Assembly: GCA_025062155.1 (NCBI GenBank)
Contig: JANXAM010000003.1
Location: 1 to 64,000, forward strand
DNA from: Gloeomargarita sp. SKYB120
GTDB lineage: Bacteria; Cyanobacteriota; Cyanobacteriia; Gloeomargaritales; Gloeomargaritaceae
Reading direction: 5' to 3'
Length of the DNA: 64,000 nucleotides
This document shows, piece by piece, positions 1 to 64,000 of the stretch; the stretch's first letter is position 1; each line of letters opens with the position of its first letter. The position numbers were made by a program, and so were the translations under genes. The notes beneath the pieces were generated by a model, which was not told the DNA's origin, made no database searches, and saw only the letters and a list, made by a program, of their open reading frames with translations.

Positions 1-171
1 AACGGCGATAAGGCGCTTGCCGAGAAACTCTCCCATCAAGCTTTGGTCTATAAACCTGGCGATAGCTTCAGCATTACCTTTGGCCCAGACCTTCCCCTCG
101 GCACCTACACCTACTACTGCACGCCGCACCGGGGCGCTGGCATGTTCGGGAAGATCATCCTACAGGGGTAG
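1..171 (+). CDS. petE: plastocyanin, C-terminal part (5' end outside window)
   Basis: The last 56 residues of a plastocyanin are read from the first base of the window to a TAG stop. Plastocyanin is the soluble lumenal blue-copper protein that carries electrons from cytochrome b6f to photosystem I or a terminal oxidase. The C-terminal copper-site loop is visible: [11 protein letters not shown] supplies the Cys, His and Met ligands, and the final strand Gly-Lys-Ile-Ile-Leu-Gln-Gly closes the cupredoxin fold. The signal peptide and first His ligand lie upstream of the window. Confidence is high because the Cys-x2-His-x4-Met spacing is that of plastocyanin. Confidence 0.93.
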
Positions 172-176
172 TCCCG

Positions 177-332
177 ATGTCGGCGGAATGGCCCCTATTG
201 GGTTTGTTTGGACTGGCGTTGCTCCTGCTAGGGGGTGTCACGGTCGGCGTGGGGTATCTCACCTGGGTGGAATGGCGCGACCGGCGGCGACGGCAAGAGC
301 AAACCCGCAGCTTGCGGTCTCGGCGTCAATGA
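177..332 (+). CDS. small single-span membrane protein downstream of plastocyanin
   Basis: A 51-residue reading frame starts 5 bases after the plastocyanin stop. It has a short polar N-terminus, one hydrophobic helix at about residues 6-30 rich in Leu, Gly and Val, then a very basic tail (Asp-Arg-Arg-Arg-Arg-Arg-Gln-Glu...Arg-Arg-Gln). This is the layout of a small membrane protein with a basic cytoplasmic or stromal tail. I do not recognise the family. The immediate spacing suggests cotranscription with petE, so a small thylakoid protein is possible, but that is inference. It may also be chance, since no strong ribosome binding site is seen. Confidence 0.5.
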   Translation: MSAEWPLLGLFGLALLLLGGVTVGVGYLTWVEWRDRRRRQEQTRSLRSRRQ

Positions 333-458
333 GTATATTTGTATTTGTAATCGCGGCTACGGCCTGGGATTGCCTGAGGCTGCATTTTTTTGTAGATTAG
401 AAAAGCTTGCCCAAAGGCCCCAAGACGCATCCGGGGTAAGCCTGCGGGTCAAGCAGCG

Positions 459-555
459 CTAGCGGCTGGTGGATCGGCTCTAGGGGATGTGAGCTAAAGC
501 GTTTCGGTAGCGAACGTCTTCCGGCGTCCCCCTACCCTTCGTCCACCAGGGCTGC
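459..555 (+). ncRNA. candidate structured RNA or leader upstream of speD
   Basis: The 315 bases between the small membrane protein and speD hold no convincing gene but contain nested inverted repeats. CTGGTGGA (466-473) pairs perfectly with TCCACCAG (542-549). Inside it TAGGGG (481-486) pairs with CCCCTA (529-534). In the centre CGTTTCG and CGAACG form a small hairpin around GTAG. GC-rich flanks could lengthen the outer stem with bulges. The structure ends about 100 bases before the speD start, so it could be a leader element or a free small RNA. I do not recognise a known riboswitch class. Confidence 0.35.
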
Positions 556-647
556 GGTTGTATGGGTGGTGGTTCCCTGAATCACCAAGACATGCAATGT
601 TAAGCTCCGTCAGTCATGGCGGGGGGTGCGATGCGAGGAGGGTAGCA

Positions 648-1040
648 ATGCAAGCACTCGGAAGACAAATCCTGGTCGAGTTCTACCAGTGCGACCCACG
701 GGTGCTCAACGATGAGGCCCGTATTGCCCAGATCCTACTGGAGGGGGTCCGACGGTCTAGAGCGACGATCATTACGGATTTGTTCCACTCTTTTAGTCCC
801 TATGGCGTCAGCGGTGTGGTTGTCATCGCGGAATCCCACGTGGCAATCCACACTTGGCCGGAGTACGGCTATGCGGCGGTAGACATCTTCACCTGCGGGG
901 AAACGATTGACCCTTGGGTGATCCAGCAGTACTTGCAGGAGCAGCTCCAGGCCCGCAGTTTGTCCAGCATGGAACTCAAGCGGGGGTTGTTCCCGACTCC
1001 GGTGCGACATAAACCGGCGGCGATGGCACAGGTGGGCTGA
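648..1040 (+). CDS. speD: S-adenosylmethionine decarboxylase proenzyme
   Basis: This pyruvoyl enzyme decarboxylates S-adenosylmethionine to provide the aminopropyl donor for spermidine. The 130-residue length is that of the short bacterial class. The self-cleavage site Glu-Ser-His is present with the serine at residue 63, and His68 and Cys83 fall where the bacterial enzyme has its processing and catalytic residues. The ATG at 648 is chosen because GAGGAGGG stands just before it and the protein then starts as its homologues do; the frame is open further upstream but that part is not conserved in character. The stop overlaps the start of speE, so the two are translationally coupled. Confidence 0.95.
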   Translation: MQALGRQILVEFYQCDPRVLNDEARIAQILLEGVRRSRATIITDLFHSFSPYGVSGVVVIAESHVAIHTWPEYGYAAVDIFTCGETIDPWVIQQYLQEQLQARSLSSMELKRGLFPTPVRHKPAAMAQVG

Positions 1041-1915
1041 TGACAACGTCTCAGTTTCACCAGATTCAGTTCATCGAGTTCTGGGACGGGCGCACGGGGC
1101 AAACCTTCGGCGTGGAGGACTTGCTCTACAGCCAGCGCAGCCCCTATCAGCACGTCCAAGTCTGGCAAACGGATGCCTTTGGGCGCGTGCTAACCCTGGA
1201 TGGCCTGGTCATGTTCACCGAGCGGGATGAATTTGTTTATCATGAGATGATCAGCCATCCGGCTTTGTGCCTGCTGGACCATCCCCAGCGGGTGCTAGTA
1301 GTAGGTGGCGGCGATGGAGGCACGGTGCGGGAAGTATTGCGCCATCCCAGCGTCGAACGGGTGGACCTGGTGGAGATTGACGCCCTGGTGATTGAAACGG
1401 CCCGCCGGTTTTTCCCTTGGATGGCCTGCGCCTTTGACGACCCCCGGTTGCAACTGCACATCACCGATGGGGTGGCCTTTGTGGCTCAAGCGCCGGCCCA
1501 GACCTACGACGTGGTGATTGTGGACTCGACAGACCCGGTGGGTATGGCTGAAGGACTGTTTGGCCCAGCGTTTTACCGGGACGTGGCCCGGATCTTGCAA
1601 CCGGCGGGGGTGCTGACGACCCAAACCGAGTCCCCCTTTGACCGGCTGTTTCAAAAGACCATCCAGGCGGCCCACCAGTGCCTGCGCCAGCTTTTTCCCG
1701 TTGTGGCGATGTATCTGGCGTTTATCCCTTCCTACCCGACCGGCATGTGGTCCTTTACGCTGGCTAGCAAAGAACGTCATCCGGTGCAGGACTTTGACCC
1801 CCAGCGGGCGGCATCCCTCGCTCCCCAACTGCGCTATTACAACGCCGACATTCATCGCGCGGCGTTTGCCCTACCGACGTTCGTGCGACAACAATTGGAA
1901 AATCGCGGCGATTAA
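1040..1915 (+). CDS. speE: spermidine synthase
   Basis: Transfers the aminopropyl group of decarboxylated S-adenosylmethionine to putrescine. The 291-residue protein has the N-terminal beta-strand domain followed by a Rossmann methyltransferase-like domain: Gly-Gly-Gly-Asp-Gly-Gly at residues 89-94 binds the nucleotide part, Val-Glu-Ile-Asp follows the second strand, and Val-Asp-Ser-Thr-Asp-Pro carries the catalytic aspartate region. Its ATG overlaps the speD stop by four bases (ATGA), which forms a classical speDE operon. Length and motifs are normal for the family. Confidence 0.95.
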   Translation: MTTSQFHQIQFIEFWDGRTGQTFGVEDLLYSQRSPYQHVQVWQTDAFGRVLTLDGLVMFTERDEFVYHEMISHPALCLLDHPQRVLVVGGGDGGTVREVLRHPSVERVDLVEIDALVIETARRFFPWMACAFDDPRLQLHITDGVAFVAQAPAQTYDVVIVDSTDPVGMAEGLFGPAFYRDVARILQPAGVLTTQTESPFDRLFQKTIQAAHQCLRQLFPVVAMYLAFIPSYPTGMWSFTLASKERHPVQDFDPQRAASLAPQLRYYNADIHRAAFALPTFVRQQLENRGD

Positions 1916-1970
1916 ACAGCCCTACTTCTGCTTTACTAAGAGGCAAAACCCTTCATTCCCCGGAAATCCC

Positions 1971-2417
1971 GTGTTACCTGCTCAGCCATTGGATGCTCCC
2001 TTGAGCCTATGGGAGGGAGTTGCTGCTGTTGGGGTTTTGATGATGCACGCTGACGAGGACCTGGCCTCTGAAGAACAAGAGGCGCTGGTGCAATTCCTAG
2101 TCGGCCAGGGAGTTGACCCACCAGCGGCCCAGGCGGCGATTCACAAAGTGTTGCAGGTGTGCCAGGAAGCGGGTCAAGCGGCCTTGGAGGCAGCGGCCTA
2201 CGCAGCGGTTGCCGGCACGCCCCAAGCTGATACGGCGCTGCGCTTGGCGGTGCGCATTGCCCTGGCGGATGGCTTTGTCTTGCTCGAGGAAAATGCGGCT
2301 TTACTCAATCTGATGCGGGGCTTAGGGGTCAGCGAGTCCCGCTTGGAGCAAATCATCCAAGAGGAACTGCGGCAGGATGAGCGGTTTCGGTCGCTGCTGG
2401 AGGAGGGACCGGACTGA
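1971..2417 (+). CDS. TerB-like (tellurite resistance fold) protein
   Basis: An all-helical acidic protein of about 148 residues with two matching helical halves containing Met-Met-His-Ala-Asp-Glu and Ala-Leu-Ala-Asp-Gly-Phe, the pattern of TerB/DUF533-like domains that use acidic residues to bind metal. Such proteins are common in cyanobacteria and rarely characterised. The start is uncertain: the GTG at 1971 is used, with an ATG at 2040 as alternative, and neither has a strong ribosome site. It follows speE by 55 bases and its last 65 bases overlap the oppositely oriented CHAD gene. Confidence 0.6.
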   Translation: MLPAQPLDAPLSLWEGVAAVGVLMMHADEDLASEEQEALVQFLVGQGVDPPAAQAAIHKVLQVCQEAGQAALEAAAYAAVAGTPQADTALRLAVRIALADGFVLLEENAALLNLMRGLGVSESRLEQIIQEELRQDERFRSLLEEGPD

Positions 2418-3273
2418 GGCAACGACCGCCAATGCCACTGTAAATCCGCTGGTGATTCTCACGGCTCTGGAGTTGCGCCCGCAGGGTTTGCCACTGCCGC
2501 CAGAGTTCCGTCCGGTCATGAAGTAGGCTTTCCTCGAGGGCGGGGCACTTCAATCCCAGTTGTTCCTCCAGCACAAACCCATCCTGGAGTTGCCCCAGCA
2601 CCTCTTGCGCTTCCCGCAGCCAACCCAGTGGCTCCTGCAACGCCTCCCCGAGCCAATCGCCGGCAAACTCCCACAAATAACGAGTGCGTTTGATTTGCTT
2701 GCGCAGGTCGTGCAGGCCCTCGGGGTTATCGGCAACGCCGTGGATGTCCCACCCCGGATGCAAGGACAGTTCTCCCCAGGCCATCAGCAAGAAATGGGGT
2801 AGCGTCACCTCCACCGCCCGGTCGCCCAAGGGTTGCCAACGGGGATGGTCTAACCACTCGCGCCAGGCTTTTTGCACCCGCTCGTAGGTCGCCGAATGCA
2901 ACAGGGCTACCAACTCCCGTTGCTGTTCTTGCCGCTGGCGACGCAATTGCCGGATCCATCCCTTGAGTGTCTCCTGCTCCTGGCTCGGCAACACTGGCAA
3001 GTAGCGGGTTTCCAGCCGTTCCAGCATCACATCGGCATCGCGGGCCTGGCCCAACACCCGGCTGAGCATGCCCACCTTGCGGGCCACGCGGGGCACATCG
3101 AGCACCGCCTCAAACCCCTTTAACAGCGACCGCAATCGCCGCATGGCCACTCGCATCTGGTGAATCGCTTCCGGGTCTTCCCCCTGCTTGACGCCCTCCT
3201 CCTGCTTGCGCCACTTGCGAACGGCCTTGCCTAGATGCTGGTGAATCCACCACCCCAGGGTCATCGGTTCCAT
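2353..3273 (-). CDS. CHAD domain-containing protein
   Basis: A 306-residue helical protein rich in His, Arg and Lys. The repeated His-x2-Arg-x6-Arg pattern (Ile-His-Gln-Met-Arg-Val-Ala-Met-Arg-Arg-Leu-Arg near residue 38, and Leu-His-Asp-Leu-Arg-Lys-Gln-Ile-Lys-Arg-Thr-Arg in the second half) is diagnostic of CHAD domains, which bind polyphosphate. Arg-Asp-Ala-Asp-Val after the first repeat is also typical. No CYTH phosphatase domain is attached. The ATG at 3273 is chosen because the open frame upstream runs into cysH. The gene runs with cysH, 61 bases downstream of it. Polyphosphate binding is inferred from the family. Confidence 0.85.
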   Translation of the reverse strand: MEPMTLGWWIHQHLGKAVRKWRKQEEGVKQGEDPEAIHQMRVAMRRLRSLLKGFEAVLDVPRVARKVGMLSRVLGQARDADVMLERLETRYLPVLPSQEQETLKGWIRQLRRQRQEQQRELVALLHSATYERVQKAWREWLDHPRWQPLGDRAVEVTLPHFLLMAWGELSLHPGWDIHGVADNPEGLHDLRKQIKRTRYLWEFAGDWLGEALQEPLGWLREAQEVLGQLQDGFVLEEQLGLKCPALEESLLHDRTELWRQWQTLRAQLQSRENHQRIYSGIGGRCLSPVPPPAATETAHPAAVPLG

Positions 3274-3334
3274 CGTCGTCGTCCCCAAGGTTAAGACTAG
3301 GTTAACTGGTAATAACCCCAGTATAACCCAGGCC

Positions 3335-4132
3335 CTACAGATGGATATGGATGCCGCACTCAGTTTTGCCGGTTCCCCGCCAGCGCCCCGCCCGTTCGTC
3401 CTCGCCTTCCGCAATGGGGGTGGTCAAGGGTTCATCGCCAATACTGGCATAACCCCGGTCGTGCAGGGGATTGTAGGGTACATGGTGCTTCATCACGTAA
3501 TCCCAGCTCTGCTTGCGGGTCCAGTAGGCCAGGGGGTTGATTTTTAGGCGTTGCTGTCTGTCCCACTCCAGCACCGGCATATCTGCGCGCGTGGTCGCCT
3601 GGTCGCGCCGTCGCCCGGTAATCCAGGCCACCGTTCCCAGTTCCGCCAGTCCCCGTTGCAACGGCTCGATTTTGGTCAAGTAGTGAAACTGCTCAATGTC
3701 GGTTTCCCAAAGTTTTTCCCCATAGCGCTGGGCAAAGGCCTCGCGGGAGTCCACCGTCTGAATCCGGTAAATTTTCAAGTTCAAGTCATAATGCGCCGTG
3801 CTGCGGGCCACTAACTCCAACGTCTCCGGGAAATGGTGCAACGTGTCCAGAAACAACACCGGCACCGGATGCGGGGGTTTCAGGTCGCGGTAGAGCAGGT
3901 CGGTAATCACCATGTCGTCCACATTAAAGGCGCTGGCCTGGACCAACCCTTCCGGCAGCAGGTCCGTTGCCCACGCCAGGATGTCGCGCGGGGTCGCCGT
4001 CGCCAACTCCCGGTTGAGCGCGTCCAAATCCAATTGCCGCACCTTGTGGAGTAACTCCGGATGCACAGGGGTTTCCGTCAACATGTCTGTTTCTTCACCA
4101 TACGGGTTTCCCGCGCCAAGCTGCCTATTCAT
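3335..4132 (-). CDS. cysH: phosphoadenylyl-sulfate reductase
   Basis: Reduces PAPS to sulfite with thioredoxin in assimilatory sulfate reduction. The 265-residue protein contains Phe-Leu-Asp-Thr-Leu-His-His-Phe-Pro-Glu-Thr of the ATP-pyrophosphatase-like fold, Gly-Arg-Arg-Arg-Asp-Gln for substrate phosphate binding, and the C-terminal Glu-Cys-Gly-Ile-His catalytic motif. The paired-Cys iron-sulfur motif of APS reductases is missing, which supports PAPS as substrate. The ATG at 4132 is preceded by AAGGGAAG. It is transcribed divergently from sir, so the short region between them probably holds both sulfur-responsive promoters. Confidence 0.93.
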   Translation of the reverse strand: MNRQLGAGNPYGEETDMLTETPVHPELLHKVRQLDLDALNRELATATPRDILAWATDLLPEGLVQASAFNVDDMVITDLLYRDLKPPHPVPVLFLDTLHHFPETLELVARSTAHYDLNLKIYRIQTVDSREAFAQRYGEKLWETDIEQFHYLTKIEPLQRGLAELGTVAWITGRRRDQATTRADMPVLEWDRQQRLKINPLAYWTRKQSWDYVMKHHVPYNPLHDRGYASIGDEPLTTPIAEGEDERAGRWRGTGKTECGIHIHL

Positions 4133-4210
4133 TTAGCTTCCCTTAACAGTGTCACACCCAAAAACATGGTACAGTAAAAAGTAACCTATCCCGATCGGAA
4201 TTAGCGACAA

Positions 4211-5950
4211 ATGACAGCCGTTTCTTCTGGGGATGCGCGGGTGTCCCGCCACGAAGCCGTCAAAATCCACAGCCACTACCTCAAAGAGCCATTAGCGTCC
4301 GAGCTGTCGCAGCCCACGACCCATTTCAGCGAAGCGGCAGCCCAGATTCTCAAGTTTCACGGGTCGTATCAACAGGATGACCGCGACCAGCGGCAGGCGT
4401 TGCGGCAGCAGGGGTTAGAGCGGGCTTTTTCCTTCATGCTGCGCACGCGCCAACCGGGGGGCCATGTGCCGCCTTTGCTCTATCGCACGTTGGATGACCT
4501 GGCGGACCGTTACGGCAACGGCACCTTACGGGTAACGACGCGCCAGACCTTTCAACTGCACGGGGTGCTCAAGGCCAACCTGCAAACGGTGATCCAGGAA
4601 ATTGTGCGGCAGATGGGCAGCACCCTAGCGACCTGCGGGGACATCAACCGCAACCTCATGGCGCCCCCCGCTCCCTTTCGCAACCGGCCCAGTTATCGCT
4701 ACGCCCAGGAATATGCCCGCCGCTTGTCCAACCTGCTGTTGCCCCGCACCCGCAGCTACTACGAACTCTGGATTGACGATGAAGAAATCCCCATTCCCGA
4801 GTTGCCGGCGTTACAGAAACTCCCCCGCATTCACCTGGACGACCCGGTAGAACCCCTGTACGGCAACCAGTATTTACCCCGCAAATTCAAGTGCGCCATC
4901 ACGGTTCCCGATGACAACACGGTGGACATCTATTCCCAGGACATCGGGCTGATTGTGATCACCGACGCCAAGGGACAACTGCGGGGGTTCAACATCCTGG
5001 TGGGCGGGGGGATGGGCCGCACCCACAACAAGGAAGAGACGTTTCCGTTGCTAGGTCAACCGCTGGGCTTTGCGCCAGTAGATGCGATTGAAACCGTCAT
5101 CCAGGCCATCTTGGCTGTCCAGCGCGACTACGGCAACCGGCACGACCGCAAGCAGGCCCGCATGAAATACCTGGTGCACCAGTGGGGCATCCGTAAATTC
5201 CGCCAGGTGGTGCAGCAGTACGCTGGCATGAAGCTCAAACCCTGGCATCCCATTCCCCCGTTTCCTAGCGGCGTGAACTACTTGGGCTGGCAACCGCAGG
5301 GGGATGGCAAGTTGTTTTTGGGGTTATCCATTCCCACCGGGCGCATTCGGGATACGGAAACGTGCCGGCTGAAAACCGCCCTGCGGCGCATCAACGAAGA
5401 ATTTGCCTTGCCCGTGCAACTATGTCCCACCCAAGACCTCATCCTCACCGACATTGAACCGGCTTGGCGGGGGCGGATTACCCACATCCTGCGGGAGCAT
5501 GGGGTGCCCTTGCCGGATGAGCTGTCCCCCCTGCGGCAACTGGGCATGGCCTGTCCAGCGTTGCCCACCTGCGGCCTGGCGATTACCGAGTCGGAGCGGG
5601 TGTTTCCCGACCTGTTGCAGCAGATCGAAACGGTTTGGGCGGATTTGGGACTGGGCGATACACCGCTGATTGTGCGCATGACCGGTTGTCCCAACGGCTG
5701 CGCCCGTCCCTACCTGGCGGAAGTGGGCTTGGTGGGAACTTCACCGGGCTATTACCAAGTCTGGGTAGGTGCGAGTCCCAACGGCGACCGTTTAGCCCAA
5801 GTCCTGTGGGAAAAAGTCGCCCTCACCGACCTTCCCCAAGCCCTGCGACCCGTTTTCGCCTACTACAAGCAAGAGCGCTACATGGGCGAGCGGTTTGGGG
5901 ACTTTTGCCAGCGGGTGGGCGTGACGCGCCTGCAGGAGTTGGTCGCTTGA
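4211..5950 (+). CDS. sir: ferredoxin-sulfite reductase
   Basis: Six-electron reduction of sulfite to sulfide using ferredoxin. The 579-residue protein has two ferredoxin-like sulfite/nitrite reductase half domains. The siroheme and 4Fe-4S ligands are Cys448 and Cys454 (Cys-Pro-Ala-Leu-Pro-Thr-Cys) and Cys493 and Cys497 (Gly-Cys-Pro-Asn-Gly-Cys-Ala-Arg-Pro). Arg- and Lys-rich segments such as Val-Thr-Thr-Arg-Gln and Gly-Gly-Gly-Met-Gly-Arg bind the substrate and siroheme. The close relative NirA is shorter (about 510 residues); length and the divergent cysH favour sulfite reductase. The start at 4211 is the first in-frame ATG after the shared promoter region. Confidence 0.93.
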   Translation: MTAVSSGDARVSRHEAVKIHSHYLKEPLASELSQPTTHFSEAAAQILKFHGSYQQDDRDQRQALRQQGLERAFSFMLRTRQPGGHVPPLLYRTLDDLADRYGNGTLRVTTRQTFQLHGVLKANLQTVIQEIVRQMGSTLATCGDINRNLMAPPAPFRNRPSYRYAQEYARRLSNLLLPRTRSYYELWIDDEEIPIPELPALQKLPRIHLDDPVEPLYGNQYLPRKFKCAITVPDDNTVDIYSQDIGLIVITDAKGQLRGFNILVGGGMGRTHNKEETFPLLGQPLGFAPVDAIETVIQAILAVQRDYGNRHDRKQARMKYLVHQWGIRKFRQVVQQYAGMKLKPWHPIPPFPSGVNYLGWQPQGDGKLFLGLSIPTGRIRDTETCRLKTALRRINEEFALPVQLCPTQDLILTDIEPAWRGRITHILREHGVPLPDELSPLRQLGMACPALPTCGLAITESERVFPDLLQQIETVWADLGLGDTPLIVRMTGCPNGCARPYLAEVGLVGTSPGYYQVWVGASPNGDRLAQVLWEKVALTDLPQALRPVFAYYKQERYMGERFGDFCQRVGVTRLQELVA

Positions 5951-6074
5951 CCTGCTATTGTACATACAAAAATTAGGCGTCATAAAGCCGAAAAATCCCT
6001 TAAGAATGGGTTGAGCGGGTTGCCAAGGGATAACGAATCTTCCTACACTAAGGTCACGTATCACAGCGCAACCG

Positions 6075-7694
6075 ATGACTCAGGCTCCTGCTCGTTCCCG
6101 GCGCACGCCCTACCAGCCCCAAAACCGGCGACGGATTTTGTGTGTGTTCCCCCGCTACACGCCCGCCTTTGGCACCTTTCACCACGCCTACGAACTCATG
6201 CCAGGGGTGAAAGCGTTTATGCCGCCCCAGGGGTTGCTCGTCGTGTCCGCCTACATGCCGGAGTCGTGGGACGTGCGCCTGATTGATGAAAATATCCGGC
6301 CTGTGCGGGAGTGGGAATATCGCTGGGCGGATGCGGTCATCATCAGCGGCATGCATATTCAAAAACCCCAGATTTTAGAAATCAATCGCAAGGCGCACCG
6401 CTACGGCAAGATCACGGTGTTGGGGGGGCCATCGGTGTCCGCTTGTCCGGAGTATTATCCCGATGTGGATATCTTGCATCTGGGGGAATTGGGGGATGCC
6501 ACCGACGCCGTGATTGCCTATTTGGATGCCCACACCGAGCGTCCGAAAAACCAAATCATTTTCCGCACCAAAGAACGGGTGCCCCTGCACGAATTTCCCA
6601 TTCCCGCCTACGAAAAATTGCCCCTGGACCGCTATTTCATTGGCAGCATCCAGTTCTCCAGCGGTTGCCCCTATCACTGCGAGTTTTGTGATATTCCCGC
6701 GTTGTATGGCAACAATCCCCGCTTGAAAACCCCCCAGCAAATCCTCGAAGAATTAGATGCGATCTTGGCATCAGGCAATCCGGGCGCCATTTACTTTGTG
6801 GATGACAATTTTGTGGGAAATCGCAAGGCGGTTATGCAACTGTTGCCCCATTTGATCGAGTGGCAGAAAAAACGGGGGTATCCGGTGCAATTTGCCTGCG
6901 AAGCCACCCTCAATCTCGCTCAAAGTCCTAAGATTCTCGCCATGATGCGGGAAGCCTATTTTTGCACAGTTTTTTGTGGGATTGAAACGCCCGAACCCGA
7001 AGCCCTGCACGCCATTTCCAAAGACCACAACTTGAGCTTGCCTATTCTTGAGGCCGTGAAAATTCTCAACAGTTATGGGCTGGAAGTGGTCTCGGGCATC
7101 ATTATGGGGTTGGATACGGACACGCCGGCGACCGCTGACCGGATTTTGGAGTTTATCCGGTTGTCCAACATTCCCATGCTGACCATTAACTTGCTCTACG
7201 CCTTGCCGAAAACGCCCCTGTGGGAGCGGCTCGAAAAAGAAGGGCGCTTGATTTTTGACGAAAACCGCGAATCGAATGTGGACTTTCTCATGCCCTACGA
7301 GCAGGTGGTGGCTATGTGGCGCAAGTGCATTACCCAGGCCTACACGCCGGAATTTATTTACCAGCGCTTTGCCTATAACTTGAAGCACACCTATCCCAAC
7401 CGCATTCAACCGCCCAATAGCCCCGCCCGCACCAATTGGAAAAATATCCTCAAAGGCTTGCGGCTGTTGGCCAATATCTTTGTCAAAGTGGGGCTGTTGA
7501 GCGACTACCGGGATGCGTTCTGGAAATTTGCAAAACTGGCATTGCAGCAGGGCCAAATTGAATACCTGATCAGCGCCGCGTTAGTCAGTCATCACTTAAT
7601 TAAATTTGCGCGGGAGTGTGGTCAGGGGCAGCAGTCCGCCTCATTCTATTCCCAGAAAGTTCGCCACCCCGTTGCCGTCACCACCAGCTACTAA
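6075..7694 (+). CDS. B12-binding radical SAM protein, HpnP-like
   Basis: A 539-residue enzyme with an N-terminal cobalamin-binding Rossmann domain (about residues 20-150, including Pro-Pro-Gln-Gly-Leu-Leu and Leu-Gly-Gly-Pro-Ser-Val-Ser), a radical SAM barrel with the Cys-x3-Cys-x2-Cys cluster motif in Cys-Pro-Tyr-His-Cys-Glu-Phe-Cys, and a C-terminal region resembling DUF4070. This is the architecture of the hopanoid C-2 methylase HpnP and its relatives. Segments such as Val-Lys-Ala-Phe-Met-Pro-Pro-Gln and Ser-Gly-Met-His-Ile-Gln agree with what I remember of HpnP. Cyanobacteria have several paralogues, so the substrate cannot be fixed from sequence alone and no symbol is given. It stands alone with a 124-base upstream region and overlaps the end of cydB by four bases. 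Confidence 0.8.
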   Translation: MTQAPARSRRTPYQPQNRRRILCVFPRYTPAFGTFHHAYELMPGVKAFMPPQGLLVVSAYMPESWDVRLIDENIRPVREWEYRWADAVIISGMHIQKPQILEINRKAHRYGKITVLGGPSVSACPEYYPDVDILHLGELGDATDAVIAYLDAHTERPKNQIIFRTKERVPLHEFPIPAYEKLPLDRYFIGSIQFSSGCPYHCEFCDIPALYGNNPRLKTPQQILEELDAILASGNPGAIYFVDDNFVGNRKAVMQLLPHLIEWQKKRGYPVQFACEATLNLAQSPKILAMMREAYFCTVFCGIETPEPEALHAISKDHNLSLPILEAVKILNSYGLEVVSGIIMGLDTDTPATADRILEFIRLSNIPMLTINLLYALPKTPLWERLEKEGRLIFDENRESNVDFLMPYEQVVAMWRKCITQAYTPEFIYQRFAYNLKHTYPNRIQPPNSPARTNWKNILKGLRLLANIFVKVGLLSDYRDAFWKFAKLALQQGQIEYLISAALVSHHLIKFARECGQGQQSASFYSQKVRHPVAVTTSY

Positions 7695-8731
7695 CTGACG
7701 GGCTGTACCTTCTGGCTTTCAGACCCCACAATCTTGCCGCGAAAGACCACGTAGTTGTAGATGTTATAGCCAAGCACGATGGGGATCAAAAAGCCCACAA
7801 ACGTCAGCATGAACACCAGCGTACTCGGGGCCGCCGCCGCTTGATAAATGGTAATGCTGGGGGGAATGATGTTGGGGAAAATGAGAAAGCCCAACCCGAT
7901 AAACGACAGGGCAAAAATCAAAAACGTGTAAACGATGGGAGCCATCTCTTGCCGCAACTGCAAGCTCCGCAACAGGGCGATGATGAGCAGGAGACCCAGC
8001 ACCGGAATCGCCCCAAAGATATACACCATGGGCCGGGAAAACAGCAACTCCCGTGCGGGTTCCGACAGCAGGGGCGTACTCACTGTGATAAACACAGCAC
8101 CGGCCAAAGTTGTCCAAGTCGCAATCGTCGCTGTGCGGTAGTGGGTCTGTTGCAATTCGCCCGTTGTTTTCAGAATGAGATACGTCGAGCCAATCAGCAC
8201 GTAACCTTGAATCAGCGTCAGGGCCACAATCACCGAGCGCCAGGTCAACCAGTCCCACGGCGTGCCGACAAAATGCCCCGCTGCGTCCACCTTGATCCCT
8301 TCAAACACCGTGCCGAGTGCAAATCCCTGTCCCAGAGCTGCCAGGAAACTCCCCACCCCAAACGCGATATTCCAGACCATCTTGTTGTCGGCGTTCTCGC
8401 GGAATTCAAAGGACACCGCCCGCAGGATCAGTCCCACCACCATGATCACCAGCGGGATATACAGGGCTTGCAGGATGGTGGCATAGGCCAGGGGAAACGC
8501 CCCAAACAGCGACCCGCCCATCAGCACCAGCCATGTTTCATTGGCATCCCACACATTGCCCAAGCTGGTCATCAAGATGCTGCGCCGTTCTTCCCCTTTC
8601 GCCGTCAGGGACAAAATTCCCACTCCCAGGTCAAACCCGTCCAGTAGCACATACAGAAACAAGAACAGGCCCAGGATGAAAAACCACACCTGCGGCAGGA
8701 AATGGGCTAATGGGTCAAGCGATGACTGCAT
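7691..8731 (-). CDS. cydB: cytochrome bd quinol oxidase subunit II
   Basis: The 346-residue membrane protein begins with a hydrophobic helix and the conserved Leu-Asp-Gly-Phe-Asp-Leu-Gly-Val-Gly, followed by Trp-Asp-Ala-Asn-Glu-Thr-Trp-Leu, both signatures of CydB/CioB. Eight or more membrane segments are visible. With CydA it forms a thylakoid or plasma-membrane quinol oxidase that passes electrons from plastoquinol to oxygen. The ATG at 8731 is used; the frame stays open further upstream inside cydA but lacks hydrophobic helices of this family. It follows cydA by 17 bases in one operon. Confidence 0.93.
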   Translation of the reverse strand: MQSSLDPLAHFLPQVWFFILGLFLFLYVLLDGFDLGVGILSLTAKGEERRSILMTSLGNVWDANETWLVLMGGSLFGAFPLAYATILQALYIPLVIMVVGLILRAVSFEFRENADNKMVWNIAFGVGSFLAALGQGFALGTVFEGIKVDAAGHFVGTPWDWLTWRSVIVALTLIQGYVLIGSTYLILKTTGELQQTHYRTATIATWTTLAGAVFITVSTPLLSEPARELLFSRPMVYIFGAIPVLGLLLIIALLRSLQLRQEMAPIVYTFLIFALSFIGLGFLIFPNIIPPSITIYQAAAAPSTLVFMLTFVGFLIPIVLGYNIYNYVVFRGKIVGSESQKVQPVS

Positions 8732-8748
8732 CGGGCACCTCCCTATCC

Positions 8749-10194
8749 CTAAAACTTCGCTTCCGCTGGGCGTTGGTCCGGTAAATGTTGCGCCGGTTCG
8801 ATAACGACAGTGGGTTGCACAGCCGCCCGGGGCGCTGGTAGCGACAAATTCGGCCCCTTGAGAATAATCTTGCGCCCAAAGTACAGCGTCATCACAAAGA
8901 ACACGGCATACATCAGCATCAACCCCGACAGGGAGAACAACACCAACTGGGGCGGCAAATGGGACGCCGATTCCACCGTGCGCAATTGCCCATAGACGAG
9001 CCAAGGTTGCCGGCCCACACACCGCACAATCCAGCCCGCTTCCACCGCAATGTAGCCCAGTGGCCCAGCATACACCCACGACCAGAGCAGCCACTTGTTT
9101 TGGCTAATCGTCTCCGGCTGAAGTTTCCCGCGCCACCATTGCACCAGGGACACCGCCATCAACCCAGCGAAAAACAGCCCAATGGCAATCATGACCCGGA
9201 AGGAGTAATACACCAATCCCACCAGGCGGGGCCGGTCTTGGGGCGACCACTCCTTTAACCCCAAAATGGGCGTATCCAGCGCTGGTTTGAACTCTAGTAA
9301 ATAACTCAACAGACCTGGAATTTTCAGCTCCCATGTATTCGTCTCCAACTGGTTGTTCGGCAGCGCCAGCAAGGTCCAATCGGCAGGGGTATGTGCTGGA
9401 ATCGTCTCCCACAAAGCTTCCATCGCCGCCAGTTTAGTGGGCTGGTAATGATACACCTGTTCCGCGCTCCAATGCCCCAGCAGAATCTGCAATGGCGCCA
9501 CAATCACCAAAACCGTCAACGCAATCTTGAACGAACGACTGAAAAACTCCGTTTCCCGCTTATTCAAGAGATACCAGGCGCTAATGCCCCCAATCACAAA
9601 CAACGCCGTCTCAAACGTGGCGAAAAACATGTGCAAAAAACTGTGCAGCATAAAGGGGTTGCCAATCGCGCGGAAATAGTCTTGCACGATAAATTTGCCA
9701 TTGGCAAACACTCCCCCCGCCGGCGTCTGCAACCAAGAATTGGCCGTCAAAATCCAAAACGTAGAAAGGTTCGCCCCAATCGCCACCAGAATGGTCGAAA
9801 TCAGGTGAATCACCGGCGGCACCCGTTCCCAGCCAAAGACCATAATGCCTAGGAAACTGGCCTCCAGCATGAACGCCATCGTGCCTTCAAAGCCCAGCAA
9901 CGTTCCAAAGAAATCCCCCACCGACTCCGAAAACGGCGCCCAGTTCAGCCCAAACTGAAATGCCATGGGCAACCCTGACGCCACCCCGATGCCAAAATTC
10001 AATAGATACAACTTCGACCAGAAACGGGCGTGGTGGTAGTAGGCCAGGTTACGGGTTTTCAGCCACAGCGCTTCCACAATGACCAGGTAAATCGCCATGC
10101 CTGTGGTTAACACCGGCCAGAGCATGTGAAAAATGGCCGTCAGGGCAAATTGCCAGCGCGAGAGCGTCACCGTATCCAGCCACGTTTCCAGCAT
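8749..10194 (-). CDS. cydA: cytochrome bd quinol oxidase subunit I
   Basis: Subunit I carries hemes b558, b595 and d. The 481-residue protein has the N-terminal heme-ligand His23 within Phe-His-Met-Leu-Trp, a second conserved His in Leu-His-Met-Phe-Phe, and the Gly-Arg-Gln-Pro-Trp motif. The periplasmic Q-loop is short, as in cyanide-insensitive CioA oxidases. The extra C-terminal tail rich in Pro and Ala is not conserved in character. It is the first gene of the cydAB operon. In cyanobacteria such oxidases draw electrons from the shared photosynthetic and respiratory plastoquinone pool. Confidence 0.93.
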   Translation of the reverse strand: MLETWLDTVTLSRWQFALTAIFHMLWPVLTTGMAIYLVIVEALWLKTRNLAYYHHARFWSKLYLLNFGIGVASGLPMAFQFGLNWAPFSESVGDFFGTLLGFEGTMAFMLEASFLGIMVFGWERVPPVIHLISTILVAIGANLSTFWILTANSWLQTPAGGVFANGKFIVQDYFRAIGNPFMLHSFLHMFFATFETALFVIGGISAWYLLNKRETEFFSRSFKIALTVLVIVAPLQILLGHWSAEQVYHYQPTKLAAMEALWETIPAHTPADWTLLALPNNQLETNTWELKIPGLLSYLLEFKPALDTPILGLKEWSPQDRPRLVGLVYYSFRVMIAIGLFFAGLMAVSLVQWWRGKLQPETISQNKWLLWSWVYAGPLGYIAVEAGWIVRCVGRQPWLVYGQLRTVESASHLPPQLVLFSLSGLMLMYAVFFVMTLYFGRKIILKGPNLSLPAPRAAVQPTVVIEPAQHLPDQRPAEAKF

Positions 10195-10305
10195 AAATAC
10201 CTAGGGAATAGTCACGAATACACTCCTGTTATAGAAGCGGGTCTGGACTTGCCCTGACGGATTACAGATTTTTTTTACGATGGTTGACGAACAGTGAATA
10301 GAGCG

Positions 10306-11310
10306 TTACACAGCGACGGGAGCCAACCAGTCCTGGGGTTTCAGGAATTCCTGGGTCAACTGGGCTTCGGGACTACCGGGTTCCGGCGTGTAGCAATACT
10401 CCCAGCGGGCCAAGGGGGGCATGGACATCAGGATGGACTCGGTGCGCCCGTTGGTTTGCAGCCCGAAAATCGTGCCCCGGTCATAGATGAGATTGAATTC
10501 CACATAGCGCCCGCGCCGGTAGAGTTGGAATTGCCGTTCCCGGTCGCCATAGACCATATCCCGCCGTCGTTCCACGATGGGCATATAGGCCGGCAAAAAA
10601 GCTTGGGCGCAGCTTTGCACCATGCGGAATATATCCTCCCAACTGCGGGGGGGTAGTTCACCCACTTTATTGCTGTAAATCGCCGCGTTGCCCTGGGAAT
10701 GGTTCCCCCGGTACAGCAGTCCAACGCCGTCCTGGTAATCGAAGAAAATGCCGCCAATCCCGCGCGTTTCCTGACGATGCTTTAAGTAAAAGTATTCATC
10801 ACACCAGCGTTTGAAAACGGGGTAATACTCGGGGTGATGGGCATCGAGCGCTTCCTTGTGTACCCGGTGAAAATGTACCGCATCCTCTCGGAACGGGTAG
10901 TAGGGCGTCAAATCCGCGCCGCCACCAAACCACCACACCGGCCCCGCTTCAAAGTAGCGATAGTTCAAATGCACCGTAGGCACGTAGGGATTGCGGGGGT
11001 GGAGCACCAGGGACGTGCCAGTGGCGTAAAACGCATGACCCTTGGCTTCGGGTCGCTGCTCCAGGATAGATGGGGGAAGCTGTTGGCCCCAGACCTCGGA
11101 AAAATTAACGCCGCCCCGTTCCAACAGCGCGCCGCCTTCCATCACCCGCGAACGACCGCCGCCCCCTTCTGGCCGCTCCCAGGTGTCCTCCCGAAACTTG
11201 CCCTTGCCATCAGCCGCTTCCAACGCTTGACAAATCTCGTCCTGCAATTGCCGTAAAAACGCGCTCACCCGTTGCCGCGCATCACTCGGCGGTAGTCCTG
11301 GCGTGGTCAT
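10306..11310 (-). CDS. hemF: coproporphyrinogen III oxidase, oxygen-dependent
   Basis: Oxidatively decarboxylates coproporphyrinogen III to protoporphyrinogen IX on the common path to heme, bilins and chlorophyll. The 334-residue sequence contains the family signatures [10 protein letters not shown] and [10 protein letters not shown], and the [10 protein letters not shown] segment. The start has AGGAG a few bases upstream. It is oxygen dependent, in contrast to the radical SAM HemN type. It appears monocistronic. Confidence 0.95.
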
Positions 11311-11391
11311 GGGTCGTTCTCCTCGTCAACACTGCTCCCTACTATACCAGGAAACCAGTCACTATTGTCAACAAGCGTCGCTTATTAACAA

Positions 11392-12399
11392 TCAACAAGT
11401 TGTTTTATTGCCAACGCGGGGTGCGCGGGCGACCAATCCCAACTGGGCGAGCAGTGCCTGGTCTTGCTGGTAGCTAGGGCAAGGGGTGGTGCGGGTGAGC
11501 ATCTGGCCGTCATCGCTGGAGAAGATGGAGTTCACCCCCGCCAAGAAACACAACGCCTGTTCTGCAGGACTCAGGTGGGCGCGCCCGGCGGCGAGACGCA
11601 AATCGCTCTTGGGCATGAGAATCCGGGCGGTTGCCAGCACCCGCAGCACATCCCACAGGGGCACCGGTTCTTGATTCGCCATCGGTGTTCCCGGCACCCG
11701 CGACAGGATGTTAATGGGCACCGATTCGGGGTGGGGTTGGAGACAGGCCAACGTCGTCAGTAACTCAATCCGGTCCTGATGGGTTTCTCCCAACCCGAGA
11801 ATCCCCCCGCAGCAGACCGTGATGGGCGTTTGCCGGATATGGGCGATGGTGTTCAGGCGGTCGTCGTAGGTGCGGGTGGTGATCACCTGGGGATAATACC
11901 GGCGGGACGTGTCCAGGTTGTGGTTGTAGGCGTACAAGCCCGCCTCGCTCAACCGTTGCGCCTGCTCTGGTGTCAGCATCCCCAGCGTGCAACACACTTC
12001 TAATCCCAGGTCGGTCACCCGGCGAATCATCTCCAGCACTTGGTCAAACTGTCGTCCCGGTCGCACTTCCCGCCAGGCCGCTCCCAAGCACAGCCGGCTG
12101 ACGCCTTGAGCTTTGGCGCGCTGGGCAATCGCCACCACCTCTTCCACATCCATCAATGGTTGCGGGGTGATCCCGGTCTGGTAGTGAGCCGATTGGGCGC
12201 AGTAGGCGCAATCTTCGGGGCAGCCGCCGGTTTTCACCGACACCAACTTGCACACTTGCACGTCGCGGGGGGGATGGTAACGCCGGTGAACATTAGCCGC
12301 CTGAACGATTAGTTCCAGCAGGGGTTGCTCGTAAATCGCTTGCACTTCTGCCACTTGCCAGTCGTAGCGACAGTCCCGCTCCGTCGTTGTCATTCCCAT
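11392..12399 (-). CDS. bioB: biotin synthase
   Basis: Radical SAM enzyme that inserts sulfur into dethiobiotin. The cluster motif Cys60-x3-Cys64-x2-Cys67 lies in [13 protein letters not shown], and Tyr-Asn-His-Asn-Leu-Asp-Thr and the auxiliary 2Fe-2S residues (Cys in Val-Cys-Cys-Thr-Leu-Gly, Arg in Arg-Leu-Ala-Ala-Gly-Arg) are present. The 335-residue length is normal. ATG at 12399 or two codons later could be the start. No other bio genes are adjacent. It is followed downstream by hemF after about 80 bases. Confidence 0.95.
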
Positions 12400-12442
12400 T
12401 GCCTCGTAACCGGATCATCACCACTTTGCCTGGAAACTGTCC

Positions 12443-12979
12443 CTACGGCAATAGGCGCTGGCGCGTTTGGGAACGGGGTCGCTCCCGCACAATCTCCTGA
12501 CACTCCACGGTTTGGCCGTCCTGGCTCCGCAGCAAGTAGTGCAAAGGCTTTTCCTGCAAGATTTTCCACGGCAAGGCCGCCATTTGCCCCCGCAATAACA
12601 GCCAATCCAAACAATCCCGGTCTAAGCACAGCAGCCGCACCCATCCCTGGTCACTGGACTTGGCTCCCCCAATCAGATGCAGTTGGGTACGCCGGCGCAA
12701 TTGATACCAAAAACCCGTTGGTGGCACGCCACCTGGTCGTTGCAGGGAAATCAACGGGTCAGTGAGCCCCAGCGCTTGCTCGTAGTGGTAGTAGTAATGC
12801 AGGGGAACATCGGCCCGTGGCAACCTCAAATCCTCATCGAAGAAGCGCCGCGCCGCCTCCAGGTCGGACGTCATCACGGTATAGACTTTGGGGGAACTGC
12901 GCAGGAATAACCATAGGGCCGTGGCGTAGCCAACCAGCAGCAACACCATGACCCCCTGGGGCGAGAGCAACCCGTCCAT
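12443..12979 (-). CDS. membrane-anchored glyoxalase-like conserved protein
   Basis: A 178-residue protein with one N-terminal membrane helix (about residues 10-27) followed by a domain starting Val-Tyr-Thr-Val-Met-Thr-Ser-Asp-Leu-Glu-Ala-Ala-Arg-Arg-Phe-Phe, the opening pattern of glyoxalase/vicinal-oxygen-chelate half domains. Similar anchored proteins are widespread in cyanobacteria; I know no function. The usual metal-binding His and Glu set is not obvious, so enzymatic activity is doubtful. It starts 2 bases after the rodZ stop, so both are probably one transcript. Confidence 0.55.
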   Translation of the reverse strand: MDGLLSPQGVMVLLLVGYATALWLFLRSSPKVYTVMTSDLEAARRFFDEDLRLPRADVPLHYYYHYEQALGLTDPLISLQRPGGVPPTGFWYQLRRRTQLHLIGGAKSSDQGWVRLLCLDRDCLDWLLLRGQMAALPWKILQEKPLHYLLRSQDGQTVECQEIVRERPRSQTRQRLLP

Positions 12980-12981
12980 GG

Positions 12982-13761
12982 TTACTGCAGCGGTTGGGGA
13001 GAGAGCCTGGGATTTTGGGCTGTGAGTTTCACTTCTTTAACTTCGCCTTTCTCACCCAAGGGCTGGGGTGGCCCATCGTTAATCCGCACCTGCACCTCCC
13101 CAGCGTTGCCCGCCGCTAACACCAAAGTTTCCCGCGCCGTCCAGCGTTGGGTCGCCCCAGCGCTCAAAATGCCCTCAAACACCACCTGACCGTCCGCCAC
13201 CACTTGTAACCAGGATTGGCCGGTCATCTCCACCTGCACCTGGATGGCCGATGCTGGAGCTGGCGACGGTGTAACGGCGACTGGTGAGGGAGAAACCGGC
13301 ATCTGGGGACTGGGTTTCGGACGAGCTGGCGTCTCTGGTGCCGGACTCAGGCTCGCCTGAGGTTTGGGCGTGGGACGCAGGAGATACGACAGCAGGCCAA
13401 TGGCACCTAAAATGAGGGCAAAGTAAGTCAAATACAGATGCCAAGGCCGCAACGACGGACCACTGGGGGAACTGCTCGCAGGTAACGGCGTCACGGGCAT
13501 TCCCGTGTCCAGAATCGATAAGTCCAAGTCTTCCACCTGGAGCAGCCGAGCGTATTGCCGGAGAAATCCCCGTACATAGACCGGTTCTGGCAGTTCCTGT
13601 ACGTCCCCCTCCTCCAAGGCGCGCAACATCCGAGTTTGAATGTGGGTGTGTGCCGACACGTCCGCGAGCGACAAATGCTTGTCCTCCCGCACCTGGCGCA
13701 AATACTGACCTATCTCCCGCAAACGTGCTGCCTGCGCAGGGGTGTAAAGACTCACCTTCAT
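12982..13761 (-). CDS. rodZ: RodZ-like helix-turn-helix membrane protein
   Basis: The 259-residue protein has a cytoplasmic helix-turn-helix domain (about residues 12-85, Leu-Ser-Leu-Ala-Asp-Val-Ser then Tyr-Val-Arg-Gly-Phe-Leu-Arg-Gln-Tyr-Ala), one membrane helix at about 108-128, a Pro- and Ser-rich linker, and a C-terminal beta domain of DUF4115 type (Trp-Leu-Gln-Val-Val-Ala-Asp-Gly). This is the RodZ layout, a partner of MreB in cell shape. Here the RodZ domain may act as a cytoskeletal linker in the plasma membrane; that role is inferred from the family. Confidence 0.8.
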   Translation of the reverse strand: MKVSLYTPAQAARLREIGQYLRQVREDKHLSLADVSAHTHIQTRMLRALEEGDVQELPEPVYVRGFLRQYARLLQVEDLDLSILDTGMPVTPLPASSSPSGPSLRPWHLYLTYFALILGAIGLLSYLLRPTPKPQASLSPAPETPARPKPSPQMPVSPSPVAVTPSPAPASAIQVQVEMTGQSWLQVVADGQVVFEGILSAGATQRWTARETLVLAAGNAGEVQVRINDGPPQPLGEKGEVKEVKLTAQNPRLSPQPLQ

Positions 13762-13792
13762 CGCATCAACAACTTAACCGGCAGTCTTTACC

Positions 13793-14527
13793 CTATCTTA
13801 CCCGCATCCTCGCCCGCACCGCATGGCAAAACGCCAACTCCGATGAGGTCAGCGGACGGATTTGGCCCACCGGTAGATTCCCCAGGTCAATCTTGCCAAT
13901 TGCTTGCCGGTGCAACCGCACCACCGGATAACCCAGCTGGGCCGCCACACGCCGGATTTGCCGGTTCCGTCCCTCCCGCAACCGTACCTCCAACAGGGTC
14001 TGGTCTGGCCACGTTCGTAACACGCGCACTTGCGCTGGCAAGGTGGGGCGCCCGTCCAGTTCCACACCCTGTCGCCACTGGGCGAGTACGCGCGCCGACG
14101 GATGGCCAGTAACCCACACCCAGTACACCTTCCAGACGGGATGGCGAGGATGGGTCAAGGCCAAGGTTAAATCGCCGTCATTTGTGAGGAGCAAGGCGCC
14201 GGTCGTGTCGTAATCCAACCGTCCCACGGGATACAACGGCGGCAAGCCAGGGGGTAAAAAATCTCGCACGGTTGGGCGTCCTTGGGGGTCGCGACAGGTG
14301 CTGACTACACCCAGGGGTTTGTGCAGTAGGTAGTAGTACAAACCAGGGGCTGGCGGTAACGGTCGGCCTTGCACCGTAATCTGGTCCACCTGGGGGTCGC
14401 ACTTTTGACCCACCTGCGCGGGTCGTCCGTTGACCCACACCTGTCCAGCTCGAATCAGAGCCTCTGCTTGCCGTCGCGCCGCGATTCCCCGTTGGGCCAG
14501 AATTTTTTGCAATCGCTCAATTGTCAT
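13793..14527 (-). CDS. rRNA pseudouridine synthase, RsuA/RluB family
   Basis: The 244-residue protein starts with an S4 RNA-binding domain (residues 3-60, Arg-Leu-Gln-Lys-Ile-Leu-Ala-Gln-Arg-Gly) and continues with the catalytic domain containing Gly-Arg-Leu-Asp-Tyr-Asp-Thr-Thr-Gly with the catalytic Asp105, and Glu-Gly-Arg-Asn-Arg-Gln-Ile-Arg-Arg. It isomerises uridine in large or small ribosomal RNA; RluB is the likelier subgroup but I cannot separate it from RsuA or RluE with certainty. Its ATG overlaps the stop of the peroxiredoxin gene by four bases. Confidence 0.9.
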   Translation of the reverse strand: MTIERLQKILAQRGIAARRQAEALIRAGQVWVNGRPAQVGQKCDPQVDQITVQGRPLPPAPGLYYYLLHKPLGVVSTCRDPQGRPTVRDFLPPGLPPLYPVGRLDYDTTGALLLTNDGDLTLALTHPRHPVWKVYWVWVTGHPSARVLAQWRQGVELDGRPTLPAQVRVLRTWPDQTLLEVRLREGRNRQIRRVAAQLGYPVVRLHRQAIGKIDLGNLPVGQIRPLTSSELAFCHAVRARMRVR

Positions 14528-14967
14528 CCCGTCAAACCCAGGTCCGCCAGGATGTCGGTGGCATGGGTATCGGTCTTGACGTTGGTATAAACGCGGCTGA
14601 TTTTGCCCTGCGGGTCAATCACGTAGGTCACCCGCTGGCTGTAACCACCCCCATCCACATCATAGGCGCGGCTAATTGCTCCGCCCGTATCCACCAGCAG
14701 GGGAAACGGCAAGTTGTACTTCTGGGCAAACGCCTGGTGCGAGGCCTGATCGTCCTGGCTCACCCCCAACACCACCACATCGTGCTGCTGGTAAGCGGCG
14801 TAGTGGTCCCGAAATCCACAGGCCTCCTTGGTGCAACCGGGCGTGTCGTCCTTGGGATAAAAGTACAGTACCACCGTCTTGCCCGCAAAATCTGCCAGCG
14901 ATACTGAACGTCCCTGCGTGTCCACTGTGCGAAAGTCAGGTGCTTGGGTTCCCACCGCCAGAGCCAT
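14524..14967 (-). CDS. peroxiredoxin of the Bcp/PrxQ type
   Basis: A thioredoxin-dependent peroxidase of 147 residues. The peroxidatic Cys45 lies in Asp-Thr-Pro-Gly-Cys-Thr-Lys-Glu-Ala-Cys, with the PrxQ resolving Cys50 five residues later. Phe-Tyr-Pro-Lys-Asp precedes it as in the family. The ATG at 14967 gives the usual N-terminus; the frame is open 24 codons further upstream. It is translationally coupled to the pseudouridine synthase gene and diverges from trmL. Confidence 0.92.
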   Translation of the reverse strand: MALAVGTQAPDFRTVDTQGRSVSLADFAGKTVVLYFYPKDDTPGCTKEACGFRDHYAAYQQHDVVVLGVSQDDQASHQAFAQKYNLPFPLLVDTGGAISRAYDVDGGGYSQRVTYVIDPQGKISRVYTNVKTDTHATDILADLGLTG

Positions 14968-15147
14968 GTTGCGTCTCCAATCCCTCGTCAACGCCATTGT
15001 AGCGCCTGGGGGTCGCCGCTCCCCACTGATGAGTCCCAAACCCCGATTTCATCGGCTCTTTCGTCTCTGCGCACCCCCATGACACTGATTACGATTCCTA
15101 ATAAGCCGCTGAAAGTTAAGATAAATTTAAAGATGCTAATCGAATGG

Positions 15148-15642
15148 ATGCACGACTTTCACTATACAGATTTTCCGCTCCACATCGTACTTGTCCAACC
15201 GCAAATCCCGCCAAATACGGGCAATATCGCGCGCACCTGTGCTGCAACTCGCACGCCTTTACATCTCATTGGCCCGCTGGGATTTGAATTGAGCGACCGC
15301 TACCTGAAACGCGCGGGTTTAGACTACTGGCCCTACGTCCTGTACCGCGTCTATCCCAACTGGCAAAGCTTTGTCAGTACATATCCCCAGGTGCGGGGGC
15401 GCTGGTTGGCCTTTACTCCCCAGGCCGAAACCTGCTTTTGGGACTACTCATTTCAGTGGGGAGACTGGCTATTTTTTGGGAGCGAAACCACGGGCTTGCC
15501 GGAGATTTGCCTGCAGGCATGTCATGCACAATTACGAATCCCCATGGTGGAGCCGGGAGTCCGTAGCCTGAACCTGTCCGTGAGTGTCGCCGTGGGTTTG
15601 TTTGAAGCTCGCCGCCAGCTATACCACATGAAGCGACCTTAA
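15148..15642 (+). CDS. trmL: tRNA (cytidine(34)-2'-O)-methyltransferase
   Basis: A SPOUT-fold RNA methyltransferase that methylates the wobble nucleotide of some leucine tRNAs. The protein has the N-terminal signature Pro-Gln-Ile-Pro-Pro-Asn-Thr-Gly-Asn-Ile-Ala-Arg-Thr, the Phe-Gly-Ser-Glu-Thr-Thr-Gly-Leu-Pro loop and the knot segment Val-Arg-Ser-Leu-Asn-Leu-Ser-Val-Ser-Val-Ala. The ATG at 15148 places the conserved strand about 12 residues from the N-terminus, close to homologues; ATGs at 15133 and 15079 are in frame and cannot be excluded. The region between this gene and the divergent peroxiredoxin is AT-rich near 15110-15145. Confidence 0.9.
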   Translation: MHDFHYTDFPLHIVLVQPQIPPNTGNIARTCAATRTPLHLIGPLGFELSDRYLKRAGLDYWPYVLYRVYPNWQSFVSTYPQVRGRWLAFTPQAETCFWDYSFQWGDWLFFGSETTGLPEICLQACHAQLRIPMVEPGVRSLNLSVSVAVGLFEARRQLYHMKRP

Positions 15643-15685
15643 GTGTGTTTTCCAGAATACATATAACTTTTTTTTAATGTGAATC

Positions 15686-15905
15686 GGTGGCTGAGACGAG
15701 GCCATCGGCCTTCTCAGTCATAACGATTTATCATCGGGGGTTTACGGTTCACCGGGGCCACCGGCTAAATAATCAGGACAAGGGCGATGTGGTCCATGTT
15801 CCACACGTCTGGTGGTGGAGGGGTGATCGGGTGTTGGGTCCAACCGGCACGCGGGTAGCCCTCATCAGGTTCGCTCCTTGGTGCGTTTATCCTCACACCC
15901 GTTTT
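15686..15905 (+). promoter_or_regulatory. candidate c-di-AMP (ydaO-type) riboswitch before a cell-wall peptidase
   Basis: This 275-base gap has no gene. After a T-run and a hairpin (CTGAG..GGCC-ATC-GGCC..CTCAG, 15691-15717) it contains ACCGGGGCCACC, then AGGGGTGATCGG, then CCGGCACGCGGGTAGCCC. These resemble, in order, the GGGGGA-CC, GGGGTGAA and CCGTCAGCTAACC blocks of ydaO riboswitches, though with differences. The downstream gene codes for a LysM-M23 cell-wall hydrolase, a classic target of that riboswitch class. A strong AGGAGG ribosome site follows at 15907. The match is by eye and imperfect. Confidence 0.4.
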
Positions 15906-15917
15906 AGGAGGTAACTC

Positions 15918-17315
15918 ATGCCGCAGCATGACCTAAGCCATTTTGACTGGCAGCCTCTGCAGGTTTCTTCCCAATCTAGGCCCTCGGTTACGACAACGCC
16001 GTTGCTTCGGCCTCTGGCGACATCTTCGGTTTTGACTGGCCTGGCAGCCGTGGGGGCGCTGGTCGGCCAGGGGATGGCGCTGGCCGAGGAACCCGCCGTC
16101 GCAACGGAGGGATTGCCATCGCAGCAGCAGGAAGCCGGTATGGCTGCTGTGCCAGAAGAGCTGGTGACACAACACCGCGTGCGAGCGGGAGAAACCCTGT
16201 GGCAGTTGTCGTACCTGTACCAGGTCACGGTGGAAGAGTTGGCGCGTTTCAACGGCCTGCAGCCGGATCAGGTACTAGAGGTAGGACAGGTCTTGAAGAT
16301 CCCGCCTCGGTCGCTAGGACCTAATCGGGCGGAGAGTTTGCTCGAGCGGGTACGACAGCAGGCGCTGGCGCGGCAAAGGCCTTCCCTAGCAGCCATGATG
16401 GAGGCCCCGACGTTGGTGGCCCACAGTGCCCAAGAGGTTTCACCTAAACAGGCCTGGGAATACCGGGTGCAGCCAGGGGACACGTTGAGTGCAATTGCCC
16501 GTCGCTACCGGGTTTCTCTAGCGGAATTGGTGCGGTTCAACCAGTTGCGCGACCCGGATTGGCTGTACGTGGGTCAAGTCCTGCGGGTGCCAGCCACACC
16601 AGGGGTCTCCCCAGCATCGGCGGTTGCCCAGCGGCCTGTGCCGCAGGTGCTCGCGCGGCTACGAGCGCCCCGTTTGACCACGCCTCCGACGGCGCTCCCC
16701 GCTCCACCGGTCAATCCGCTACTGGGGACCGATGCGCTGGGTGAGGTGGGCAAGGCGCCGGCGCTAGATACGGATAATCTCCGGCGCCAACCGGCGGTTC
16801 AGGATTTATCGGCTATCTTGCCAAGGGTATTCCCACCCGTTTTGGATGAAGGTCCAGCGGATAACCGGCAAGCCCTGAGCCTACCGCCCATTGGAGAGGT
16901 GGATAAGTTCTTACCCAAAGACCCCACCTTTTTCCGGGGCTATATCTGGCCAGCACGAGGGGTATTGACGTCGGGGTTTGGGCCGCGCTGGGGCCGGATG
17001 CATCAGGGGATTGACATTGCCGGGCCAGTGGGAACGCCGATTGTAGCGGCGGCTTCAGGAACGGTGATCTTTGCCGGTTGGAACGCGGGCGGCTACGGCA
17101 ATCTGGTGAAAATCTGGCACGACAACGGCAGCGTCACCTACTACGCCCATAACCACCGGATTCTGGTGCGGGAAAACCAGCGGGTGGAACAGGGGCAGTT
17201 GATTGCGGAGATGGGCAGTACCGGCTTTAGCACCGGTCCCCACTTGCACTTTGAAATCCGCAAGCGTGACCGGGGTCCGGTCAATCCCCTGGCGTTTTTG
17301 CCGTCGCGCCGGTGA
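15918..17315 (+). CDS. LysM-repeat M23 family metallopeptidase
   Basis: The 465-residue exported protein has a hydrophobic segment at about residues 34-55, two LysM repeats (about 86-131 and 175-220, each beginning His-Arg-Val or Tyr-Arg-Val and ending Gly-Gln-Val-Leu-Lys/Arg-Val/Ile-Pro), a Pro-rich linker and a C-terminal M23 domain. The zinc ligands are visible in His-Gln-Gly-Ile-Asp and Gly-Pro-His-Leu-His-Phe-Glu. It should bind peptidoglycan and cut peptide cross-links or, like EnvC and NlpD, activate amidases. The start is set by AGGAGG seven bases before ATG. Upstream lies a possible c-di-AMP riboswitch. Confidence 0.92.
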   Translation: MPQHDLSHFDWQPLQVSSQSRPSVTTTPLLRPLATSSVLTGLAAVGALVGQGMALAEEPAVATEGLPSQQQEAGMAAVPEELVTQHRVRAGETLWQLSYLYQVTVEELARFNGLQPDQVLEVGQVLKIPPRSLGPNRAESLLERVRQQALARQRPSLAAMMEAPTLVAHSAQEVSPKQAWEYRVQPGDTLSAIARRYRVSLAELVRFNQLRDPDWLYVGQVLRVPATPGVSPASAVAQRPVPQVLARLRAPRLTTPPTALPAPPVNPLLGTDALGEVGKAPALDTDNLRRQPAVQDLSAILPRVFPPVLDEGPADNRQALSLPPIGEVDKFLPKDPTFFRGYIWPARGVLTSGFGPRWGRMHQGIDIAGPVGTPIVAAASGTVIFAGWNAGGYGNLVKIWHDNGSVTYYAHNHRILVRENQRVEQGQLIAEMGSTGFSTGPHLHFEIRKRDRGPVNPLAFLPSRR

Positions 17316-17444
17316 TGCCATAGGCAAATTGCAGTGAGGTTTACCGGGTCATGGGGTGTCCTATGGCCCTTTTTGTGTGGGTCAACCGCCAGCCCTTGTA
17401 AAAAAACCTATACAATTTGAAAAGTTTTAACAGTAGGTTGTCCC

Positions 17445-18845
17445 ATGCCAACCCCTTCCGCTTCTGCTTGGTCAGCCTGGGTCCAGCGGCGGTTGCTGCT
17501 GGGCTGGGAACCAACGCCGGAGTTGCTGGCCATTCTGCTGGTGTATTTTGTGCAAGGGGTGATTGGGCTGGCACGGCTGGCGGTGAGTTTTTTCCTCAAG
17601 GATGAACTGGGACTGACGCCGGCGACGGTGGCGGCCTTAACTGGGATTGCGGCGTTGCCCTGGATGGTGAAACCGCTGCTAGGGCTAGTGGCGGACGGGT
17701 TGCCCTTGGCGGGGTACCGGCGGCGTTCCTATTTAATGCTGTCTGGTGTATTGGGAGCGACGGCTTGGGGGTTGCTGGCAACCTGGGTGCAGCGGCCATG
17801 GCAAGCGGTGGCGGCGATTACGATGGCGTCCCTGGCGACGGCGCTGGGGGATGTGATTGCCGATTCGCTGGTGGTGGAACGGGTGCGTGGGGCCAGCCAG
17901 AGCCATACGGGGTCGTTGCAATCTTTGTGCTGGGGGACCAGCGCCCTGGGCGGCGTCATCACCGCGTATTTCAGCGGGGCGTTGCTAGACCGTCTGGGGA
18001 CGCGGGCGGTGTTTGGGATTACCGCGCTGTTTCCGATGCTCGTGACGCTGGGAGCGTTTTGGGTGCAGGAGCTGCGCCAGCCCCGCCAAAAACAAGTGGT
18101 GACGCAGGTGGTGGGCCAGATTCAGCAGCTGTGGACAGCAGTCAAACAACCGGGCATTCTCATGCCGACGGCGTTTTTGTTCCTATGGCAAGCCACGCCC
18201 ACGTCCGATACGGCGTTTTTCTTCTTTGTGACCAATGAGTTGCACTTCCCGCCGGAATTTTTGGGACGGGTGCGATTGGTGACCAGCGTGGCGGCCCTAG
18301 TCGGCGTGTGGATTTTCCAGCGCTATTTGCGAGACGTGCCGATTCGCCGGATGTTGCTCTGGACAACGGTACTTTCTAGCGCGTTGGGGATGACCAGTCT
18401 GCTGCTGGTGACCCATACCAATCGGCTGCTGGGGATTCCGGACCGCTGGTTTAGTTTAGGTGACAGCGCCATTTTGACCGTCATGGGGGAGATTGGCTTT
18501 ATGCCGGTGCTGGTGCTGGCCGCCCGGTTATGCCCCCCCGGTATCGAAGCCAGTTTGTTTGCCCTGTTGATGTCGGTGCTGAACTTGGCTGGGGGAGTTG
18601 CTCACGAATTGGGTGCGTTGCTCACGCATCTGCTAGGCATCACCGAAACCCAGTTCGACCGGCTCTGGCTGCTGGTGACGATTACCAATCTCAGTAGCTT
18701 GCTCCCACTGCCCCTGTTGGGCTGGTTGCCGGAAGACAAGGCAACTACCAAGCCTGAACTACCACCGGCGGTGGTGGCCGATGCAGTTGTCCTGGGGGAC
18801 GTGGCGCCGGGGTTGCACTTTGAAGCGGTTGAGGTGGAGTCCTAA
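17445..18845 (+). CDS. folate/biopterin transporter (FBT family)
   Basis: A 466-residue membrane protein of about 12 hydrophobic spans. The motif Leu-Lys-Asp-Glu-Leu-Gly-Leu-Thr-Pro then [10 protein letters not shown], followed by Gly-Tyr-Arg-Arg-Arg-Ser-Tyr, and [11 protein letters not shown], are characteristic of the plant-cyanobacterial FBT branch of the major facilitator superfamily. Characterised cyanobacterial and chloroplast members move folates; the substrate here is inferred. Its stop overlaps the stop of the convergent nfu gene by four bases. Confidence 0.85.
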
Positions 18846-19081
18846 AACACTTGTTCGACTTCGGCGATTTCGGGAATGAATTCCTTGAGCCGCCGCTCGA
18901 TGCCCATGCGCAACGTCATGGTGGAACTGGGACAAGCGCCGCACGCGCCCTGTAACCGCAACCGCACGATGGGGCCGTCAATTTCCACGAGTTCAACATT
19001 TCCCCCATCAGCCATCAAGTAAGGGCGCATCTCGTCTAGCACTTTTTCCACATTTTCCACAGTCAACGGCAACGTCTCCAT
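18842..19081 (-). CDS. nfu: NifU-like iron-sulfur scaffold protein
   Basis: A 79-residue stand-alone NifU C-terminal domain with Gly-Ala-Cys47-Gly-Ala-Cys50-Pro-Ser-Ser, the paired cysteines that hold a transient 4Fe-4S cluster. In cyanobacteria this essential protein supplies clusters to photosystem I and other acceptors. Asp-Gly-Gly-Asn-Val-Glu-Leu-Val is also typical. The ATG at 19081 gives the normal family length; the open frame upstream adds 29 residues without family character. Confidence 0.93.
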
Positions 19082-19204
19082 AGGAAGGCTCCACAAACAA
19101 GCAGTCTCAGGTGAATTTTCCCTGTCGGTCAGGCTATGATGGGACAGGGATATGGGTGAAACGCCCATCCTTAGTGTACCGTGAAAGCTCAGTTGGGGGG
19201 AAAC

Positions 19205-20476
19205 GTGACAGAGATGGCCCTAGCGCCGTTGGCGGCAACCGACCCGGTGGTGGCTGACTTGATTGCCCAGGAGTTGCAGCGGCAACGGGATCATTTGGAG
19301 TTAATTGCCAGTGAAAATTTTGCGTCGCCGGCGGTGATGGCGGCCCAAGGGTCGGTGCTGACGAATAAATATGCCGAGGGTCTGCCGGGGAAACGTTATT
19401 ACGGCGGGTGTGAGGTGATTGACGCAATTGAGCAACTGGCGATTGACCGGGCCAAGGAATTGTTCGGCGCGGCCCATGCCAACGTGCAACCCCACTCCGG
19501 CGCCCAGGCAAACCAGGCGGTGTTTCTGGCGCTACTGCAACCGGGGGATACGATTCTCAGCATGGATTTGAGCCATGGCGGGCATTTAACCCACGGCTCG
19601 CCGGTGAATCTATCAGGGATGTGGTTCCGGGCGGTGCATTACGGGGTGCATCCGGAGACCCACCGGTTGGATTACGACCAGATTCGGGATTTGGCGCGGC
19701 AACACCGGCCCAAGCTGATCATCTGCGGGTATTCCGCCTACCCTCGGCAAATTGATTTCGCGGCGTTCCGGGCGATTGCCGATGAGGTGGGGGCGTACCT
19801 ACTGGCGGACATGGCCCATATTGCGGGGTTGGTCGCTGCCGGGGTGCATCCCAGTCCGTTGCCCCATTGCCATGTGGTGACCACGACCACCCACAAAACC
19901 TTGCGCGGGCCGCGTGGTGGGTTGATTCTCACCAATGACCCGGAGCTAGGCAAGAAGCTGGATAAAGCGGTGTTTCCGGGAATTCAAGGCGGGCCACTGG
20001 AGCATGTGATTGCCGCCAAGGCGGTGGCGTTCGGGGAAGCTTTGCGCCCGGACTTCCGTGCGTACATCCAGCAGGTGGTGCGCAATGCCCAGGCGTTGGC
20101 CCGAGGATTGCAGGAACGGGGATTGACGGTCATCAGCGGCGGCACGGATAACCATCTGGTGCTGGTGGATGTGCGACCCACGGGATTGACGGGGAAAGCG
20201 GCGGATGCCCTGCTGGGGGCGATTAACGTGACGGTGAATAAAAACACGATTCCCTTCGACCCGCAGTCGCCGTTTGTAACCAGCGGGATTCGCTTGGGGA
20301 CGCCGGCCATGACCACCCGCGGGTTTGGCGAGTCGGAATTTGAGGAAGTGGCTGACATCATTGCCCACCGGTTGTACCATCCGGAGGACCTCTCGGGCCG
20401 AGAACGGGTAGCGGCCTTGTGTCGGCGTTTTCCCCTGTACAGCCATTTACCCCAGCGAGAGCCGGTGCCGGTGTAG
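19205..20476 (+). CDS. glyA: serine hydroxymethyltransferase
   Basis: PLP enzyme interconverting serine and glycine and charging tetrahydrofolate with a one-carbon unit. Conserved blocks include Leu-Ile-Ala-Ser-Glu-Asn-Phe, [13 protein letters not shown] and [12 protein letters not shown] with the PLP lysine. The GTG at 19205, with GGGGGGAAAC directly before it, gives an N-terminus that aligns with cyanobacterial homologues; an ATG at 19181 lies before this ribosome site. The stop is two bases before the next gene, so glyA probably leads the operon with the wecA-like gene and bvdR. Confidence 0.95.
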
Positions 20477-20478
20477 CA

Positions 20479-21528
20479 ATGCCCTTCCATCTGCTGGCGT
20501 TTTTGTTGGCGGCGGGCGTGGTGCTGTGGGTGACCCCCTGGGTCAAGCAGTGGGGACTGCAGGTGGGTTCAGTGGATGTCCCCAATGACCGGAAAATTCA
20601 CCGGCAACCAATGGTGCGCATTGGCGGTGTGGCCATTTTTGCGGGTTACCTGGTGGCGCTGCTGGTGGTCTGGTGGGCGGGGGGATTTGTAGATGCCCAG
20701 GGCCAACCCTTGCGGGCGCAGGCGGATGCCCAGATGTGGGCGACGACGGTCGGGGGCTTGTGTTTTTTTCTGATTGGGCTGGCGGACGATTTGTTTTCCC
20801 TGTCGCCGGGGTCGCGGTTGGTGATGCAGATGGCGGTGGCGGGAGGCGTGTGGGCTTGGGGTGTGCGCATTGATTCTTTGACCTTGCCGGGGCTGGGGTT
20901 GGTGTCGCTGGGGCCATTGAGTTTGCCCTTGACGCTGCTGTGGCTGGTGGGAATGGCCAATGCCATCAATATGGTGGACGGGGTGGATGGCCTGGCGGCG
21001 GGTGTTTCTGGGATTGCGGCGGCGGTGCTTTTGGTCGTGACCCAGTTTATGGGCCAACCGGCGGCGGCATTGTTGGCGGCGGCGCTGGCGGGAGCATGCT
21101 TGGGCTTTTTGCGCTACAACTTTAACCCGGCGCAGATTTTTATGGGCGATGGCGGCGCTTATTTCATGGGATTTACCCTGGCGGCCATCGGCACGATTGG
21201 CATGGTGAAGCGGGTGACGACTGCAGCGGTGGTGTTGCCCTACATCATCCTGGCGGTGCCGTTGCTAGATATGACCTGGGTGGTGATCGACCGGTTGCGG
21301 CGCGGCAAGTCTCCTTTTTTTCCAGATCAACGGCATTTGCACCACCGGTTGTTGCGGGCGGGTCTGTCTCAACGGGAAACGGTAACGGTGATCTATAGCT
21401 TGACCCTGTGGGCGGGGAGTGTGGCGCTGGCGCTGGCAGATTTCCCGGGGTCGCCGGTCTATGTGGCGATTGCCACCCTGTTGCTGGGGTTTATAGCGTG
21501 GAGCGTGTGGCAACGGCGAAAACCATGA
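20479..21528 (+). CDS. undecaprenyl-phosphate N-acetylglucosamine 1-phosphate transferase-like (WecA/MraY family)
   Basis: A 349-residue membrane protein with about 10-11 spans. Family motifs are Pro-Asn-Asp-Arg-Lys-Ile-His (first cytoplasmic loop), Gly-Leu-Ala-Asp-Asp, Asn-Ala-Ile-Asn-Met-Val-Asp-Gly-Val-Asp-Gly-Leu-Ala, Phe-Met-Gly-Asp-Gly-Gly-Ala and the His-rich His-Leu-His-His-Arg-Leu loop that marks the WecA/TagO branch rather than MraY. It should load a sugar phosphate on undecaprenyl phosphate to start surface polysaccharide synthesis. Its stop overlaps the bvdR start (ATGA). Confidence 0.9.
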   Translation: MPFHLLAFLLAAGVVLWVTPWVKQWGLQVGSVDVPNDRKIHRQPMVRIGGVAIFAGYLVALLVVWWAGGFVDAQGQPLRAQADAQMWATTVGGLCFFLIGLADDLFSLSPGSRLVMQMAVAGGVWAWGVRIDSLTLPGLGLVSLGPLSLPLTLLWLVGMANAINMVDGVDGLAAGVSGIAAAVLLVVTQFMGQPAAALLAAALAGACLGFLRYNFNPAQIFMGDGGAYFMGFTLAAIGTIGMVKRVTTAAVVLPYIILAVPLLDMTWVVIDRLRRGKSPFFPDQRHLHHRLLRAGLSQRETVTVIYSLTLWAGSVALALADFPGSPVYVAIATLLLGFIAWSVWQRRKP

Positions 21529-22538
21529 CCACCATTGGCTTTGGGTTGATTGGCACAGGGTATGCGGCCAGCCGGCGGGCGGAATGTCTGGCGCAGGACC
21601 CACGCGGGCGCTTGGTGGCGGTGGCGGGGCACACCTGGGACAAGGTGCAACAGTTTGTCGGTCAATATCCAGCCGAGGCCTGCACCGACTGGCGTGAGGT
21701 CATTCATCACCCCGATGTGGACATTGTGATCGTGGCGACGGTGAATGCGCTACATGGGGAAATTGCCGCCCAAGCGCTGGCAGCCGGCAAAGGGGTGCTG
21801 GTGGAATATCCGTTGGCGTTGGATTACACCCAGGCGGCCCAGGTGGTGCAGCAGGCGCGGGCGCGGGGCTTGTTTCTCCACGTGGAGCACATTGAACTGC
21901 TGAGTCCGATTCATCAGGCGTTGCGGGAGGTCTTGCCGAAACTGGGTCGAGTGACCTACGGGCGGTCAGTGAACCTGGTGGCCCAGTACCCAGCTCCCCG
22001 CAAGTGGACCTACCACCGGGAATTATTTGGTTTCCCTTTCACCGCCGGGCTGGCGCGGCTCAACCGGCTCTTGGATTTGCTGGGGCCAGTGGCGTGGGTC
22101 TTTTGTGACGAAGCATTCGAGGACGCTGGCGATGGTTATTACCGCAGTTGCCGGTGCAACGCCCAATTGGGATTTGCGGGGGGCGCGTTTGTGGAATTGA
22201 CCTACGGCAAAGGCGAATGCATTTGGGAAGACCGGCGGCATTTCAGCTTGCACGGCGACCAGGGCGGCGTCATTTTTGAAGGCGACCAAGGGGAATGGAT
22301 CACCCCAACCCAACAGCAACCCATCCCGCTCAGCGGTCGCCAAGGATTATTTCACAAGGACATGACCTGCGTGCTTGACCATCTCACCCAAGGCGCGCCC
22401 CTGTACACCACACCGGAAAAAAGTCTCGCAGCGCTGCGGGTGGCTACGGCGTTACAGGCGTCGGCTCAGGCGCACCAGCGGGTAGTTCTGGCGGAATGGG
22501 AGTTACCTGGGGCGGCGACGTCGCTTCAGCGGGCTTAG
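21525..22538 (+). CDS. bvdR: biliverdin reductase
   Basis: NAD(P)H-dependent reductase of biliverdin to bilirubin, of the Gfo/Idh/MocA fold. The Rossmann motif Gly-Leu-Ile-Gly-Thr-Gly-Tyr-Ala-Ala at residues 7-15 is followed by Arg-Arg-Ala-Glu. The segments Leu-His-Val-Glu-His-Ile-Glu-Leu-Leu, Lys-Trp-Thr-Tyr-His-Arg, Phe-Gly-Phe-Pro, Tyr-Gly-Lys-Gly-Glu and Leu-His-Gly-Asp match what I remember of Synechocystis BvdR. BvdR affects phycobilisome assembly in cyanobacteria. The protein is 337 residues and starts inside the wecA-like stop. Its last 95 bases overlap secG on the other strand. Confidence 0.88.
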   Translation: MTTIGFGLIGTGYAASRRAECLAQDPRGRLVAVAGHTWDKVQQFVGQYPAEACTDWREVIHHPDVDIVIVATVNALHGEIAAQALAAGKGVLVEYPLALDYTQAAQVVQQARARGLFLHVEHIELLSPIHQALREVLPKLGRVTYGRSVNLVAQYPAPRKWTYHRELFGFPFTAGLARLNRLLDLLGPVAWVFCDEAFEDAGDGYYRSCRCNAQLGFAGGAFVELTYGKGECIWEDRRHFSLHGDQGGVIFEGDQGEWITPTQQQPIPLSGRQGLFHKDMTCVLDHLTQGAPLYTTPEKSLAALRVATALQASAQAHQRVVLAEWELPGAATSLQRA

Positions 22539-22785
22539 GAGGATTGATGTTACTACCGGGAAGCCAGCCTGCAGACAAGATGACCGTCGTACCCATAAAT
22601 ACCACGGCCAAACTCCAGGTCACACGGTTCAGCGTCGTTTCAGCGCTGCGGGTGCTGCTGAATAACTGCGCTTGACCCCCAATCGCGGCAATCCCTTCAC
22701 CTTTAGGACTGTGCAACAGGATCAATATCACCAGCGCCACCGCACTAAAGAGCCAGATGGCTTCCACCAGCGTCACAATGCTCAT
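22444..22785 (-). CDS. secG: preprotein translocase subunit SecG
   Basis: A 113-residue protein with two membrane helices (about residues 5-24 and 55-72) separated by the loop Leu-Leu-His-Ser-Pro-Lys-Gly-Glu-Gly-Ile-Ala-Ala-Ile-Gly-Gly, the SecG signature. It is part of the SecYEG channel in the plasma and thylakoid membranes. Ordinary SecG ends soon after the second helix; here a tail of about 38 residues rich in Pro follows, and that tail is encoded entirely opposite the end of bvdR. Confidence 0.9.
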   Translation of the reverse strand: MSIVTLVEAIWLFSAVALVILILLHSPKGEGIAAIGGQAQLFSSTRSAETTLNRVTWSLAVVFMGTTVILSAGWLPGSNINPPKPAEATSPPQVTPIPPELPAGAPEPTPVTP

Positions 22786-23510
22786 CGCTCTATCCTTGCC
22801 AAGGCCCCTTTCATTTTACCCTAGGTCTCCTGATGCCAGTAACTCTCTCCTAGTGAATACTGCAACCCGCCCAGGTCTCAAACGCCAACAATCAAGCTCA
22901 CTGTACAGCCACAGTAGAAGCAGGTTAAAGAGTGTCGGTTCTTGCCGAACCATTCGGGCACAAAAAACTGGACTGCGTAGAGTAACAATTGTTTTCACTT
23001 TCGCGGCATGGGTGACGACAATCTTGGACGCAGAAACTGTGATTTTTTCCAAGACTCTCTGCCATCCTTTCATCCTACAGCCAAGTATTGATATTTTGAA
23101 AGTTTCAAGTGAATAATTGCACCGTCAATACTTGCCCTTAAAACCCCTATGGGATCGCAGTTATTCACCCCGGAGTGGACCTGTTGTCATCAGTAAGTTG
23201 AACTCTCAATATTTCTATCACTTCTCAAGCTGCAAGGCAAAGTTGCATCCTTGGTTTTCTGAACTCGTTTGATAAACTTAAGCATCTTACAAGGTAGAGC
23301 TTCTGAATTTCTCTTTCATAGCTAGTCTCAGTTTTTTAGGCTTGTCATATCTTAGGTCGTAGGGCACAGCCCATCCCTCGTTTTACCGTCATCTCGCTAA
23401 CATAAACTAAATAATACGACTACAATTCTACTTCTTATCCGCATTGTACAGCTACTACGCAGAACATTCTTATTTCGGATAACAGTAAAATTGGTCGAGT
23501 TTACAAGCGC
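22786..23510. other. AT-rich intergenic stretch without a convincing gene
   Basis: About 725 bases between secG and the FAD oxidoreductase gene are clearly richer in A and T than the neighbours. Short open frames occur on both strands (85 codons minus, 119 plus) but their products are not compositionally protein-like and lack ribosome sites. I see no tRNA, no clear repeat and no transposase fragment. It may be a decayed gene, a long promoter region or the home of an unrecognised small RNA. Confidence 0.5.
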
Positions 23511-25001
23511 ATGGTGCAGAGAGCAAAAAACGGATGCGGTGTCAAGCCTATTGGCCCCCTATGTGCAGCGACAATTGCTATCGCCACATCCATCCTGGTA
23601 CGACAAGGGGGGTCTTCTTCGGAATCCATTGACCCCGAATGGCCTGTAACCCAGGTGGATGTTCTGGTGTATGGGGATGAACCGGCTGGGGTCGCCGCCG
23701 CCATTCAAGCTGGGCGAGGTTTGGCGGGACAGGGGCGGGTGGTTCTGGTGCGCTCGCAACCGGAATGGGCCTGGGTCGGAGGGGTCTGGACGCGCGGTGG
23801 ATTGGCTTACCTGGACCGCAACCAACGGCGAGGTCATCCGCCTGCCTGCCCCTTCTACCGAGAGTTGCTGGAGACGGCAAACGTCCAACGGGTTGCGGCC
23901 AATGCCAGCCTGATGGACTGGGGAATGCGGCAGCTACTGGCAGCAGCGGGCGTCCAACTGGTGCATCAGACGCGCTTGCAACCCAAGGTGCAGGGCTCGC
24001 GCATCGAATGGCTGGCAGGTGGCGGACAACGCTGGACAGCGCAGGTGGTGATTGATGCCACACCCGAAGCCGATGTGGCACGAGCGGCGGGTTTGGCCTA
24101 CGAGAAGGGATTTGCCGCGTTGGGACTCCCAAACGACACCCTGGCGGTGTCGCCTGTGTTTGAATTAGCCCCCTTGACGCTTTCCCAGTTGGCCGCCATT
24201 GAACGCCGTATTTTGACCAATCCCCTGCTGCTGGAAGAACTCCGGGCCAAGATTGTCCAGGACAACCGCCCCGAAGAGGCCCAACTCCTGCTGCGCAATT
24301 TTCATTTGCCAATGAGAGTGCAGGGGGACTTTGCCGATGTGTACAGTTCCGCCTTGGGCGCTGCCTATCACCGGTCTCGGGGCTTGCCGTTTCGGATGGG
24401 CAACCGGGTTTTTCTAGACCGAGGCAATGTAGCCGCTGTGGCGCCTGACCGTCTATCCTTCAACGGCTTGCTGTTTCAGCTCTCCACCCGCGAGGTGGAA
24501 CGCCTGGTGCAGCAACAGCGCCGCCTCACGCCCCCGATGTACCGGGAACTCCAGCAGTTCCAAGCCTGGTTGCGCCGATTTCCCGAAGCAGCCCAGGTGC
24601 AGGTGTTTCCCCCGCTAGAAGTGTACGTGCGCCACCTGGTGACCGTCACCGAGGTGTTGGACCTAATGCCAGTTGAGCGCATTCTCCAAGGAGGCGTGGA
24701 ACCAGAAAAGGCAATCGGCACGTTCCGCTACGCCTTTGACGCGCGGGGGGGCATCCCTGGGTGGTCCCACCGTCTCCCACCGACGGTCACATTTCGCTAC
24801 GGCGTGGGCAGTTCCCTAACGCGCCTGGAGAATTTCGCCGTTGTGGGTGGGAACGCTGGTTTCCCTGGACTGGCGGCTACCGTCGGACGTATCGAGGAGC
24901 GCAAGGTTTGCACAGGTGCCTATCTCGGGCAATTAGCAGCGCGGGCAGTGCTTACGCAACAACCCCTGGTTAGGCAGAGCCCTTTGCCGGCACCACCCTG
25001 A
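23511..25001 (+). CDS. FAD-dependent oxidoreductase, substrate unknown
   Basis: A 496-residue protein with a basic N-terminus and a weak hydrophobic stretch, then the dinucleotide fold at about residues 50-80 (Val-Asp-Val-Leu-Val-Tyr-Gly-Asp-Glu-Pro-Ala-Gly-Val-Ala-Ala-Ala), where the first glycines of the usual Gly-x-Gly-x2-Gly are changed. Val-Val-Ile-Asp-Ala-Thr-Pro-Glu-Ala-Asp and a C-terminal Gly-Gly-Asn-Ala-Gly-Phe-Pro-Gly are typical of FAD-dependent oxidoreductases of the fumarate-reductase-like group. Such proteins are frequent in cyanobacteria without known substrates. The end overlaps rplI by 32 bases. Confidence 0.7.
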   Translation: MVQRAKNGCGVKPIGPLCAATIAIATSILVRQGGSSSESIDPEWPVTQVDVLVYGDEPAGVAAAIQAGRGLAGQGRVVLVRSQPEWAWVGGVWTRGGLAYLDRNQRRGHPPACPFYRELLETANVQRVAANASLMDWGMRQLLAAAGVQLVHQTRLQPKVQGSRIEWLAGGGQRWTAQVVIDATPEADVARAAGLAYEKGFAALGLPNDTLAVSPVFELAPLTLSQLAAIERRILTNPLLLEELRAKIVQDNRPEEAQLLLRNFHLPMRVQGDFADVYSSALGAAYHRSRGLPFRMGNRVFLDRGNVAAVAPDRLSFNGLLFQLSTREVERLVQQQRRLTPPMYRELQQFQAWLRRFPEAAQVQVFPPLEVYVRHLVTVTEVLDLMPVERILQGGVEPEKAIGTFRYAFDARGGIPGWSHRLPPTVTFRYGVGSSLTRLENFAVVGGNAGFPGLAATVGRIEERKVCTGAYLGQLAARAVLTQQPLVRQSPLPAPP

Positions 25002-25440
25002 ACCGCACGGTCGCGATGACTTCCGGGTGAAGGCGTACCTGGGCCTCGTAAGTTCCCAATTTGCGGATGTCCGGAATCGTGATGTCGCGGCGGTCCACCA
25101 CCTGGCCCGTACCAGCTTGGATCATCTCCGCCACGTCCTGCTCGGTCACGCGCCCAAACAACTGCCCCTGTTCGCCCGCCTTCATTGGCAGGGTCAACAG
25201 ACCAATCACCTCTAGGGCCGTCTTGCGGGCCAGGGCTTCTTCCTTCTCCTGCAGCTTGCGTTGCTGCTCCAACGCTTGCCGTCGCTCGATTTGCCGCAGT
25301 ACGGTGGGAGTCGCCGCCACCGCTTTGCCCTGGGGGATCAAATAATTGCGCGCATAGCCTGGAGCTACATCCACCACGTCGCCCGCCGCCCCTAGTTTTG
25401 GAATCGCGGTCGTTAACACCACCTGTACCCGCTTCGCCAT
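24970..25440 (-). CDS. rplI: 50S ribosomal protein L9
   Basis: A 156-residue L9 with the N-terminal RNA-binding domain (Leu-Gly-Ala-Ala-Gly-Asp-Val-Val-Asp-Val-Ala-Pro-Gly-Tyr-Ala-Arg-Asn-Tyr-Leu-Ile), the long connecting helix rich in Lys, Glu and Gln (residues 45-75), and the C-terminal domain with Gly-Gln-Leu-Phe-Gly-Arg-Val-Thr. Length is normal. It appears monocistronic and convergent with the FAD oxidoreductase. Confidence 0.95.
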   Translation of the reverse strand: MAKRVQVVLTTAIPKLGAAGDVVDVAPGYARNYLIPQGKAVAATPTVLRQIERRQALEQQRKLQEKEEALARKTALEVIGLLTLPMKAGEQGQLFGRVTEQDVAEMIQAGTGQVVDRRDITIPDIRKLGTYEAQVRLHPEVIATVRFRVVPAKGSA

Positions 25441-25652
25441 CGCGTCAACCGGTTTTTAGAATTGGGACAAAAGATAACTATACCGTAATCCCAGGAATAG
25501 ACACAAGCAGTCATTTCGGTACACAAAGGTGGTGGTTATTGTTACAATACCTTCAAATGCTTTTAAGGAATCTTGCGTTTCACAACACGGCTGGGGTTGT
25601 TAGCCTAGGGTTGTTTGAGCTGACGCGTCTCCTATTGGTTTAAGAAGGGTAT

Positions 25653-26051
25653 ATGGTGGAAACGGTGCAATCCAAGTCGCTGACCCCAACAGAAAAGTTC
25701 CGCTGGTCATCGGTTCTTCTAGGTCTGGCATTAATTTTGTGTCTGGTTTTGCTGAGCTGGGGATGGTCGCGAGTTTCGACGCCGGACCCCTATGTGCAGA
25801 CGGTGCTTAGCTTGGTGGGAGACCCGGTGCGGGGCAGGGACATCTTTCTACAAAATTGCGCCAGTTGTCATGGGGTGCAGGGGGCGGGTCATGTCGGACC
25901 TTCGTTGCAAGGTGTGACCAAGCGGCGGTCAGCCCAGCAGATTATCGCTCAGGTGACGGGGGGTAAAACGCCGCCCATGCCCCAGTTTCAGCCCAGCCCC
26001 CAAGCGATGGCGGATTTGTTGCGCTATCTGGAGCAACTGCCTGCGAAGTAG
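25653..26051 (+). CDS. cytM: cytochrome cM
   Basis: A membrane-anchored class I cytochrome c of 132 residues. An uncleaved helix at about 20-37 precedes the heme site Cys69-Ala-Ser-Cys72-His73, and Met109 in Thr-Pro-Pro-Met-Pro is the second axial ligand. Asp-Pro-Tyr-Val-Gln-Thr-Val-Leu and the ending Met-Ala-Asp-Leu-Leu-Arg-Tyr-Leu-Glu-Gln-Leu match cyanobacterial CytM, which tunes electron flow and photosynthesis under stress and in the dark. The next gene starts directly after the stop. Confidence 0.9.
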   Translation: MVETVQSKSLTPTEKFRWSSVLLGLALILCLVLLSWGWSRVSTPDPYVQTVLSLVGDPVRGRDIFLQNCASCHGVQGAGHVGPSLQGVTKRRSAQQIIAQVTGGKTPPMPQFQPSPQAMADLLRYLEQLPAK

Positions 26052-26627
26052 ATGGGATTGGCTCCCTGGCGAGTGCCTTTGGCGCGGGCGTTGCACCGGA
26101 ATCGGGCACTGGTCTATAGCCGTTATGCCCAACTGGCGACGGTGGATGCCCAGGGCCGGCCCCACAACCGTACGCTGGTGTTTCGGGGCTTTTGCCGGGA
26201 TACGGACACCCTGGCCTTTGTCACAGACCGGCGCAGTGAGAAGGTCCAGCAGATTGACCACCAGCCCTGGGGCGAGTTGTGCTGGTATTTTCCCCAGACG
26301 CGGGAGCAGTTTCGGCTGGCGGGTGTGTTGGAGCTGGTGGATAGCCACCACCGGGACCCGCTGGCCCAGGCAGAACGCCGGGAACGCTGGCAAACCCTTT
26401 CAACCGCCAGCCGGCAACAGTTTCTCTGGCCCCACCCCGGTCAACCGCGCACCGGCGACTGGCGAGTGGAGGACGCGGTTCCGGCAGAGCCGCCCGCGCA
26501 CTTTTGTGTCCTATGGCTGCATCCCCAGCAGGTGGACCACCTGGAATTGCGCGGCCAACCCCAAAACCGCTATCGCTACTGGCGCACGCCGTCGGGGGAA
26601 TGGGCGATGGTGGAAGTGAATCCCTAA
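26052..26627 (+). CDS. pyridoxamine-phosphate-oxidase-like FMN-binding protein (Alr4036 type)
   Basis: The 191-residue protein has the split-barrel flavin fold: Ala-Gln-Leu-Ala-Thr-Val-Asp-Ala-Gln-Gly-Arg-Pro-His-Asn-Arg-Thr, then Phe-Val-Thr-Asp-Arg-Arg-Ser-Glu-Lys, and a C-terminal Trp-Leu-His-Pro-Gln-Gln-Val-Asp-His-Leu-Glu-Leu. This matches the cyanobacterial Alr4036 family of FMN-binding proteins related to PdxH but not proven to act on pyridoxamine phosphate. It starts on the base after the cytM stop, so translation is likely coupled. Confidence 0.8.
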   Translation: MGLAPWRVPLARALHRNRALVYSRYAQLATVDAQGRPHNRTLVFRGFCRDTDTLAFVTDRRSEKVQQIDHQPWGELCWYFPQTREQFRLAGVLELVDSHHRDPLAQAERRERWQTLSTASRQQFLWPHPGQPRTGDWRVEDAVPAEPPAHFCVLWLHPQQVDHLELRGQPQNRYRYWRTPSGEWAMVEVNP

Positions 26628-26629
26628 AG

Positions 26630-27271
26630 CTACTCGCGCCGGTCCGGGGTGTGGAGCACCACGCCCTGGAGTTGCTCAATGGCGGCCAAGGCGGCCCGCG
26701 ACCCCGCCAAGATGTCCCGTTCTTCGCCCCCTAGATACACGCGCCCGAAACTGCCAAACGGTTGCACTTCCAGGATGTTGATCAGAGCGGCTTTTTCTGC
26801 CTCGTTGGCCGCCAAAGGCGCGTAGGCCGCCGGTTCCACCTCTAGGATGTACAGCGTCTGGCCTGCCAGGATCATTTGGCCCCGGCGCATCCGGTTGATA
26901 AGCTGGGCCTGGTGCGGGTCAATGTTGCGGATCACCTGGCTGGAGACCACGCGGGGTTTGAGGCGTTCCTGTTCCTTGACCCCTAGCGCCGCCAAAATCG
27001 CCTGGCCTGCCGCACGCACGTCTCCCTGGCGACTGGCGTGGATTTCCAGCAGGCCGTACAGGCGTTCCACCACCTGCACTCCCGGTCGCACCAGGTTGGA
27101 CTTGAGAGCCACGTCAGTAATCCGGTTGATTTCAATCCCCGGCGAAATTTCCACCCACAGGGACGCATCGCCTGGCAAGGGCAAGAAACCCGAGGCCACC
27201 GTCCCCAGGTAGGCGGCATACTGGGGTTGCAGGCTGTCGATGTACACGTAGCTGCGCAGGATGACACCCAC
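26630..27271 (-). CDS. tandem BMC-domain-like conserved cyanobacterial protein
   Basis: A 213-residue protein whose two halves look like bacterial microcompartment shell domains: the first includes [14 protein letters not shown] and Val-Arg-Ala-Ala-Gly-Gln-Ala-Ile-Leu, and the second ends in [15 protein letters not shown], followed by Ala-Ala-Leu-Ala-Ala-Ile-Glu as in CcmK-like C-termini. I remember similar non-carboxysomal proteins across cyanobacteria; none has a known role. The GTG at 27271 with GGGGAG upstream is chosen because longer frames run into the ado promoter and gene. It is divergent from ado. Confidence 0.65.
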
Positions 27272-27421
27272 CGGTCGGCTCCCCGCCCGTCCATACCCAG
27301 TGTAGGGGCAACCGGTCCAAACGTTTTGCAGCTGGCGGGGGATTCTGGTAGAGTTAGGACAGTGAAAATGCCGGTCTGCAACCGGTATTCCCATATCACT
27401 AGCAGGAAGGAGTGAATCACG

Positions 27422-28108
27422 ATGACGGCAGCAGTGACCCTCGATTACCACAGCGACACCTATCGGGATGCCTATAGTCGCATCAACGGGATTGTAATCG
27501 TAGGGGAACAGGAAGCGGCGGATAACTACTGCAAAATCGCCGAGCTGCTGCCGGCCCATCGGGAAGAATTGCTGGCGCTGGCCAAAATGGAAAGCCGCCA
27601 TAAAAAGGGCTTTGAGGCCTGTGGACGCAACCTGAACGTCACGCCCGATTTGACCTTTGCCCAGCAGTTTTTCCAGCGGTTGCGCGCAAATTTTCAGGCG
27701 GCGTTTGCAGCAGGGAACGTCGTCGCCTGCTTGCTCATTCAGGCCCTGATCATTGAGTCCTTTGCCATTGCTGCCTATAACATCTACATCCCCGTCGCTG
27801 ACCCCTTCGCCCGCAAGATTACCGAAGGAGTGGTCAAGGATGAATACCTGCATCTGAACTTTGGTCAACGGTGGCTCAAGGAACATTTCGCTGAGGTGAA
27901 GGAAGCCCTGAAGGAAGCCAATCGGCAGAATTTGCCCCTGGTCTGGCAGATGCTGAATGAAGTGGAGCAGGATGCAGCCACGTTAGGGATGGAAAAGGCG
28001 GCGCTGGTGGAAGATTTCCTGATTGCCTATGGGGACGCCCTGGCGGACATTGGCTTTAACACCCGCGAAGTGATGCAGATGACGGCCATGGGTCTGGCGG
28101 CGGTCTGA
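27422..28108 (+). CDS. ado: aldehyde deformylating oxygenase
   Basis: Ferritin-like di-iron enzyme that turns fatty aldehydes into alkanes and formate. The 228-residue helical protein contains the metal ligands in Met-Glu-Ser-Arg-His, [10 protein letters not shown] and Asp-Glu-Tyr-Leu-His-Leu-Asn, and Gly-Phe-Glu-Ala-Cys-Gly near residue 65, all as in cyanobacterial ADO. Its partner acyl-ACP reductase follows after 51 bases. An AGGAAGG site stands before the ATG. Confidence 0.96.
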
Positions 28109-28159
28109 AGACTTTCCCTTTTCCTCTATCCTGGTGAAGGGGCGTTAGGGCGCGCAGCC

Positions 28160-29179
28160 ATGTTTGGACTCATTGGCCATCTCACTAGCCTGGAAGTTGC
28201 TCAGTCCCTGGCCGACCGCCTGGGTTATCCAGAGTACGCGGAGCAAGGGTTGGACTTTTGGTGCATGGCCCCGCCCCACATCCTCGATGAAATCAAGGTG
28301 CGCAGCGTCACAGGGCAGGTGATCGAAGGCCGGTACGTGGAGTCCTGCTTTGTGCCGGAGATGCTCGCCCAAAACCGATTCAAAGCGGCGACGCGCAAGG
28401 TTTTGAACGCCATGGCCCACGCCCAAAAACATGGCATTGACATCACAGCGCTCGGGGGCTTTACCTCCATCATTTTTGAAAACTTCAACCTGGAGCAAAT
28501 TCGCGAAGTGCGCAACGTGGCCCTGGACTTCCGCCGCTTTACCACGGGCAACACCCACACCGCCTACATCATCACGCAGCAGATGGAATTGGCGGCGCGG
28601 GACATGGACATCAACCTGGCGCGGGCGACCATTTTGGTGTGCGGCGCTAGCGGGGACATTGGCAGCGCCGTGTGCCGGTGGGTGGCCCATGCCTACCCCA
28701 ACGCCGACCTGATTCTGGTGGCCCGCAATCAACAGCGGTTGCAGGCGTTTCGCCAGGAACTGGGCACGGGACGGTGGATGTCGCTGGAGGAAGGGTTACC
28801 TTTAGCGGATGTGATTGTATGGGTGGCCAGTATGCCCAAGGGGATCGACATTGACCCGGCGGTGCTCAAAAATCCCTGCCTGGTGATTGACGGGGGGTAT
28901 CCCAAGAATTTGCGGACCCGTATCCAGCGCCCAGGCGTGCGGGTACTGCAGGGGGGCATGGTGGAACACGCGCTGGAGATTGACTGGCGGATCATGGAGT
29001 GGGCGAATTTAACCGACCCCAGCCGCCATCTCTACGCTTGTTTTGCCGAGGCGATGCTGCTGGAGTTTGAGGGCTGGTACACCAATTTCTCCTGGGGCCG
29101 CAACCAGATCACGCTGGAAAAAATGGCGCAAATTGGAGCGGTTTCCCGCAAGCACGGCTTTCAACCCCTACTGAGCTAA
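28160..29179 (+). CDS. aar: long-chain acyl-[acyl-carrier-protein] reductase
   Basis: Reduces acyl-ACP to fatty aldehyde, the substrate of ADO; together they make the C15-C19 hydrocarbons found in thylakoid membranes. The 339-residue protein has an N-terminal substrate domain with Cys-Phe-Val-Pro-Glu-Met-Leu and Gly-Gly-Phe-Thr-Ser-Ile-Ile-Phe-Glu, and a Rossmann domain at about residue 158 ([11 protein letters not shown]). The catalytic cysteine is expected in the later Asn-Pro-Cys or Ala-Cys-Phe segments. A tRNA gene follows 14 bases after the stop. Confidence 0.96.
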
Positions 29180-29193
29180 AATGGTGGCGGGAT

Positions 29194-29265
29194 GCTGGTG
29201 TAGCTCAGCGGTAGAGCACTCGCCTTGTAAGCGAGCGGTCGAGGGTTCGAATCCGTCCACCAGCT
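29194..29265 (+). tRNA. trnT: tRNA-Thr (anticodon UGU)
   Basis: A complete 72-base cloverleaf. The acceptor stem GCTGGTG pairs with CACCAGC, the D arm is GCTC..GAGC, the anticodon stem CTCGC pairs with GCGAG around loop CTTGTAA with anticodon TGT, and the T loop is TTCGAAT. One mismatch is seen in the T stem. CCA is not encoded; the gene ends with the discriminator T. Anticodon UGU reads ACA/ACG threonine codons. Confidence 0.96.
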
Positions 29266-29967
29266 CTAGGTCTGGACCAGCGGGTACAGGGGGATGATGT
29301 ATTGCTGGCCGAAGATGAACCGGTGATACAAACCCAATTGCTCGTACACCGCCAGCGGCACCCCCACGTCAGCGAGATACACCTGCCCGGTGTAACGGGT
29401 GTCAGCCACCGGCAAGCCCAGCACCAGGGTCGCCGCCGCAGCTAACTCGTCCAGGGTTTCCCCCAGGCGCACCACCTCGGCGCCGCTTTGGGTCACCCAC
29501 GCCCGCACCTCATCCGTCAAGGGAGCATCGCTGCCAACCAATACCACGCCGGCAGTTTCGCCCACTAGTTCCGTCCCATCCACCACCTGGGCCCCGGTCT
29601 GGCGGTAGAGATGGTACTGGGTTTGGAGGAGCGGGTCCGAAGATGCCAGCGCCTGGGGCCACAACCGGACGTTCACCCCTCGGTTGGCCATGTTGCGGGC
29701 TGCTCCCATCGCCACGGCAGCCAGCCAGCCGGACCCCGCCAGCACCACCACGCGCTGGGTGGACCAGTTGTCCCCGAGCCATCCCAGGGTCAACATCGCT
29801 GCGCTGCGGCCTGCGGTTTCCACCAGCGCCTCGCGCGTCAAACCCGCCCGTTGTACCAGATGCCACCACCGTTCCACCTGGGACCGCGCTAGCGTTGGCA
29901 CTGGCAACCCCGTCTGGGTGCAAAACCACTCCTTCCCTAGGGCAACGGAATCGTTGTGCGTCCCCAT
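29266..29967 (-). CDS. YjeF N-terminal domain protein (NAD(P)H-hydrate epimerase-like)
   Basis: A protein of about 233 residues with a single YjeF-N Rossmann-like domain: Val-Val-Val-Leu-Ala-Gly-Ser-Gly-Trp-Leu-Ala-Ala-Val-Ala-Met-Gly-Ala-Ala-Arg-Asn-Met corresponds to the glycine-rich strand-turn-helix, and Ala-Asp-Val-Gly-Val-Pro precedes the C-terminus. NNR epimerases have Asn-Gly-x-Gly-Asn-Asn-Gly-Gly-Asp-Gly here, so the key site is altered and epimerase activity is doubtful. The kinase half is absent. The start is uncertain (ATG at 29967, GTG at 29988), both overlapping the FMN reductase gene. It ends at the tRNA edge. Confidence 0.65.
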   Translation of the reverse strand: MGTHNDSVALGKEWFCTQTGLPVPTLARSQVERWWHLVQRAGLTREALVETAGRSAAMLTLGWLGDNWSTQRVVVLAGSGWLAAVAMGAARNMANRGVNVRLWPQALASSDPLLQTQYHLYRQTGAQVVDGTELVGETAGVVLVGSDAPLTDEVRAWVTQSGAEVVRLGETLDELAAAATLVLGLPVADTRYTGQVYLADVGVPLAVYEQLGLYHRFIFGQQYIIPLYPLVQT

Positions 29968-30509
29968 TGCAGCGTACGCGCCAGCCACAGCAGTTCGTTC
30001 ATAAAGCGGGTCAAGCGGGGTTGGTACTCGTCGGCGGCAAGAAACTGCCCCTGCTCGTCAAACAGGCGGTCCACATAGCTGAAATTCAAATCAATCGGCG
30101 TCATGCATAACCCGTAGGCCCGCAGCACCGGAATCAGGGCTTCAATCACCCGCGTCCCGCCAAATCCCCCTACCGAAACGCCACACAATCCCACCGCCTT
30201 GAACCGGTACTCGGGGTAATTGCTGTCGAGCACATGCTTGAGCATCCCCGGATAGCCATGGTTATACTCCGGCACCACCAGGATCAATCCGTCCGCCGCC
30301 TGCATCTTGGCCGCAAAGGGGGGATACTTCACAGCGGGTCCCGCGTCATCTGTGCGAATCGGCAAGGTGCGAATGTCGATCAGCTCCGTCGCCACCTCGG
30401 GATAATGACTCTCCAACTGGGAGACAATCCAGCGGGCGACCCCTTCGCTCAGGCGGCCCTGGCGCACCGTCCCCAAAATCACCGGCAACACCACCTTGCC
30501 CATGGCCAT
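29937..30509 (-). CDS. NAD(P)H-dependent FMN reductase family protein
   Basis: A flavodoxin-like protein of 190 residues. Leu-Gly-Thr-Val-Arg-Gln-Gly-Arg-Leu-Ser forms the FMN phosphate loop near residue 12, Val-Val-Pro-Glu-Tyr-Asn-His-Gly-Tyr-Pro-Gly is the diagnostic second FMN motif of the NADPH-dependent FMN reductase family, and Val-Gly-Gly-Phe-Gly-Gly follows. It may reduce flavins, quinones or azo compounds; the substrate is unknown. It lies just downstream of the exb cluster in the same direction, 2 bases after a small predicted gene. Confidence 0.88.
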   Translation of the reverse strand: MAMGKVVLPVILGTVRQGRLSEGVARWIVSQLESHYPEVATELIDIRTLPIRTDDAGPAVKYPPFAAKMQAADGLILVVPEYNHGYPGMLKHVLDSNYPEYRFKAVGLCGVSVGGFGGTRVIEALIPVLRAYGLCMTPIDLNFSYVDRLFDEQGQFLAADEYQPRLTRFMNELLWLARTLQWGRTTIPLP

Positions 30510-30511
30510 CC

Positions 30512-30814
30512 CTAGTTCACCGGCACCACAATTTCAATCAGCACCGAATCGGCCCCGTAGGCAGCGGGGCCAGCCCCTGGGTCGCCGCCGCTCAATCCCG
30601 GTCCAAATTGCACCCCGAACGGCAACGGCCAGCCCCCCGGTCGGGTTTGCCGCAACTCCAGTTGAATCCGGTCGCCGTAGGCCACCTGCTGAGCGGTGCG
30701 CGCCTGCGTGGGTAAATCCGCCGCCCTACCCTTGCGCTCCTGGGTCAGCCCCACTTCAGCGCCCCCAAGTCCCACGACCACTACGGCGCTAAGGACGCTG
30801 AGTGGCCACCGCAA
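30512..30814 (-). CDS. small exported protein at the end of the exb cluster
   Basis: A frame of about 100 residues starts with TTG inside the end of exbD and has a hydrophobic N-terminus (Leu-Ser-Val-Leu-Ser-Ala-Val-Val-Val-Val-Gly-Leu-Gly-Gly) that could be a signal peptide or anchor. The body contains Tyr-Gly-Asp-Arg-Ile-Gln-Leu-Glu-Leu-Arg, a Gly- and Pro-rich middle and a beta-like end (Val-Leu-Ile-Glu-Ile-Val-Val-Pro). I do not recognise it. Its position, overlapping exbD and 2 bases before the FMN reductase, argues for a real cotranscribed gene. The start codon is a guess. Confidence 0.45.
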   Translation of the reverse strand: MRWPLSVLSAVVVVGLGGAEVGLTQERKGRAADLPTQARTAQQVAYGDRIQLELRQTRPGGWPLPFGVQFGPGLSGGDPGAGPAAYGADSVLIEIVVPVN

Positions 30815-31196
30815 TCCGCACCCCCGGAACGTACCGCAGTTGGTCCATAATCGCCACCACTTGCCCATAGCTGACATTTCGGTCCGCACTGATGACAACA
30901 ACGGTGCTTTGCCCTGGCGACACCAGCGCCTGCACCCGCGCTCGCAGTTGTTCCAAGGGTACCACCTCTCGATTGACCGCAACACGCCCCTGGCGGTCCA
31001 GGCTCACCGTCACCGGCGGCGCATCTTGCACCTGGGCCGTCGTCGCCTTCGGTAAATTCACCGGCAGACTTTCCAGGCGCGTCAGGGAAAGGGTACTGAC
31101 AATAAAATACACCAGGATCGCGAAAATGACATCGATCATCGGCACGATGTTGACTTGGGCCTGGGGTTCACTCTCCTGAGGCAGCCGCATGGACAC
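30789..31196 (-). CDS. exbD: ExbD/TolR family biopolymer transport protein
   Basis: A 135-residue protein with a short cytoplasmic N-terminus, one membrane helix at about residues 18-38 preceded by Val-Asn-Ile-Val-Pro-Met-Ile-Asp-Val (the Asp is the proton-path residue of ExbD/TolR), and a periplasmic domain ending in Ile-Ala-Val-Ala-Thr. With ExbB it harvests the proton gradient to drive TonB. It overlaps exbB by 29 bases, so they are translationally coupled. Confidence 0.92.
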   Translation of the reverse strand: MSMRLPQESEPQAQVNIVPMIDVIFAILVYFIVSTLSLTRLESLPVNLPKATTAQVQDAPPVTVSLDRQGRVAVNREVVPLEQLRARVQALVSPGQSTVVVISADRNVSYGQVVAIMDQLRYVPGVRIAVATQRP

Positions 31197-31824
31197 CTCC
31201 TTTCTCGTAGTGATGCCGGTAGAGCAACTCCAACTGGCCGCCGTACTCCTGGATCAGGGCAATTTGCCGCTGGTACAAGCCGCGGAACACATTGGCAAAC
31301 AACAGCGTCACGATGGCCACCACCAGACCCGCCGCCGTAGAAATCAAGGCCTCGCTGATCCCTGCGGTCACTGCCGCCGACTGGGCGCCGCTTAACTGGC
31401 CCAAGCGCAGGTTCGCCAGGCTCGTGATCAGTCCCAGCACGGTGCCAAGCAGCCCCAGCAGGGGCGACAGGCTAATGATCGTCTCAAACACCGTGTTAAA
31501 CCGTTTGATCAGGGGCAATTCCGCTTGGGCCGCCGTCTCCAGCGCCAGGCGAAACTCCTCAGGGTTGGGGTTGTCCAACTCCAGGGCCGCCAAGAAAATC
31601 CGCGCCAGGGGCAAATGACTGTTTTGCTTGAGCAGGAGAATCGCCGCGCGGGGGCTGCGTGCGTAGAGTGACAGGGTTTCCTGGACGATCGCAGGCTGCG
31701 CAGTGGTGACCCGCACCCAAAACACCAGGCGTTCCAGGATCAGGGCCAGCGCCAGGATGGAAAACCCTAGCAGCGGCCACATGACCACCCCACCGGCGGC
31801 AAATAGACGACGGGCAACCTCCAT
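31168..31824 (-). CDS. exbB: ExbB/TolQ/MotA family proton-channel protein
   Basis: A 218-residue protein with three membrane helices (about 12-33, 118-140, 162-185). Leu-Gly-Leu-Leu-Gly-Thr-Val-Leu-Gly-Leu-Ile and Gly-Ile-Ser-Glu-Ala-Leu-Ile-Ser-Thr-Ala-Ala-Gly-Leu are the conserved ExbB segments lining the channel. It stands between tonB (18 bases upstream) and exbD. The cluster probably energises outer-membrane receptors for iron or cobalamin, but no receptor gene is in the window. Confidence 0.93.
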   Translation of the reverse strand: MEVARRLFAAGGVVMWPLLGFSILALALILERLVFWVRVTTAQPAIVQETLSLYARSPRAAILLLKQNSHLPLARIFLAALELDNPNPEEFRLALETAAQAELPLIKRFNTVFETIISLSPLLGLLGTVLGLITSLANLRLGQLSGAQSAAVTAGISEALISTAAGLVVAIVTLLFANVFRGLYQRQIALIQEYGGQLELLYRHHYEKGGVHAAASGE

Positions 31825-31842
31825 GCTTACCTCGACCTTCCC

Positions 31843-32901
31843 CTAAAAACCATACCAACTCCGGGGCGCTTGAATCACCACGTTGTTGACGTAGATGTTG
31901 AAGGTAAATTCAATTTCCAACTGGTTATAGGCAAAGGTTTCCGGCAAGGGGCCAAAGGGCGCCGCCCGTTGGATGGCCTCCAGCGTTTCCGCATCCGTTT
32001 GCGGCGAACCCGACGAGCGCAAGACCCGCAGGTTGCTAATTTGGCCGCTGCGACTCAGGGTGAATCCCACGACCGTTTGCCGTGGCTGGTCCGGGGCGCG
32101 CGGACGCCAGTTCTGCTGCACCCGTCGCCGTAGGTTCGCCAGATACGGCCCCAAATCCACGTCCTGGCGGGCGGCGAGTTGGGTCGGTCCCGGAGCGTTG
32201 CGGGTGCTGTTGGCCTCCTGGTCGAACGGCGCTTGGCGAGCATCGCGGCTGATTGGCCCGCCGAGCAGTGCCGCCTCCCCTTTGGGAAGGGCTGCCGGAT
32301 GGGGCGCAGGTTGAGCGTTCGGGTGGCTAGGGGGCTGGAAAGCCCTGAGAGCGGGTCGCTTCGGCGTTGATGCCGACTCGGGTAGAACTGGCGGCGTCGG
32401 GATTTGCGGTTCGGTGCGGGCGGTAGGTTGCGGCTCCCTCAGCGCCGTCGGGCTAGGCGTTGGTTCTTCGGGTTTAGGACGGGAGAGTTCCTGCGGCGCA
32501 ACGGGCCTCGGCAGTGGCTCTGGGTTAGGAGATGCCTGGTCGCTGCGCGGTGATAACGCTGGTGCCGGTTGACTGGCAACGCGCTCGGCGCTCCGGCGGG
32601 TTGTCTCTACACCCAAGGGCAGGTCGGGACGCGCCGTTCCCTGGGCAATGGCATGTTGCACCGCGCGGTGCTCCGTATCGGGCGGCGGGGTCTCCGCAAC
32701 CACCTTCGGCGCTTCTACGATTTCAATGGGGGGCAATTCCGCTACCGACCTTTCCTCAACCGTGGGGTTTGTCCATTGCCAGGCCAAGAAAACCGCCCCA
32801 TGAATCACTAGAGAGAGACCGCCGTAGAGCCACAGGTTGGCCGGTTGTCGCCGTCGCCATCGCCAGGAATAGACCATGCCCCCACACCTGCGCTGCATCA
32901 A
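31843..32901 (-). CDS. tonB: TonB family energy-transducing protein
   Basis: A 352-residue protein with a basic N-terminus, one membrane helix at about residues 24-42 containing His in Leu-Val-Ile-His-Gly-Ala-Val, a long Pro- and Glu-rich periplasmic spacer (about 50-245), and a C-terminal domain with Leu-Arg-Arg-Arg-Val-Gln-Gln-Asn-Trp-Arg-Pro, Val-Val-Gly-Phe-Thr-Leu-Ser-Arg-Ser-Gly-Gln-Ile and Ala-Ala-Pro-Phe-Gly-Pro-Leu-Pro, as in TonB/TolA. It spans the periplasm to open receptors with ExbB-ExbD power. ATG codons at 32901, 32898 and 32877 are possible starts. Confidence 0.9.
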   Translation of the reverse strand: MMQRRCGGMVYSWRWRRRQPANLWLYGGLSLVIHGAVFLAWQWTNPTVEERSVAELPPIEIVEAPKVVAETPPPDTEHRAVQHAIAQGTARPDLPLGVETTRRSAERVASQPAPALSPRSDQASPNPEPLPRPVAPQELSRPKPEEPTPSPTALREPQPTARTEPQIPTPPVLPESASTPKRPALRAFQPPSHPNAQPAPHPAALPKGEAALLGGPISRDARQAPFDQEANSTRNAPGPTQLAARQDVDLGPYLANLRRRVQQNWRPRAPDQPRQTVVGFTLSRSGQISNLRVLRSSGSPQTDAETLEAIQRAAPFGPLPETFAYNQLEIEFTFNIYVNNVVIQAPRSWYGF

Positions 32902-33050
32902 CGTCTCGACTTGACCGTTAGTTTAACAAATCTGCTTCTCGGCCAGGGTTGATAACTGTTTAATGTTTTATGTAGCTTATATGCATACATGGGCATCTAG
33001 CCATGAAATTGAGTGAGTAGTGCAAGCGGCAGTAGAGCTACAGTTCGGTT

Positions 33051-34730
33051 GTGCGTCTGACATTTAGCTACCAAGCACGGATTGCCACAACCCCAGACCA
33101 ACAGGCGGTGCTAGCTGCTTACGCGGCGTTATTCGGACGGGTGGAGCGGTCGTTGTTTGCCACCACGGCTGCGGGGCAAGACAACAACCAGATAAAACGG
33201 GAATTCCTGCAACGGTTTGGTATCACTGCTCGACAATTCAACAGTGCGCGTGTGGAACTAGAAGGACGCATACAGGCTGTTAGGGAAAGTCAAGCAATAC
33301 AAGTTGAGCAGTTGCAGCAGAAGATACGTAAAGCACAACGGATTATTAAGAAGGAAAAACGTCGGTTTGTCTTGCACCAAAAGCAACGGCGCTTGGCTAG
33401 GTTGCAGAGCCAACTGGCGCGTCTGGAAGCCGATAGGCACAGTGGCAAGATACGGCTGTGTTTCGGTTCCAATCGACTGTTTCGCCAGCAGTTTGCTCTG
33501 GCGGCTAATGGTTATGCGTCTCATGCGGAATGGTTAGCCGACTGGCGGTTTAGCCGCTCTCGACAGTTTTTCGTACTTGGTAGTCAGGATGAGACAGCCG
33601 GTAACCAGTCATGCCAAGCCGTACCGGAAGCCGACGGGACGTTCACGCTTTATCTGCGCGTGCCCGATGCACTCGTGGAGCGGTTTGCTAACTGTTTGTC
33701 TCCCGGGCTGCAACAAAGGGGGAAGAAAGTCTACCTGAAGCTAACGAGTATTCGGTTTGCGTATGGTCATGACCAAATTGTGCAAGCGCTACAGGGGGTA
33801 AAGGTACGCACCACCACCCGTAGCGGTAAAGCCACGACCAAACGGATTGGCACGCCCGTCAACTACCGTTTCATCTTGGATGAGCGCGGCTGGCGTGTGA
33901 TGGTCAGTATCGAACAAAAGGAGCCGAAACCGGTTACCAACCCAGCGGCTGGTCTTATCGGCGTAGACATCAATGCCGACCACTTAGCCGTAACCGCAAT
34001 GGACCGGTATGGGAACTGGGTCGCGTCTTGGCGGTTTGATTTGCCCCTGTGCGGCAAGACGACGGGTCAAGCACAAGCCATGATTTTGGAAACCTGCGCC
34101 CAGGTCGCTCGGTTGGCGGCGGAGAAGGGGAAGCCTTTGGTTGTGGAAGGGCTCGACTTTCAACGGAAGCGAGCACAGCTAGAGAGTGAATTGCCCCGCC
34201 GTTGCCGTCAGTTGTCGAGTTTTGCTTACCGTAAGATTCTCACGGGTCTCAAGTCCGCTGCGTTGAGAGCGGGCGTGGAAGTGTGTGAAGTCAACCCAGC
34301 TTACAGTAGTTTGATAGGTGCGGTTAATTACGCCAGGAAACTTGGCATTTCACCGCATCTTGCTGCAGCGTTGGTGTTGGCCAGAAGGGTTTTGCGCCTG
34401 AGTGAACGACCCGCTTGCCAAGGAGCTGCATCGGTTCCCTGGCGAGGCGGTCACGTCACCTTTTCCCTACCTGCAAGGAATCGGGAGAAGCATGTGTGGT
34501 CGTTCTGGCGGGTTGTTGCTCAGGCGTTAGCGGCGGTTGTACCGCAGTCACTGAGTCGTGTGAGTCTCCAGCTACCACCGGTTGGAGATGACCGACCACC
34601 TGGTCATCTGTTAGCCGACACATGGCCTGAGTGCAGCAGTGACTTGTCGGTGGGAGTCCGGCACGCTCCGCTCCCGTTGGTGGCGGGAGAAGTTGTTGGG
34701 AGAGCCGTTTGCCTAGCAGCCTGTGGATAA
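33051..34730 (+). CDS. TnpB-type (IS200/IS605 OrfB-related) transposon protein
   Basis: A 559-residue protein starting with GTG. It has a helical basic N-terminal half with a Lys/Gln-rich coiled stretch (about 70-130) and a RuvC-like domain: Asp306 in Gly-Val-Asp-Ile-Asn, Glu366 in Val-Val-Glu-Gly-Leu-Asp. The third acidic position of TnpB (Asp-x-Asn-Ala-Ala) reads His436 in Ser-Pro-His-Leu-Ala-Ala-Ala, and the Cys4 zinc ribbon usual between the last motifs is absent. Such TnpB-related proteins are common in cyanobacteria. No TnpA, CRISPR array or Tns gene is adjacent. Codon use is less GC-biased than neighbours, which suggests transfer. Ends of the element are not recognised. Confidence 0.8.
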   Translation: MRLTFSYQARIATTPDQQAVLAAYAALFGRVERSLFATTAAGQDNNQIKREFLQRFGITARQFNSARVELEGRIQAVRESQAIQVEQLQQKIRKAQRIIKKEKRRFVLHQKQRRLARLQSQLARLEADRHSGKIRLCFGSNRLFRQQFALAANGYASHAEWLADWRFSRSRQFFVLGSQDETAGNQSCQAVPEADGTFTLYLRVPDALVERFANCLSPGLQQRGKKVYLKLTSIRFAYGHDQIVQALQGVKVRTTTRSGKATTKRIGTPVNYRFILDERGWRVMVSIEQKEPKPVTNPAAGLIGVDINADHLAVTAMDRYGNWVASWRFDLPLCGKTTGQAQAMILETCAQVARLAAEKGKPLVVEGLDFQRKRAQLESELPRRCRQLSSFAYRKILTGLKSAALRAGVEVCEVNPAYSSLIGAVNYARKLGISPHLAAALVLARRVLRLSERPACQGAASVPWRGGHVTFSLPARNREKHVWSFWRVVAQALAAVVPQSLSRVSLQLPPVGDDRPPGHLLADTWPECSSDLSVGVRHAPLPLVAGEVVGRAVCLAACG

Positions 34731-34799
34731 TTGTCCATAGTTTTAGGAACGGTTGGACGCTTTATTCCATACTGGAGATGGCCCTTTTGAGGGGTAGGA

Positions 34800-36623
34800 A
34801 TGGCGGACGCGAGAGCCAGGGTTGAGCGTGGCGATTGGCGATTGCTGCGACAAATCGGTCGTTATGCGTTGCACCATCGGCGGTGGTTAGCCCTAGCCAT
34901 TTTTTTGTTCTTTCCCCTCGCCCTAGCTGGCGCCATTCAACCGGTGCTAATTGGGCAAGCCATCTCCCTGATCCGTCAGGAACCGGTGCCGGGTTTTTTA
35001 CAGCAACTTCCCCCCCGGCAAGGATTGCAACTGGTGATGCTGGTTCTGCTCATCACCGTCTTTTTACGCCTGGGTTTACAAGGGGTGCAAAGTTATCTGG
35101 TGCAAAAGGTGGGTCAACACATTACTGCGGAAATTCGCCAGGATTTATTCGACCATGTTTTAGCGCTACCGATGGCCTATTTTGACCGCACACCCGTGGG
35201 GAAATTGATCACTCGTCTAACCAGCGATGTGGAGGCGTTGGGGGATGTATTTGCCACTGGCGCTGTGGGCATCGTGATTGACCTTTTGACCTTGGTGGCG
35301 TTGGTAGTAATGATGTTTGAACAGCAGGCGCTGCTTGCCCTTTTGCTGTTGAGTTTGCTGGTGCCGGTAACCGGCTTGATTACCTATTTCCAAGCCCAAT
35401 TTCGCCAGGCCAACTACCAGTCCCGGGAAGAACTCTCGCGCTTAAACAGCCTGATCCAGGAGAACATTCAAGGGATTTCCATCGTGCAATTGTTTGGGCG
35501 CGAGCGCTACAACGCCCGCCTGTTTCGCCAAGTCAATCACCGCTACATCAAAGCAGTAGACAAAACCATCTTCCATGACGCGGCGATTTCGGCAACACTA
35601 GAGTGGATTGCTCTAGTGGCCATTGCGGGGGTGTTGCTAGTAGGCGGCGGCCTGGTGCTCCGAGAAAACCTAACCTTTGGGGTGTTGGCCAGTTTCATCC
35701 TGTTTGCCCAGCGTTTGTTTGACCCCCTGCGGGAATTGGCGGAAAAATTCACCCTGATCCAAGCAGGATTCATTGCGGTCGAGCGCATTCAGGAAATTCT
35801 CGAACAACCGATTCCCATCCGCGACCCGCTCCAGCCTTTAACGCTACCGGCGGATGGTCGTGGGGAAATTCGGTTTGAAGGGGTTTCTTTCGGCTACAAA
35901 CCGGGCGAGTGGGTCTTAAAGGACCTAGACTTTGTCATTCGACCGGGGGAAAAAGTGGCCTTGGTGGGACCGACGGGAGCGGGGAAAAGCTCCATCCTGC
36001 GCCTGCTGTGTCGCCTGTACGAACCCCAGGTGGGACGGATCCGGATTGACGGGGTGGATATTCGCTGTCTGGCCCAGCGGGATTTGCGGCGCTACGTCGG
36101 CGTCATTCTCCAGGAACCCTTTTTGTTCAGCGGCAATATCTACAGCAACATCGCGCTGGGAGAGTCCTACTCCCTAGCGCAGGTGGAGACAATTGCGCGG
36201 CAACTGGGGATTCACGAGTGGATTAGCACGCTGCCCCAGGGTTACCACACGCCGGTGCGCCAGCGGGGGAGCAACCTCTCCACCGGCCAAAAACAGTTGA
36301 TCGCCCTTGCCCGCATCGCCATCCGCCAGCCCCGCATCGTGGTGCTCGACGAAGCGACCGCCAGTTTGGACGTGGTCACGGAGGCCCTGCTGCAACAGGC
36401 GCTGCAGAACCTACTGGTGGGTCGGACCGCCGTGATCATCGCCCACCGGTTGGCGACCGTGCGCAGCGTGGACCGGATTTTGGTGCTCAAGGCGGGTCAA
36501 CTCGTCGAGTCCGGTTCCCACGAAGAACTCCTGGCCCGGCGGGGGTTGTACGCTCACCTGTACCGGCTGCAATTTCCTGGGCTACACACTTCAAGGTATG
36601 ATGGCAAATGTTCATACGATTAG
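34800..36623 (+). CDS. ABC transporter ATP-binding/permease protein (exporter type)
   Basis: A 607-residue half-transporter with six membrane helices (about residues 30-310, with the Gln-Glu-Asn-Ile-Gln-Gly-Ile intracellular loop) and a C-terminal nucleotide-binding domain: Walker A Gly-Pro-Thr-Gly-Ala-Gly-Lys-Ser-Ser, Q-loop in Ile-Leu-Gln-Glu-Pro, signature Asn-Leu-Ser-Thr-Gly-Gln-Lys-Gln (the second Gly of the usual Leu-Ser-Gly-Gly-Gln is changed to Thr), Walker B Ile-Val-Val-Leu-Asp-Glu and His in Ile-Ala-His-Arg-Leu. It resembles MsbA/MDR-type lipid or drug exporters; substrate unknown. A GAGGGGTAGGA site precedes the start. Confidence 0.9.
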   Translation: MADARARVERGDWRLLRQIGRYALHHRRWLALAIFLFFPLALAGAIQPVLIGQAISLIRQEPVPGFLQQLPPRQGLQLVMLVLLITVFLRLGLQGVQSYLVQKVGQHITAEIRQDLFDHVLALPMAYFDRTPVGKLITRLTSDVEALGDVFATGAVGIVIDLLTLVALVVMMFEQQALLALLLLSLLVPVTGLITYFQAQFRQANYQSREELSRLNSLIQENIQGISIVQLFGRERYNARLFRQVNHRYIKAVDKTIFHDAAISATLEWIALVAIAGVLLVGGGLVLRENLTFGVLASFILFAQRLFDPLRELAEKFTLIQAGFIAVERIQEILEQPIPIRDPLQPLTLPADGRGEIRFEGVSFGYKPGEWVLKDLDFVIRPGEKVALVGPTGAGKSSILRLLCRLYEPQVGRIRIDGVDIRCLAQRDLRRYVGVILQEPFLFSGNIYSNIALGESYSLAQVETIARQLGIHEWISTLPQGYHTPVRQRGSNLSTGQKQLIALARIAIRQPRIVVLDEATASLDVVTEALLQQALQNLLVGRTAVIIAHRLATVRSVDRILVLKAGQLVESGSHEELLARRGLYAHLYRLQFPGLHTSRYDGKCSYD

Positions 36624-36631
36624 GTTGAAAT

Positions 36632-37069
36632 ATGGCGGATGGTCAAGAGTTGATCCTGAAACGGCCGGTCAATATCAAGGTGATCGTGACGCCGCGTTGG
36701 AAGGAAGAAACGCTGCAAATTCTCCAGTCCCAAATCAACCAAATTGATGCCCGCACTCAACAAATTGACATGCAGGTGCAACGGGCAATTACTGAATTGA
36801 AAAAGCAGCCTGCTAGTCCCCAATTGACAGAGCAAATCAATACCATCCAATTCCAGGCCAACGACGAAAAAAGTAAATTGCTCGACCAAAAAAATCAAAT
36901 CCTTACCCAACTGACCCAAGTCCAAACCCTGGAGATGGAACAGGAAGTCTTCCAGGGGCAACTCGACGGCTACTTCACGGTGAAGGTGGGCGAAAATCTC
37001 ATCGAAAAAATGCAAGTGGAGGTGGTGCTTCGCGACGGCGTGGTGCAGGAAATTCGGGGGGTTATTTGA
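36632..37069 (+). CDS. YlqD family protein
   Basis: A 145-residue protein made mostly of one long coiled coil (about residues 25-105, rich in Gln, Ile and Leu), between short beta segments at both ends (Leu-Ile-Leu-Lys-Arg-Pro-Val-Asn-Ile-Lys-Val-Ile-Val-Thr and Val-Gln-Glu-Ile-Arg). This is the YlqD layout shared by Firmicutes and cyanobacteria; its function is unknown. It begins 8 bases after the ABC exporter and overlaps the end of the next, convergent gene by 8 bases. Confidence 0.82.
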   Translation: MADGQELILKRPVNIKVIVTPRWKEETLQILQSQINQIDARTQQIDMQVQRAITELKKQPASPQLTEQINTIQFQANDEKSKLLDQKNQILTQLTQVQTLEMEQEVFQGQLDGYFTVKVGENLIEKMQVEVVLRDGVVQEIRGVI

Positions 37070-37892
37070 GGGCCTCGCGGGCGGTCACCAGGGCGTCGCC
37101 AGTCCCGCAAAACCACAGGGCCGCCAGCGCCTGGGCCTGACTTACGGGTTTGTCGGGCAAAAACAGGCGGGTGCGTCCCCACACTTGCCGGACGGTGCTG
37201 GGTTCCCGGCGGTAGTCCACCACGAGGGCGCTGAGAGCTAGGGGGTCAATCTGCGCCGCATCTCTAAACCCCCAGGTCTCGGTCACGGCTTGAACAGTAC
37301 CACTGGGAAGCTGGCCCGAGACATCCAGGCTGACTTTCCAGACCACGAGGGTTTCGCGGGTCAACCAGCGGTCAGGTTCAAACCGCAGGGGGGCGCGACT
37401 CCCATCGGTCAAGCGGCTAGGAATGATGCCCGCTTCGGCCAACCCTTGAATCACGGTGAAATCGGGGTCGGAATGGGGTACATCGGCGAAGACGGGAGTA
37501 CTGCCAGGGGTCGCCGGGCGTACTTGCCGCTCTATCTGGTCCCGGTACAAGCGCTGCTGCACAGCCATCAACCAGCGGGCAAATTGCCGGCGGGTCGCGG
37601 GCTGGTCGAGACGCACGTCCGTCGCTGGAATCACCCCCAGGTTCAAGACATCCTCCACCAAGGGACGCAACGCCTGGGGAACTCGCTCCATATCGGCGAG
37701 TGCGACAGGTGTGGGCGATGGCGGCTCAACCAGTTCAGGCGTGGGACGCGCCGGGGATTCGGCAACGGGTGAAGGGCTAGGAGACGGCGTCAAGCGGGGG
37801 TCTGGCGCTAGGGAACGCTCCCAATGGCTACCGGCGCAACCCGCCAACGTGGTCCATAGCACCACACTGCTCCACCAAACGCTGGTTTTCAT
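37062..37892 (-). CDS. lipoprotein with S-layer homology domain
   Basis: A 276-residue exported protein. The signal ends in Leu-Ala-Gly-Cys-Ala-Gly (lipobox near residue 19), so it is probably a lipoprotein. A Pro- and Ser-rich linker follows, then S-layer-homology-like segments: Leu-Asn-Leu-Gly-Val-Ile-Pro, Ala-Thr-Arg-Arg-Gln-Phe-Ala-Arg-Trp-Leu-Met, Phe-Ala-Asp-Val-Pro and Leu-Ala-Glu-Ala-Gly-Ile-Ile-Pro-Ser. SLH domains bind the cell wall or its polymers; cyanobacteria have many. The ATG at 37892 starts exactly at the signal peptide. Confidence 0.8.
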   Translation of the reverse strand: MKTSVWWSSVVLWTTLAGCAGSHWERSLAPDPRLTPSPSPSPVAESPARPTPELVEPPSPTPVALADMERVPQALRPLVEDVLNLGVIPATDVRLDQPATRRQFARWLMAVQQRLYRDQIERQVRPATPGSTPVFADVPHSDPDFTVIQGLAEAGIIPSRLTDGSRAPLRFEPDRWLTRETLVVWKVSLDVSGQLPSGTVQAVTETWGFRDAAQIDPLALSALVVDYRREPSTVRQVWGRTRLFLPDKPVSQAQALAALWFCGTGDALVTAREALK

Positions 37893-38013
37893 CGCTAGCG
37901 TGACCGGGCAGCCCGTTTCGCCGTCTGGTTTACCCAAGGAGAGCAGGCGCTTTCACCCCTCCCATGTGCCCGTCCTGTGTCTGACAGGGAACGCGCCGCG
38001 GGTCATGGGCATA

Positions 38014-38913
38014 TCACCGGGCGGGTTGATGGATGAAGTTGCGAGGACCCCGATAGCCGCTCAAATCCGCCAGTTGGTCCAGCAGTTTCAGCCCAGGGTA
38101 CAACTTGCCCTTGATTTCCCAGGTGGGGAAGCCGCGAATGCCTTTCTCCTGGCAAAGCTGGGTTTGACTGTTGACGCCCCTAGGGTCGCACTCGATGTAG
38201 TTGAGCTTGGCCGCCGCTTCTTTGCCAAAGAGTTGTTTCTGTTGATGGCAGTGGGGACACCAGAAAGCCCCGTACTCCCGCGCACCCACCTTGCGCAAGT
38301 GCTCTGCTAAGGCCAACTCCGCTGGCCCAGAAGTCGTCGTGACTGGCGGTGGAGCCTGTGGACGGTTTGGGGAAGCCTCGACGCCGTTGTAGGCCGCCAG
38401 AATCCCCAGCAGGGCCACGACCACCACCACCAAGGCCGTGGTCAACAATTGCCCCACATCCCGCCAGCTCCGGCCAAAAGTCGCCAGCACCCACAGCAGC
38501 GTACTCAAAATCGCCGAAGTGATACAGTACACGCACCAGGCTCCAATCTTCACCGCCATCAGGTACAGGAAGTAGCCGCTGGAGACCAGCATGGCCGTTG
38601 TCAGGGCAAACAGCGCCCAGGCCCAGGGAAAATCCGCCTCCTTCTTGGGTGCGAGAAAGACCGCAATTACCCCTACCGCCGCATAGCATAAAAACCCTAC
38701 CAGCGACAGGGGCACGCCAAACAATTGGGCGTAGGCGCTCTTGAGCACTTCGTCGCAACCCGTGGTCGGGCATAGGACGCTGCCCCCCAACCAGTGAGTG
38801 ATAGTGATATAGGCGGTTTCGATGGCGCCTAGGGCAGCGAGAATCCCCATCATTGGCCGGGAATGGCGTTGCCACCAGGCGCTGCTACGACGACGGTTGA
38901 GTAATTTGCTCAT
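38014..38913 (-). CDS. VKOR-thioredoxin fusion thiol oxidoreductase
   Basis: A 299-residue protein with four or five membrane helices of the vitamin K epoxide reductase fold: Cys48 and Cys53 in the lumenal loop (Cys-Pro-Thr-Thr-Gly-Cys) and Cys127-Val-Tyr-Cys130 as the quinone-side pair. A linker and a thioredoxin-like domain follow, with active site Trp-Cys219-Pro-His-Cys222. This fusion, also seen as plant LTO1, makes disulfides in periplasmic or thylakoid-lumen proteins, using quinone as acceptor. It overlaps btpA by 29 bases as the downstream gene. Confidence 0.92.
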   Translation of the reverse strand: MSKLLNRRRSSAWWQRHSRPMMGILAALGAIETAYITITHWLGGSVLCPTTGCDEVLKSAYAQLFGVPLSLVGFLCYAAVGVIAVFLAPKKEADFPWAWALFALTTAMLVSSGYFLYLMAVKIGAWCVYCITSAILSTLLWVLATFGRSWRDVGQLLTTALVVVVVALLGILAAYNGVEASPNRPQAPPPVTTTSGPAELALAEHLRKVGAREYGAFWCPHCHQQKQLFGKEAAAKLNYIECDPRGVNSQTQLCQEKGIRGFPTWEIKGKLYPGLKLLDQLADLSGYRGPRNFIHQPAR

Positions 38914-39769
38914 AGGTGTGGGTCGGTGATGGGTTCAGGGAAAGGTGACGCGGGGCCGGTTCTTCCGGTTCCAAACAGCGCCGCACCGCCTGGACAAAAC
39001 GACTCACCCGTTGCGGGTCAATCGGCTGCTCGATCTGGCCTTTGCGTTTCAAGGAACTGGCGACAATCACGCCATCTGCAGCGGCGAGCAGGTGGGCGAT
39101 ATTGTCCGCATTGGCGCCACTTCCCACCAGGACCGGTACAGAACCTGCTGCAGCCCGTGCCAACTCCAAATCCTCCCGCGTCGGGGGATGCCCAGTGGTC
39201 CAGCCAGAAAGAATAATGGCATCGGCCAACCCTCGATGGATGGTCTCCTGCACCGCCGTCGTCAGATTGGGCGTCCCTAGGGGCCGGGCGTGCTTGACCA
39301 AAACATCGGCAAATATTTTTACCGAACTATCCAACTCGCGCCGGTAGCGCAATAGCCGGTGGGCGCAGCCTTCAATCAACCCCTGGTCTGTCGCCATCAC
39401 CCCGGTCAGGACATTCACCCGGATAAACTGCGCCCCCACGTTGGTAGCAATGGCCATGGCGCTTATAGCATCGTTGCGCAATACGTTGATCCCCAGGGGC
39501 AAATCCACCAGTGCCCGCACCCGTTGGGCCACCAGGCTCATGGCGCTCACCACCGCCGGATCCACCTGGTGCTGAGTAAACGGCGCGTCAAAAAAGTTTT
39601 CAATGATGATGCCATTGGCACCTCCAGTTGCCAAGGCGCTAGCTTCCTGTTCCGCCCGCTCGATGACCGCCTGTAAACTCCCTCCCCAGCGGGGTGATGT
39701 CGGCAACGGCAACAGATGCACCACCCCAATCACCGGATGCGCCGTGCCAAAAACCTGCATTAAATCCAT
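38885..39769 (-). CDS. btpA: photosystem I biogenesis protein BtpA
   Basis: An extrinsic thylakoid protein needed to keep photosystem I reaction-centre proteins. The sequence has the TIM-barrel-like blocks Ile-Gly-Val-Val-His-Leu-Leu-Pro-Leu-Pro, Ile-Ile-Ile-Glu-Asn-Phe-Phe-Asp-Ala-Pro-Phe, Gly-Ile-Asn-Val-Leu-Arg-Asn-Asp and Val-Asn-Val-Leu-Thr-Gly-Val-Met-Ala-Thr-Asp-Gln-Gly, as in Synechocystis BtpA. ATG at 39769 (Met-Asp-Leu-Met) matches the homologue start; the ATG at 39793 sits directly beside TATAAT (39798-39803 complement), which looks like the -10 element and so argues against that start. Confidence 0.92.
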   Translation of the reverse strand: MDLMQVFGTAHPVIGVVHLLPLPTSPRWGGSLQAVIERAEQEASALATGGANGIIIENFFDAPFTQHQVDPAVVSAMSLVAQRVRALVDLPLGINVLRNDAISAMAIATNVGAQFIRVNVLTGVMATDQGLIEGCAHRLLRYRRELDSSVKIFADVLVKHARPLGTPNLTTAVQETIHRGLADAIILSGWTTGHPPTREDLELARAAAGSVPVLVGSGANADNIAHLLAAADGVIVASSLKRKGQIEQPIDPQRVSRFVQAVRRCLEPEEPAPRHLSLNPSPTHTYEQITQPSS

Positions 39770-39866
39770 AAACCCAGACGTATGCTGGCCCATTTCATTA
39801 TAGCCCGCGTCTTACTCCCTCCCATCTTAATCTGCCCTTTACGTTTTTTTTTCGCAAGGAGAGCGG

Positions 39867-40004
39867 TTATCCTTCAGCAGCCAGACTGGCACGGCTAGGA
39901 GAGACAAATCTCCGCACCAACCTCAGCAAGGCATTTTGCAGCCGTCTACGCACCGTTAGGTTTTCAAAGAAGAGATGCTCCGCCTCTTCTGAGAGCCAAG
40001 CCAT
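39867..40004 (-). CDS. possible small protein (45 residues)
   Basis: The 264 bases between btpA and cysQ hold one minus-strand frame of 45 residues. It begins Met-Ala-Trp-Leu-Ser-Glu-Glu-Ala-Glu-His-Leu-Phe-Phe and continues as a basic amphipathic stretch with Arg-Arg-Arg-Leu-Gln-Asn-Ala-Leu-Leu-Arg-Leu-Val-Arg-Arg-Phe. It lies 29 bases after cysQ in the same direction. The composition is protein-like but no good ribosome site is seen. It could also be a chance frame. Confidence 0.3.
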   Translation of the reverse strand: MAWLSEEAEHLFFENLTVRRRLQNALLRLVRRFVSPSRASLAAEG

Positions 40005-40033
40005 TGGTGCTTGTCATGTCTTGAGTTTTCCGG

Positions 40034-40855
40034 TTATCTCCCCGACAAACGAAAGCGGCTCAGCTCGGACGAGCGAAACCAGGCGTTGCGAAGTAATTGC
40101 CAAACTACGTCCCTGGCGGCTGGGGTCGTCGCCACGATTCCCGAAAGCAAAGGGGGCATTTGATTGAACTGAAGCGCCTGTCCCTGGGCATCGGTAGCCA
40201 CGCCACCGGCTGCGAGAACCAGCGCAACGCCGCCTGCGACGTCCCACTCGTGCTTTGGTCCCAAACTGAACGTGGCATCGGCGCGTCCTGCAGCTACCAA
40301 GGCCAGTTTGTAGGCAATCGAACCCACCACTTGCACCTGCATGACGGATTGAAAGGGTGCCCACTCGCCTCGGCGTACCTCGGAACGACTGGCCAGGACT
40401 AACGGTGGGTCGCTCAGCGGATGACTCGCTCGCACAGGCTGACCGTTGTAGGTGACCCCTTGACCGAGAACTCCCAAGAACAGCTCATCGCGCGCCGGGT
40501 TGTACACGCCGCCCAAGACAGGTTTACCGCCGATGGCCAGCGCCACTGACAGGGCATATTCCGGAATGCCCTCGACCAACTCCCGCGTGCCATCAATCGG
40601 GTCCACCACCCACACCCGCTGTTTGTGCAACCGCTCCGGCTGGTCGCGCGTTTCCTCGGAGAGCCAACCGTCTTCGGGAAAGACGCCCAACAGTTCGGAC
40701 TGGAGCACCTGGTTGGCGGTGATGTCGGCCCGCGTCAAGGGGTCATCGCCGCTTTTGTAGGTGGTTTGCAACCCTTCAGTCACAACCTGGCGTACCGCCG
40801 CCCCTGCCGCCCGTAACGCCCTTGCCACCACCGCCAGTTCCTGCTCCATGCCCAC
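40034..40855 (-). CDS. cysQ: 3'(2'),5'-bisphosphate nucleotidase, inositol monophosphatase family
   Basis: A Mg- and Li-sensitive phosphatase fold of 273 residues. Glu in Leu-Ser-Glu-Glu-Thr, the motif Asp-Pro-Ile-Asp-Gly-Thr-Arg-Glu (metal site) and Glu-Trp-Asp-Val-Ala-Gly-Gly are the family metal ligands. The Asp-Gly-Thr-Arg-Glu variant is common in CysQ, which removes the PAP formed by PAPS reductase (cysH is in this window) . An inositol monophosphatase role is the alternative. The GTG at 40855 follows AAGGGA; an ATG two codons later is also possible. Confidence 0.82.
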   Translation of the reverse strand: MGMEQELAVVARALRAAGAAVRQVVTEGLQTTYKSGDDPLTRADITANQVLQSELLGVFPEDGWLSEETRDQPERLHKQRVWVVDPIDGTRELVEGIPEYALSVALAIGGKPVLGGVYNPARDELFLGVLGQGVTYNGQPVRASHPLSDPPLVLASRSEVRRGEWAPFQSVMQVQVVGSIAYKLALVAAGRADATFSLGPKHEWDVAGGVALVLAAGGVATDAQGQALQFNQMPPLLSGIVATTPAARDVVWQLLRNAWFRSSELSRFRLSGR

Positions 40856-41134
40856 TGGATTCCCTTAGGCTCCCCGTCTATCATAGAGGTCGCCATCCGT
40901 CCCGCCGGCCTCTCAGAATGTAAATTTATGTAAAAGTTTCTAGGTTCTTTTCCCCTACTTTCGTAGGAACTGCTGGGAAATCCCGCTATCCGAACCTAGA
41001 CTATGCTGTTATCAGGATTACAATAGGATTGCTCTGGAGGGGATAGGCGAAACATTCCTTCTGTCGGTCGCCTTCCCTGGTATGATGGGCATCTGTTTAC
41101 GCTTGGTATTGTAGTCCGAGGAGTACCCGACGCG

Positions 41135-42268
41135 ATGACTCAGGTGCATAATGTCTTGCCGACCCTTGCTGACCCGTCCCTCGACGATTTGGATGACGAG
41201 ACTGCGGGGGATGACCTGAGTGGTCTGGACCCAGAGGACCTCGACGAAGACTTGGACGAGGTGGACGCGGACGAGACCTCCCCACGCTCGGGACGAAAAC
41301 GGTCAGCGGCCAAGAAAAATTCCTACACCGAAGATTCCATCCGGCTCTATCTCCAGGAAATTGGTCGGATCCGGCTGCTGCGGGCGGATGAAGAAATTGA
41401 ACTGGCACGGCAAATCTCGGTGTTACTGGCATTTGAGCGCAAGCGGGACGAGTGGGTGCGCCAGCATGGACAACGCCCCACCGAAGAACAGTGGGCGGAA
41501 TTGGTGGGACTGCCGCTGGAGGAGTTCCGGCGACAGCTGCGCCAGGGCTATCGGGCCAAGGAAAAAATGGTGCAGTCAAACCTGCGGCTGGTGGTCTCCA
41601 TCGCCAAGAAATATATGAATCGGGGCCTGTCTTTCCAGGACTTGATTCAGGAAGGCAGTCTCGGGCTGATCCGAGCCGCCGAAAAGTTCGACCACGAAAA
41701 GGGCTACAAGTTTTCGACCTATGCCACCTGGTGGATTCGCCAGGCGATTACGCGGGCCATTGCTGACCAATCCCGCACCATCCGGTTGCCGGTGCATCTA
41801 TACGAAACGATTTCCCGCATCAAGAAAACCACCAAAATCCTGTCCCAGGAGATGGGCCGTAAACCGACCGAGGAAGAAATTGCCACCCGTATGGAAATCA
41901 CGATTGAAAAGCTGCGATTTATCGCCAAATCCGCCCAACTGCCCATCTCCCTGGAAACGCCCATCGGCAAGGAGGAAGACTCCCGCCTGGGGGATTTTAT
42001 CGAGGCGGACGGCGAAACGCCGGAGGACCAGGTGGCCAAACACCTGCTGCGGGAGGATTTGGAAACCGTGTTAAACACCCTCAGCCCGCGGGAACGGGAC
42101 GTATTGCGCCTGCGCTATGGTCTCGATGACGGTCGCATGAAAACGCTGGAGGAAATTGGCCAGACGTTCAACGTCACCCGCGAGCGCATCCGGCAAATCG
42201 AAGCCAAAGCCCTGCGTAAACTCCGCCATCCCAACCGCAACAGCATTCTCAAGGAGTATATCCGCTAG
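41135..42268 (+). CDS. sigA: primary (group 1) RNA polymerase sigma factor SigA
   Basis: The 377-residue sigma-70 protein has an acidic N-terminus (about 20 Asp/Glu in residues 12-50), then region 1.2 ([10 protein letters not shown]), region 2 with [12 protein letters not shown] and [15 protein letters not shown], region 3, and region 4 with [11 protein letters not shown]. The intact set and acidic region point to the housekeeping factor. The 279-base upstream region is AT-rich in part and should contain its promoter. A strong terminator follows. Confidence 0.93.
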
Positions 42269-42280
42269 GGGGCATAAAAA

Positions 42281-42308
42281 ACAGGGAGGCTTCCCTCCCT
42301 GGCTTTTT
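42281..42308. terminator. bidirectional intrinsic terminator between sigA and the isiX-like gene
   Basis: CAGGGAGG (42282-42289) and CCTCCCTG (42294-42301) form a GC-rich hairpin with a 4-base loop. It is followed by TTTTT on the plus strand and preceded by AAAAAA, which gives a T-run on the minus strand. It lies between the convergent ends of sigA and the chlorophyll-protein gene and can stop transcripts from both sides. Confidence 0.9.
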
Positions 42309-42323
42309 AAAGCTAAAGTGGTT

Positions 42324-43712
42324 TCACTGTGGCTCCGGCGTGGATTCAGGAGCCTGGGGAGGCGTTGCGGGAGCGGCTGTCACCGTTTCAGTCGGTGTGG
42401 CCGGCGACGGAACAACCCTTGGCTTTTTCGCCGCTGGTGCATAAAGCATTCCCGTAGGCCGGGGATGGCTCACCTGCTTGGCCGCCGGTTCGTAGAAAAT
42501 CCAGGTCTGGGGCCGGTACACCACCTGGTACAGCGTCTGGCGCACTCCATTGATCGCCGTCAGGGCGGGTCTGGACGCACCCTGGACCGGTTCATACAAG
42601 GCATCGCTCGCGGGCGGCGTCAAGGCCGGCATCGGCACGAGACGGGGTTCATAGACCACCTCCGGCAACGGGGGTGCACTGCACTGAAAACGCGGGTGAT
42701 ACACCGCCGCCTGCTCAGCCCACCAGGACCGGAACATCTGCGTCACATCCAGACCCATCGCCCGCTGGAAGTGCCACAGGCTGCCTTGCAGGAAGAAAAA
42801 CGCCAGGTAGAAATGGGCATTGGCCAGCCACACCCGCGCCGAGTACACCGTCGCCCCTGTCGGGTCGTAGTAGGCCGGTGTCAAGGCAGACCGCAGTTTG
42901 AGGGCCGGGCCGTAAAACACCTCGGGATAGGCCAGCGTGTTAAACCCGCAGTAGTAGGACGCCGCAAACCCCGCTAGGGCAATGCCAAACAGGGAATAGC
43001 TCAAAATCCCGTCAGCGGAAAACAAAAAGCGGCGTTTCACCCAACCAAACGGCGGCACCAGGATATGCCAGGTTCCCCCCAGCAGCAACAGCACCGCCAC
43101 GTAGACATGCCCCCCCACTAAGTCCTCTAGGTTGTTCACGTCAAACAGGTGGGTGCGGTAGTCCCAAATCCGGACCCAATCCAGGGTCGGTTGCACAGTG
43201 CGCACCTGCCCGAGCGTCGCATCGTAGAGTCCACCACCAATGGTGGCCTTTGCTACCAATAGCAGCGCCCCGAGCCCCAACACCAGCAGGTGATGGCCCA
43301 GGATCAGGCCCAGTTGCCGTTCGTCGTCCCAGCGGAAGTGGAATTTCCCCGCTGGCGGCGGCACCATCTCTAAGGTCTGGGGCAACCGGGTGAAATGGAA
43401 CCAAGCGCCCCAGGCCAGCACCCCAGCGCTCACCAGGTGGAAACCAGCCACCGCCACGTAGGGAAAGACGTTAACCACCTGACCGCCGGCGCCGACCCCC
43501 AACCCTAGCGTCGCCAGGTGGGGCAATAAAATCAGCCCCTGTTCGTACATCGGTCGGGTCGGGGTGTAGCGGGTCAGTTCAAACAGCGTCATTAGCCCCA
43601 CCCAGAACACGATCAAGGCCGCGTGGGCCACATGGGCCACGATGAAGGTGTTGGACAGGTCGGTCAACCGTGCATTCCCCGCCCACCACGGATAGCGTTG
43701 CGTTTTGTTCAT
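42324..43712 (-). CDS. isiX: CP43-like chlorophyll-binding antenna protein, IsiX-like, with long C-terminal tail
   Basis: A 462-residue protein of the CP43/IsiA/Pcb family. Residues 1-335 hold six membrane helices with the family's histidines (Val-Ala-His-Val-Ala-His, Gly-Phe-His-Leu, Leu-Gly-His-His-Leu, Gly-Gly-His-Val-Tyr, Asn-Ala-His-Phe-Tyr, Leu-Trp-His) and the N-terminal Trp-Trp-Ala-Gly-Asn-Ala-Arg-Leu. The large CP43 lumenal loop is absent, as in IsiA. The remaining about 125 residues form an extension rich in Pro and Ala with six Tyr-x-Pro motifs (338, 354, 373, 399, 407, 424), not PsaL-like. Gene order apcD4-apcB3-isiX is that of low-light photoacclimation clusters, hence the name; IsiA or Pcb assignment is the alternative. 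Confidence 0.82.
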
Positions 43713-43771
43713 AGCTACACCTGCACGCCCAAAAACGCTCCCCCGGTTGGACCAGGGGAACACCGTTGCCG

Positions 43772-44257
43772 TTAGCGCAAACCGGCAATGATGTGGTCTA
43801 GATATCGCGCCAGCTCCTGTCCCGCCTCGGTGCCCACTGTCTCGTTCAAGACCTCCTTCATGGCGTTCAGGGCCTGGATCACGCGGTCAATCGGCACCCC
43901 CAGCGTCTGGTAGGTCTCTTTCAGACCGTTCAGCACCCGCTCGTCGAGGATGGACGTATCCGCCGCCAGCATCGCGTAGGTGGCAAAGCGCAGGAAATAA
44001 TTCAAATCCCGCAGACAGGCGGCATAGCGACGGGTGGGATACATATTGCCCCCCGGCAGCGTGATGTCCCCGTACAGCAAACTTTTCGCCACCGTACGGC
44101 TGATGATTTGGCTAGCAGTGGCGCTGATCGTGGCCGCCGCTTTGACCCGCATCATCCCCCGCTCAAAATACTGCCGGAGTTGACTGAGAGCGGCGTCACT
44201 CAGATATTGCCCCTGGACATCCGCGGAGTTAATCAAGGCTGTGATCGTATCTTGCAT
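43772..44257 (-). CDS. apcB3: allophycocyanin beta subunit paralogue, ApcB3-like
   Basis: A 161-residue phycobiliprotein. It opens Met-Gln-Asp-Thr-Ile-Thr as ApcB does, carries the methylated-type Asn71 in Pro-Gly-Gly-Asn-Met-Tyr, and the bilin-attachment Cys81 in [10 protein letters not shown]. The latter half ([12 protein letters not shown]) is strongly ApcB-like while the N-terminal third differs from the core ApcB I remember. Core apcB is normally paired with apcA and apcC, absent here; the partner is the diverged alpha subunit upstream, hence ApcB3. GAGGAGAT precedes the ATG. Confidence 0.85.
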
Positions 44258-44342
44258 GGCATCTCCTCTGTGATGAATAGGGATTCACATTTGACTTAGA
44301 AAATGTCCACTTTTTTAACGCTCATCAAGCCAATCATTGACC

Positions 44343-44816
44343 TTAAAACGCGCGGATTAAACGGTCAAAGTAGGGGGCGGCCAAGGCCATTTCCTCTGGC
44401 GAGAGGATGCCTGCTGTGACTTCCTTGAGACTGGTCATCGCAATGCGTAAATTATTGAGCGGCACCCCTAACGACACGTACATTTCCCGCATCCCGTTCA
44501 GGCCAATATCCTCGAGGGGTTTATCGTTGCCCGCTAGGACGCAGTAGCTAATCAGCCGGATGTACCAAGCTTGGTCCCGCTGGCACAGAGCCGTTTTTTG
44601 GGCATCCCCCCGGTTGCTAGGTGTATTGGGGCACTTGGCCCAAAAGCGTTGGCTGCCCTCTTGCACAATCTTGCGCTCATTGGCCGCCAATTTCTGCGCC
44701 ACTTGAATCCGCAATGCCCCTTTGCTAAAAAACTCCTCTAACTTGTTTAATTCGGCACTGCTGAGGAAACGGTCAGCAGCATCCGATTGAGCAATCACTT
44801 GCGCAACGATACTCAT
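44343..44816 (-). CDS. apcD4: allophycocyanin alpha-B-like subunit, ApcD4-like
   Basis: A 157-residue alpha-type phycobiliprotein beginning Met-Ser-Ile-Val-Ala-Gln-Val-Ile, with bilin Cys78 in Lys-Thr-Ala-Leu-Cys-Gln-Arg-Asp. It differs from ApcA in the chromophore pocket region before that Cys and ends Ala-Pro-Tyr-Phe-Asp-Arg-Leu-Ile-Arg-Ala-Phe. ApcD-type subunits bind phycocyanobilin in a way that shifts absorption to the far-red; ApcD4 with ApcB3 is known from low-light acclimation clusters. The extra 53 codons open upstream are not family-like, and ATG 44816 fits homologues. It is the first gene of the operon. Confidence 0.82.
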   Translation of the reverse strand: MSIVAQVIAQSDAADRFLSSAELNKLEEFFSKGALRIQVAQKLAANERKIVQEGSQRFWAKCPNTPSNRGDAQKTALCQRDQAWYIRLISYCVLAGNDKPLEDIGLNGMREMYVSLGVPLNNLRIAMTSLKEVTAGILSPEEMALAAPYFDRLIRAF

Positions 44817-44936
44817 TGGTTTTAGGGAAGCATCCTGAACTACAGGTAACAAGATAAAATGACACCTAAAGCAGTGACACAAATTATGAAGAAAAAGTTG
44901 TGATTTGAAATAAATGTGCAACAAACAACCGTGCCG

Positions 44937-44953
44937 ATTTTGTACTACAAAAT
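44937..44953. promoter_or_regulatory. 17-bp perfect palindrome upstream of the apcD4 operon
   Basis: ATTTTGTA-C-TACAAAAT is an exact inverted repeat of two 8-base arms around one base. It sits in the AT-rich region between the divergent apcD4 operon (start 121 bases away) and the TldE-like gene (58 bases away). A dimeric regulator site is the natural reading; it does not fit the NtcA consensus GTA-N8-TAC. Which gene it serves is unknown. Confidence 0.5.
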
Positions 44954-45010
44954 GTGTGACAAGTGGGGTTGGCAACAGTAGTATCCTGGGGACAATAGGG
45001 CGAGGGTGAT

Positions 45011-46345
45011 ATGGCGGACTTTATCGAGGCGGTCACGGCCAGTTGGCGCGGGAGTGTGCAGGCATTGGCGCGTCTGACGCTGCCCTGGCGGGCAACGCTG
45101 GTGGCGGAAGCAAGTGATTTTGTGCGGTTCAATCGAGGGCGAGTACGCCAGGGAGGACACGTCGAACAGGCCGAATGCACCCTCACTTTAATGGTGGAAG
45201 GCCGCAGCGGCTCGCGCCGTTTCCCGTTGACGGGGGTGGTGGAAACCGACGTGGCCCAGGTGGAGCAAGCAGTGGCAGACCTGCAGCAGGTGGTGCCCCA
45301 GCTTCCCCCGGATCCCTTCCTGGTAGAGCCGTCCGGGAACGCCCAGAGCCAGGAGGTGCAAGCGGGTCAAGTGCCGCCGGTGACCCAGGTGATGCCCCTG
45401 ATTCTGGAAGGGGTAGCGGGGTTAGACTTCACCGGATTGTACGCCGCCGGACCCCAGGTGCGGGCCTATGCCGATAGCGCGGGCCAATCCCACTGGTTCT
45501 ACACCGAGACGTTTACCCTGGACTATTCCCTGTTCAACGAGCAGCAGCGGGCGGTCAAGGGATACTACAGTGGCCGGGCGTGGGAGACATCGGCTTTTGT
45601 GCGGCAACTTCAGGCGCTGCGCCGTCAGTTGGAGCTACTGAGTCGTCCGGCCAAGGTTCTCCCGCCGGGCCGTTATCGCACCTACTTGGCGCCGGCAGCG
45701 GTAGCGGAGCTGGTGGGCATGTTGTCCTGGGGCGGCCTGAGCGAGGCAGCGTTGCGCCAGGGAACCAGCGCCCTTTTGCCCCTGCGCCGGGGAGAACGCC
45801 AATTGGCAGCGGCTTTTTCCCTGCGGGAGAACTTTCAAGCGATTCCCGTCCCCCGCTTCACCGTGCAGGGAGACGTCGCGCCCGTGCAGCTTCCCCTGAT
45901 CCAGCAGGGGCAACTGGTGCAGACATTGGTCAGCCAGCGCACCGCCAGGGAGTATGGTTTAACCGCCAACGGTGCTGAACCGGGGGAAGCTCTGCGCGCT
46001 CCTGAGGTGTTGCCGGGCACCTTGCCAGTGGCGCAGGCCCTAACAGCTTTAGACCAGGGGTTGTACGTCGCCAATCTGCACTACCTGAACTGGAGCGACC
46101 AGGCCACGGGGCGCATCACCGGCATGACTCGCTACGCCTGCTTTTGGGTCGAGGGAGGCCAAATGGTGGCCCCGATTGAAAATCTCCGGTTTGACGAGAG
46201 CCTCTACCACTTCTGGGGCGATGGGTTAGTGGCGCTGACGGACACCCAGGAATGGCTCCCAGCCACCGACACCTACGACCACCGCAGTTTGGGGGGAACC
46301 CTAGCGCCAGGCATGCTGGTGGCCGATTTCCAGTACACCTTGTAA
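45011..46345 (+). CDS. TldD/PmbA family protein (TldE-like)
   Basis: A 444-residue member of the former peptidase U62 family. The C-terminal half has the family's typical beta-rich segments (Gln-Leu-Val-Gln-Thr-Leu-Val-Ser-Gln-Arg-Thr-Ala-Arg, Gly-Leu-Tyr-Val-Ala-Asn-Leu-His-Tyr, Thr-Arg-Tyr-Ala-Cys-Phe-Trp-Val-Glu, Ile-Glu-Asn-Leu-Arg-Phe). The His-Glu-x2-x2-His zinc motif of TldD is absent, so it is the PmbA/TldE-like partner. A TldD gene is not in this window. The ribosome site GAGGGTG precedes the ATG. Confidence 0.8.
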   Translation: MADFIEAVTASWRGSVQALARLTLPWRATLVAEASDFVRFNRGRVRQGGHVEQAECTLTLMVEGRSGSRRFPLTGVVETDVAQVEQAVADLQQVVPQLPPDPFLVEPSGNAQSQEVQAGQVPPVTQVMPLILEGVAGLDFTGLYAAGPQVRAYADSAGQSHWFYTETFTLDYSLFNEQQRAVKGYYSGRAWETSAFVRQLQALRRQLELLSRPAKVLPPGRYRTYLAPAAVAELVGMLSWGGLSEAALRQGTSALLPLRRGERQLAAAFSLRENFQAIPVPRFTVQGDVAPVQLPLIQQGQLVQTLVSQRTAREYGLTANGAEPGEALRAPEVLPGTLPVAQALTALDQGLYVANLHYLNWSDQATGRITGMTRYACFWVEGGQMVAPIENLRFDESLYHFWGDGLVALTDTQEWLPATDTYDHRSLGGTLAPGMLVADFQYTL

Positions 46346-46389
46346 CCCTTGGCGCTATCATCGAACAGGGTGGTGGAGGAGACCAACGC

Positions 46390-47115
46390 TTGTCTATTGT
46401 GGACGACATTCCGCAGGCGCGACGCCAAGGACCAGCAACGGTACAAAAAACACCTGCGAGTGGGCCGCGCAGGTGGTGGGTGGTTTTCGTCATCGCGGGT
46501 TTGGGCAGTTTTGGGCTGGTGGGTGGGTGGCTGTTTCGCCCGGCGCCGGTTGCCCAGGAATCGCCTCCTGTAGCCAACGCGCCAGCAGATTTGTTGGGTC
46601 ATTTGCCCTACGCTGAAGCTGACCCCAGAGATTTGCAGGCGGTGACGGCCGATGGACGGGTGAAACTGCACCGTGATGCGGCCCAAGCGTTCTTAGCGAT
46701 GCAACGGGCGGCGCAAGCGGATGGGGTCCTGCTCGTGCCGCTGTCCGGGTTTCGTTCCTACCAGGAGCAGCAGGCGGTCTTCTACGACGTGAAGGCGGAG
46801 CGCGGACAACGGGTGCAGGAACGGGCGAAAGTGAGTGCGCCGCCTGGCTACAGCGAGCACCACACCGGCTATGCCATAGACATTGGCGATGGCCGCCAAC
46901 CAGCGACCCATCTGCACCCATCCTTTGCCCAGACGGCAGCCTTTGCCTGGCTCCAGCGGCGGGCCGCCCAGTTCCACTTTGAAATGTCCTTCCCAGAGAA
47001 CAACCCCCAGGGCATCAGCTACGAACCCTGGCACTGGCGGTTTGTGGGTACACCGCGGGCGTTAGAGACCTTCTACCGCGCCCGCAGCTCTACTGCAGCT
47101 GCACCTGGCCGTTGA
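46390..47115 (+). CDS. D-alanyl-D-alanine carboxypeptidase, VanY type
   Basis: A zinc D,D-carboxypeptidase anchored by one N-terminal helix (about residues 31-50). The VanY motifs are Ser-Gly-Phe-Arg-Ser-Tyr, the zinc ligands in Ser-Glu-His-His-Thr-Gly-Tyr-Ala-Ile-Asp and the Glu-Pro-Trp-His-Trp catalytic end. It trims the terminal D-alanine of peptidoglycan stem peptides. A TTG at 46390 with AGGAGA about 8 bases upstream is the likeliest start; longer frames overlap the previous gene. The end overlaps the convergent beta-helix gene by 26 bases. Confidence 0.88.
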   Translation: MSIVDDIPQARRQGPATVQKTPASGPRRWWVVFVIAGLGSFGLVGGWLFRPAPVAQESPPVANAPADLLGHLPYAEADPRDLQAVTADGRVKLHRDAAQAFLAMQRAAQADGVLLVPLSGFRSYQEQQAVFYDVKAERGQRVQERAKVSAPPGYSEHHTGYAIDIGDGRQPATHLHPSFAQTAAFAWLQRRAAQFHFEMSFPENNPQGISYEPWHWRFVGTPRALETFYRARSSTAAAPGR

Positions 47116-48139
47116 CCTTGTTGGTGTCCAGCCGGTTGCCCACGCTGGTCAAGGTGATGTTGCGGGTGGCGTTGTGCAGGTCGTGGTTGCCGTTGCCCTG
47201 AAAGATGTTGTTGCCGGGGCTAGCGCTGTTGCCCAGATCCGGTTGCGCGCCGGCGATCACCACGACCCCGCTGCGCTGGTTGAACGCAATCCGATTGCCC
47301 CGCAGGACAGGCCGCGCCACATCGCTGATGACTAGGCCGTCCACATTGTGCTCGATGCGGTTGTCCGCGACCAAGGGCGACGAAACCCCGCCGATGGCCA
47401 GGCCAAACCCCGTTTGGATAAACCAATTGCGCCGGACTTCTCCTTTGGACGCGCGGGTAAAGGACACGCCGTTGCCGCCGTTGCGAATAAACAGGTTGTC
47501 CTCAATCCGGGGTGCGCCCTCACCCGTCACGAACACCCCCTCGCGGTGGTTGGCGACAAACGTGCAGTTGCGGATCAGGGGGTTGGTGGATTCGACCCAG
47601 ATGGCGGTGCCTCGAGTGTTGCGGTTGGTGACGGTCACCCCCAAGATCGCGCTGTTGTCCGCAGCCAGAATCGTAGCATTTTGCCGGGCAAACAGGCGGC
47701 TGACGAAGCGACCGCCCCCTTCAATCAGGACTCCCTGGCCCCGCTTGGCTTCATCGCCCCGCAGGATCACACCTGGCTTGAGCACCAGGGGAAACTGCTC
47801 ACCTGATTCCGCACTGTACTTGCCGGGTGCGAGCTGAATCAACGTACCGGCCTCCGCCGCTTGCAGGGCGCGGGTGATGGTCCGAAAGGCCGTCTGGGGC
47901 GTCTGGCCGTTGTGGCTGTCCTGGCCGCTGGTGGGATGGACGTACAGCACCCGTTGCGCCTGAACCGCCGTGGGCGAAGCTGCTGGCATGTCCTCCGGTC
48001 GAGGCGGGGGAACCACAGGACGGGCGGGGATGGTGGGTGCGGTCAACCGTAGCTGACGCGGGATGGGATTGGCCAAGGCCGCATCCGTCATCCCCAGGGC
48101 AATAACTAAAGACCAGCCGGCGAAGGCACAAAAACGCAT
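47090..48139 (-). CDS. exported DUF1565/right-handed beta-helix protein
   Basis: A 349-residue protein with a cleavable signal (Ile-Ala-Leu-Gly-Met-Thr-Asp-Ala-Ala-Leu-Ala-Asn, cut near residue 24). From about residue 60 it reads Leu-Tyr-Val-His-Pro-Thr-Ser-Gly-Gln-Asp-Ser-His-Asn-Gly, Phe-Arg-Thr-Ile-Thr-Arg-Ala-Leu, the DUF1565 opening. Many coils of a parallel beta-helix follow with Asn-Pro-Leu-Ile-Arg-Asn-Cys-Thr-Phe, Arg-Ile-Glu-Asp-Asn-Leu-Phe, Val-Leu-Arg-Gly-Asn-Arg-Ile. Such proteins bind or cleave polysaccharides; no catalytic residues are certain. The ATG at 48139 precedes the signal peptide. Confidence 0.82.
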   Translation of the reverse strand: MRFCAFAGWSLVIALGMTDAALANPIPRQLRLTAPTIPARPVVPPPRPEDMPAASPTAVQAQRVLYVHPTSGQDSHNGQTPQTAFRTITRALQAAEAGTLIQLAPGKYSAESGEQFPLVLKPGVILRGDEAKRGQGVLIEGGGRFVSRLFARQNATILAADNSAILGVTVTNRNTRGTAIWVESTNPLIRNCTFVANHREGVFVTGEGAPRIEDNLFIRNGGNGVSFTRASKGEVRRNWFIQTGFGLAIGGVSSPLVADNRIEHNVDGLVISDVARPVLRGNRIAFNQRSGVVVIAGAQPDLGNSASPGNNIFQGNGNHDLHNATRNITLTSVGNRLDTNKVNGQVQLQ

Positions 48140-48229
48140 GGCACAACTCCTCACAACGCGCAACGGTAGAAAACCAAGTTACAGCCGGAGCGAAGCCTTG
48201 CTTGTCATTCTAGCGGGGCGCTTGCTCCT

Positions 48230-48967
48230 TCAGACGGAAGGACGCACTTCAGGTTCCCCTGGCCTCAACACCGTTGCCTCCACCAACCACCACAATTCGC
48301 CGTTGACAGGCCGGATCAAAGCAGCCGGATAGGCGTTTCCATCGGCATCTGGGCGTGTGACCTGAGCGTAGGCAGCGGCTTTGTTCACCCCAGCGACCAA
48401 AAACAGGACACATCGCCCGTAGTTTAGCGTGGGTACCGTCAGGGTAATCCGAGGTTGGTCGCCCCGGTAGCCCACCGTGACCGCCCGGTCGCACACCTGG
48501 AGCGCCGCCGTGTGGGGAAACAAGGAGGCCGTGTGCCCGTCTTCGCCCATGCCCAGCAGAATGACATCAAAAACGGGAAATTCGCCGGGTTGGAGTCCCC
48601 AGAACGCTTGAAGTTCCCGCTCGTAGGCCTCGGCGGCGGCGGCGGGCGTCAAGGGCACTGTCGGGATGGGGTGGATGTTGGCGGCAGGCATCGGGACATG
48701 GTCGAGCCAAGTCTCCCGCGCTAAGCGGTAGTTGCTGTCTGGGTGGTCGGGAGGCACAAACCGCTCGTCACCCCAAAACACATGAATTTGCGACCAGGGC
48801 CAGTTCTGTTGCGCAAGGCGCTGGTAGAGCCGTCGTGGTGTACTCCCCCCCGCCAGCGCCAACGTCGCGCGGCCTCGTTCTGCCAGAGCGCTGTGGATCC
48901 GTTGTTCCAACAGCCGGAGGGCCTGCTCGCTCAGGGCCTCCAAGTCGGCGCAAACGATGCGGTTCAT
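48230..48967 (-). CDS. pgl: 6-phosphogluconolactonase
   Basis: Hydrolyses 6-phosphogluconolactone in the oxidative pentose-phosphate pathway. The 245-residue protein has Ala-Leu-Ala-Gly-Gly-Ser-Thr-Pro-Arg-Arg-Leu-Tyr (phosphate loop), Val-Phe-Trp-Gly-Asp-Glu-Arg-Phe-Val-Pro-Pro, Ser-Asn-Tyr and Leu-Gly-Met-Gly-Glu-Asp-Gly-His-Thr-Ala-Ser-Leu-Phe-Pro, the diagnostic SugarP-isomerase-like motifs of Pgl. A TTG two codons upstream (48973) is an alternative start. rpiA of the same pathway is at the end of the window but not adjacent. It is divergent from lptB. Confidence 0.95.
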   Translation of the reverse strand: MNRIVCADLEALSEQALRLLEQRIHSALAERGRATLALAGGSTPRRLYQRLAQQNWPWSQIHVFWGDERFVPPDHPDSNYRLARETWLDHVPMPAANIHPIPTVPLTPAAAAEAYERELQAFWGLQPGEFPVFDVILLGMGEDGHTASLFPHTAALQVCDRAVTVGYRGDQPRITLTVPTLNYGRCVLFLVAGVNKAAAYAQVTRPDADGNAYPAALIRPVNGELWWLVEATVLRPGEPEVRPSV

Positions 48968-49011
48968 CGGCAAGGCACAATGGAGCAGAAAACCCTTGCG
49001 GGCATTCGTTC

Positions 49012-49731
49012 ATGCAGATCATACTCGAAAACATCCATAAAGCCTATGGCCGCCGCCCCGTCGTGCGCGATGTGAGTTTGACCATCGGGCAGGGGGAAGT
49101 CGTGGGTTTACTGGGACCCAACGGCGCGGGTAAAACGACTATCTTCTACATCGCTGTGGGGATTGAGCGCCCGGACCTAGGGGTGGTGCGCCTAGACCAC
49201 CGGGACATTACGCCCTGGCCGTTACATCGCCGCGCCCGCTTGGGCATCAGTTATCTAGCCCAAGAGCCGAGCATCTTCCGCGACCTTTCCATCCAGGAGA
49301 ATCTCCTGCTGGTGCTGCAAGAGACGGGCGTGCCGGAGCCGGAGCGTCGCTGGTATGTCCGTAAACTGCTTCGGGAATTGCGCCTAGAGGCGGTGGCCCA
49401 CACCCTGGGCGGTCAGGTCTCCGGAGGCGAACGACGGCGAGCCGAAATCGCCCGCGCCTTGGCGACGCGGCCCCACTTCCTGTTGTTGGATGAACCTTTT
49501 GCTGGGGTAGACCCGATAGCCGTGCAGGAGTTGCAGACCATCCTCCGGCAATTGCGGCAGCAACAATTGGGCGTGTTGATCACGGACCACAACGTGCGGG
49601 ATACGTTGGCCATTACGGACCGGGCCTACATTCTCTACGATGGGGTTGTCCTAGCGGCGGGCACCGCTGGGGAACTGGCGCAAAATCCCCAGGTGCGAGA
49701 GCATTTTTTGGGCGCCCACTACCCCGTGTAA
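49012..49731 (+). CDS. lptB: LPS export ABC transporter ATPase LptB
   Basis: A 239-residue soluble ATPase. Walker A is Gly-Pro-Asn-Gly-Ala-Gly-Lys-Thr-Thr, the signature Val-Ser-Gly-Gly-Glu-Arg-Arg-Arg and Walker B Phe-Leu-Leu-Leu-Asp-Glu-Pro-Phe-Ala-Gly-Val-Asp. The Gly-Ile-Ser-Tyr-Leu-Ala-Gln-Glu-Pro-Ser-Ile-Phe-Arg Q-loop and Ile-Thr-Asp-His-Asn-Val-Arg-Asp-Thr are typical of LptB. It powers lipopolysaccharide extraction from the plasma membrane. The permeases LptF/LptG are elsewhere. The start lies 45 bases from the divergent pgl. Confidence 0.92.
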   Translation: MQIILENIHKAYGRRPVVRDVSLTIGQGEVVGLLGPNGAGKTTIFYIAVGIERPDLGVVRLDHRDITPWPLHRRARLGISYLAQEPSIFRDLSIQENLLLVLQETGVPEPERRWYVRKLLRELRLEAVAHTLGGQVSGGERRRAEIARALATRPHFLLLDEPFAGVDPIAVQELQTILRQLRQQQLGVLITDHNVRDTLAITDRAYILYDGVVLAAGTAGELAQNPQVREHFLGAHYPV

Positions 49732-49790
49732 GCCCCCTCTGAGGCGTTAAAATAGGGGTCAACACTGTGGTGACCTCGAGGGAGCAGACC

Positions 49791-50099
49791 GTGATTACGC
49801 TGAGCCTGATGAACCCAACCCAGGGAACTTCCATTCGGGATTGGTGTTTCAAAGATGAAACGGTGATCCGGATTGGCCGGGCGCCGGATAACGAGGTGGT
49901 GTTGCTCAGCTCGGTGGTCTCCCGCCACCATGCGGAGCTGCGCCGGGAAAACGGCCAGTGGGAACTGTTGAGTCTAGGAGCCAACGGCACGTTTGTTGAT
50001 GGCGAACCGGTCACAGACAAAACCAAGCTAGTGGACGGGGCGACCATTCGCCTGGCGGTCTCGGGGCCGGTGATCCAGGTGCGGATTGACGAGTCCTAA
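49791..50099 (+). CDS. FHA domain protein
   Basis: A 102-residue single forkhead-associated domain: Val-Ile-Arg-Ile-Gly-Arg-Ala-Pro-Asp-Asn-Glu-Val-Val, then Val-Ser-Arg-His-His-Ala-Glu-Leu, and Gly-Ala-Asn-Gly-Thr-Phe-Val-Asp-Gly. It should bind phosphothreonine peptides, so it is a candidate reader of Ser/Thr kinases (one is encoded at 59.2 kb). The GTG at 49791 follows GAGGGAG; a GTG at 49767 is in frame. TTAAAATAG about 40 bases upstream resembles a -10 element. Confidence 0.85.
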   Translation: MITLSLMNPTQGTSIRDWCFKDETVIRIGRAPDNEVVLLSSVVSRHHAELRRENGQWELLSLGANGTFVDGEPVTDKTKLVDGATIRLAVSGPVIQVRIDES

Positions 50100-50166
50100 A
50101 GCGGCCATACTAAGATAGACGATTACAGTCATTTCAAGGAGTGGGACCATTTCTGAGCATCTGTCG

Positions 50167-51869
<1,703 letters not shown>

Positions 51870-52223
51870 TTAAAACGGTGTGACATTGACCTGCTCCGAT
51901 TCAGCCATAGGAGTTGCCGATTCGGGCAATTGGGCCACGGGTTTGGCCAATTCCTTGAAGGGGTCAAAGTTCAAATCCAGGGCCTCAATAATGGCGTCGG
52001 GATTGCCTTGACTCAGCTTAAAAAAGGTGGGCAAGATTTCCAGCAATTGCGGCGCGGCCATGGTGATCACACCCAGAATCAAACCCGCATCGGGCCGGCG
52101 GCCATTATCCGGCGTTTTGAACCCCCGCTGTTTGAGATACATCTCGAGCCAGGGTCGGTGATTGCGCGCATATTCCAACCAGGCGTTGCGTAGGGCTAGT
52201 TTCAACTCGTCAAACGTCGCCAT
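51870..52223 (-). CDS. DUF5331 domain protein
   Basis: A 117-residue cyanobacterial protein beginning Met-Ala-Thr-Phe-Asp-Glu-Leu-Lys, with Trp-Leu-Glu-Met-Tyr-Leu-Lys-Gln-Arg-Gly and a helical body. Proteins of this family lie between chlL and chlN in many cyanobacteria. The role is unknown; location suggests regulation or assembly of dark-operative protochlorophyllide reductase. It lies 12 bases before chlN and 33 bases after chlL, in the same operon. Confidence 0.85.
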   Translation of the reverse strand: MATFDELKLALRNAWLEYARNHRPWLEMYLKQRGFKTPDNGRRPDAGLILGVITMAAPQLLEILPTFFKLSQGNPDAIIEALDLNFDPFKELAKPVAQLPESATPMAESEQVNVTPF

Positions 52224-52256
52224 TACCGTGCTCCTCGGGGCCAGGACGGCTCCAGT

Positions 52257-53099
52257 TTAGACCATTGCCAGTTCGCGTTGAGCGGGGGGATTCAGGTAGA
52301 AATCGGACAGCAGACTGAACAACTCGCGGTCCGGCGCCTCCTGGGGAACCACACCTTCGGGACGGGCCAATAGTTGGTCGGCGATGTGGAGGTAGTAGTC
52401 GCAAAGGGGCGCCAGGGAAGGGTCGCTTTCCGCCATTTCGAAAACTGTTTTTCCCTTCACCCGCGAGATGCGAATGTCGTCCACAACCGGCAACACTTCC
52501 AACACCGGCATCGGCACGACCGAGGTGTATTTATCAATCAGATCACGCTTGTTGGTGCGATTGCCAATCAACCCAGCCAGGCGCAGCGGATGGGTTCGCG
52601 CCTTTTCCCGCACGGAGGCGACAATGCGATTGGCGGCAAACAGCGCATCAAACCCATTGTCTGTCACGATCAGACAATAATCGGCGTAATTCAACGGCGC
52701 GGCAAACCCGCCGCACACCACATCGCCTAACACATCGAACAGGATCACATCGTAGGCGTCAAAGGCGTTCAACTCCTTGAGCAATTTCACGGTTTCCCCC
52801 ACCACGTAACCGCCGCAACCGGCACCGGCGGGAGGTCCGCCCGCTTCGACACAATGCACCCCCCCATAGCCGGAATAAATCACATCCTCCGGCCAGATTT
52901 CCTCGTAGTGGTAGTCCCGTTCCTTGAGGGTGTCAATGATGGTGGGGATTAAAAAACCGGTGAGGGTAAAGGTGCTGTCGTGTTTGGGGTCGCAACCAAT
53001 TTGCAGTACCTTCTTGCCCCGCCGAGCCAGGGCCGCCGAGAGATTGCAACTGGTGGTGGATTTGCCAATGCCACCTTTGCCGTAAACCGCAATTTTCAT
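52257..53099 (-). CDS. chlL: light-independent protochlorophyllide reductase iron-sulfur ATPase
   Basis: NifH-like dimeric ATPase that passes electrons to ChlN-ChlB. The 280-residue protein starts [14 protein letters not shown] (P-loop), and has cluster ligands in Cys-Val-Glu-Ala-Gly-Gly and Asp-Val-Val-Cys-Gly-Gly-Phe. The ATG at 53099 gives the exact family N-terminus. It is the promoter-proximal gene of the operon; the 216 bases upstream to comEC hold no gene and should carry the promoter. Confidence 0.96.
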
Positions 53100-53315
53100 G
53101 CTGATGGCCTGGGATAACATCTGGACTGGATTCCATTATCCCCTGTGGGTTTGGCCCGTCTCCATTTCTCAACGCTTCTCCACCAACGCTCACGAAAGTC
53201 CATTTCTTTTCAAACAACTTCAAGATGACGAGCCCCTGTGTAATCGGCGCTACCAAGGGACGAGGCCGGGACGCCAGGGCTGGCTACAATCAGGGCAGGG
53301 TAGCAGTATGCGGTC

Positions 53316-55550
53316 ATGGGCGCGTTGTTCACGCCGGAAAGGCTGCTGGTCTGGGCCGGTGCCTGGGTCTTGGGATTGCTGGTGGCGCAGGTGCCCTACG
53401 GGATGTACGTCCTGCCAGTGGCGGGTTTGGTTCTGGCCCTTGTGGCGTTGCGGATGCCCAAGTGGCGACGGCAGGGACTGGTGGCCTGGGTCTGGGTCGT
53501 TGCCGGCGTGGTTGGTTTACTGGCGGGGCTTTACCTGCAGTGGCGGACGCCGCAACCGGGACCGAACGACATCAGCACCAAAGCGCCCCAGTTTGACGTG
53601 GTGGTGACGGGCAGGGCGCTGAACCTCCCCCGCTTGAACGCCAGCGGCAAGCGGCGGTTTTTCCTGGCGGTGGAGCAAATCGAAGTGGGAGAAGCCCCCT
53701 ACATCCGCACGGAACGGGTGACGGGCAATCTCTATGTCACGGTGGCTCCTGACCAGGCGGAGGGCGTGACGCCGGGACGCAAGGTGTCGGTCAAGGGCGA
53801 CCTCTATCTACCCGTGACAGCGGCGTTTCGCGGCGGCTTTGATTTCAAAAACTACCTGGCCCAGCACAACACCTTTGCCGGGATGCGGGGGGAAACCGTC
53901 ACTGTTGACCCCGCAAGCGGCCAGAGATGGGGCTTTTGGTGGATACGACAACGAATAGCAGATGTCCACCGGCAAGCGCTGGGAGATGAGCAGGGACCAC
54001 TGGTGAGCGCAATGGTAGTCGGGGCGCGGGTGGTGGACTTGGATACGAACTTGCGGGCGGCCTTTACGCGGGCGGGTCTGGCTCACACCATTGCCGCTTC
54101 GGGATTCCACGTCTCGCTACTGCTAGGGACAGTGCTGGCGTTGACTCATCGCCTAGGGTTGCGAGCGCAACTGGTGGCGGGGTTGCTGGCCCTGGCGGGA
54201 TTTGCCCTGCTGGCTGGGTTTGAAGCGGGCGTGGCGCGGGCGTCCGTGATGGGCGCGGTGGGCTTGTGGGGCCTGGTGCAAACGGGCCAGGGAGATGTGA
54301 CGGGTAAACGCCAACCCTTGCCGTTACTCCTGCTGGTGGCTGCCTCCCTATTGCTGTACAACCCCAACTGGATTGGCAACCTGGGGTTTCAGTTCAGTTT
54401 CTTGGCGACCTTAGGGCTGATGCTCTGGGCCACACCCATCGCCCAGCGATTGACGCTCTTGCCCCCGGCCCTAGCGGAGTGGATTGCCGTGCCGACGGCG
54501 GCTTACCTCTGGACGTTGCCCCTGCAGTTGTACACCTTTGGCCTGATTAACACCTACACCATCCCGTTAAATGCGGTGGCGGCTCCCTTGGTAATGGTGT
54601 TGACCTTGGGGGGAATGGTGACGGCGGTCATCGGCCTGGTGCAGTTCCAGCTAGGGGTTTGGGCGGCGTCCCTGTTGCGTTATCCCCTGAGCCTGCTGCT
54701 GGCCATCGTGAACTGGACGAATCAATTGCCTGGGAATTCCCTTGCGGCTGGCAAGATTACGGCTGGGCAGTTGGTGCTGCTTTATGGCCTGCTGGGGCTG
54801 TTGTGCTGGGGATGGCTGTGGCAACGCCGGCGCTGGCTGTGGGTAGTGCTCTTTGGCATCGCGTCGGTCCTGGTCCCGCTGCTGGTGGGTCATGCCACCC
54901 GCCTAGAATTCACGGCGTTGGACACGGGGCGCATTCCGGTGATGGTGGTGCAGGCGCGGGGCCGGGTAGCCGTCATCAACGCGGGCAATGAACGCACGGT
55001 GCGGTTTACCCTGTTGCCGTTTTTGCAGTTGCAAGGGGTGAATGCGATTGATGTGGGCGTGGCCTGGCCAGGAGTGCCCAACCAGGGTTGGACAGACCTG
55101 CAGCGAGTGATGCCAGTGCGGGCGCTGTACGGCGAGGGGGTTCAAGGGTTCTCTCCACGTCCCTTGGCCCAGTTATCCGAAGTGAGTCTGGGGCTGGTCC
55201 GCTTTGAGGTGACCAACACCCAACCGCCCCTGTTGCGCATGACCGCCAGGAACGAGTCGCTGGTGTGGTTGCCCGACAGTACCTTTGCGCAGCAGGACGT
55301 CCTCGTGCGCCAGGGGGTGCCGCCGGCCCAGGTGCTCTGGTGGAGCGGGGGAACCCTAGGGAACAACCTGCTGCGTGCCCTGCAACCTTACGGCGCGATT
55401 GCCTCCAACTTCCGGGTGCGCCGAGGGGAGATGGGCCGTTTAGAGCGACTCAAGATTCGCACCTTTGTCACGGGCCAGGCGGGAGCGGTGCAGTGGCAAC
55501 CGGGGCGAGGCTTTAGCGGCGGGCGCCAGGAACAGGGCTCAGCCGGTTGA
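53316..55550 (+). CDS. comEC: ComEC/Rec2 family competence channel protein
   Basis: A 744-residue membrane protein: N-terminal helices, a beta-rich DUF4131-type segment (about 85-200), then a helical Competence domain with His-Thr-Ile-Ala-Ala-Ser-Gly-Phe-His-Val-Ser and Gly-Phe-Glu-Ala-Gly-Val-Ala-Arg-Ala-Ser-Val-Met. The C-terminal metallo-beta-lactamase-like domain (from about residue 530) lacks the His-x-His-x-Asp-His motif. It should carry single-stranded DNA across the plasma membrane during natural transformation. It ends 12 bases inside the opposite RecB-like gene. Confidence 0.88.
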   Translation: MGALFTPERLLVWAGAWVLGLLVAQVPYGMYVLPVAGLVLALVALRMPKWRRQGLVAWVWVVAGVVGLLAGLYLQWRTPQPGPNDISTKAPQFDVVVTGRALNLPRLNASGKRRFFLAVEQIEVGEAPYIRTERVTGNLYVTVAPDQAEGVTPGRKVSVKGDLYLPVTAAFRGGFDFKNYLAQHNTFAGMRGETVTVDPASGQRWGFWWIRQRIADVHRQALGDEQGPLVSAMVVGARVVDLDTNLRAAFTRAGLAHTIAASGFHVSLLLGTVLALTHRLGLRAQLVAGLLALAGFALLAGFEAGVARASVMGAVGLWGLVQTGQGDVTGKRQPLPLLLLVAASLLLYNPNWIGNLGFQFSFLATLGLMLWATPIAQRLTLLPPALAEWIAVPTAAYLWTLPLQLYTFGLINTYTIPLNAVAAPLVMVLTLGGMVTAVIGLVQFQLGVWAASLLRYPLSLLLAIVNWTNQLPGNSLAAGKITAGQLVLLYGLLGLLCWGWLWQRRRWLWVVLFGIASVLVPLLVGHATRLEFTALDTGRIPVMVVQARGRVAVINAGNERTVRFTLLPFLQLQGVNAIDVGVAWPGVPNQGWTDLQRVMPVRALYGEGVQGFSPRPLAQLSEVSLGLVRFEVTNTQPPLLRMTARNESLVWLPDSTFAQQDVLVRQGVPPAQVLWWSGGTLGNNLLRALQPYGAIASNFRVRRGEMGRLERLKIRTFVTGQAGAVQWQPGRGFSGGRQEQGSAG

Positions 55551-56963
55551 GGGCACAAGGGTTTGTTTCTGCATAAATTCCACCAGCCAGCGGTACAGGT
55601 GGTAGGTGGCCAGGCAATCGTCGTAATTGTAGCGTTGGAGCGCCTGCAAATAGCTGCGGTCGCCGGTTTGGAGCCACAGGTTGTACCACTGGGTGCATTG
55701 GACGCCGTCGGCGCGGGGATGGTGCCACTGAAACCCTAACCAGCGAGCAATCGCCTTCAAGGTGTAATTCTCCACCGGTAAGACCACTGAACGCACCAAG
55801 CGGGCGTGCAAATCCACGCAGCGCTGGCGAATGGCCTGCACCCGCTCCGGGGGCGTGCGATAGCGCTGGCCCAACCGCTGGATAGTCTGAGGTTCAAACG
55901 GGCAGAAGTGATAGATGGGGGCTTGGGGATAACGCTCCAGCACCTGCAAGAGCTCCTGCCAGATGCGCCCTTCGTCCTGCACCCGTTCTGCCACCAGGGA
56001 ATAGAACTCTTGTCGCTGGGGAGTGATCAGGAGCACCCCGTGCAAGTACACACAGTCCAGGAAGGGGTCGGCCTCGATGTCAAAAAAGTAGCCGATGGCG
56101 GCCCGAGGCAAGCGGGTAATCGGCGCAATCGCCAGGGCCTGCTGCTGGGCAATCGCCTGGGCTTGGCGAACGAGCTTGTTGCTGCTGTTGAGACCCAAAC
56201 TGGTGCGCCGGTGCAACTCCAACGGGTTCACCTGGGCCAACTGCTCAATGCGGGTCAACCCCAAGCTTTGCAGCTCCTGGTAACGCCGGTGGGTGACGCC
56301 GGGCACCAGACTGAGGTGGTGGGTTCGCTTGGCGACCGTACTGCAATCGTCCAGCCAGGGACACTGGTGACAACGGCTGCGGCTGATGAACACTTCCGGC
56401 GCTTCGGTTTGCTTTAGGGTTTCCAGGCAAGCCGCCAGCATCTGATGCATCGAAGGCAGCGCCTGCGCCAAATTCACCCGCAAAAACCGGGGACCTGGGA
56501 GTGCCAGTTCACCCCACAACGGCCACACCCCCTGGATCTGGGCAAGCAACCAACTGTGGAACGCCGCGACCGCCTGGTACTCCGGTTTCAAGCGCTGACC
56601 AAGACGAATCTCCAAAGGCCGGTAGTGCCAATCCCCCCAGCGGGATGCCCCCGGTTCGCGAATCAGCAGGTCCGGGCGTCCGACCAGCACAGCGGCGGGC
56701 GTTTCCACTCGCAAAACCCCCTGATGAATGGCGGGCACCCCCTGTTGCATGAGCGCCACCGTCGCCTGAAACCCCTTTTCCCAATCCGGCGGCTGGTAGG
56801 CCGGTCGCACACCAGGCCAGCGCTGGTAAATTTCTTCCCGGTGACGCGAGCGCTCCAGTTGATGCACCACCCCCTGGCGATGGTCCAGGAAACTGCGGCG
56901 GGCGCAGCGATGGTAATAGAACAAATGCTCGGTCACCACCACCGGGCGCGGGTGAGGAGCCAT
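55539..56963 (-). CDS. TM0106-type RecB-like nuclease
   Basis: A 474-residue protein with a RecB-type nuclease motif in the N-terminal half (Leu-Val-Gly-Arg-Pro-Asp-Leu-Leu then Leu-Glu-Ile-Arg), a Cys-cluster (Cys-His-Gln-Cys-Pro-Trp near residue 225) resembling the Cas4/AddB iron-sulfur C-termini, helix-hairpin-helix-like stretches and a C-terminal RNase-H-like domain (Ile-Gly-Tyr-Phe-Phe-Asp-Ile-Glu-Ala-Asp-Pro, Asn-Tyr-Asp-Asp-Cys-Leu-Ala-Thr). This is the TM0106 family. No CRISPR locus is near, so a repair role is more likely. The ATG at 56963 precedes the conserved Thr-Glu-His-Leu-Phe. Confidence 0.82.
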   Translation of the reverse strand: MAPHPRPVVVTEHLFYYHRCARRSFLDHRQGVVHQLERSRHREEIYQRWPGVRPAYQPPDWEKGFQATVALMQQGVPAIHQGVLRVETPAAVLVGRPDLLIREPGASRWGDWHYRPLEIRLGQRLKPEYQAVAAFHSWLLAQIQGVWPLWGELALPGPRFLRVNLAQALPSMHQMLAACLETLKQTEAPEVFISRSRCHQCPWLDDCSTVAKRTHHLSLVPGVTHRRYQELQSLGLTRIEQLAQVNPLELHRRTSLGLNSSNKLVRQAQAIAQQQALAIAPITRLPRAAIGYFFDIEADPFLDCVYLHGVLLITPQRQEFYSLVAERVQDEGRIWQELLQVLERYPQAPIYHFCPFEPQTIQRLGQRYRTPPERVQAIRQRCVDLHARLVRSVVLPVENYTLKAIARWLGFQWHHPRADGVQCTQWYNLWLQTGDRSYLQALQRYNYDDCLATYHLYRWLVEFMQKQTLVPSTG

Positions 56964-57129
56964 CCTCAACCCCCTTGACGGCAGTGACGATCCACGGTTT
57001 GCTTGAATAGTAGAGAAACCATGAGTAAACTCCCCACCCGCTGCGGTTTGTGTAGATGCTTTCTGTACAGACTGTAGCATACGGCCAAGTGACATCACGG
57101 CGATGACCTACCAGGAGGGCCGGTGACCG

Positions 57130-57858
57130 GTGGACAAAGCAACGCCTGACATCCTCACTGCCCTGCGCCGTTCGCCTCTGTTTGAGGGTTGGGAACCGGC
57201 AGCCCTGGAGCGCCTGAGTCAACGGATGTCCCTAGCCCATCACGAGGCCGACAAACTCCTGATTATGGAAGCGGAAGGGGGCGGGACGGTTTATTTCATC
57301 ATTGAGGGATGGGTCAAAATTCGCACCCACAATCGCGACGGGCGGGAAATTACGTTGAACATCTTGGGGCCGGGGGAGATTTTTGGCGAAATGGCGGCTC
57401 TTGCTGCCTCGACCCGCTCCTGTGATGTGCTGAGCGTGACACCGGTGCTGGTGGGGAGCCTGTCGAGTCGGGACTTTATGCACGTGGTCCAAACGGAGCC
57501 GCTGATGGGGTTGCGGTTGTCCCAGTTGATGGCGCGGCGGCTGCGGCAGTTGAACCGGCGGTTGCGGGTGCGGGAGTCCGATAGCGTGGCGCGGGTGGCG
57601 GATGTGCTGCTGTTTCTCGCGGAAGGTCAAGGACGCACCAGCGCTCAGGGGATTGAAATTCCCAATTTGCCTCACCGGGAGCTGGGCAGCTTGAGCGGCC
57701 TGACGCGAGAGACGGTCACGCGGGTGCTGCGCAAGTTGGAACAGGAGGGCGTCATCGAGCGCATCAGCGGCAAACAGGCCCAACGCGCTGACGAGACCAC
57801 CGGGCGCGGGTTGATTCGCGTGCCCAACCTGGCGGTTCTGGAGTCCCTGCTGAATTAA
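57130..57858 (+). CDS. Crp/Fnr family transcription regulator (SyCrp1-like)
   Basis: A 242-residue protein with a cyclic-nucleotide-binding domain (Trp-Val-Lys-Ile-Arg-Thr, then Gly-Glu-Ile-Phe-Gly-Glu-Met-Ala-Ala-Leu and Thr-Arg-Ser-Cys-Asp, where Glu and Arg-Ser would bind cAMP) and a C-terminal helix-turn-helix (Leu-Ser-Gly-Leu-Thr-Arg-Glu-Thr-Val-Thr-Arg-Val-Leu). It resembles cAMP receptor SyCrp1 more than NtcA, whose binding pocket and HTH differ. Residues 210-228 form a short insert before the final strand. The GTG at 57130 is used; AGGAGG lies about 11 bases upstream. Confidence 0.85.
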   Translation: MDKATPDILTALRRSPLFEGWEPAALERLSQRMSLAHHEADKLLIMEAEGGGTVYFIIEGWVKIRTHNRDGREITLNILGPGEIFGEMAALAASTRSCDVLSVTPVLVGSLSSRDFMHVVQTEPLMGLRLSQLMARRLRQLNRRLRVRESDSVARVADVLLFLAEGQGRTSAQGIEIPNLPHRELGSLSGLTRETVTRVLRKLEQEGVIERISGKQAQRADETTGRGLIRVPNLAVLESLLN

Positions 57859-57894
57859 GCGGTAAGATGCAGTCCAGACATCGCGCGGCTGACC

Positions 57895-59109
57895 ATGCGG
57901 TTGTTGTGCTTGAGTAACGGGCATGGGGAAGACCGGATTGCTGGCACCATCTTGACCGCCCTGCAGCAGGAACAGCCCGACGTCGTATTGCGGGCGTTGC
58001 CGTTGGTGGGTCGGGGGGAGACCTACCGGCGGTTGGGAATTCCCCTGATTGGGCCAGCGCGGGACTTGCCCTCGGGAGGCTTCCTACCCAAGGGGTGGTG
58101 GCAGGACCTGCGCGCAGGGTTGGGAGGGTTGGTCTGGCAACAATGGCGGGCGGTGCGGCAATGGGCGCGGGCGTCGCCCCAGGGATGGGTGCTGGCGGTG
58201 GGGGATATTTGGCCCCTGGGGTTGGCCTGGCAAAGCGGTCGCCCGTTTGTGTTCGTGGCAACGGCCAAGTCAGAGTACCACCTGCGGGACGAGCAGGGTC
58301 CCTTGCCCAAAACCCACTGGTTGGAAGGCTGGGCCGGCTCGGTGTTTTATCCCTGGGAGCGCTGGCTCATCCGCCGCTCGCGGGTCACCTTTCCACGGGA
58401 TGAATTAACCACCACCTGGCTGAAACGCTGGCAATTGCCGGTGCTGTGGGTGGGCAACCCCATGATGGATGGTCTCGAACCGACGGGACAGCTATCGCTA
58501 CCGCCGGCGTTTGCTGATGCCCTAGTGATTGTGCTACTCCCTGGTTCCCGCGTCCCTGAAGCCTACCGCAACTGGGAATTGATCCTGCAGGCCTTGCCGG
58601 GAGTTGTGGAGCACCTGACAGCGCCCCAGATTTTGTTCCTGGCGGCGATTGCCCCTACGGTGGACCCACGCGAGATCGAGAGGGCGTTACGTCGGCACCG
58701 CTGGCCGGTCTATCCAGGGGTGGGATTCGGTTATGGTCAGGTGGGATTGATGGTCACCCAGGGTTGCTTCAACGACTGCATACACCTGGCCCATGCGGGG
58801 ATTGCCCTGGCGGGAACCGCCACCGAACAGTTGGTGGGCTTGGGCAAGCCGGTGGTGAGTTTTCCAGGACCAGGCCCCCAGTACACGCGCCATTTCGCCC
58901 GTTACCAGCAGCGCCTGCTCGGCCCTTCGTTGCGCTTGGTGGATCAACCGGAGGCCGTTGGCCCTGTGTTGCAAGAAATGCTCAGCGACCCCGATACCCT
59001 GCACCTGATTGCCCGCAACGGTCGCCAACGGATGGGCACGCCGGGCGCCAGTCTTGCGATTGCGCGCTGGCTGGCTCAGCACCTGCGCAAAGCTTCGCTA
59101 GACCTGTGA
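57895..59109 (+). CDS. lipid-A-disaccharide synthase-related protein
   Basis: A 404-residue GT-B-like protein starting Met-Arg-Leu-Leu-Cys-Leu-Ser-Asn-Gly-His-Gly-Glu-Asp, with Leu-Leu-Pro-Gly-Ser-Arg in the linker and Gly-Thr-Ala-Thr-Glu-Gln and Phe-Pro-Gly-Pro-Gly-Pro-Gln-Tyr in the C-terminal donor-binding half. This is the cyanobacterial and plastid family related to LpxB but not shown to make lipid A. Cyanobacterial LPS lacks ordinary lipid A phosphates, so its substrate is unknown. It starts 36 bases after the Crp gene in the same direction. Confidence 0.85.
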   Translation: MRLLCLSNGHGEDRIAGTILTALQQEQPDVVLRALPLVGRGETYRRLGIPLIGPARDLPSGGFLPKGWWQDLRAGLGGLVWQQWRAVRQWARASPQGWVLAVGDIWPLGLAWQSGRPFVFVATAKSEYHLRDEQGPLPKTHWLEGWAGSVFYPWERWLIRRSRVTFPRDELTTTWLKRWQLPVLWVGNPMMDGLEPTGQLSLPPAFADALVIVLLPGSRVPEAYRNWELILQALPGVVEHLTAPQILFLAAIAPTVDPREIERALRRHRWPVYPGVGFGYGQVGLMVTQGCFNDCIHLAHAGIALAGTATEQLVGLGKPVVSFPGPGPQYTRHFARYQQRLLGPSLRLVDQPEAVGPVLQEMLSDPDTLHLIARNGRQRMGTPGASLAIARWLAQHLRKASLDL

Positions 59110-59209
59110 CCAGGAGGCGCAGGTTCCATCTCGTTCACCCGTCCTTCTGACTACAATACAGGTAACCTGGTCGTGGCCAGGCACTACGTGAGCATTTATT
59201 CATGGGTTC

Positions 59210-60583
59210 ATGGATTTTTACTGCACTCGCCCTGGCTGTCCTGGCCCTCTGAACCGCCTGGAAATAGACGAAGAGCAACTGCGAAGTATTCCCCAGCTTT
59301 ACTGTCAAAGCTGCCAGATGCCCTTGATTTTAGCGGGGGCTTATATTCCCATTCGTCCGCTGGGGAAAGGGGGGTTTGGAGCGACCTACCTGGCGATTAA
59401 TCGCTACTTGCCCACGATGGAATACTGCGTGGTCAAGCACTTTCGCCCCGAGGGCATGGACGCAGAAGAAGTGGCGATGGCCAAGCGGTTATTTGACCGG
59501 GAAGCGCGGGTGTTGCAGCAAGTGGGCAACGAGCATGACTGTATCCCCGACCTGTACGCCTATTTCCCCTTGGCGGTGCCCAAAATGGGCAATTCCCAAC
59601 GGATGCAAGAACACTTTTATCTAGTGCAGGAATATATCGACGGCGAGGATTTAGAGCAGGAGCTGCGCCGTTTGGGACCCTACGATGAGCAAAAAATTAT
59701 TGAGCTATTAAAAGCGCTGTTGCCAATTCTGGATTTTGTCCACGGGCGCAACATCATCCACCGTGACATCAAACCCGCCAACATCATGCGGCACCGGCAC
59801 ACGGGCAAAATTTATCTGCTGGATTTCGGGGCGGTACGGGATGTGTTTGCCGGCTCCAAGTGGACCACGATTGGCACGGTGGGCTACGCCGCCCCAGAGC
59901 AGTACCACGGGGGGGAAGTGTATCCCTCCACTGATTTGTACGGTCTTGGTGTCACGTGCCTGCGGCTGTTGACCGGACTGCCGCCGGAGGAGCTGTACGA
60001 CGCCTACCGGGGGACATGGCAATGGCGGGATAAGGTGCGGGTGAGTCCAGAACTGGCGCAAATTCTCGACCGGATGGTGCGGCCGGTGGTGCAGGAGCGG
60101 TTTCCCAGCGCCCAGGCGGTGCTTGAACGGCTCAACCAGATGCCCCGCAAGGTGCAGTTGCCCCCTCATTCCAAGCCCTTGCGGCCCACGACGCCCCAGT
60201 CAACAGCGATTCCTCAACCATCTGGGCGGCCCGCAGCCCAGGCTTTACCACGGGTAACCCCACCCACTTGGGTAGAGCTGGGACAGGCGTTTTGGCTGGG
60301 TGCGGAAATTGGTCTCGGTGTGATGGCGGCGGGTGTGCATGGGGGCATCGCGCCAGGTCTCAGTCTCCTGCTGGGATTGCTCCTGTGGGGATGGGTTTGG
60401 TTTTGGGGCCGGAGTTGGTTGCCGGTATGGGGCTTGGCGGGCCTGTGGGTTGTGACCCTACTGGTGTTTGCCGTTTTCCAGCGGCAGGCTCTCCTCCGCC
60501 TAGCAATCGGGTCGCTGTTGTTGGGCCTGATCCTGACCGGCATGGTGGCCCTGCTGCAGTGGCTGTGGCGAAGTCTGCGTTAG
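59210..60583 (+). CDS. serine/threonine protein kinase with N-terminal zinc ribbon
   Basis: A 457-residue kinase. A four-cysteine zinc ribbon (Cys5, Cys10, Cys32, Cys35) precedes the kinase domain: Gly-Lys-Gly-Gly-Phe-Gly (52-57), Val-Val-Lys-His-Phe, His-Arg-Asp-Ile-Lys-Pro-Ala-Asn and Asp-Phe-Gly, then Gly-Tyr-Ala-Ala-Pro-Glu-Gln. After about residue 320 a Pro/Ser-rich linker leads to four hydrophobic segments. This ribbon-kinase-membrane layout is typical of one cyanobacterial family. Its targets are unknown. It is convergent with the ABC-2 permease gene, with only 1 base between them. Confidence 0.92.
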   Translation: MDFYCTRPGCPGPLNRLEIDEEQLRSIPQLYCQSCQMPLILAGAYIPIRPLGKGGFGATYLAINRYLPTMEYCVVKHFRPEGMDAEEVAMAKRLFDREARVLQQVGNEHDCIPDLYAYFPLAVPKMGNSQRMQEHFYLVQEYIDGEDLEQELRRLGPYDEQKIIELLKALLPILDFVHGRNIIHRDIKPANIMRHRHTGKIYLLDFGAVRDVFAGSKWTTIGTVGYAAPEQYHGGEVYPSTDLYGLGVTCLRLLTGLPPEELYDAYRGTWQWRDKVRVSPELAQILDRMVRPVVQERFPSAQAVLERLNQMPRKVQLPPHSKPLRPTTPQSTAIPQPSGRPAAQALPRVTPPTWVELGQAFWLGAEIGLGVMAAGVHGGIAPGLSLLLGLLLWGWVWFWGRSWLPVWGLAGLWVVTLLVFAVFQRQALLRLAIGSLLLGLILTGMVALLQWLWRSLR

Positions 60584-60584
60584 G

Positions 60585-61349
60585 TCAATCCTGTTGGTGC
60601 GAAAACTGATAGGCGCCGATCCCCGCCAAAATGCTCCCAATCCCCAACAAGACCAGCGGCGCGTACCATGGGAAGGGCGCTCCTAGTGCGCTGGCCCGCA
60701 ACCCAATACTGGCATAGGTCAGGGGAATGCAGTAAACGATGACCTTCAGGAAAGGCGGCACTGTTGCCGGGTCAAAAAACGTCCCCCCCAGGAACGACAT
60801 GGGCACAATGAGAAAGTTGTTGTACAGACCCACCGTCTCCAGAGACGACACGCTCAGACCCACAATCACCCCCAGACCGGCAAACACGAGACTATTCAGC
60901 AACACCATCCCCAAAAACAAGGGGTGTAAAAAGCCTTGCCACCGGCCCGTAAAGAGAATGCTGATAAGGATAATGGCCGACGCCGTCAGCAACCCCCGCA
61001 CGACACCCGCCATCACCTTGCCCAGATACACCCCCAGCGGATGCACAGGCGCCAACAGCAGTTCTTCAAAGGTTTTATTAAACAGGCGGTCGCCGCAGAT
61101 CGAAAAGGTCGTCCCGGCAAAACTGATGATCATCGAAGACAGGGCCACCATCCCCGGCAATATGAATTCCAGGTAGGACGACCCCATAGGCGGCGAAGTC
61201 AGGGAACTGCCCACCCCAAAACCAAAGGCCAGGATATAAATCAACGGCGAAACCAGTCCCGAAGCAAAGACTTGGGGGAGCCGCACCCGCAGGTCCAGCC
61301 ACTCCCCCCAAAACACCGTCAGGCTATCTTGCCAGATGTGGGCTAGCAT
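60585..61349 (-). CDS. ABC-2 type transporter permease
   Basis: A 254-residue six-helix permease. Ile-Leu-Pro-Gly-Met-Val-Ala-Leu-Ser-Ser, Phe-Glu-Glu-Leu-Leu-Leu-Ala-Pro-Val and the late Phe-Leu-Gly-Gly-Thr-Phe-Phe-Asp-Pro are typical of ABC-2 (NodJ/KpsM-like) membrane proteins. The ATPase partner is not in the window. It starts 4 bases after the rps1 stop, so it shares that transcript. The ATG at 61349 is chosen because the upstream open frame is antisense-like S1 sequence without membrane character. Confidence 0.85.
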   Translation of the reverse strand: MLAHIWQDSLTVFWGEWLDLRVRLPQVFASGLVSPLIYILAFGFGVGSSLTSPPMGSSYLEFILPGMVALSSMIISFAGTTFSICGDRLFNKTFEELLLAPVHPLGVYLGKVMAGVVRGLLTASAIILISILFTGRWQGFLHPLFLGMVLLNSLVFAGLGVIVGLSVSSLETVGLYNNFLIVPMSFLGGTFFDPATVPPFLKVIVYCIPLTYASIGLRASALGAPFPWYAPLVLLGIGSILAGIGAYQFSHQQD

Positions 61350-61353
61350 TCCC

Positions 61354-62337
61354 CTAGACCGCTGCCGGCTCCAGGTCCTCCTCCCCTGTGGCTGCTGGGA
61401 TGGCTTCCGCCGTCGCTCCTTCACTCGACTCCGGTAATCCCGCCAGCTTCGCCGCTTGCTTTTCTCGCCAGCGTTGCGCCATTTCCTCAGCCCGTTCAAA
61501 CACCAGCGCCCGGTTGCGCACCATATCTCCCGGCTCCGGCTCCAACTGCTTGGTCGAGAGGGAAATCCGGCCCCGGTCCGCATCCAGGTCAATGATCATC
61601 ACCTTCAGCTCGTCCCCTACCGAGAACACGTTGTGGGGCGTCTCGATGTGCTCATGGGAGATTTCAGAGATATGCAGTAGGCCGCTGACTCCGCCAATGT
61701 CAATGAACGCGCCGTAGGGCTTGATACCACGCACCGTCCCGGTCACCACTTCCCCAATTTCCAGCTTGTTCATTTGCCGTTCCACCAGAGCGCGCCGGTG
61801 GCTCAAGACCAGACGGTTGCGCTCCTCATCCACCTCCAAAAATTTCAGCGGCAACTCTTGGCCCATCAGGTCTTCCTTGGCGTGCCGCGTGCTGATGTGG
61901 GAACCGGGAATGAAACCCCGTAGCCCCTCGATCCGCACCAGAGCGCCCCCGCGGTTGATGGCAAACACCGTGGCCCGCACCGTCACATCCTCCCGCTGCA
62001 ACTGGCGCACCCGCTCCCACGAGCGCATGTATTCAATCCGTCGGATTGAGAGCGTCAATTGCCCCTCCTCGTTCTCATCCGAGAGAATAAAAAACTCTCG
62101 CGTCTCGTTGGGTCGCAATACTTCTTCCGGGCTATCGACCCGGTTAATGGACATCTCTTGTAGGGGCAGAAACGCCGCCGTCTTCGCGCCAATGTCAATC
62201 AGCGCCCCCTTTGGCTCCAGGGCAAACACTGTGCCTTGAACCACGTCCCCTGGACTGAACCGATAGTCGTAGCGGTCTAACAGCGCAGCAAATTCCTCGT
62301 GGGTAAACCCCACCTTCGTTTTCTTCTTGTTCCCCAA
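61354..62337 (-). CDS. rps1: 30S ribosomal protein S1
   Basis: A 327-residue S1 with three S1 RNA-binding domains (about 27-98, 114-178, 193-263; the third has Gly-Thr-Val-Arg-Gly-Ile-Lys-Pro-Tyr-Gly-Ala-Phe-Ile-Asp-Ile-Gly-Gly), fewer than the six of E. coli S1 as usual in cyanobacteria. The tail is acidic and Glu/Ala-rich. It helps mRNA bind the ribosome. About 94 bases separate it from the divergent rnpB gene. Confidence 0.93.
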   Translation of the reverse strand: MGNKKKTKVGFTHEEFAALLDRYDYRFSPGDVVQGTVFALEPKGALIDIGAKTAAFLPLQEMSINRVDSPEEVLRPNETREFFILSDENEEGQLTLSIRRIEYMRSWERVRQLQREDVTVRATVFAINRGGALVRIEGLRGFIPGSHISTRHAKEDLMGQELPLKFLEVDEERNRLVLSHRRALVERQMNKLEIGEVVTGTVRGIKPYGAFIDIGGVSGLLHISEISHEHIETPHNVFSVGDELKVMIIDLDADRGRISLSTKQLEPEPGDMVRNRALVFERAEEMAQRWREKQAAKLAGLPESSEGATAEAIPAATGEEDLEPAAV

Positions 62338-62430
62338 GCGAACGTAACCTCCTAACCCGCAAACCCGATACGGACAGATACTGATTATAGCCCAGCCCCC
62401 AGGGGCTTGCCAAACAGCGAGTTAAAATAG

Positions 62431-62790
62431 AGCTAGGGGAGTAGGTGTGGCGATTGCGGATGCTACGGCATCTGAGGAAAGTCCGGGCTCTCGAAAGACC
62501 AAACCGCTGGGTAACGCCCAGTACGCGCGAGCGTGAGGAAAGTGCCACAGAAACATACCGCCGATGGAGGGTAACCTCACAGGCAAGGGTGCAAAGGTGC
62601 GGTAAGAGCGCACCAGCAGTACCGCGAGGTGCTGGCTCGGTAAACCCCGGTTGAGAGCAAGGTGGAGGGACAAGGGTTGGTCTTTTTCCCGTCCCGCTTG
62701 TAAGAACCGCTTGAGGTGGCGGGTAACCGTCATCCCAGATAGATAATCGCCCACGAACAGAACCCGGCTTACGGCCTGCTCCCCAAAGCT
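62431..62790 (+). ncRNA. rnpB: RNase P RNA
   Basis: The catalytic RNA of RNase P, which cuts the 5' leader of tRNAs. The diagnostic blocks are GAGGAAAGTCCGGGC (62475 region), the CAGAAACATACCGCC-like middle, and ACAGAACCCGGCTTAC near the end, typical of type A RNAs. The ends pair: GGGGAGTAGG (62436-62445) with CCTGCTCCCC (62775-62784). TAAAAT at 62423-62428 is a likely -10 element. The exact ends are set by pairing only, so they may shift a few bases. Confidence 0.95.
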
Positions 62791-62792
62791 TT

Positions 62793-63215
62793 TCAACGTC
62801 GCACCTTGGCGCTAAACCCTAGGGCCTTAAACTGGGTCAACCGCAGGGGGGGTGGTTGCGCCGCTGGCACCATGATGGGCAGATGAAACTCGCTGATGCC
62901 AGGCGGGATTTCCTCAATCGTGCCCAGACGCCCGCGCTTGGGGATGGCGGGTTCCCCGTTGGCGTCGTACACCCGTCCAAACACATCGGCGTCGTACACG
63001 GTGCGATTGGTAGGATTTTCCGCCTGGCCGCTGATCCAGTAGCAACGGGCCGGCAATGTGTTACCCCCGCTCGTCACAGCCCCCTCCGCCAGTTCTGGGG
63101 GGCAATCTCCCACGCTGAGATTGAACAAGCGCACTTCCGTCAGGGCCTGAGTGGCGGTTATGGGTCCCCACCACAGTCCCAGCACCATTACCACCACCAT
63201 CAACCAGCGCAACAT
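62793..63215 (-). CDS. small secreted protein, family not recognised
   Basis: A 140-residue protein with a signal peptide (Leu-Met-Val-Val-Val-Met-Val-Leu-Gly-Leu, cut after Thr-Gln-Ala near residue 24). The mature part has two cysteines (Asp-Cys-Pro-Pro, Arg-Cys-Tyr-Trp), Asp-Ala-Asp-Val-Phe-Gly-Arg-Val-Tyr-Asp-Ala-Asn-Gly-Glu-Pro and a beta-rich end (Phe-His-Leu-Pro-Ile-Met-Val). The pattern resembles extracellular domains that assemble into beta folds. GGGGGAGA precedes the ATG. I do not recognise its function. It is convergent with rnpB by 2 bases. Confidence 0.65.
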   Translation of the reverse strand: MLRWLMVVVMVLGLWWGPITATQALTEVRLFNLSVGDCPPELAEGAVTSGGNTLPARCYWISGQAENPTNRTVYDADVFGRVYDANGEPAIPKRGRLGTIEEIPPGISEFHLPIMVPAAQPPPLRLTQFKALGFSAKVRR

Positions 63216-63339
63216 CCCATCTCCCCCCTTTTTCGCTAGACTACCAGAACCGCGCTCCTTTAAACCAATATCTCCCTGCATCAAACTCTGCAAAGACTTA
63301 TCACAAATGCGTAATAAATTCCCTGCGCTGGACGGAGAT

Positions 63340-63720
63340 TTTCTATAGTGATAGTAGGCACCTAAAAGGCAGCAAAAAATGGGATCGAGACGTAGGTGCC
63401 CCGGTCGAGATCCTACCCAATTCCCGGCAGGGAGGGGATGAAACCCAGTGATTGCCCAATCGAGTTGGTTCAACCCATTAGTGCTGAGTCGGGTGGCAAA
63501 ATAGAGAGGGCGCAGTTCAAGAAACGGCTCTGAAGTTGGGTCTGGATCGACCTAGGCCACCGTCAGCCCCGCAGCGTGGGATTGGGTTCTGTGTAAACCG
63601 TCCACTTAACCTGACGAAAGCTGATGAGGATGTCCTGAGGGTCTGGCGCTGCTGACAGCCAGGCCCTTGCCGCGTTTTGGGGAACTCGTTTGCGCTAGCC
63701 TGAAAGACAGTGGTGGAGGC
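63340..63720 (+). ncRNA. candidate structured RNA region before rpiA
   Basis: The 511 bases upstream of rpiA have no gene but contain structure. GGCACCTA (63357-63364) pairs with TAGGTGCC (63393-63400); TATAGT at 63344-63349 could be its -10 element. A second long imperfect stem is made by GGCC-N3-GTCAGC-N3-GCAGCG (63555-63576) with CGCTGCTGAC-N5-GGCC (63647-63665). The length and long hairpin of the second part are of the size of a 6S-like RNA, but no conserved sequence block confirms it. Terminators are not evident. Confidence 0.3.
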
Positions 63721-63726
63721 AAACGC

Positions 63727-64000
63727 ATGACAGTATCCCCCGAACTCATCCAACTGGCCAAGCAGGCGGTGGGGCAACAGGCGGCGCAACTGGTGACCTC
63801 GGGCATGGTGGTGGGGCTAGGGACCGGTTCGACGGCGGCGTGGATGATTCAGGCGCTTGGGGAGCGGCTGCGGCGGGGGGAAATCCAGGACATCCGGGGC
63901 GTGCCCACGTCGTTCCAGGCGACGGTGCTGGCCCGTCAAGCCGGAATTCCCCTGACCAGCTTGGACGAGGTGGAGACGTTAGACCTGGCCATTGACGGCG
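63727..64000 (+). CDS. rpiA: ribose-5-phosphate isomerase A (3' end outside window)
   Basis: The first 91 residues are present. Gly-Leu-Gly-Thr-Gly-Ser-Thr-Ala (28-35 region) is the phosphate-binding loop of RpiA, and Gly-Val-Pro-Thr-Ser-Phe-Gln and Leu-Asp-Leu-Ala-Ile-Asp-Gly at the end are family blocks. It interconverts ribulose- and ribose-5-phosphate in the Calvin and pentose-phosphate cycles. GTGGAGG precedes the ATG. The frame runs off the window edge. Confidence 0.95.

Follow-up and report, generated by a model that had tools for sequence, protein, structure and literature searches.

The low-light antenna protein IsiX encoded by Gloeomargarita sp. SKYB120 carries a C-terminal tail with a row of conserved tyrosines, and this tail probably serves as a disordered, multivalent, linker-like tether for the far-red allophycocyanin of its own operon. 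The gene lies in a window of 64,000 nt (positions 1 to 64,000 of contig JANXAM010000003.1). The tail itself and the proposal that it binds the allophycocyanin of the operon have already been published: Olsen et al. described in 2015 a C-terminal extension of IsiX of nearly 100 residues (PMC4477158), Chen et al. reported in 2019 a Gln- and Pro-rich extension of ~150 residues as common to such homologues and labelled it 'function unknown' (PMC6416890), and Gisriel et al. solved in 2023 the helical ApcD4-ApcB3 nanotubes, with seven protomers per 72.6 Å, and found that FRL-AP co-purifies with IsiX (PMC10038336). The latter authors proposed that an extension of 127 residues is a ruler which threads the tube and brings it to photosystem I (PSI), with wrapping around the outside as the alternative. 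No mention of a tyrosine repeat was found in the available portions of this openly accessible IsiX literature (PMC4477158, PMC6416890, PMC10038336), and as far as checked, neither the invariance of the tyrosines nor the coreless derivatives described below had been reported before.

The isiX gene and its antenna core

The isiX gene is located directly downstream of apcB3 in the order apcD4-apcB3-isiX, an arrangement named the LoLiP cluster in the literature, and the operon is flanked by a sigma factor gene and a PmbA/TldD-like gene. The three genes are:

42324..43712, minus strand: isiX, 462 aa, six-helix IsiA/CP43-like chlorophyll antenna plus C-terminal tail
43772..44257, minus strand: apcB3, far-red allophycocyanin beta subunit, 161 aa, PF00502, 67–95% identity to the ApcB3 adjoining all other tail genes
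44343..44816, minus strand: apcD4, alpha subunit, 157 aa, MSIVAQ start, PF00502

The isiX open reading frame is uninterrupted from 42324 to 43763 on the minus strand; we placed the start at the internal ATG at 43712, where the homologues begin, which gives 462 aa with residues numbered from M1, and the alternative start is a GTG at 43763, adding 17 aa upstream. The product matched PF00421 with 198 bits and TIGR03041 with 394 bits, above the cut-off of 335. An AF2 model based on 19 homologues contains six long helices (residues 20–48, 83–109, 131–157, 195–218, 233–257 and 292–318), followed by an additional short helix (323–337). The best structural match of the core was PSI-bound IsiA (TM-score 0.90 by target length, 57% identity), and in the sequence search IsiA was also nearer than CP43 (E 1e-123 versus 8e-87). 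The protein combines this six-helix core of the IsiA/CP43 type with a C-terminal extension and an operon containing apcD4 and apcB3, and it does not end shortly after helix 6 as IsiA proper does; the gene in the window is an ordinary isiX. In the helix-6 region (42738–42869 of the window), the QGHLWH of IsiA is changed to QGS- or QGG-LWH in IsiX with one otherwise conserved histidine gone, which agrees with a remark in PMC6416890.

Among the neighbours in the window, no photoreceptor gene of the LcyA type adjoined the operon. Such a gene adjoins the operon in Synechococcus A1463 and is absent from some related operons (PMC12214013), and an adjacent photoreceptor is not a defining feature of IsiX, the LoLiP antenna. 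The host genome is 2.48 Mb in size and its closest relative is Gloeomargarita sp. SKYG116, with 83% identity in IsiX. A PF00421 search of the host genome (96% complete) returned isiX, one short fragment and two long photosystem II-type genes, and a separate IsiA was not seen.

Tyrosine motifs of the tail

The tail and its tyrosines are located as follows:

42324..42707, minus strand: C-terminal tail, residues 336–462 plus stop codon, matched by the family-wide profile
42699..42701, minus strand: Tyr338 (AVYHP), column invariant
42651..42653, minus strand: Tyr354 (VVYEP), column invariant
42594..42596, minus strand: Tyr373 (ALYEP), column invariant
42528..42530, minus strand: Tyr395 (TLYQ), column invariant, not followed by the YxP proline
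42516..42518, minus strand: Tyr399 (VVYRP), 88% conserved
42492..42494, minus strand: Tyr407 (IFYEP), column invariant
42441..42443, minus strand: Tyr424 (MLYAP), 88% conserved

The initial annotation had described six Tyr-x-Pro motifs in a tail of ~125 residues, and these were confirmed at residues 338, 354, 373, 399, 407 and 424. They contain six of the seven tail tyrosines, against a mean of 1.0–1.3 in shuffled tails (p = 5e-5 to 2e-4), and for 43 non-redundant tails the YxP total of 120 exceeded both the mean (46) and the maximum (73) of 2000 shuffles. Although Tyr-x-Pro is thus more frequent than expected by chance, the conserved element is the tyrosine and not the proline: Tyr338, 354, 373, 395 and 407 are unchanged in 43/43 tails while most of the intervening tail is variable, and proline follows the tail tyrosines at +2 in 26% and at +3 in 28%. 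Tyr395, which had been missed at first because no proline follows it, is among the invariant residues. The tail consensus reads hydrophobic/aromatic-Tyr-(Gln/Glu)-(Pro/Thr/Ala), and the invariant unit is hydrophobic-Tyr-(Gln/Glu) instead of Tyr-x-Pro. Successive tyrosines are spaced irregularly, at 16, 19, 22, 4, 8 and 17 residues, and the spacing differs among lineages. The Pro/Thr/Ala end pointed out in the initial annotation is present, but is unconserved and lineage-specific, being common to only two close relatives.

A frameshift or mis-joined frame near the start of the tail, a possibility raised together with the repeat, was rejected, as nearly all relatives read through in one continuous frame. 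In the complete genome of Synechococcus sp. SynAce01, isiX is present as two overlapping frames of 250 and 267 aa (L025:9968–11511), representing either a frameshift or two translationally coupled halves.

Residues 336–462 have a pLDDT below 50 and are without secondary structure in the AF2 model. PMC4477158 suggested that the extension contains a further transmembrane helix; this is not supported for the protein of the window, in which the maximum 19-residue Kyte-Doolittle mean is 0.49 and AF2 gives no helix. Searches with the tail alone against Pfam, NCBIfam and PDB gave no relative and no confident Pfam match, and no linker family was matched when the phycobilisome linker domains PF00427 and PF01383 were considered; PDB matches to mitoribosomal proteins were dismissed, since they cover only the WHxxRAMG stretch. 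Despite its predicted disorder, the tail is under purifying selection as judged from codon comparisons of intact pairs, with dN/dS ratios of 0.15–0.19 for the tail and 0.04–0.10 for the core, which are rough values as dS (~1 or more) is partly near saturation. The concern that the tail could be common to all IsiX and disordered without a partner held in its first part, the tail being present in all IsiX found and predicted to be disordered, but the invariance of the tyrosines argues for a partner. One isiX tail (G188, L103) contains a recent in-frame tandem duplication of 177 bp (95.5% identical), and another (G082, L016/L043) an older, partial duplication, as would be expected for a multivalent repeat in which the number of sites can change.

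Co-occurrence with ApcD4 and loss of the core

Within 390 cyanobacterial genomes, the tail profile (A1) had matches in 32 and ApcD4 was present in 32, the latter being told apart from other ApcA/ApcD by a gap in identity (at least 66% versus at most 54%). Tail and ApcD4 were found together in 31 of the 33 genomes having either (Fisher p ~1e-43, kinship ignored), with one exception each way (G348 and G363), and in both exceptions the operon reaches the contig end. The apcB3 gene adjoins every tail gene inspected, as does apcD4 wherever the contig is long enough, and the tail is spread over eight families once further genomes are included. The tail was not detected on other genes, with IsiA paralogues stopping 10–31 residues past the helix-6 motif, and none was found on phages or plasmids. 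In family f27 (L081, L141–L146), isiX and apcD4-apcB3 lie on different strands and converge, and the isiX tail is strongly diverged with the tyrosine motifs kept. The co-occurrence and adjacency of tail and ApcD4 would also be expected if the tail had another partner that is required only in this regime, such as PSI or an assembly factor.

Retention of the tail without the core is the strongest indication that its role concerns allophycocyanin, and not the chlorophyll antenna or a photosystem. Three congeneric species (G197, G549 and G551) have, behind apcD4-apcB3, an isiX frame of 173–177 aa, in which an N-terminus (MYASNKTQERYPWWAAIARFIDLSNTFIGK in G197) is joined in frame to a complete tail and the six-helix core is deleted:

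L102:2122–2643, plus strand: coreless isiX
L155:1045–1563, minus strand: coreless isiX
L156:1157–1687, minus strand: coreless isiX

Full-length isiX is present in a congener (G554) and in sister genera (G499 and G416). Misassembly was rejected as the origin of the coreless gene, with three species having the same junction region. No second IsiX core was found in G197: apart from psbC, the genome has just one truncated fragment resembling IsiA (L133:1632–2165, G197:C76), which is probably a relic.

Selection on the coreless gene after the deletion is likely from the substitution pattern rather than proven, because the near-identity of G197 and G549 makes the comparisons non-independent. The whole gene has a dN/dS of 0.40–0.42 (P = 0.015–0.018 against neutrality, in two non-independent comparisons), the frame is open in all three species with the indels of G551 in frame, the tyrosine columns are kept (10/10 in G197, and tyrosines also in G549 and G551), and the adjacent apcD4 and apcB3 genes are strongly constrained. 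These observations argue against the coreless gene being a slowly decaying relic that is uninformative on tail function, a reading which we consider doubtful, even though the gene evolves faster than intact tails (dN/dS 0.40–0.48) and may be in the process of being lost, the tail part on its own gave P = 0.07–0.09, and the tails of G197 and G549 differ by five non-synonymous and no synonymous changes.

A proposed tether for far-red allophycocyanin

The hydrophobic-Tyr-(Gln/Glu) motifs, mostly 16–22 residues apart, may function as short docking peptides, each of which would dock on a repeated site along the helical ApcD4-ApcB3 polymer, or nanotube. In this way the membrane-bound IsiX would hold, and perhaps measure, the far-red antenna and hand energy to PSI. 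Several elements of this proposal are what we infer, namely the direct contact between tyrosine and allophycocyanin, its position in the lumen or on the outer face, the use of a single motif for each protomer, and the role of PSI as the acceptor. Binding of the tail to the allophycocyanin of its operon had been suggested in the initial annotation, and it gains from the near-perfect co-occurrence with ApcD4 and the persistence of the tail after core loss, although the idea itself had been published before (PMC10038336). The accompanying suggestion of a tether to photosystem II was not upheld, as the core is much closer to the PSI-binding IsiA than to CP43 and the published model puts IsiX at PSI.

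The homology of the core with IsiA (57% identity, TM-score of 0.90 to the PSI-bound form) could also fit a tail that binds a photosystem, either PSI or photosystem II, and positions IsiX there, with allophycocyanin on another site of IsiX. The tail leaves the core at the end of helix 6, which lies on the cytoplasmic side in IsiA and CP43, and this exit likewise counts for photosystem binding. We regard such a role as improbable, since IsiA, which is tail-less, already binds PSI, and since the tail is missing from the IsiA paralogues, tracks ApcD4 and is retained where the membrane core is gone; for the photosystem II version, CP43 is moreover the more distant relative of the core. A purely passive tail, serving as a disordered spacer or for solubility with no specific partner, in which Tyr and Pro reflect composition only, would be in line with the AF2 disorder, the richness in Pro, Ala and Gln, the low overall identity and the unconserved end of the tail. 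It is already disfavoured, and in our view very unlikely, given the five tyrosines invariant in 43 tails, the family-wide excess of YxP over shuffles (120 against 46), the tail dN/dS of 0.15–0.19 and the restriction of the tail to genomes with ApcD4.

The tether to far-red allophycocyanin was compared with the geometry of the nanotube, using a rise of 10.4 Å, a twist of 102.9 degrees and assumed inner and outer radii of 15–25 Å and 50–55 Å. Inside the tube, neighbouring protomers are ~26–40 Å apart, corresponding to 8–12 extended residues, so the motif spacing of 16–22 reaches inside neighbours with slack and is sterically feasible; neighbours on the outer face need 24–26 residues and are mostly out of reach, except across helical levels. 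The spacing does not discriminate between the inner and the outer face. When extended, the tail measures ~270–300 Å from the first to the last tyrosine, over twice the ~114 Å of a tube of 12 protomers, which makes a straight axial ruler unlikely. A strict axial ruler with one motif per protomer was set aside, as the irregular spacing is against it and the geometry does not demand one.

Phycobilisome linkers fill the cavities of allophycocyanin, with mainly Tyr and Phe facing the bilins (PMC8448738), and the free nanotube exposes to solvent the face of the beta-bilin over which a linker would lie (PMC11614940), which makes one tyrosine per beta-bilin in the lumen plausible. We tentatively suggest that the tail could represent a new type of phycobiliprotein linker, consisting of short tyrosine motifs that thread the lumen with one tyrosine per open beta-bilin site, and able to work off the membrane antenna, as in the coreless 173-aa proteins. 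The tyrosine row bears on what keeps FRL-AP nanotubes at the membrane and what sets a limit to their length, and the invariant tyrosines are targets for point mutation, while the coreless protein is a natural small soluble ligand which makes the published ruler model directly testable with recombinant ApcD4-ApcB3.

IsiX of Synechococcus A1463 (PMC4477158, PMC10038336) and IsiA2 of Halomicronema hongdechloris (PMC6416890) resemble the protein of the window in having a six-helix IsiA-like core, an extension of ~100–150 residues and adjoining apcD4-apcB3 genes, whereas the operon of the window differs from that of Synechococcus A1463 in lacking the adjacent photoreceptor gene. Compared with Leptolyngbya-type tails, those of Gloeomargarita lack the last one or two tyrosine motifs and have different ends. 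IsiA (CP43') of the PSI-IsiA supercomplexes (6nwa, 6kif, 9lzj) shares the core fold and ~57% sequence identity with IsiX, but terminates 10–31 residues past the helix-6 WH motif and keeps QGH where IsiX has QGS or QGG. The IsiA-PsaL fusion antenna (7y3f chain 1) also has a C-terminal addition to the antenna core, which is a folded PSI membrane subunit in contrast to the disordered tyrosine string of IsiX. The phycobilisome linkers (ApcE, CpcG, CpcL and ApcC; PF00427/PF01383) are globular, without sequence or fold relation to the unfolded, repeat-based tail, yet share with it a proposed role in which a polypeptide rich in aromatic residues organises allophycocyanin and connects it with a photosystem, and CpcL is membrane-tethered like the tail of IsiX.
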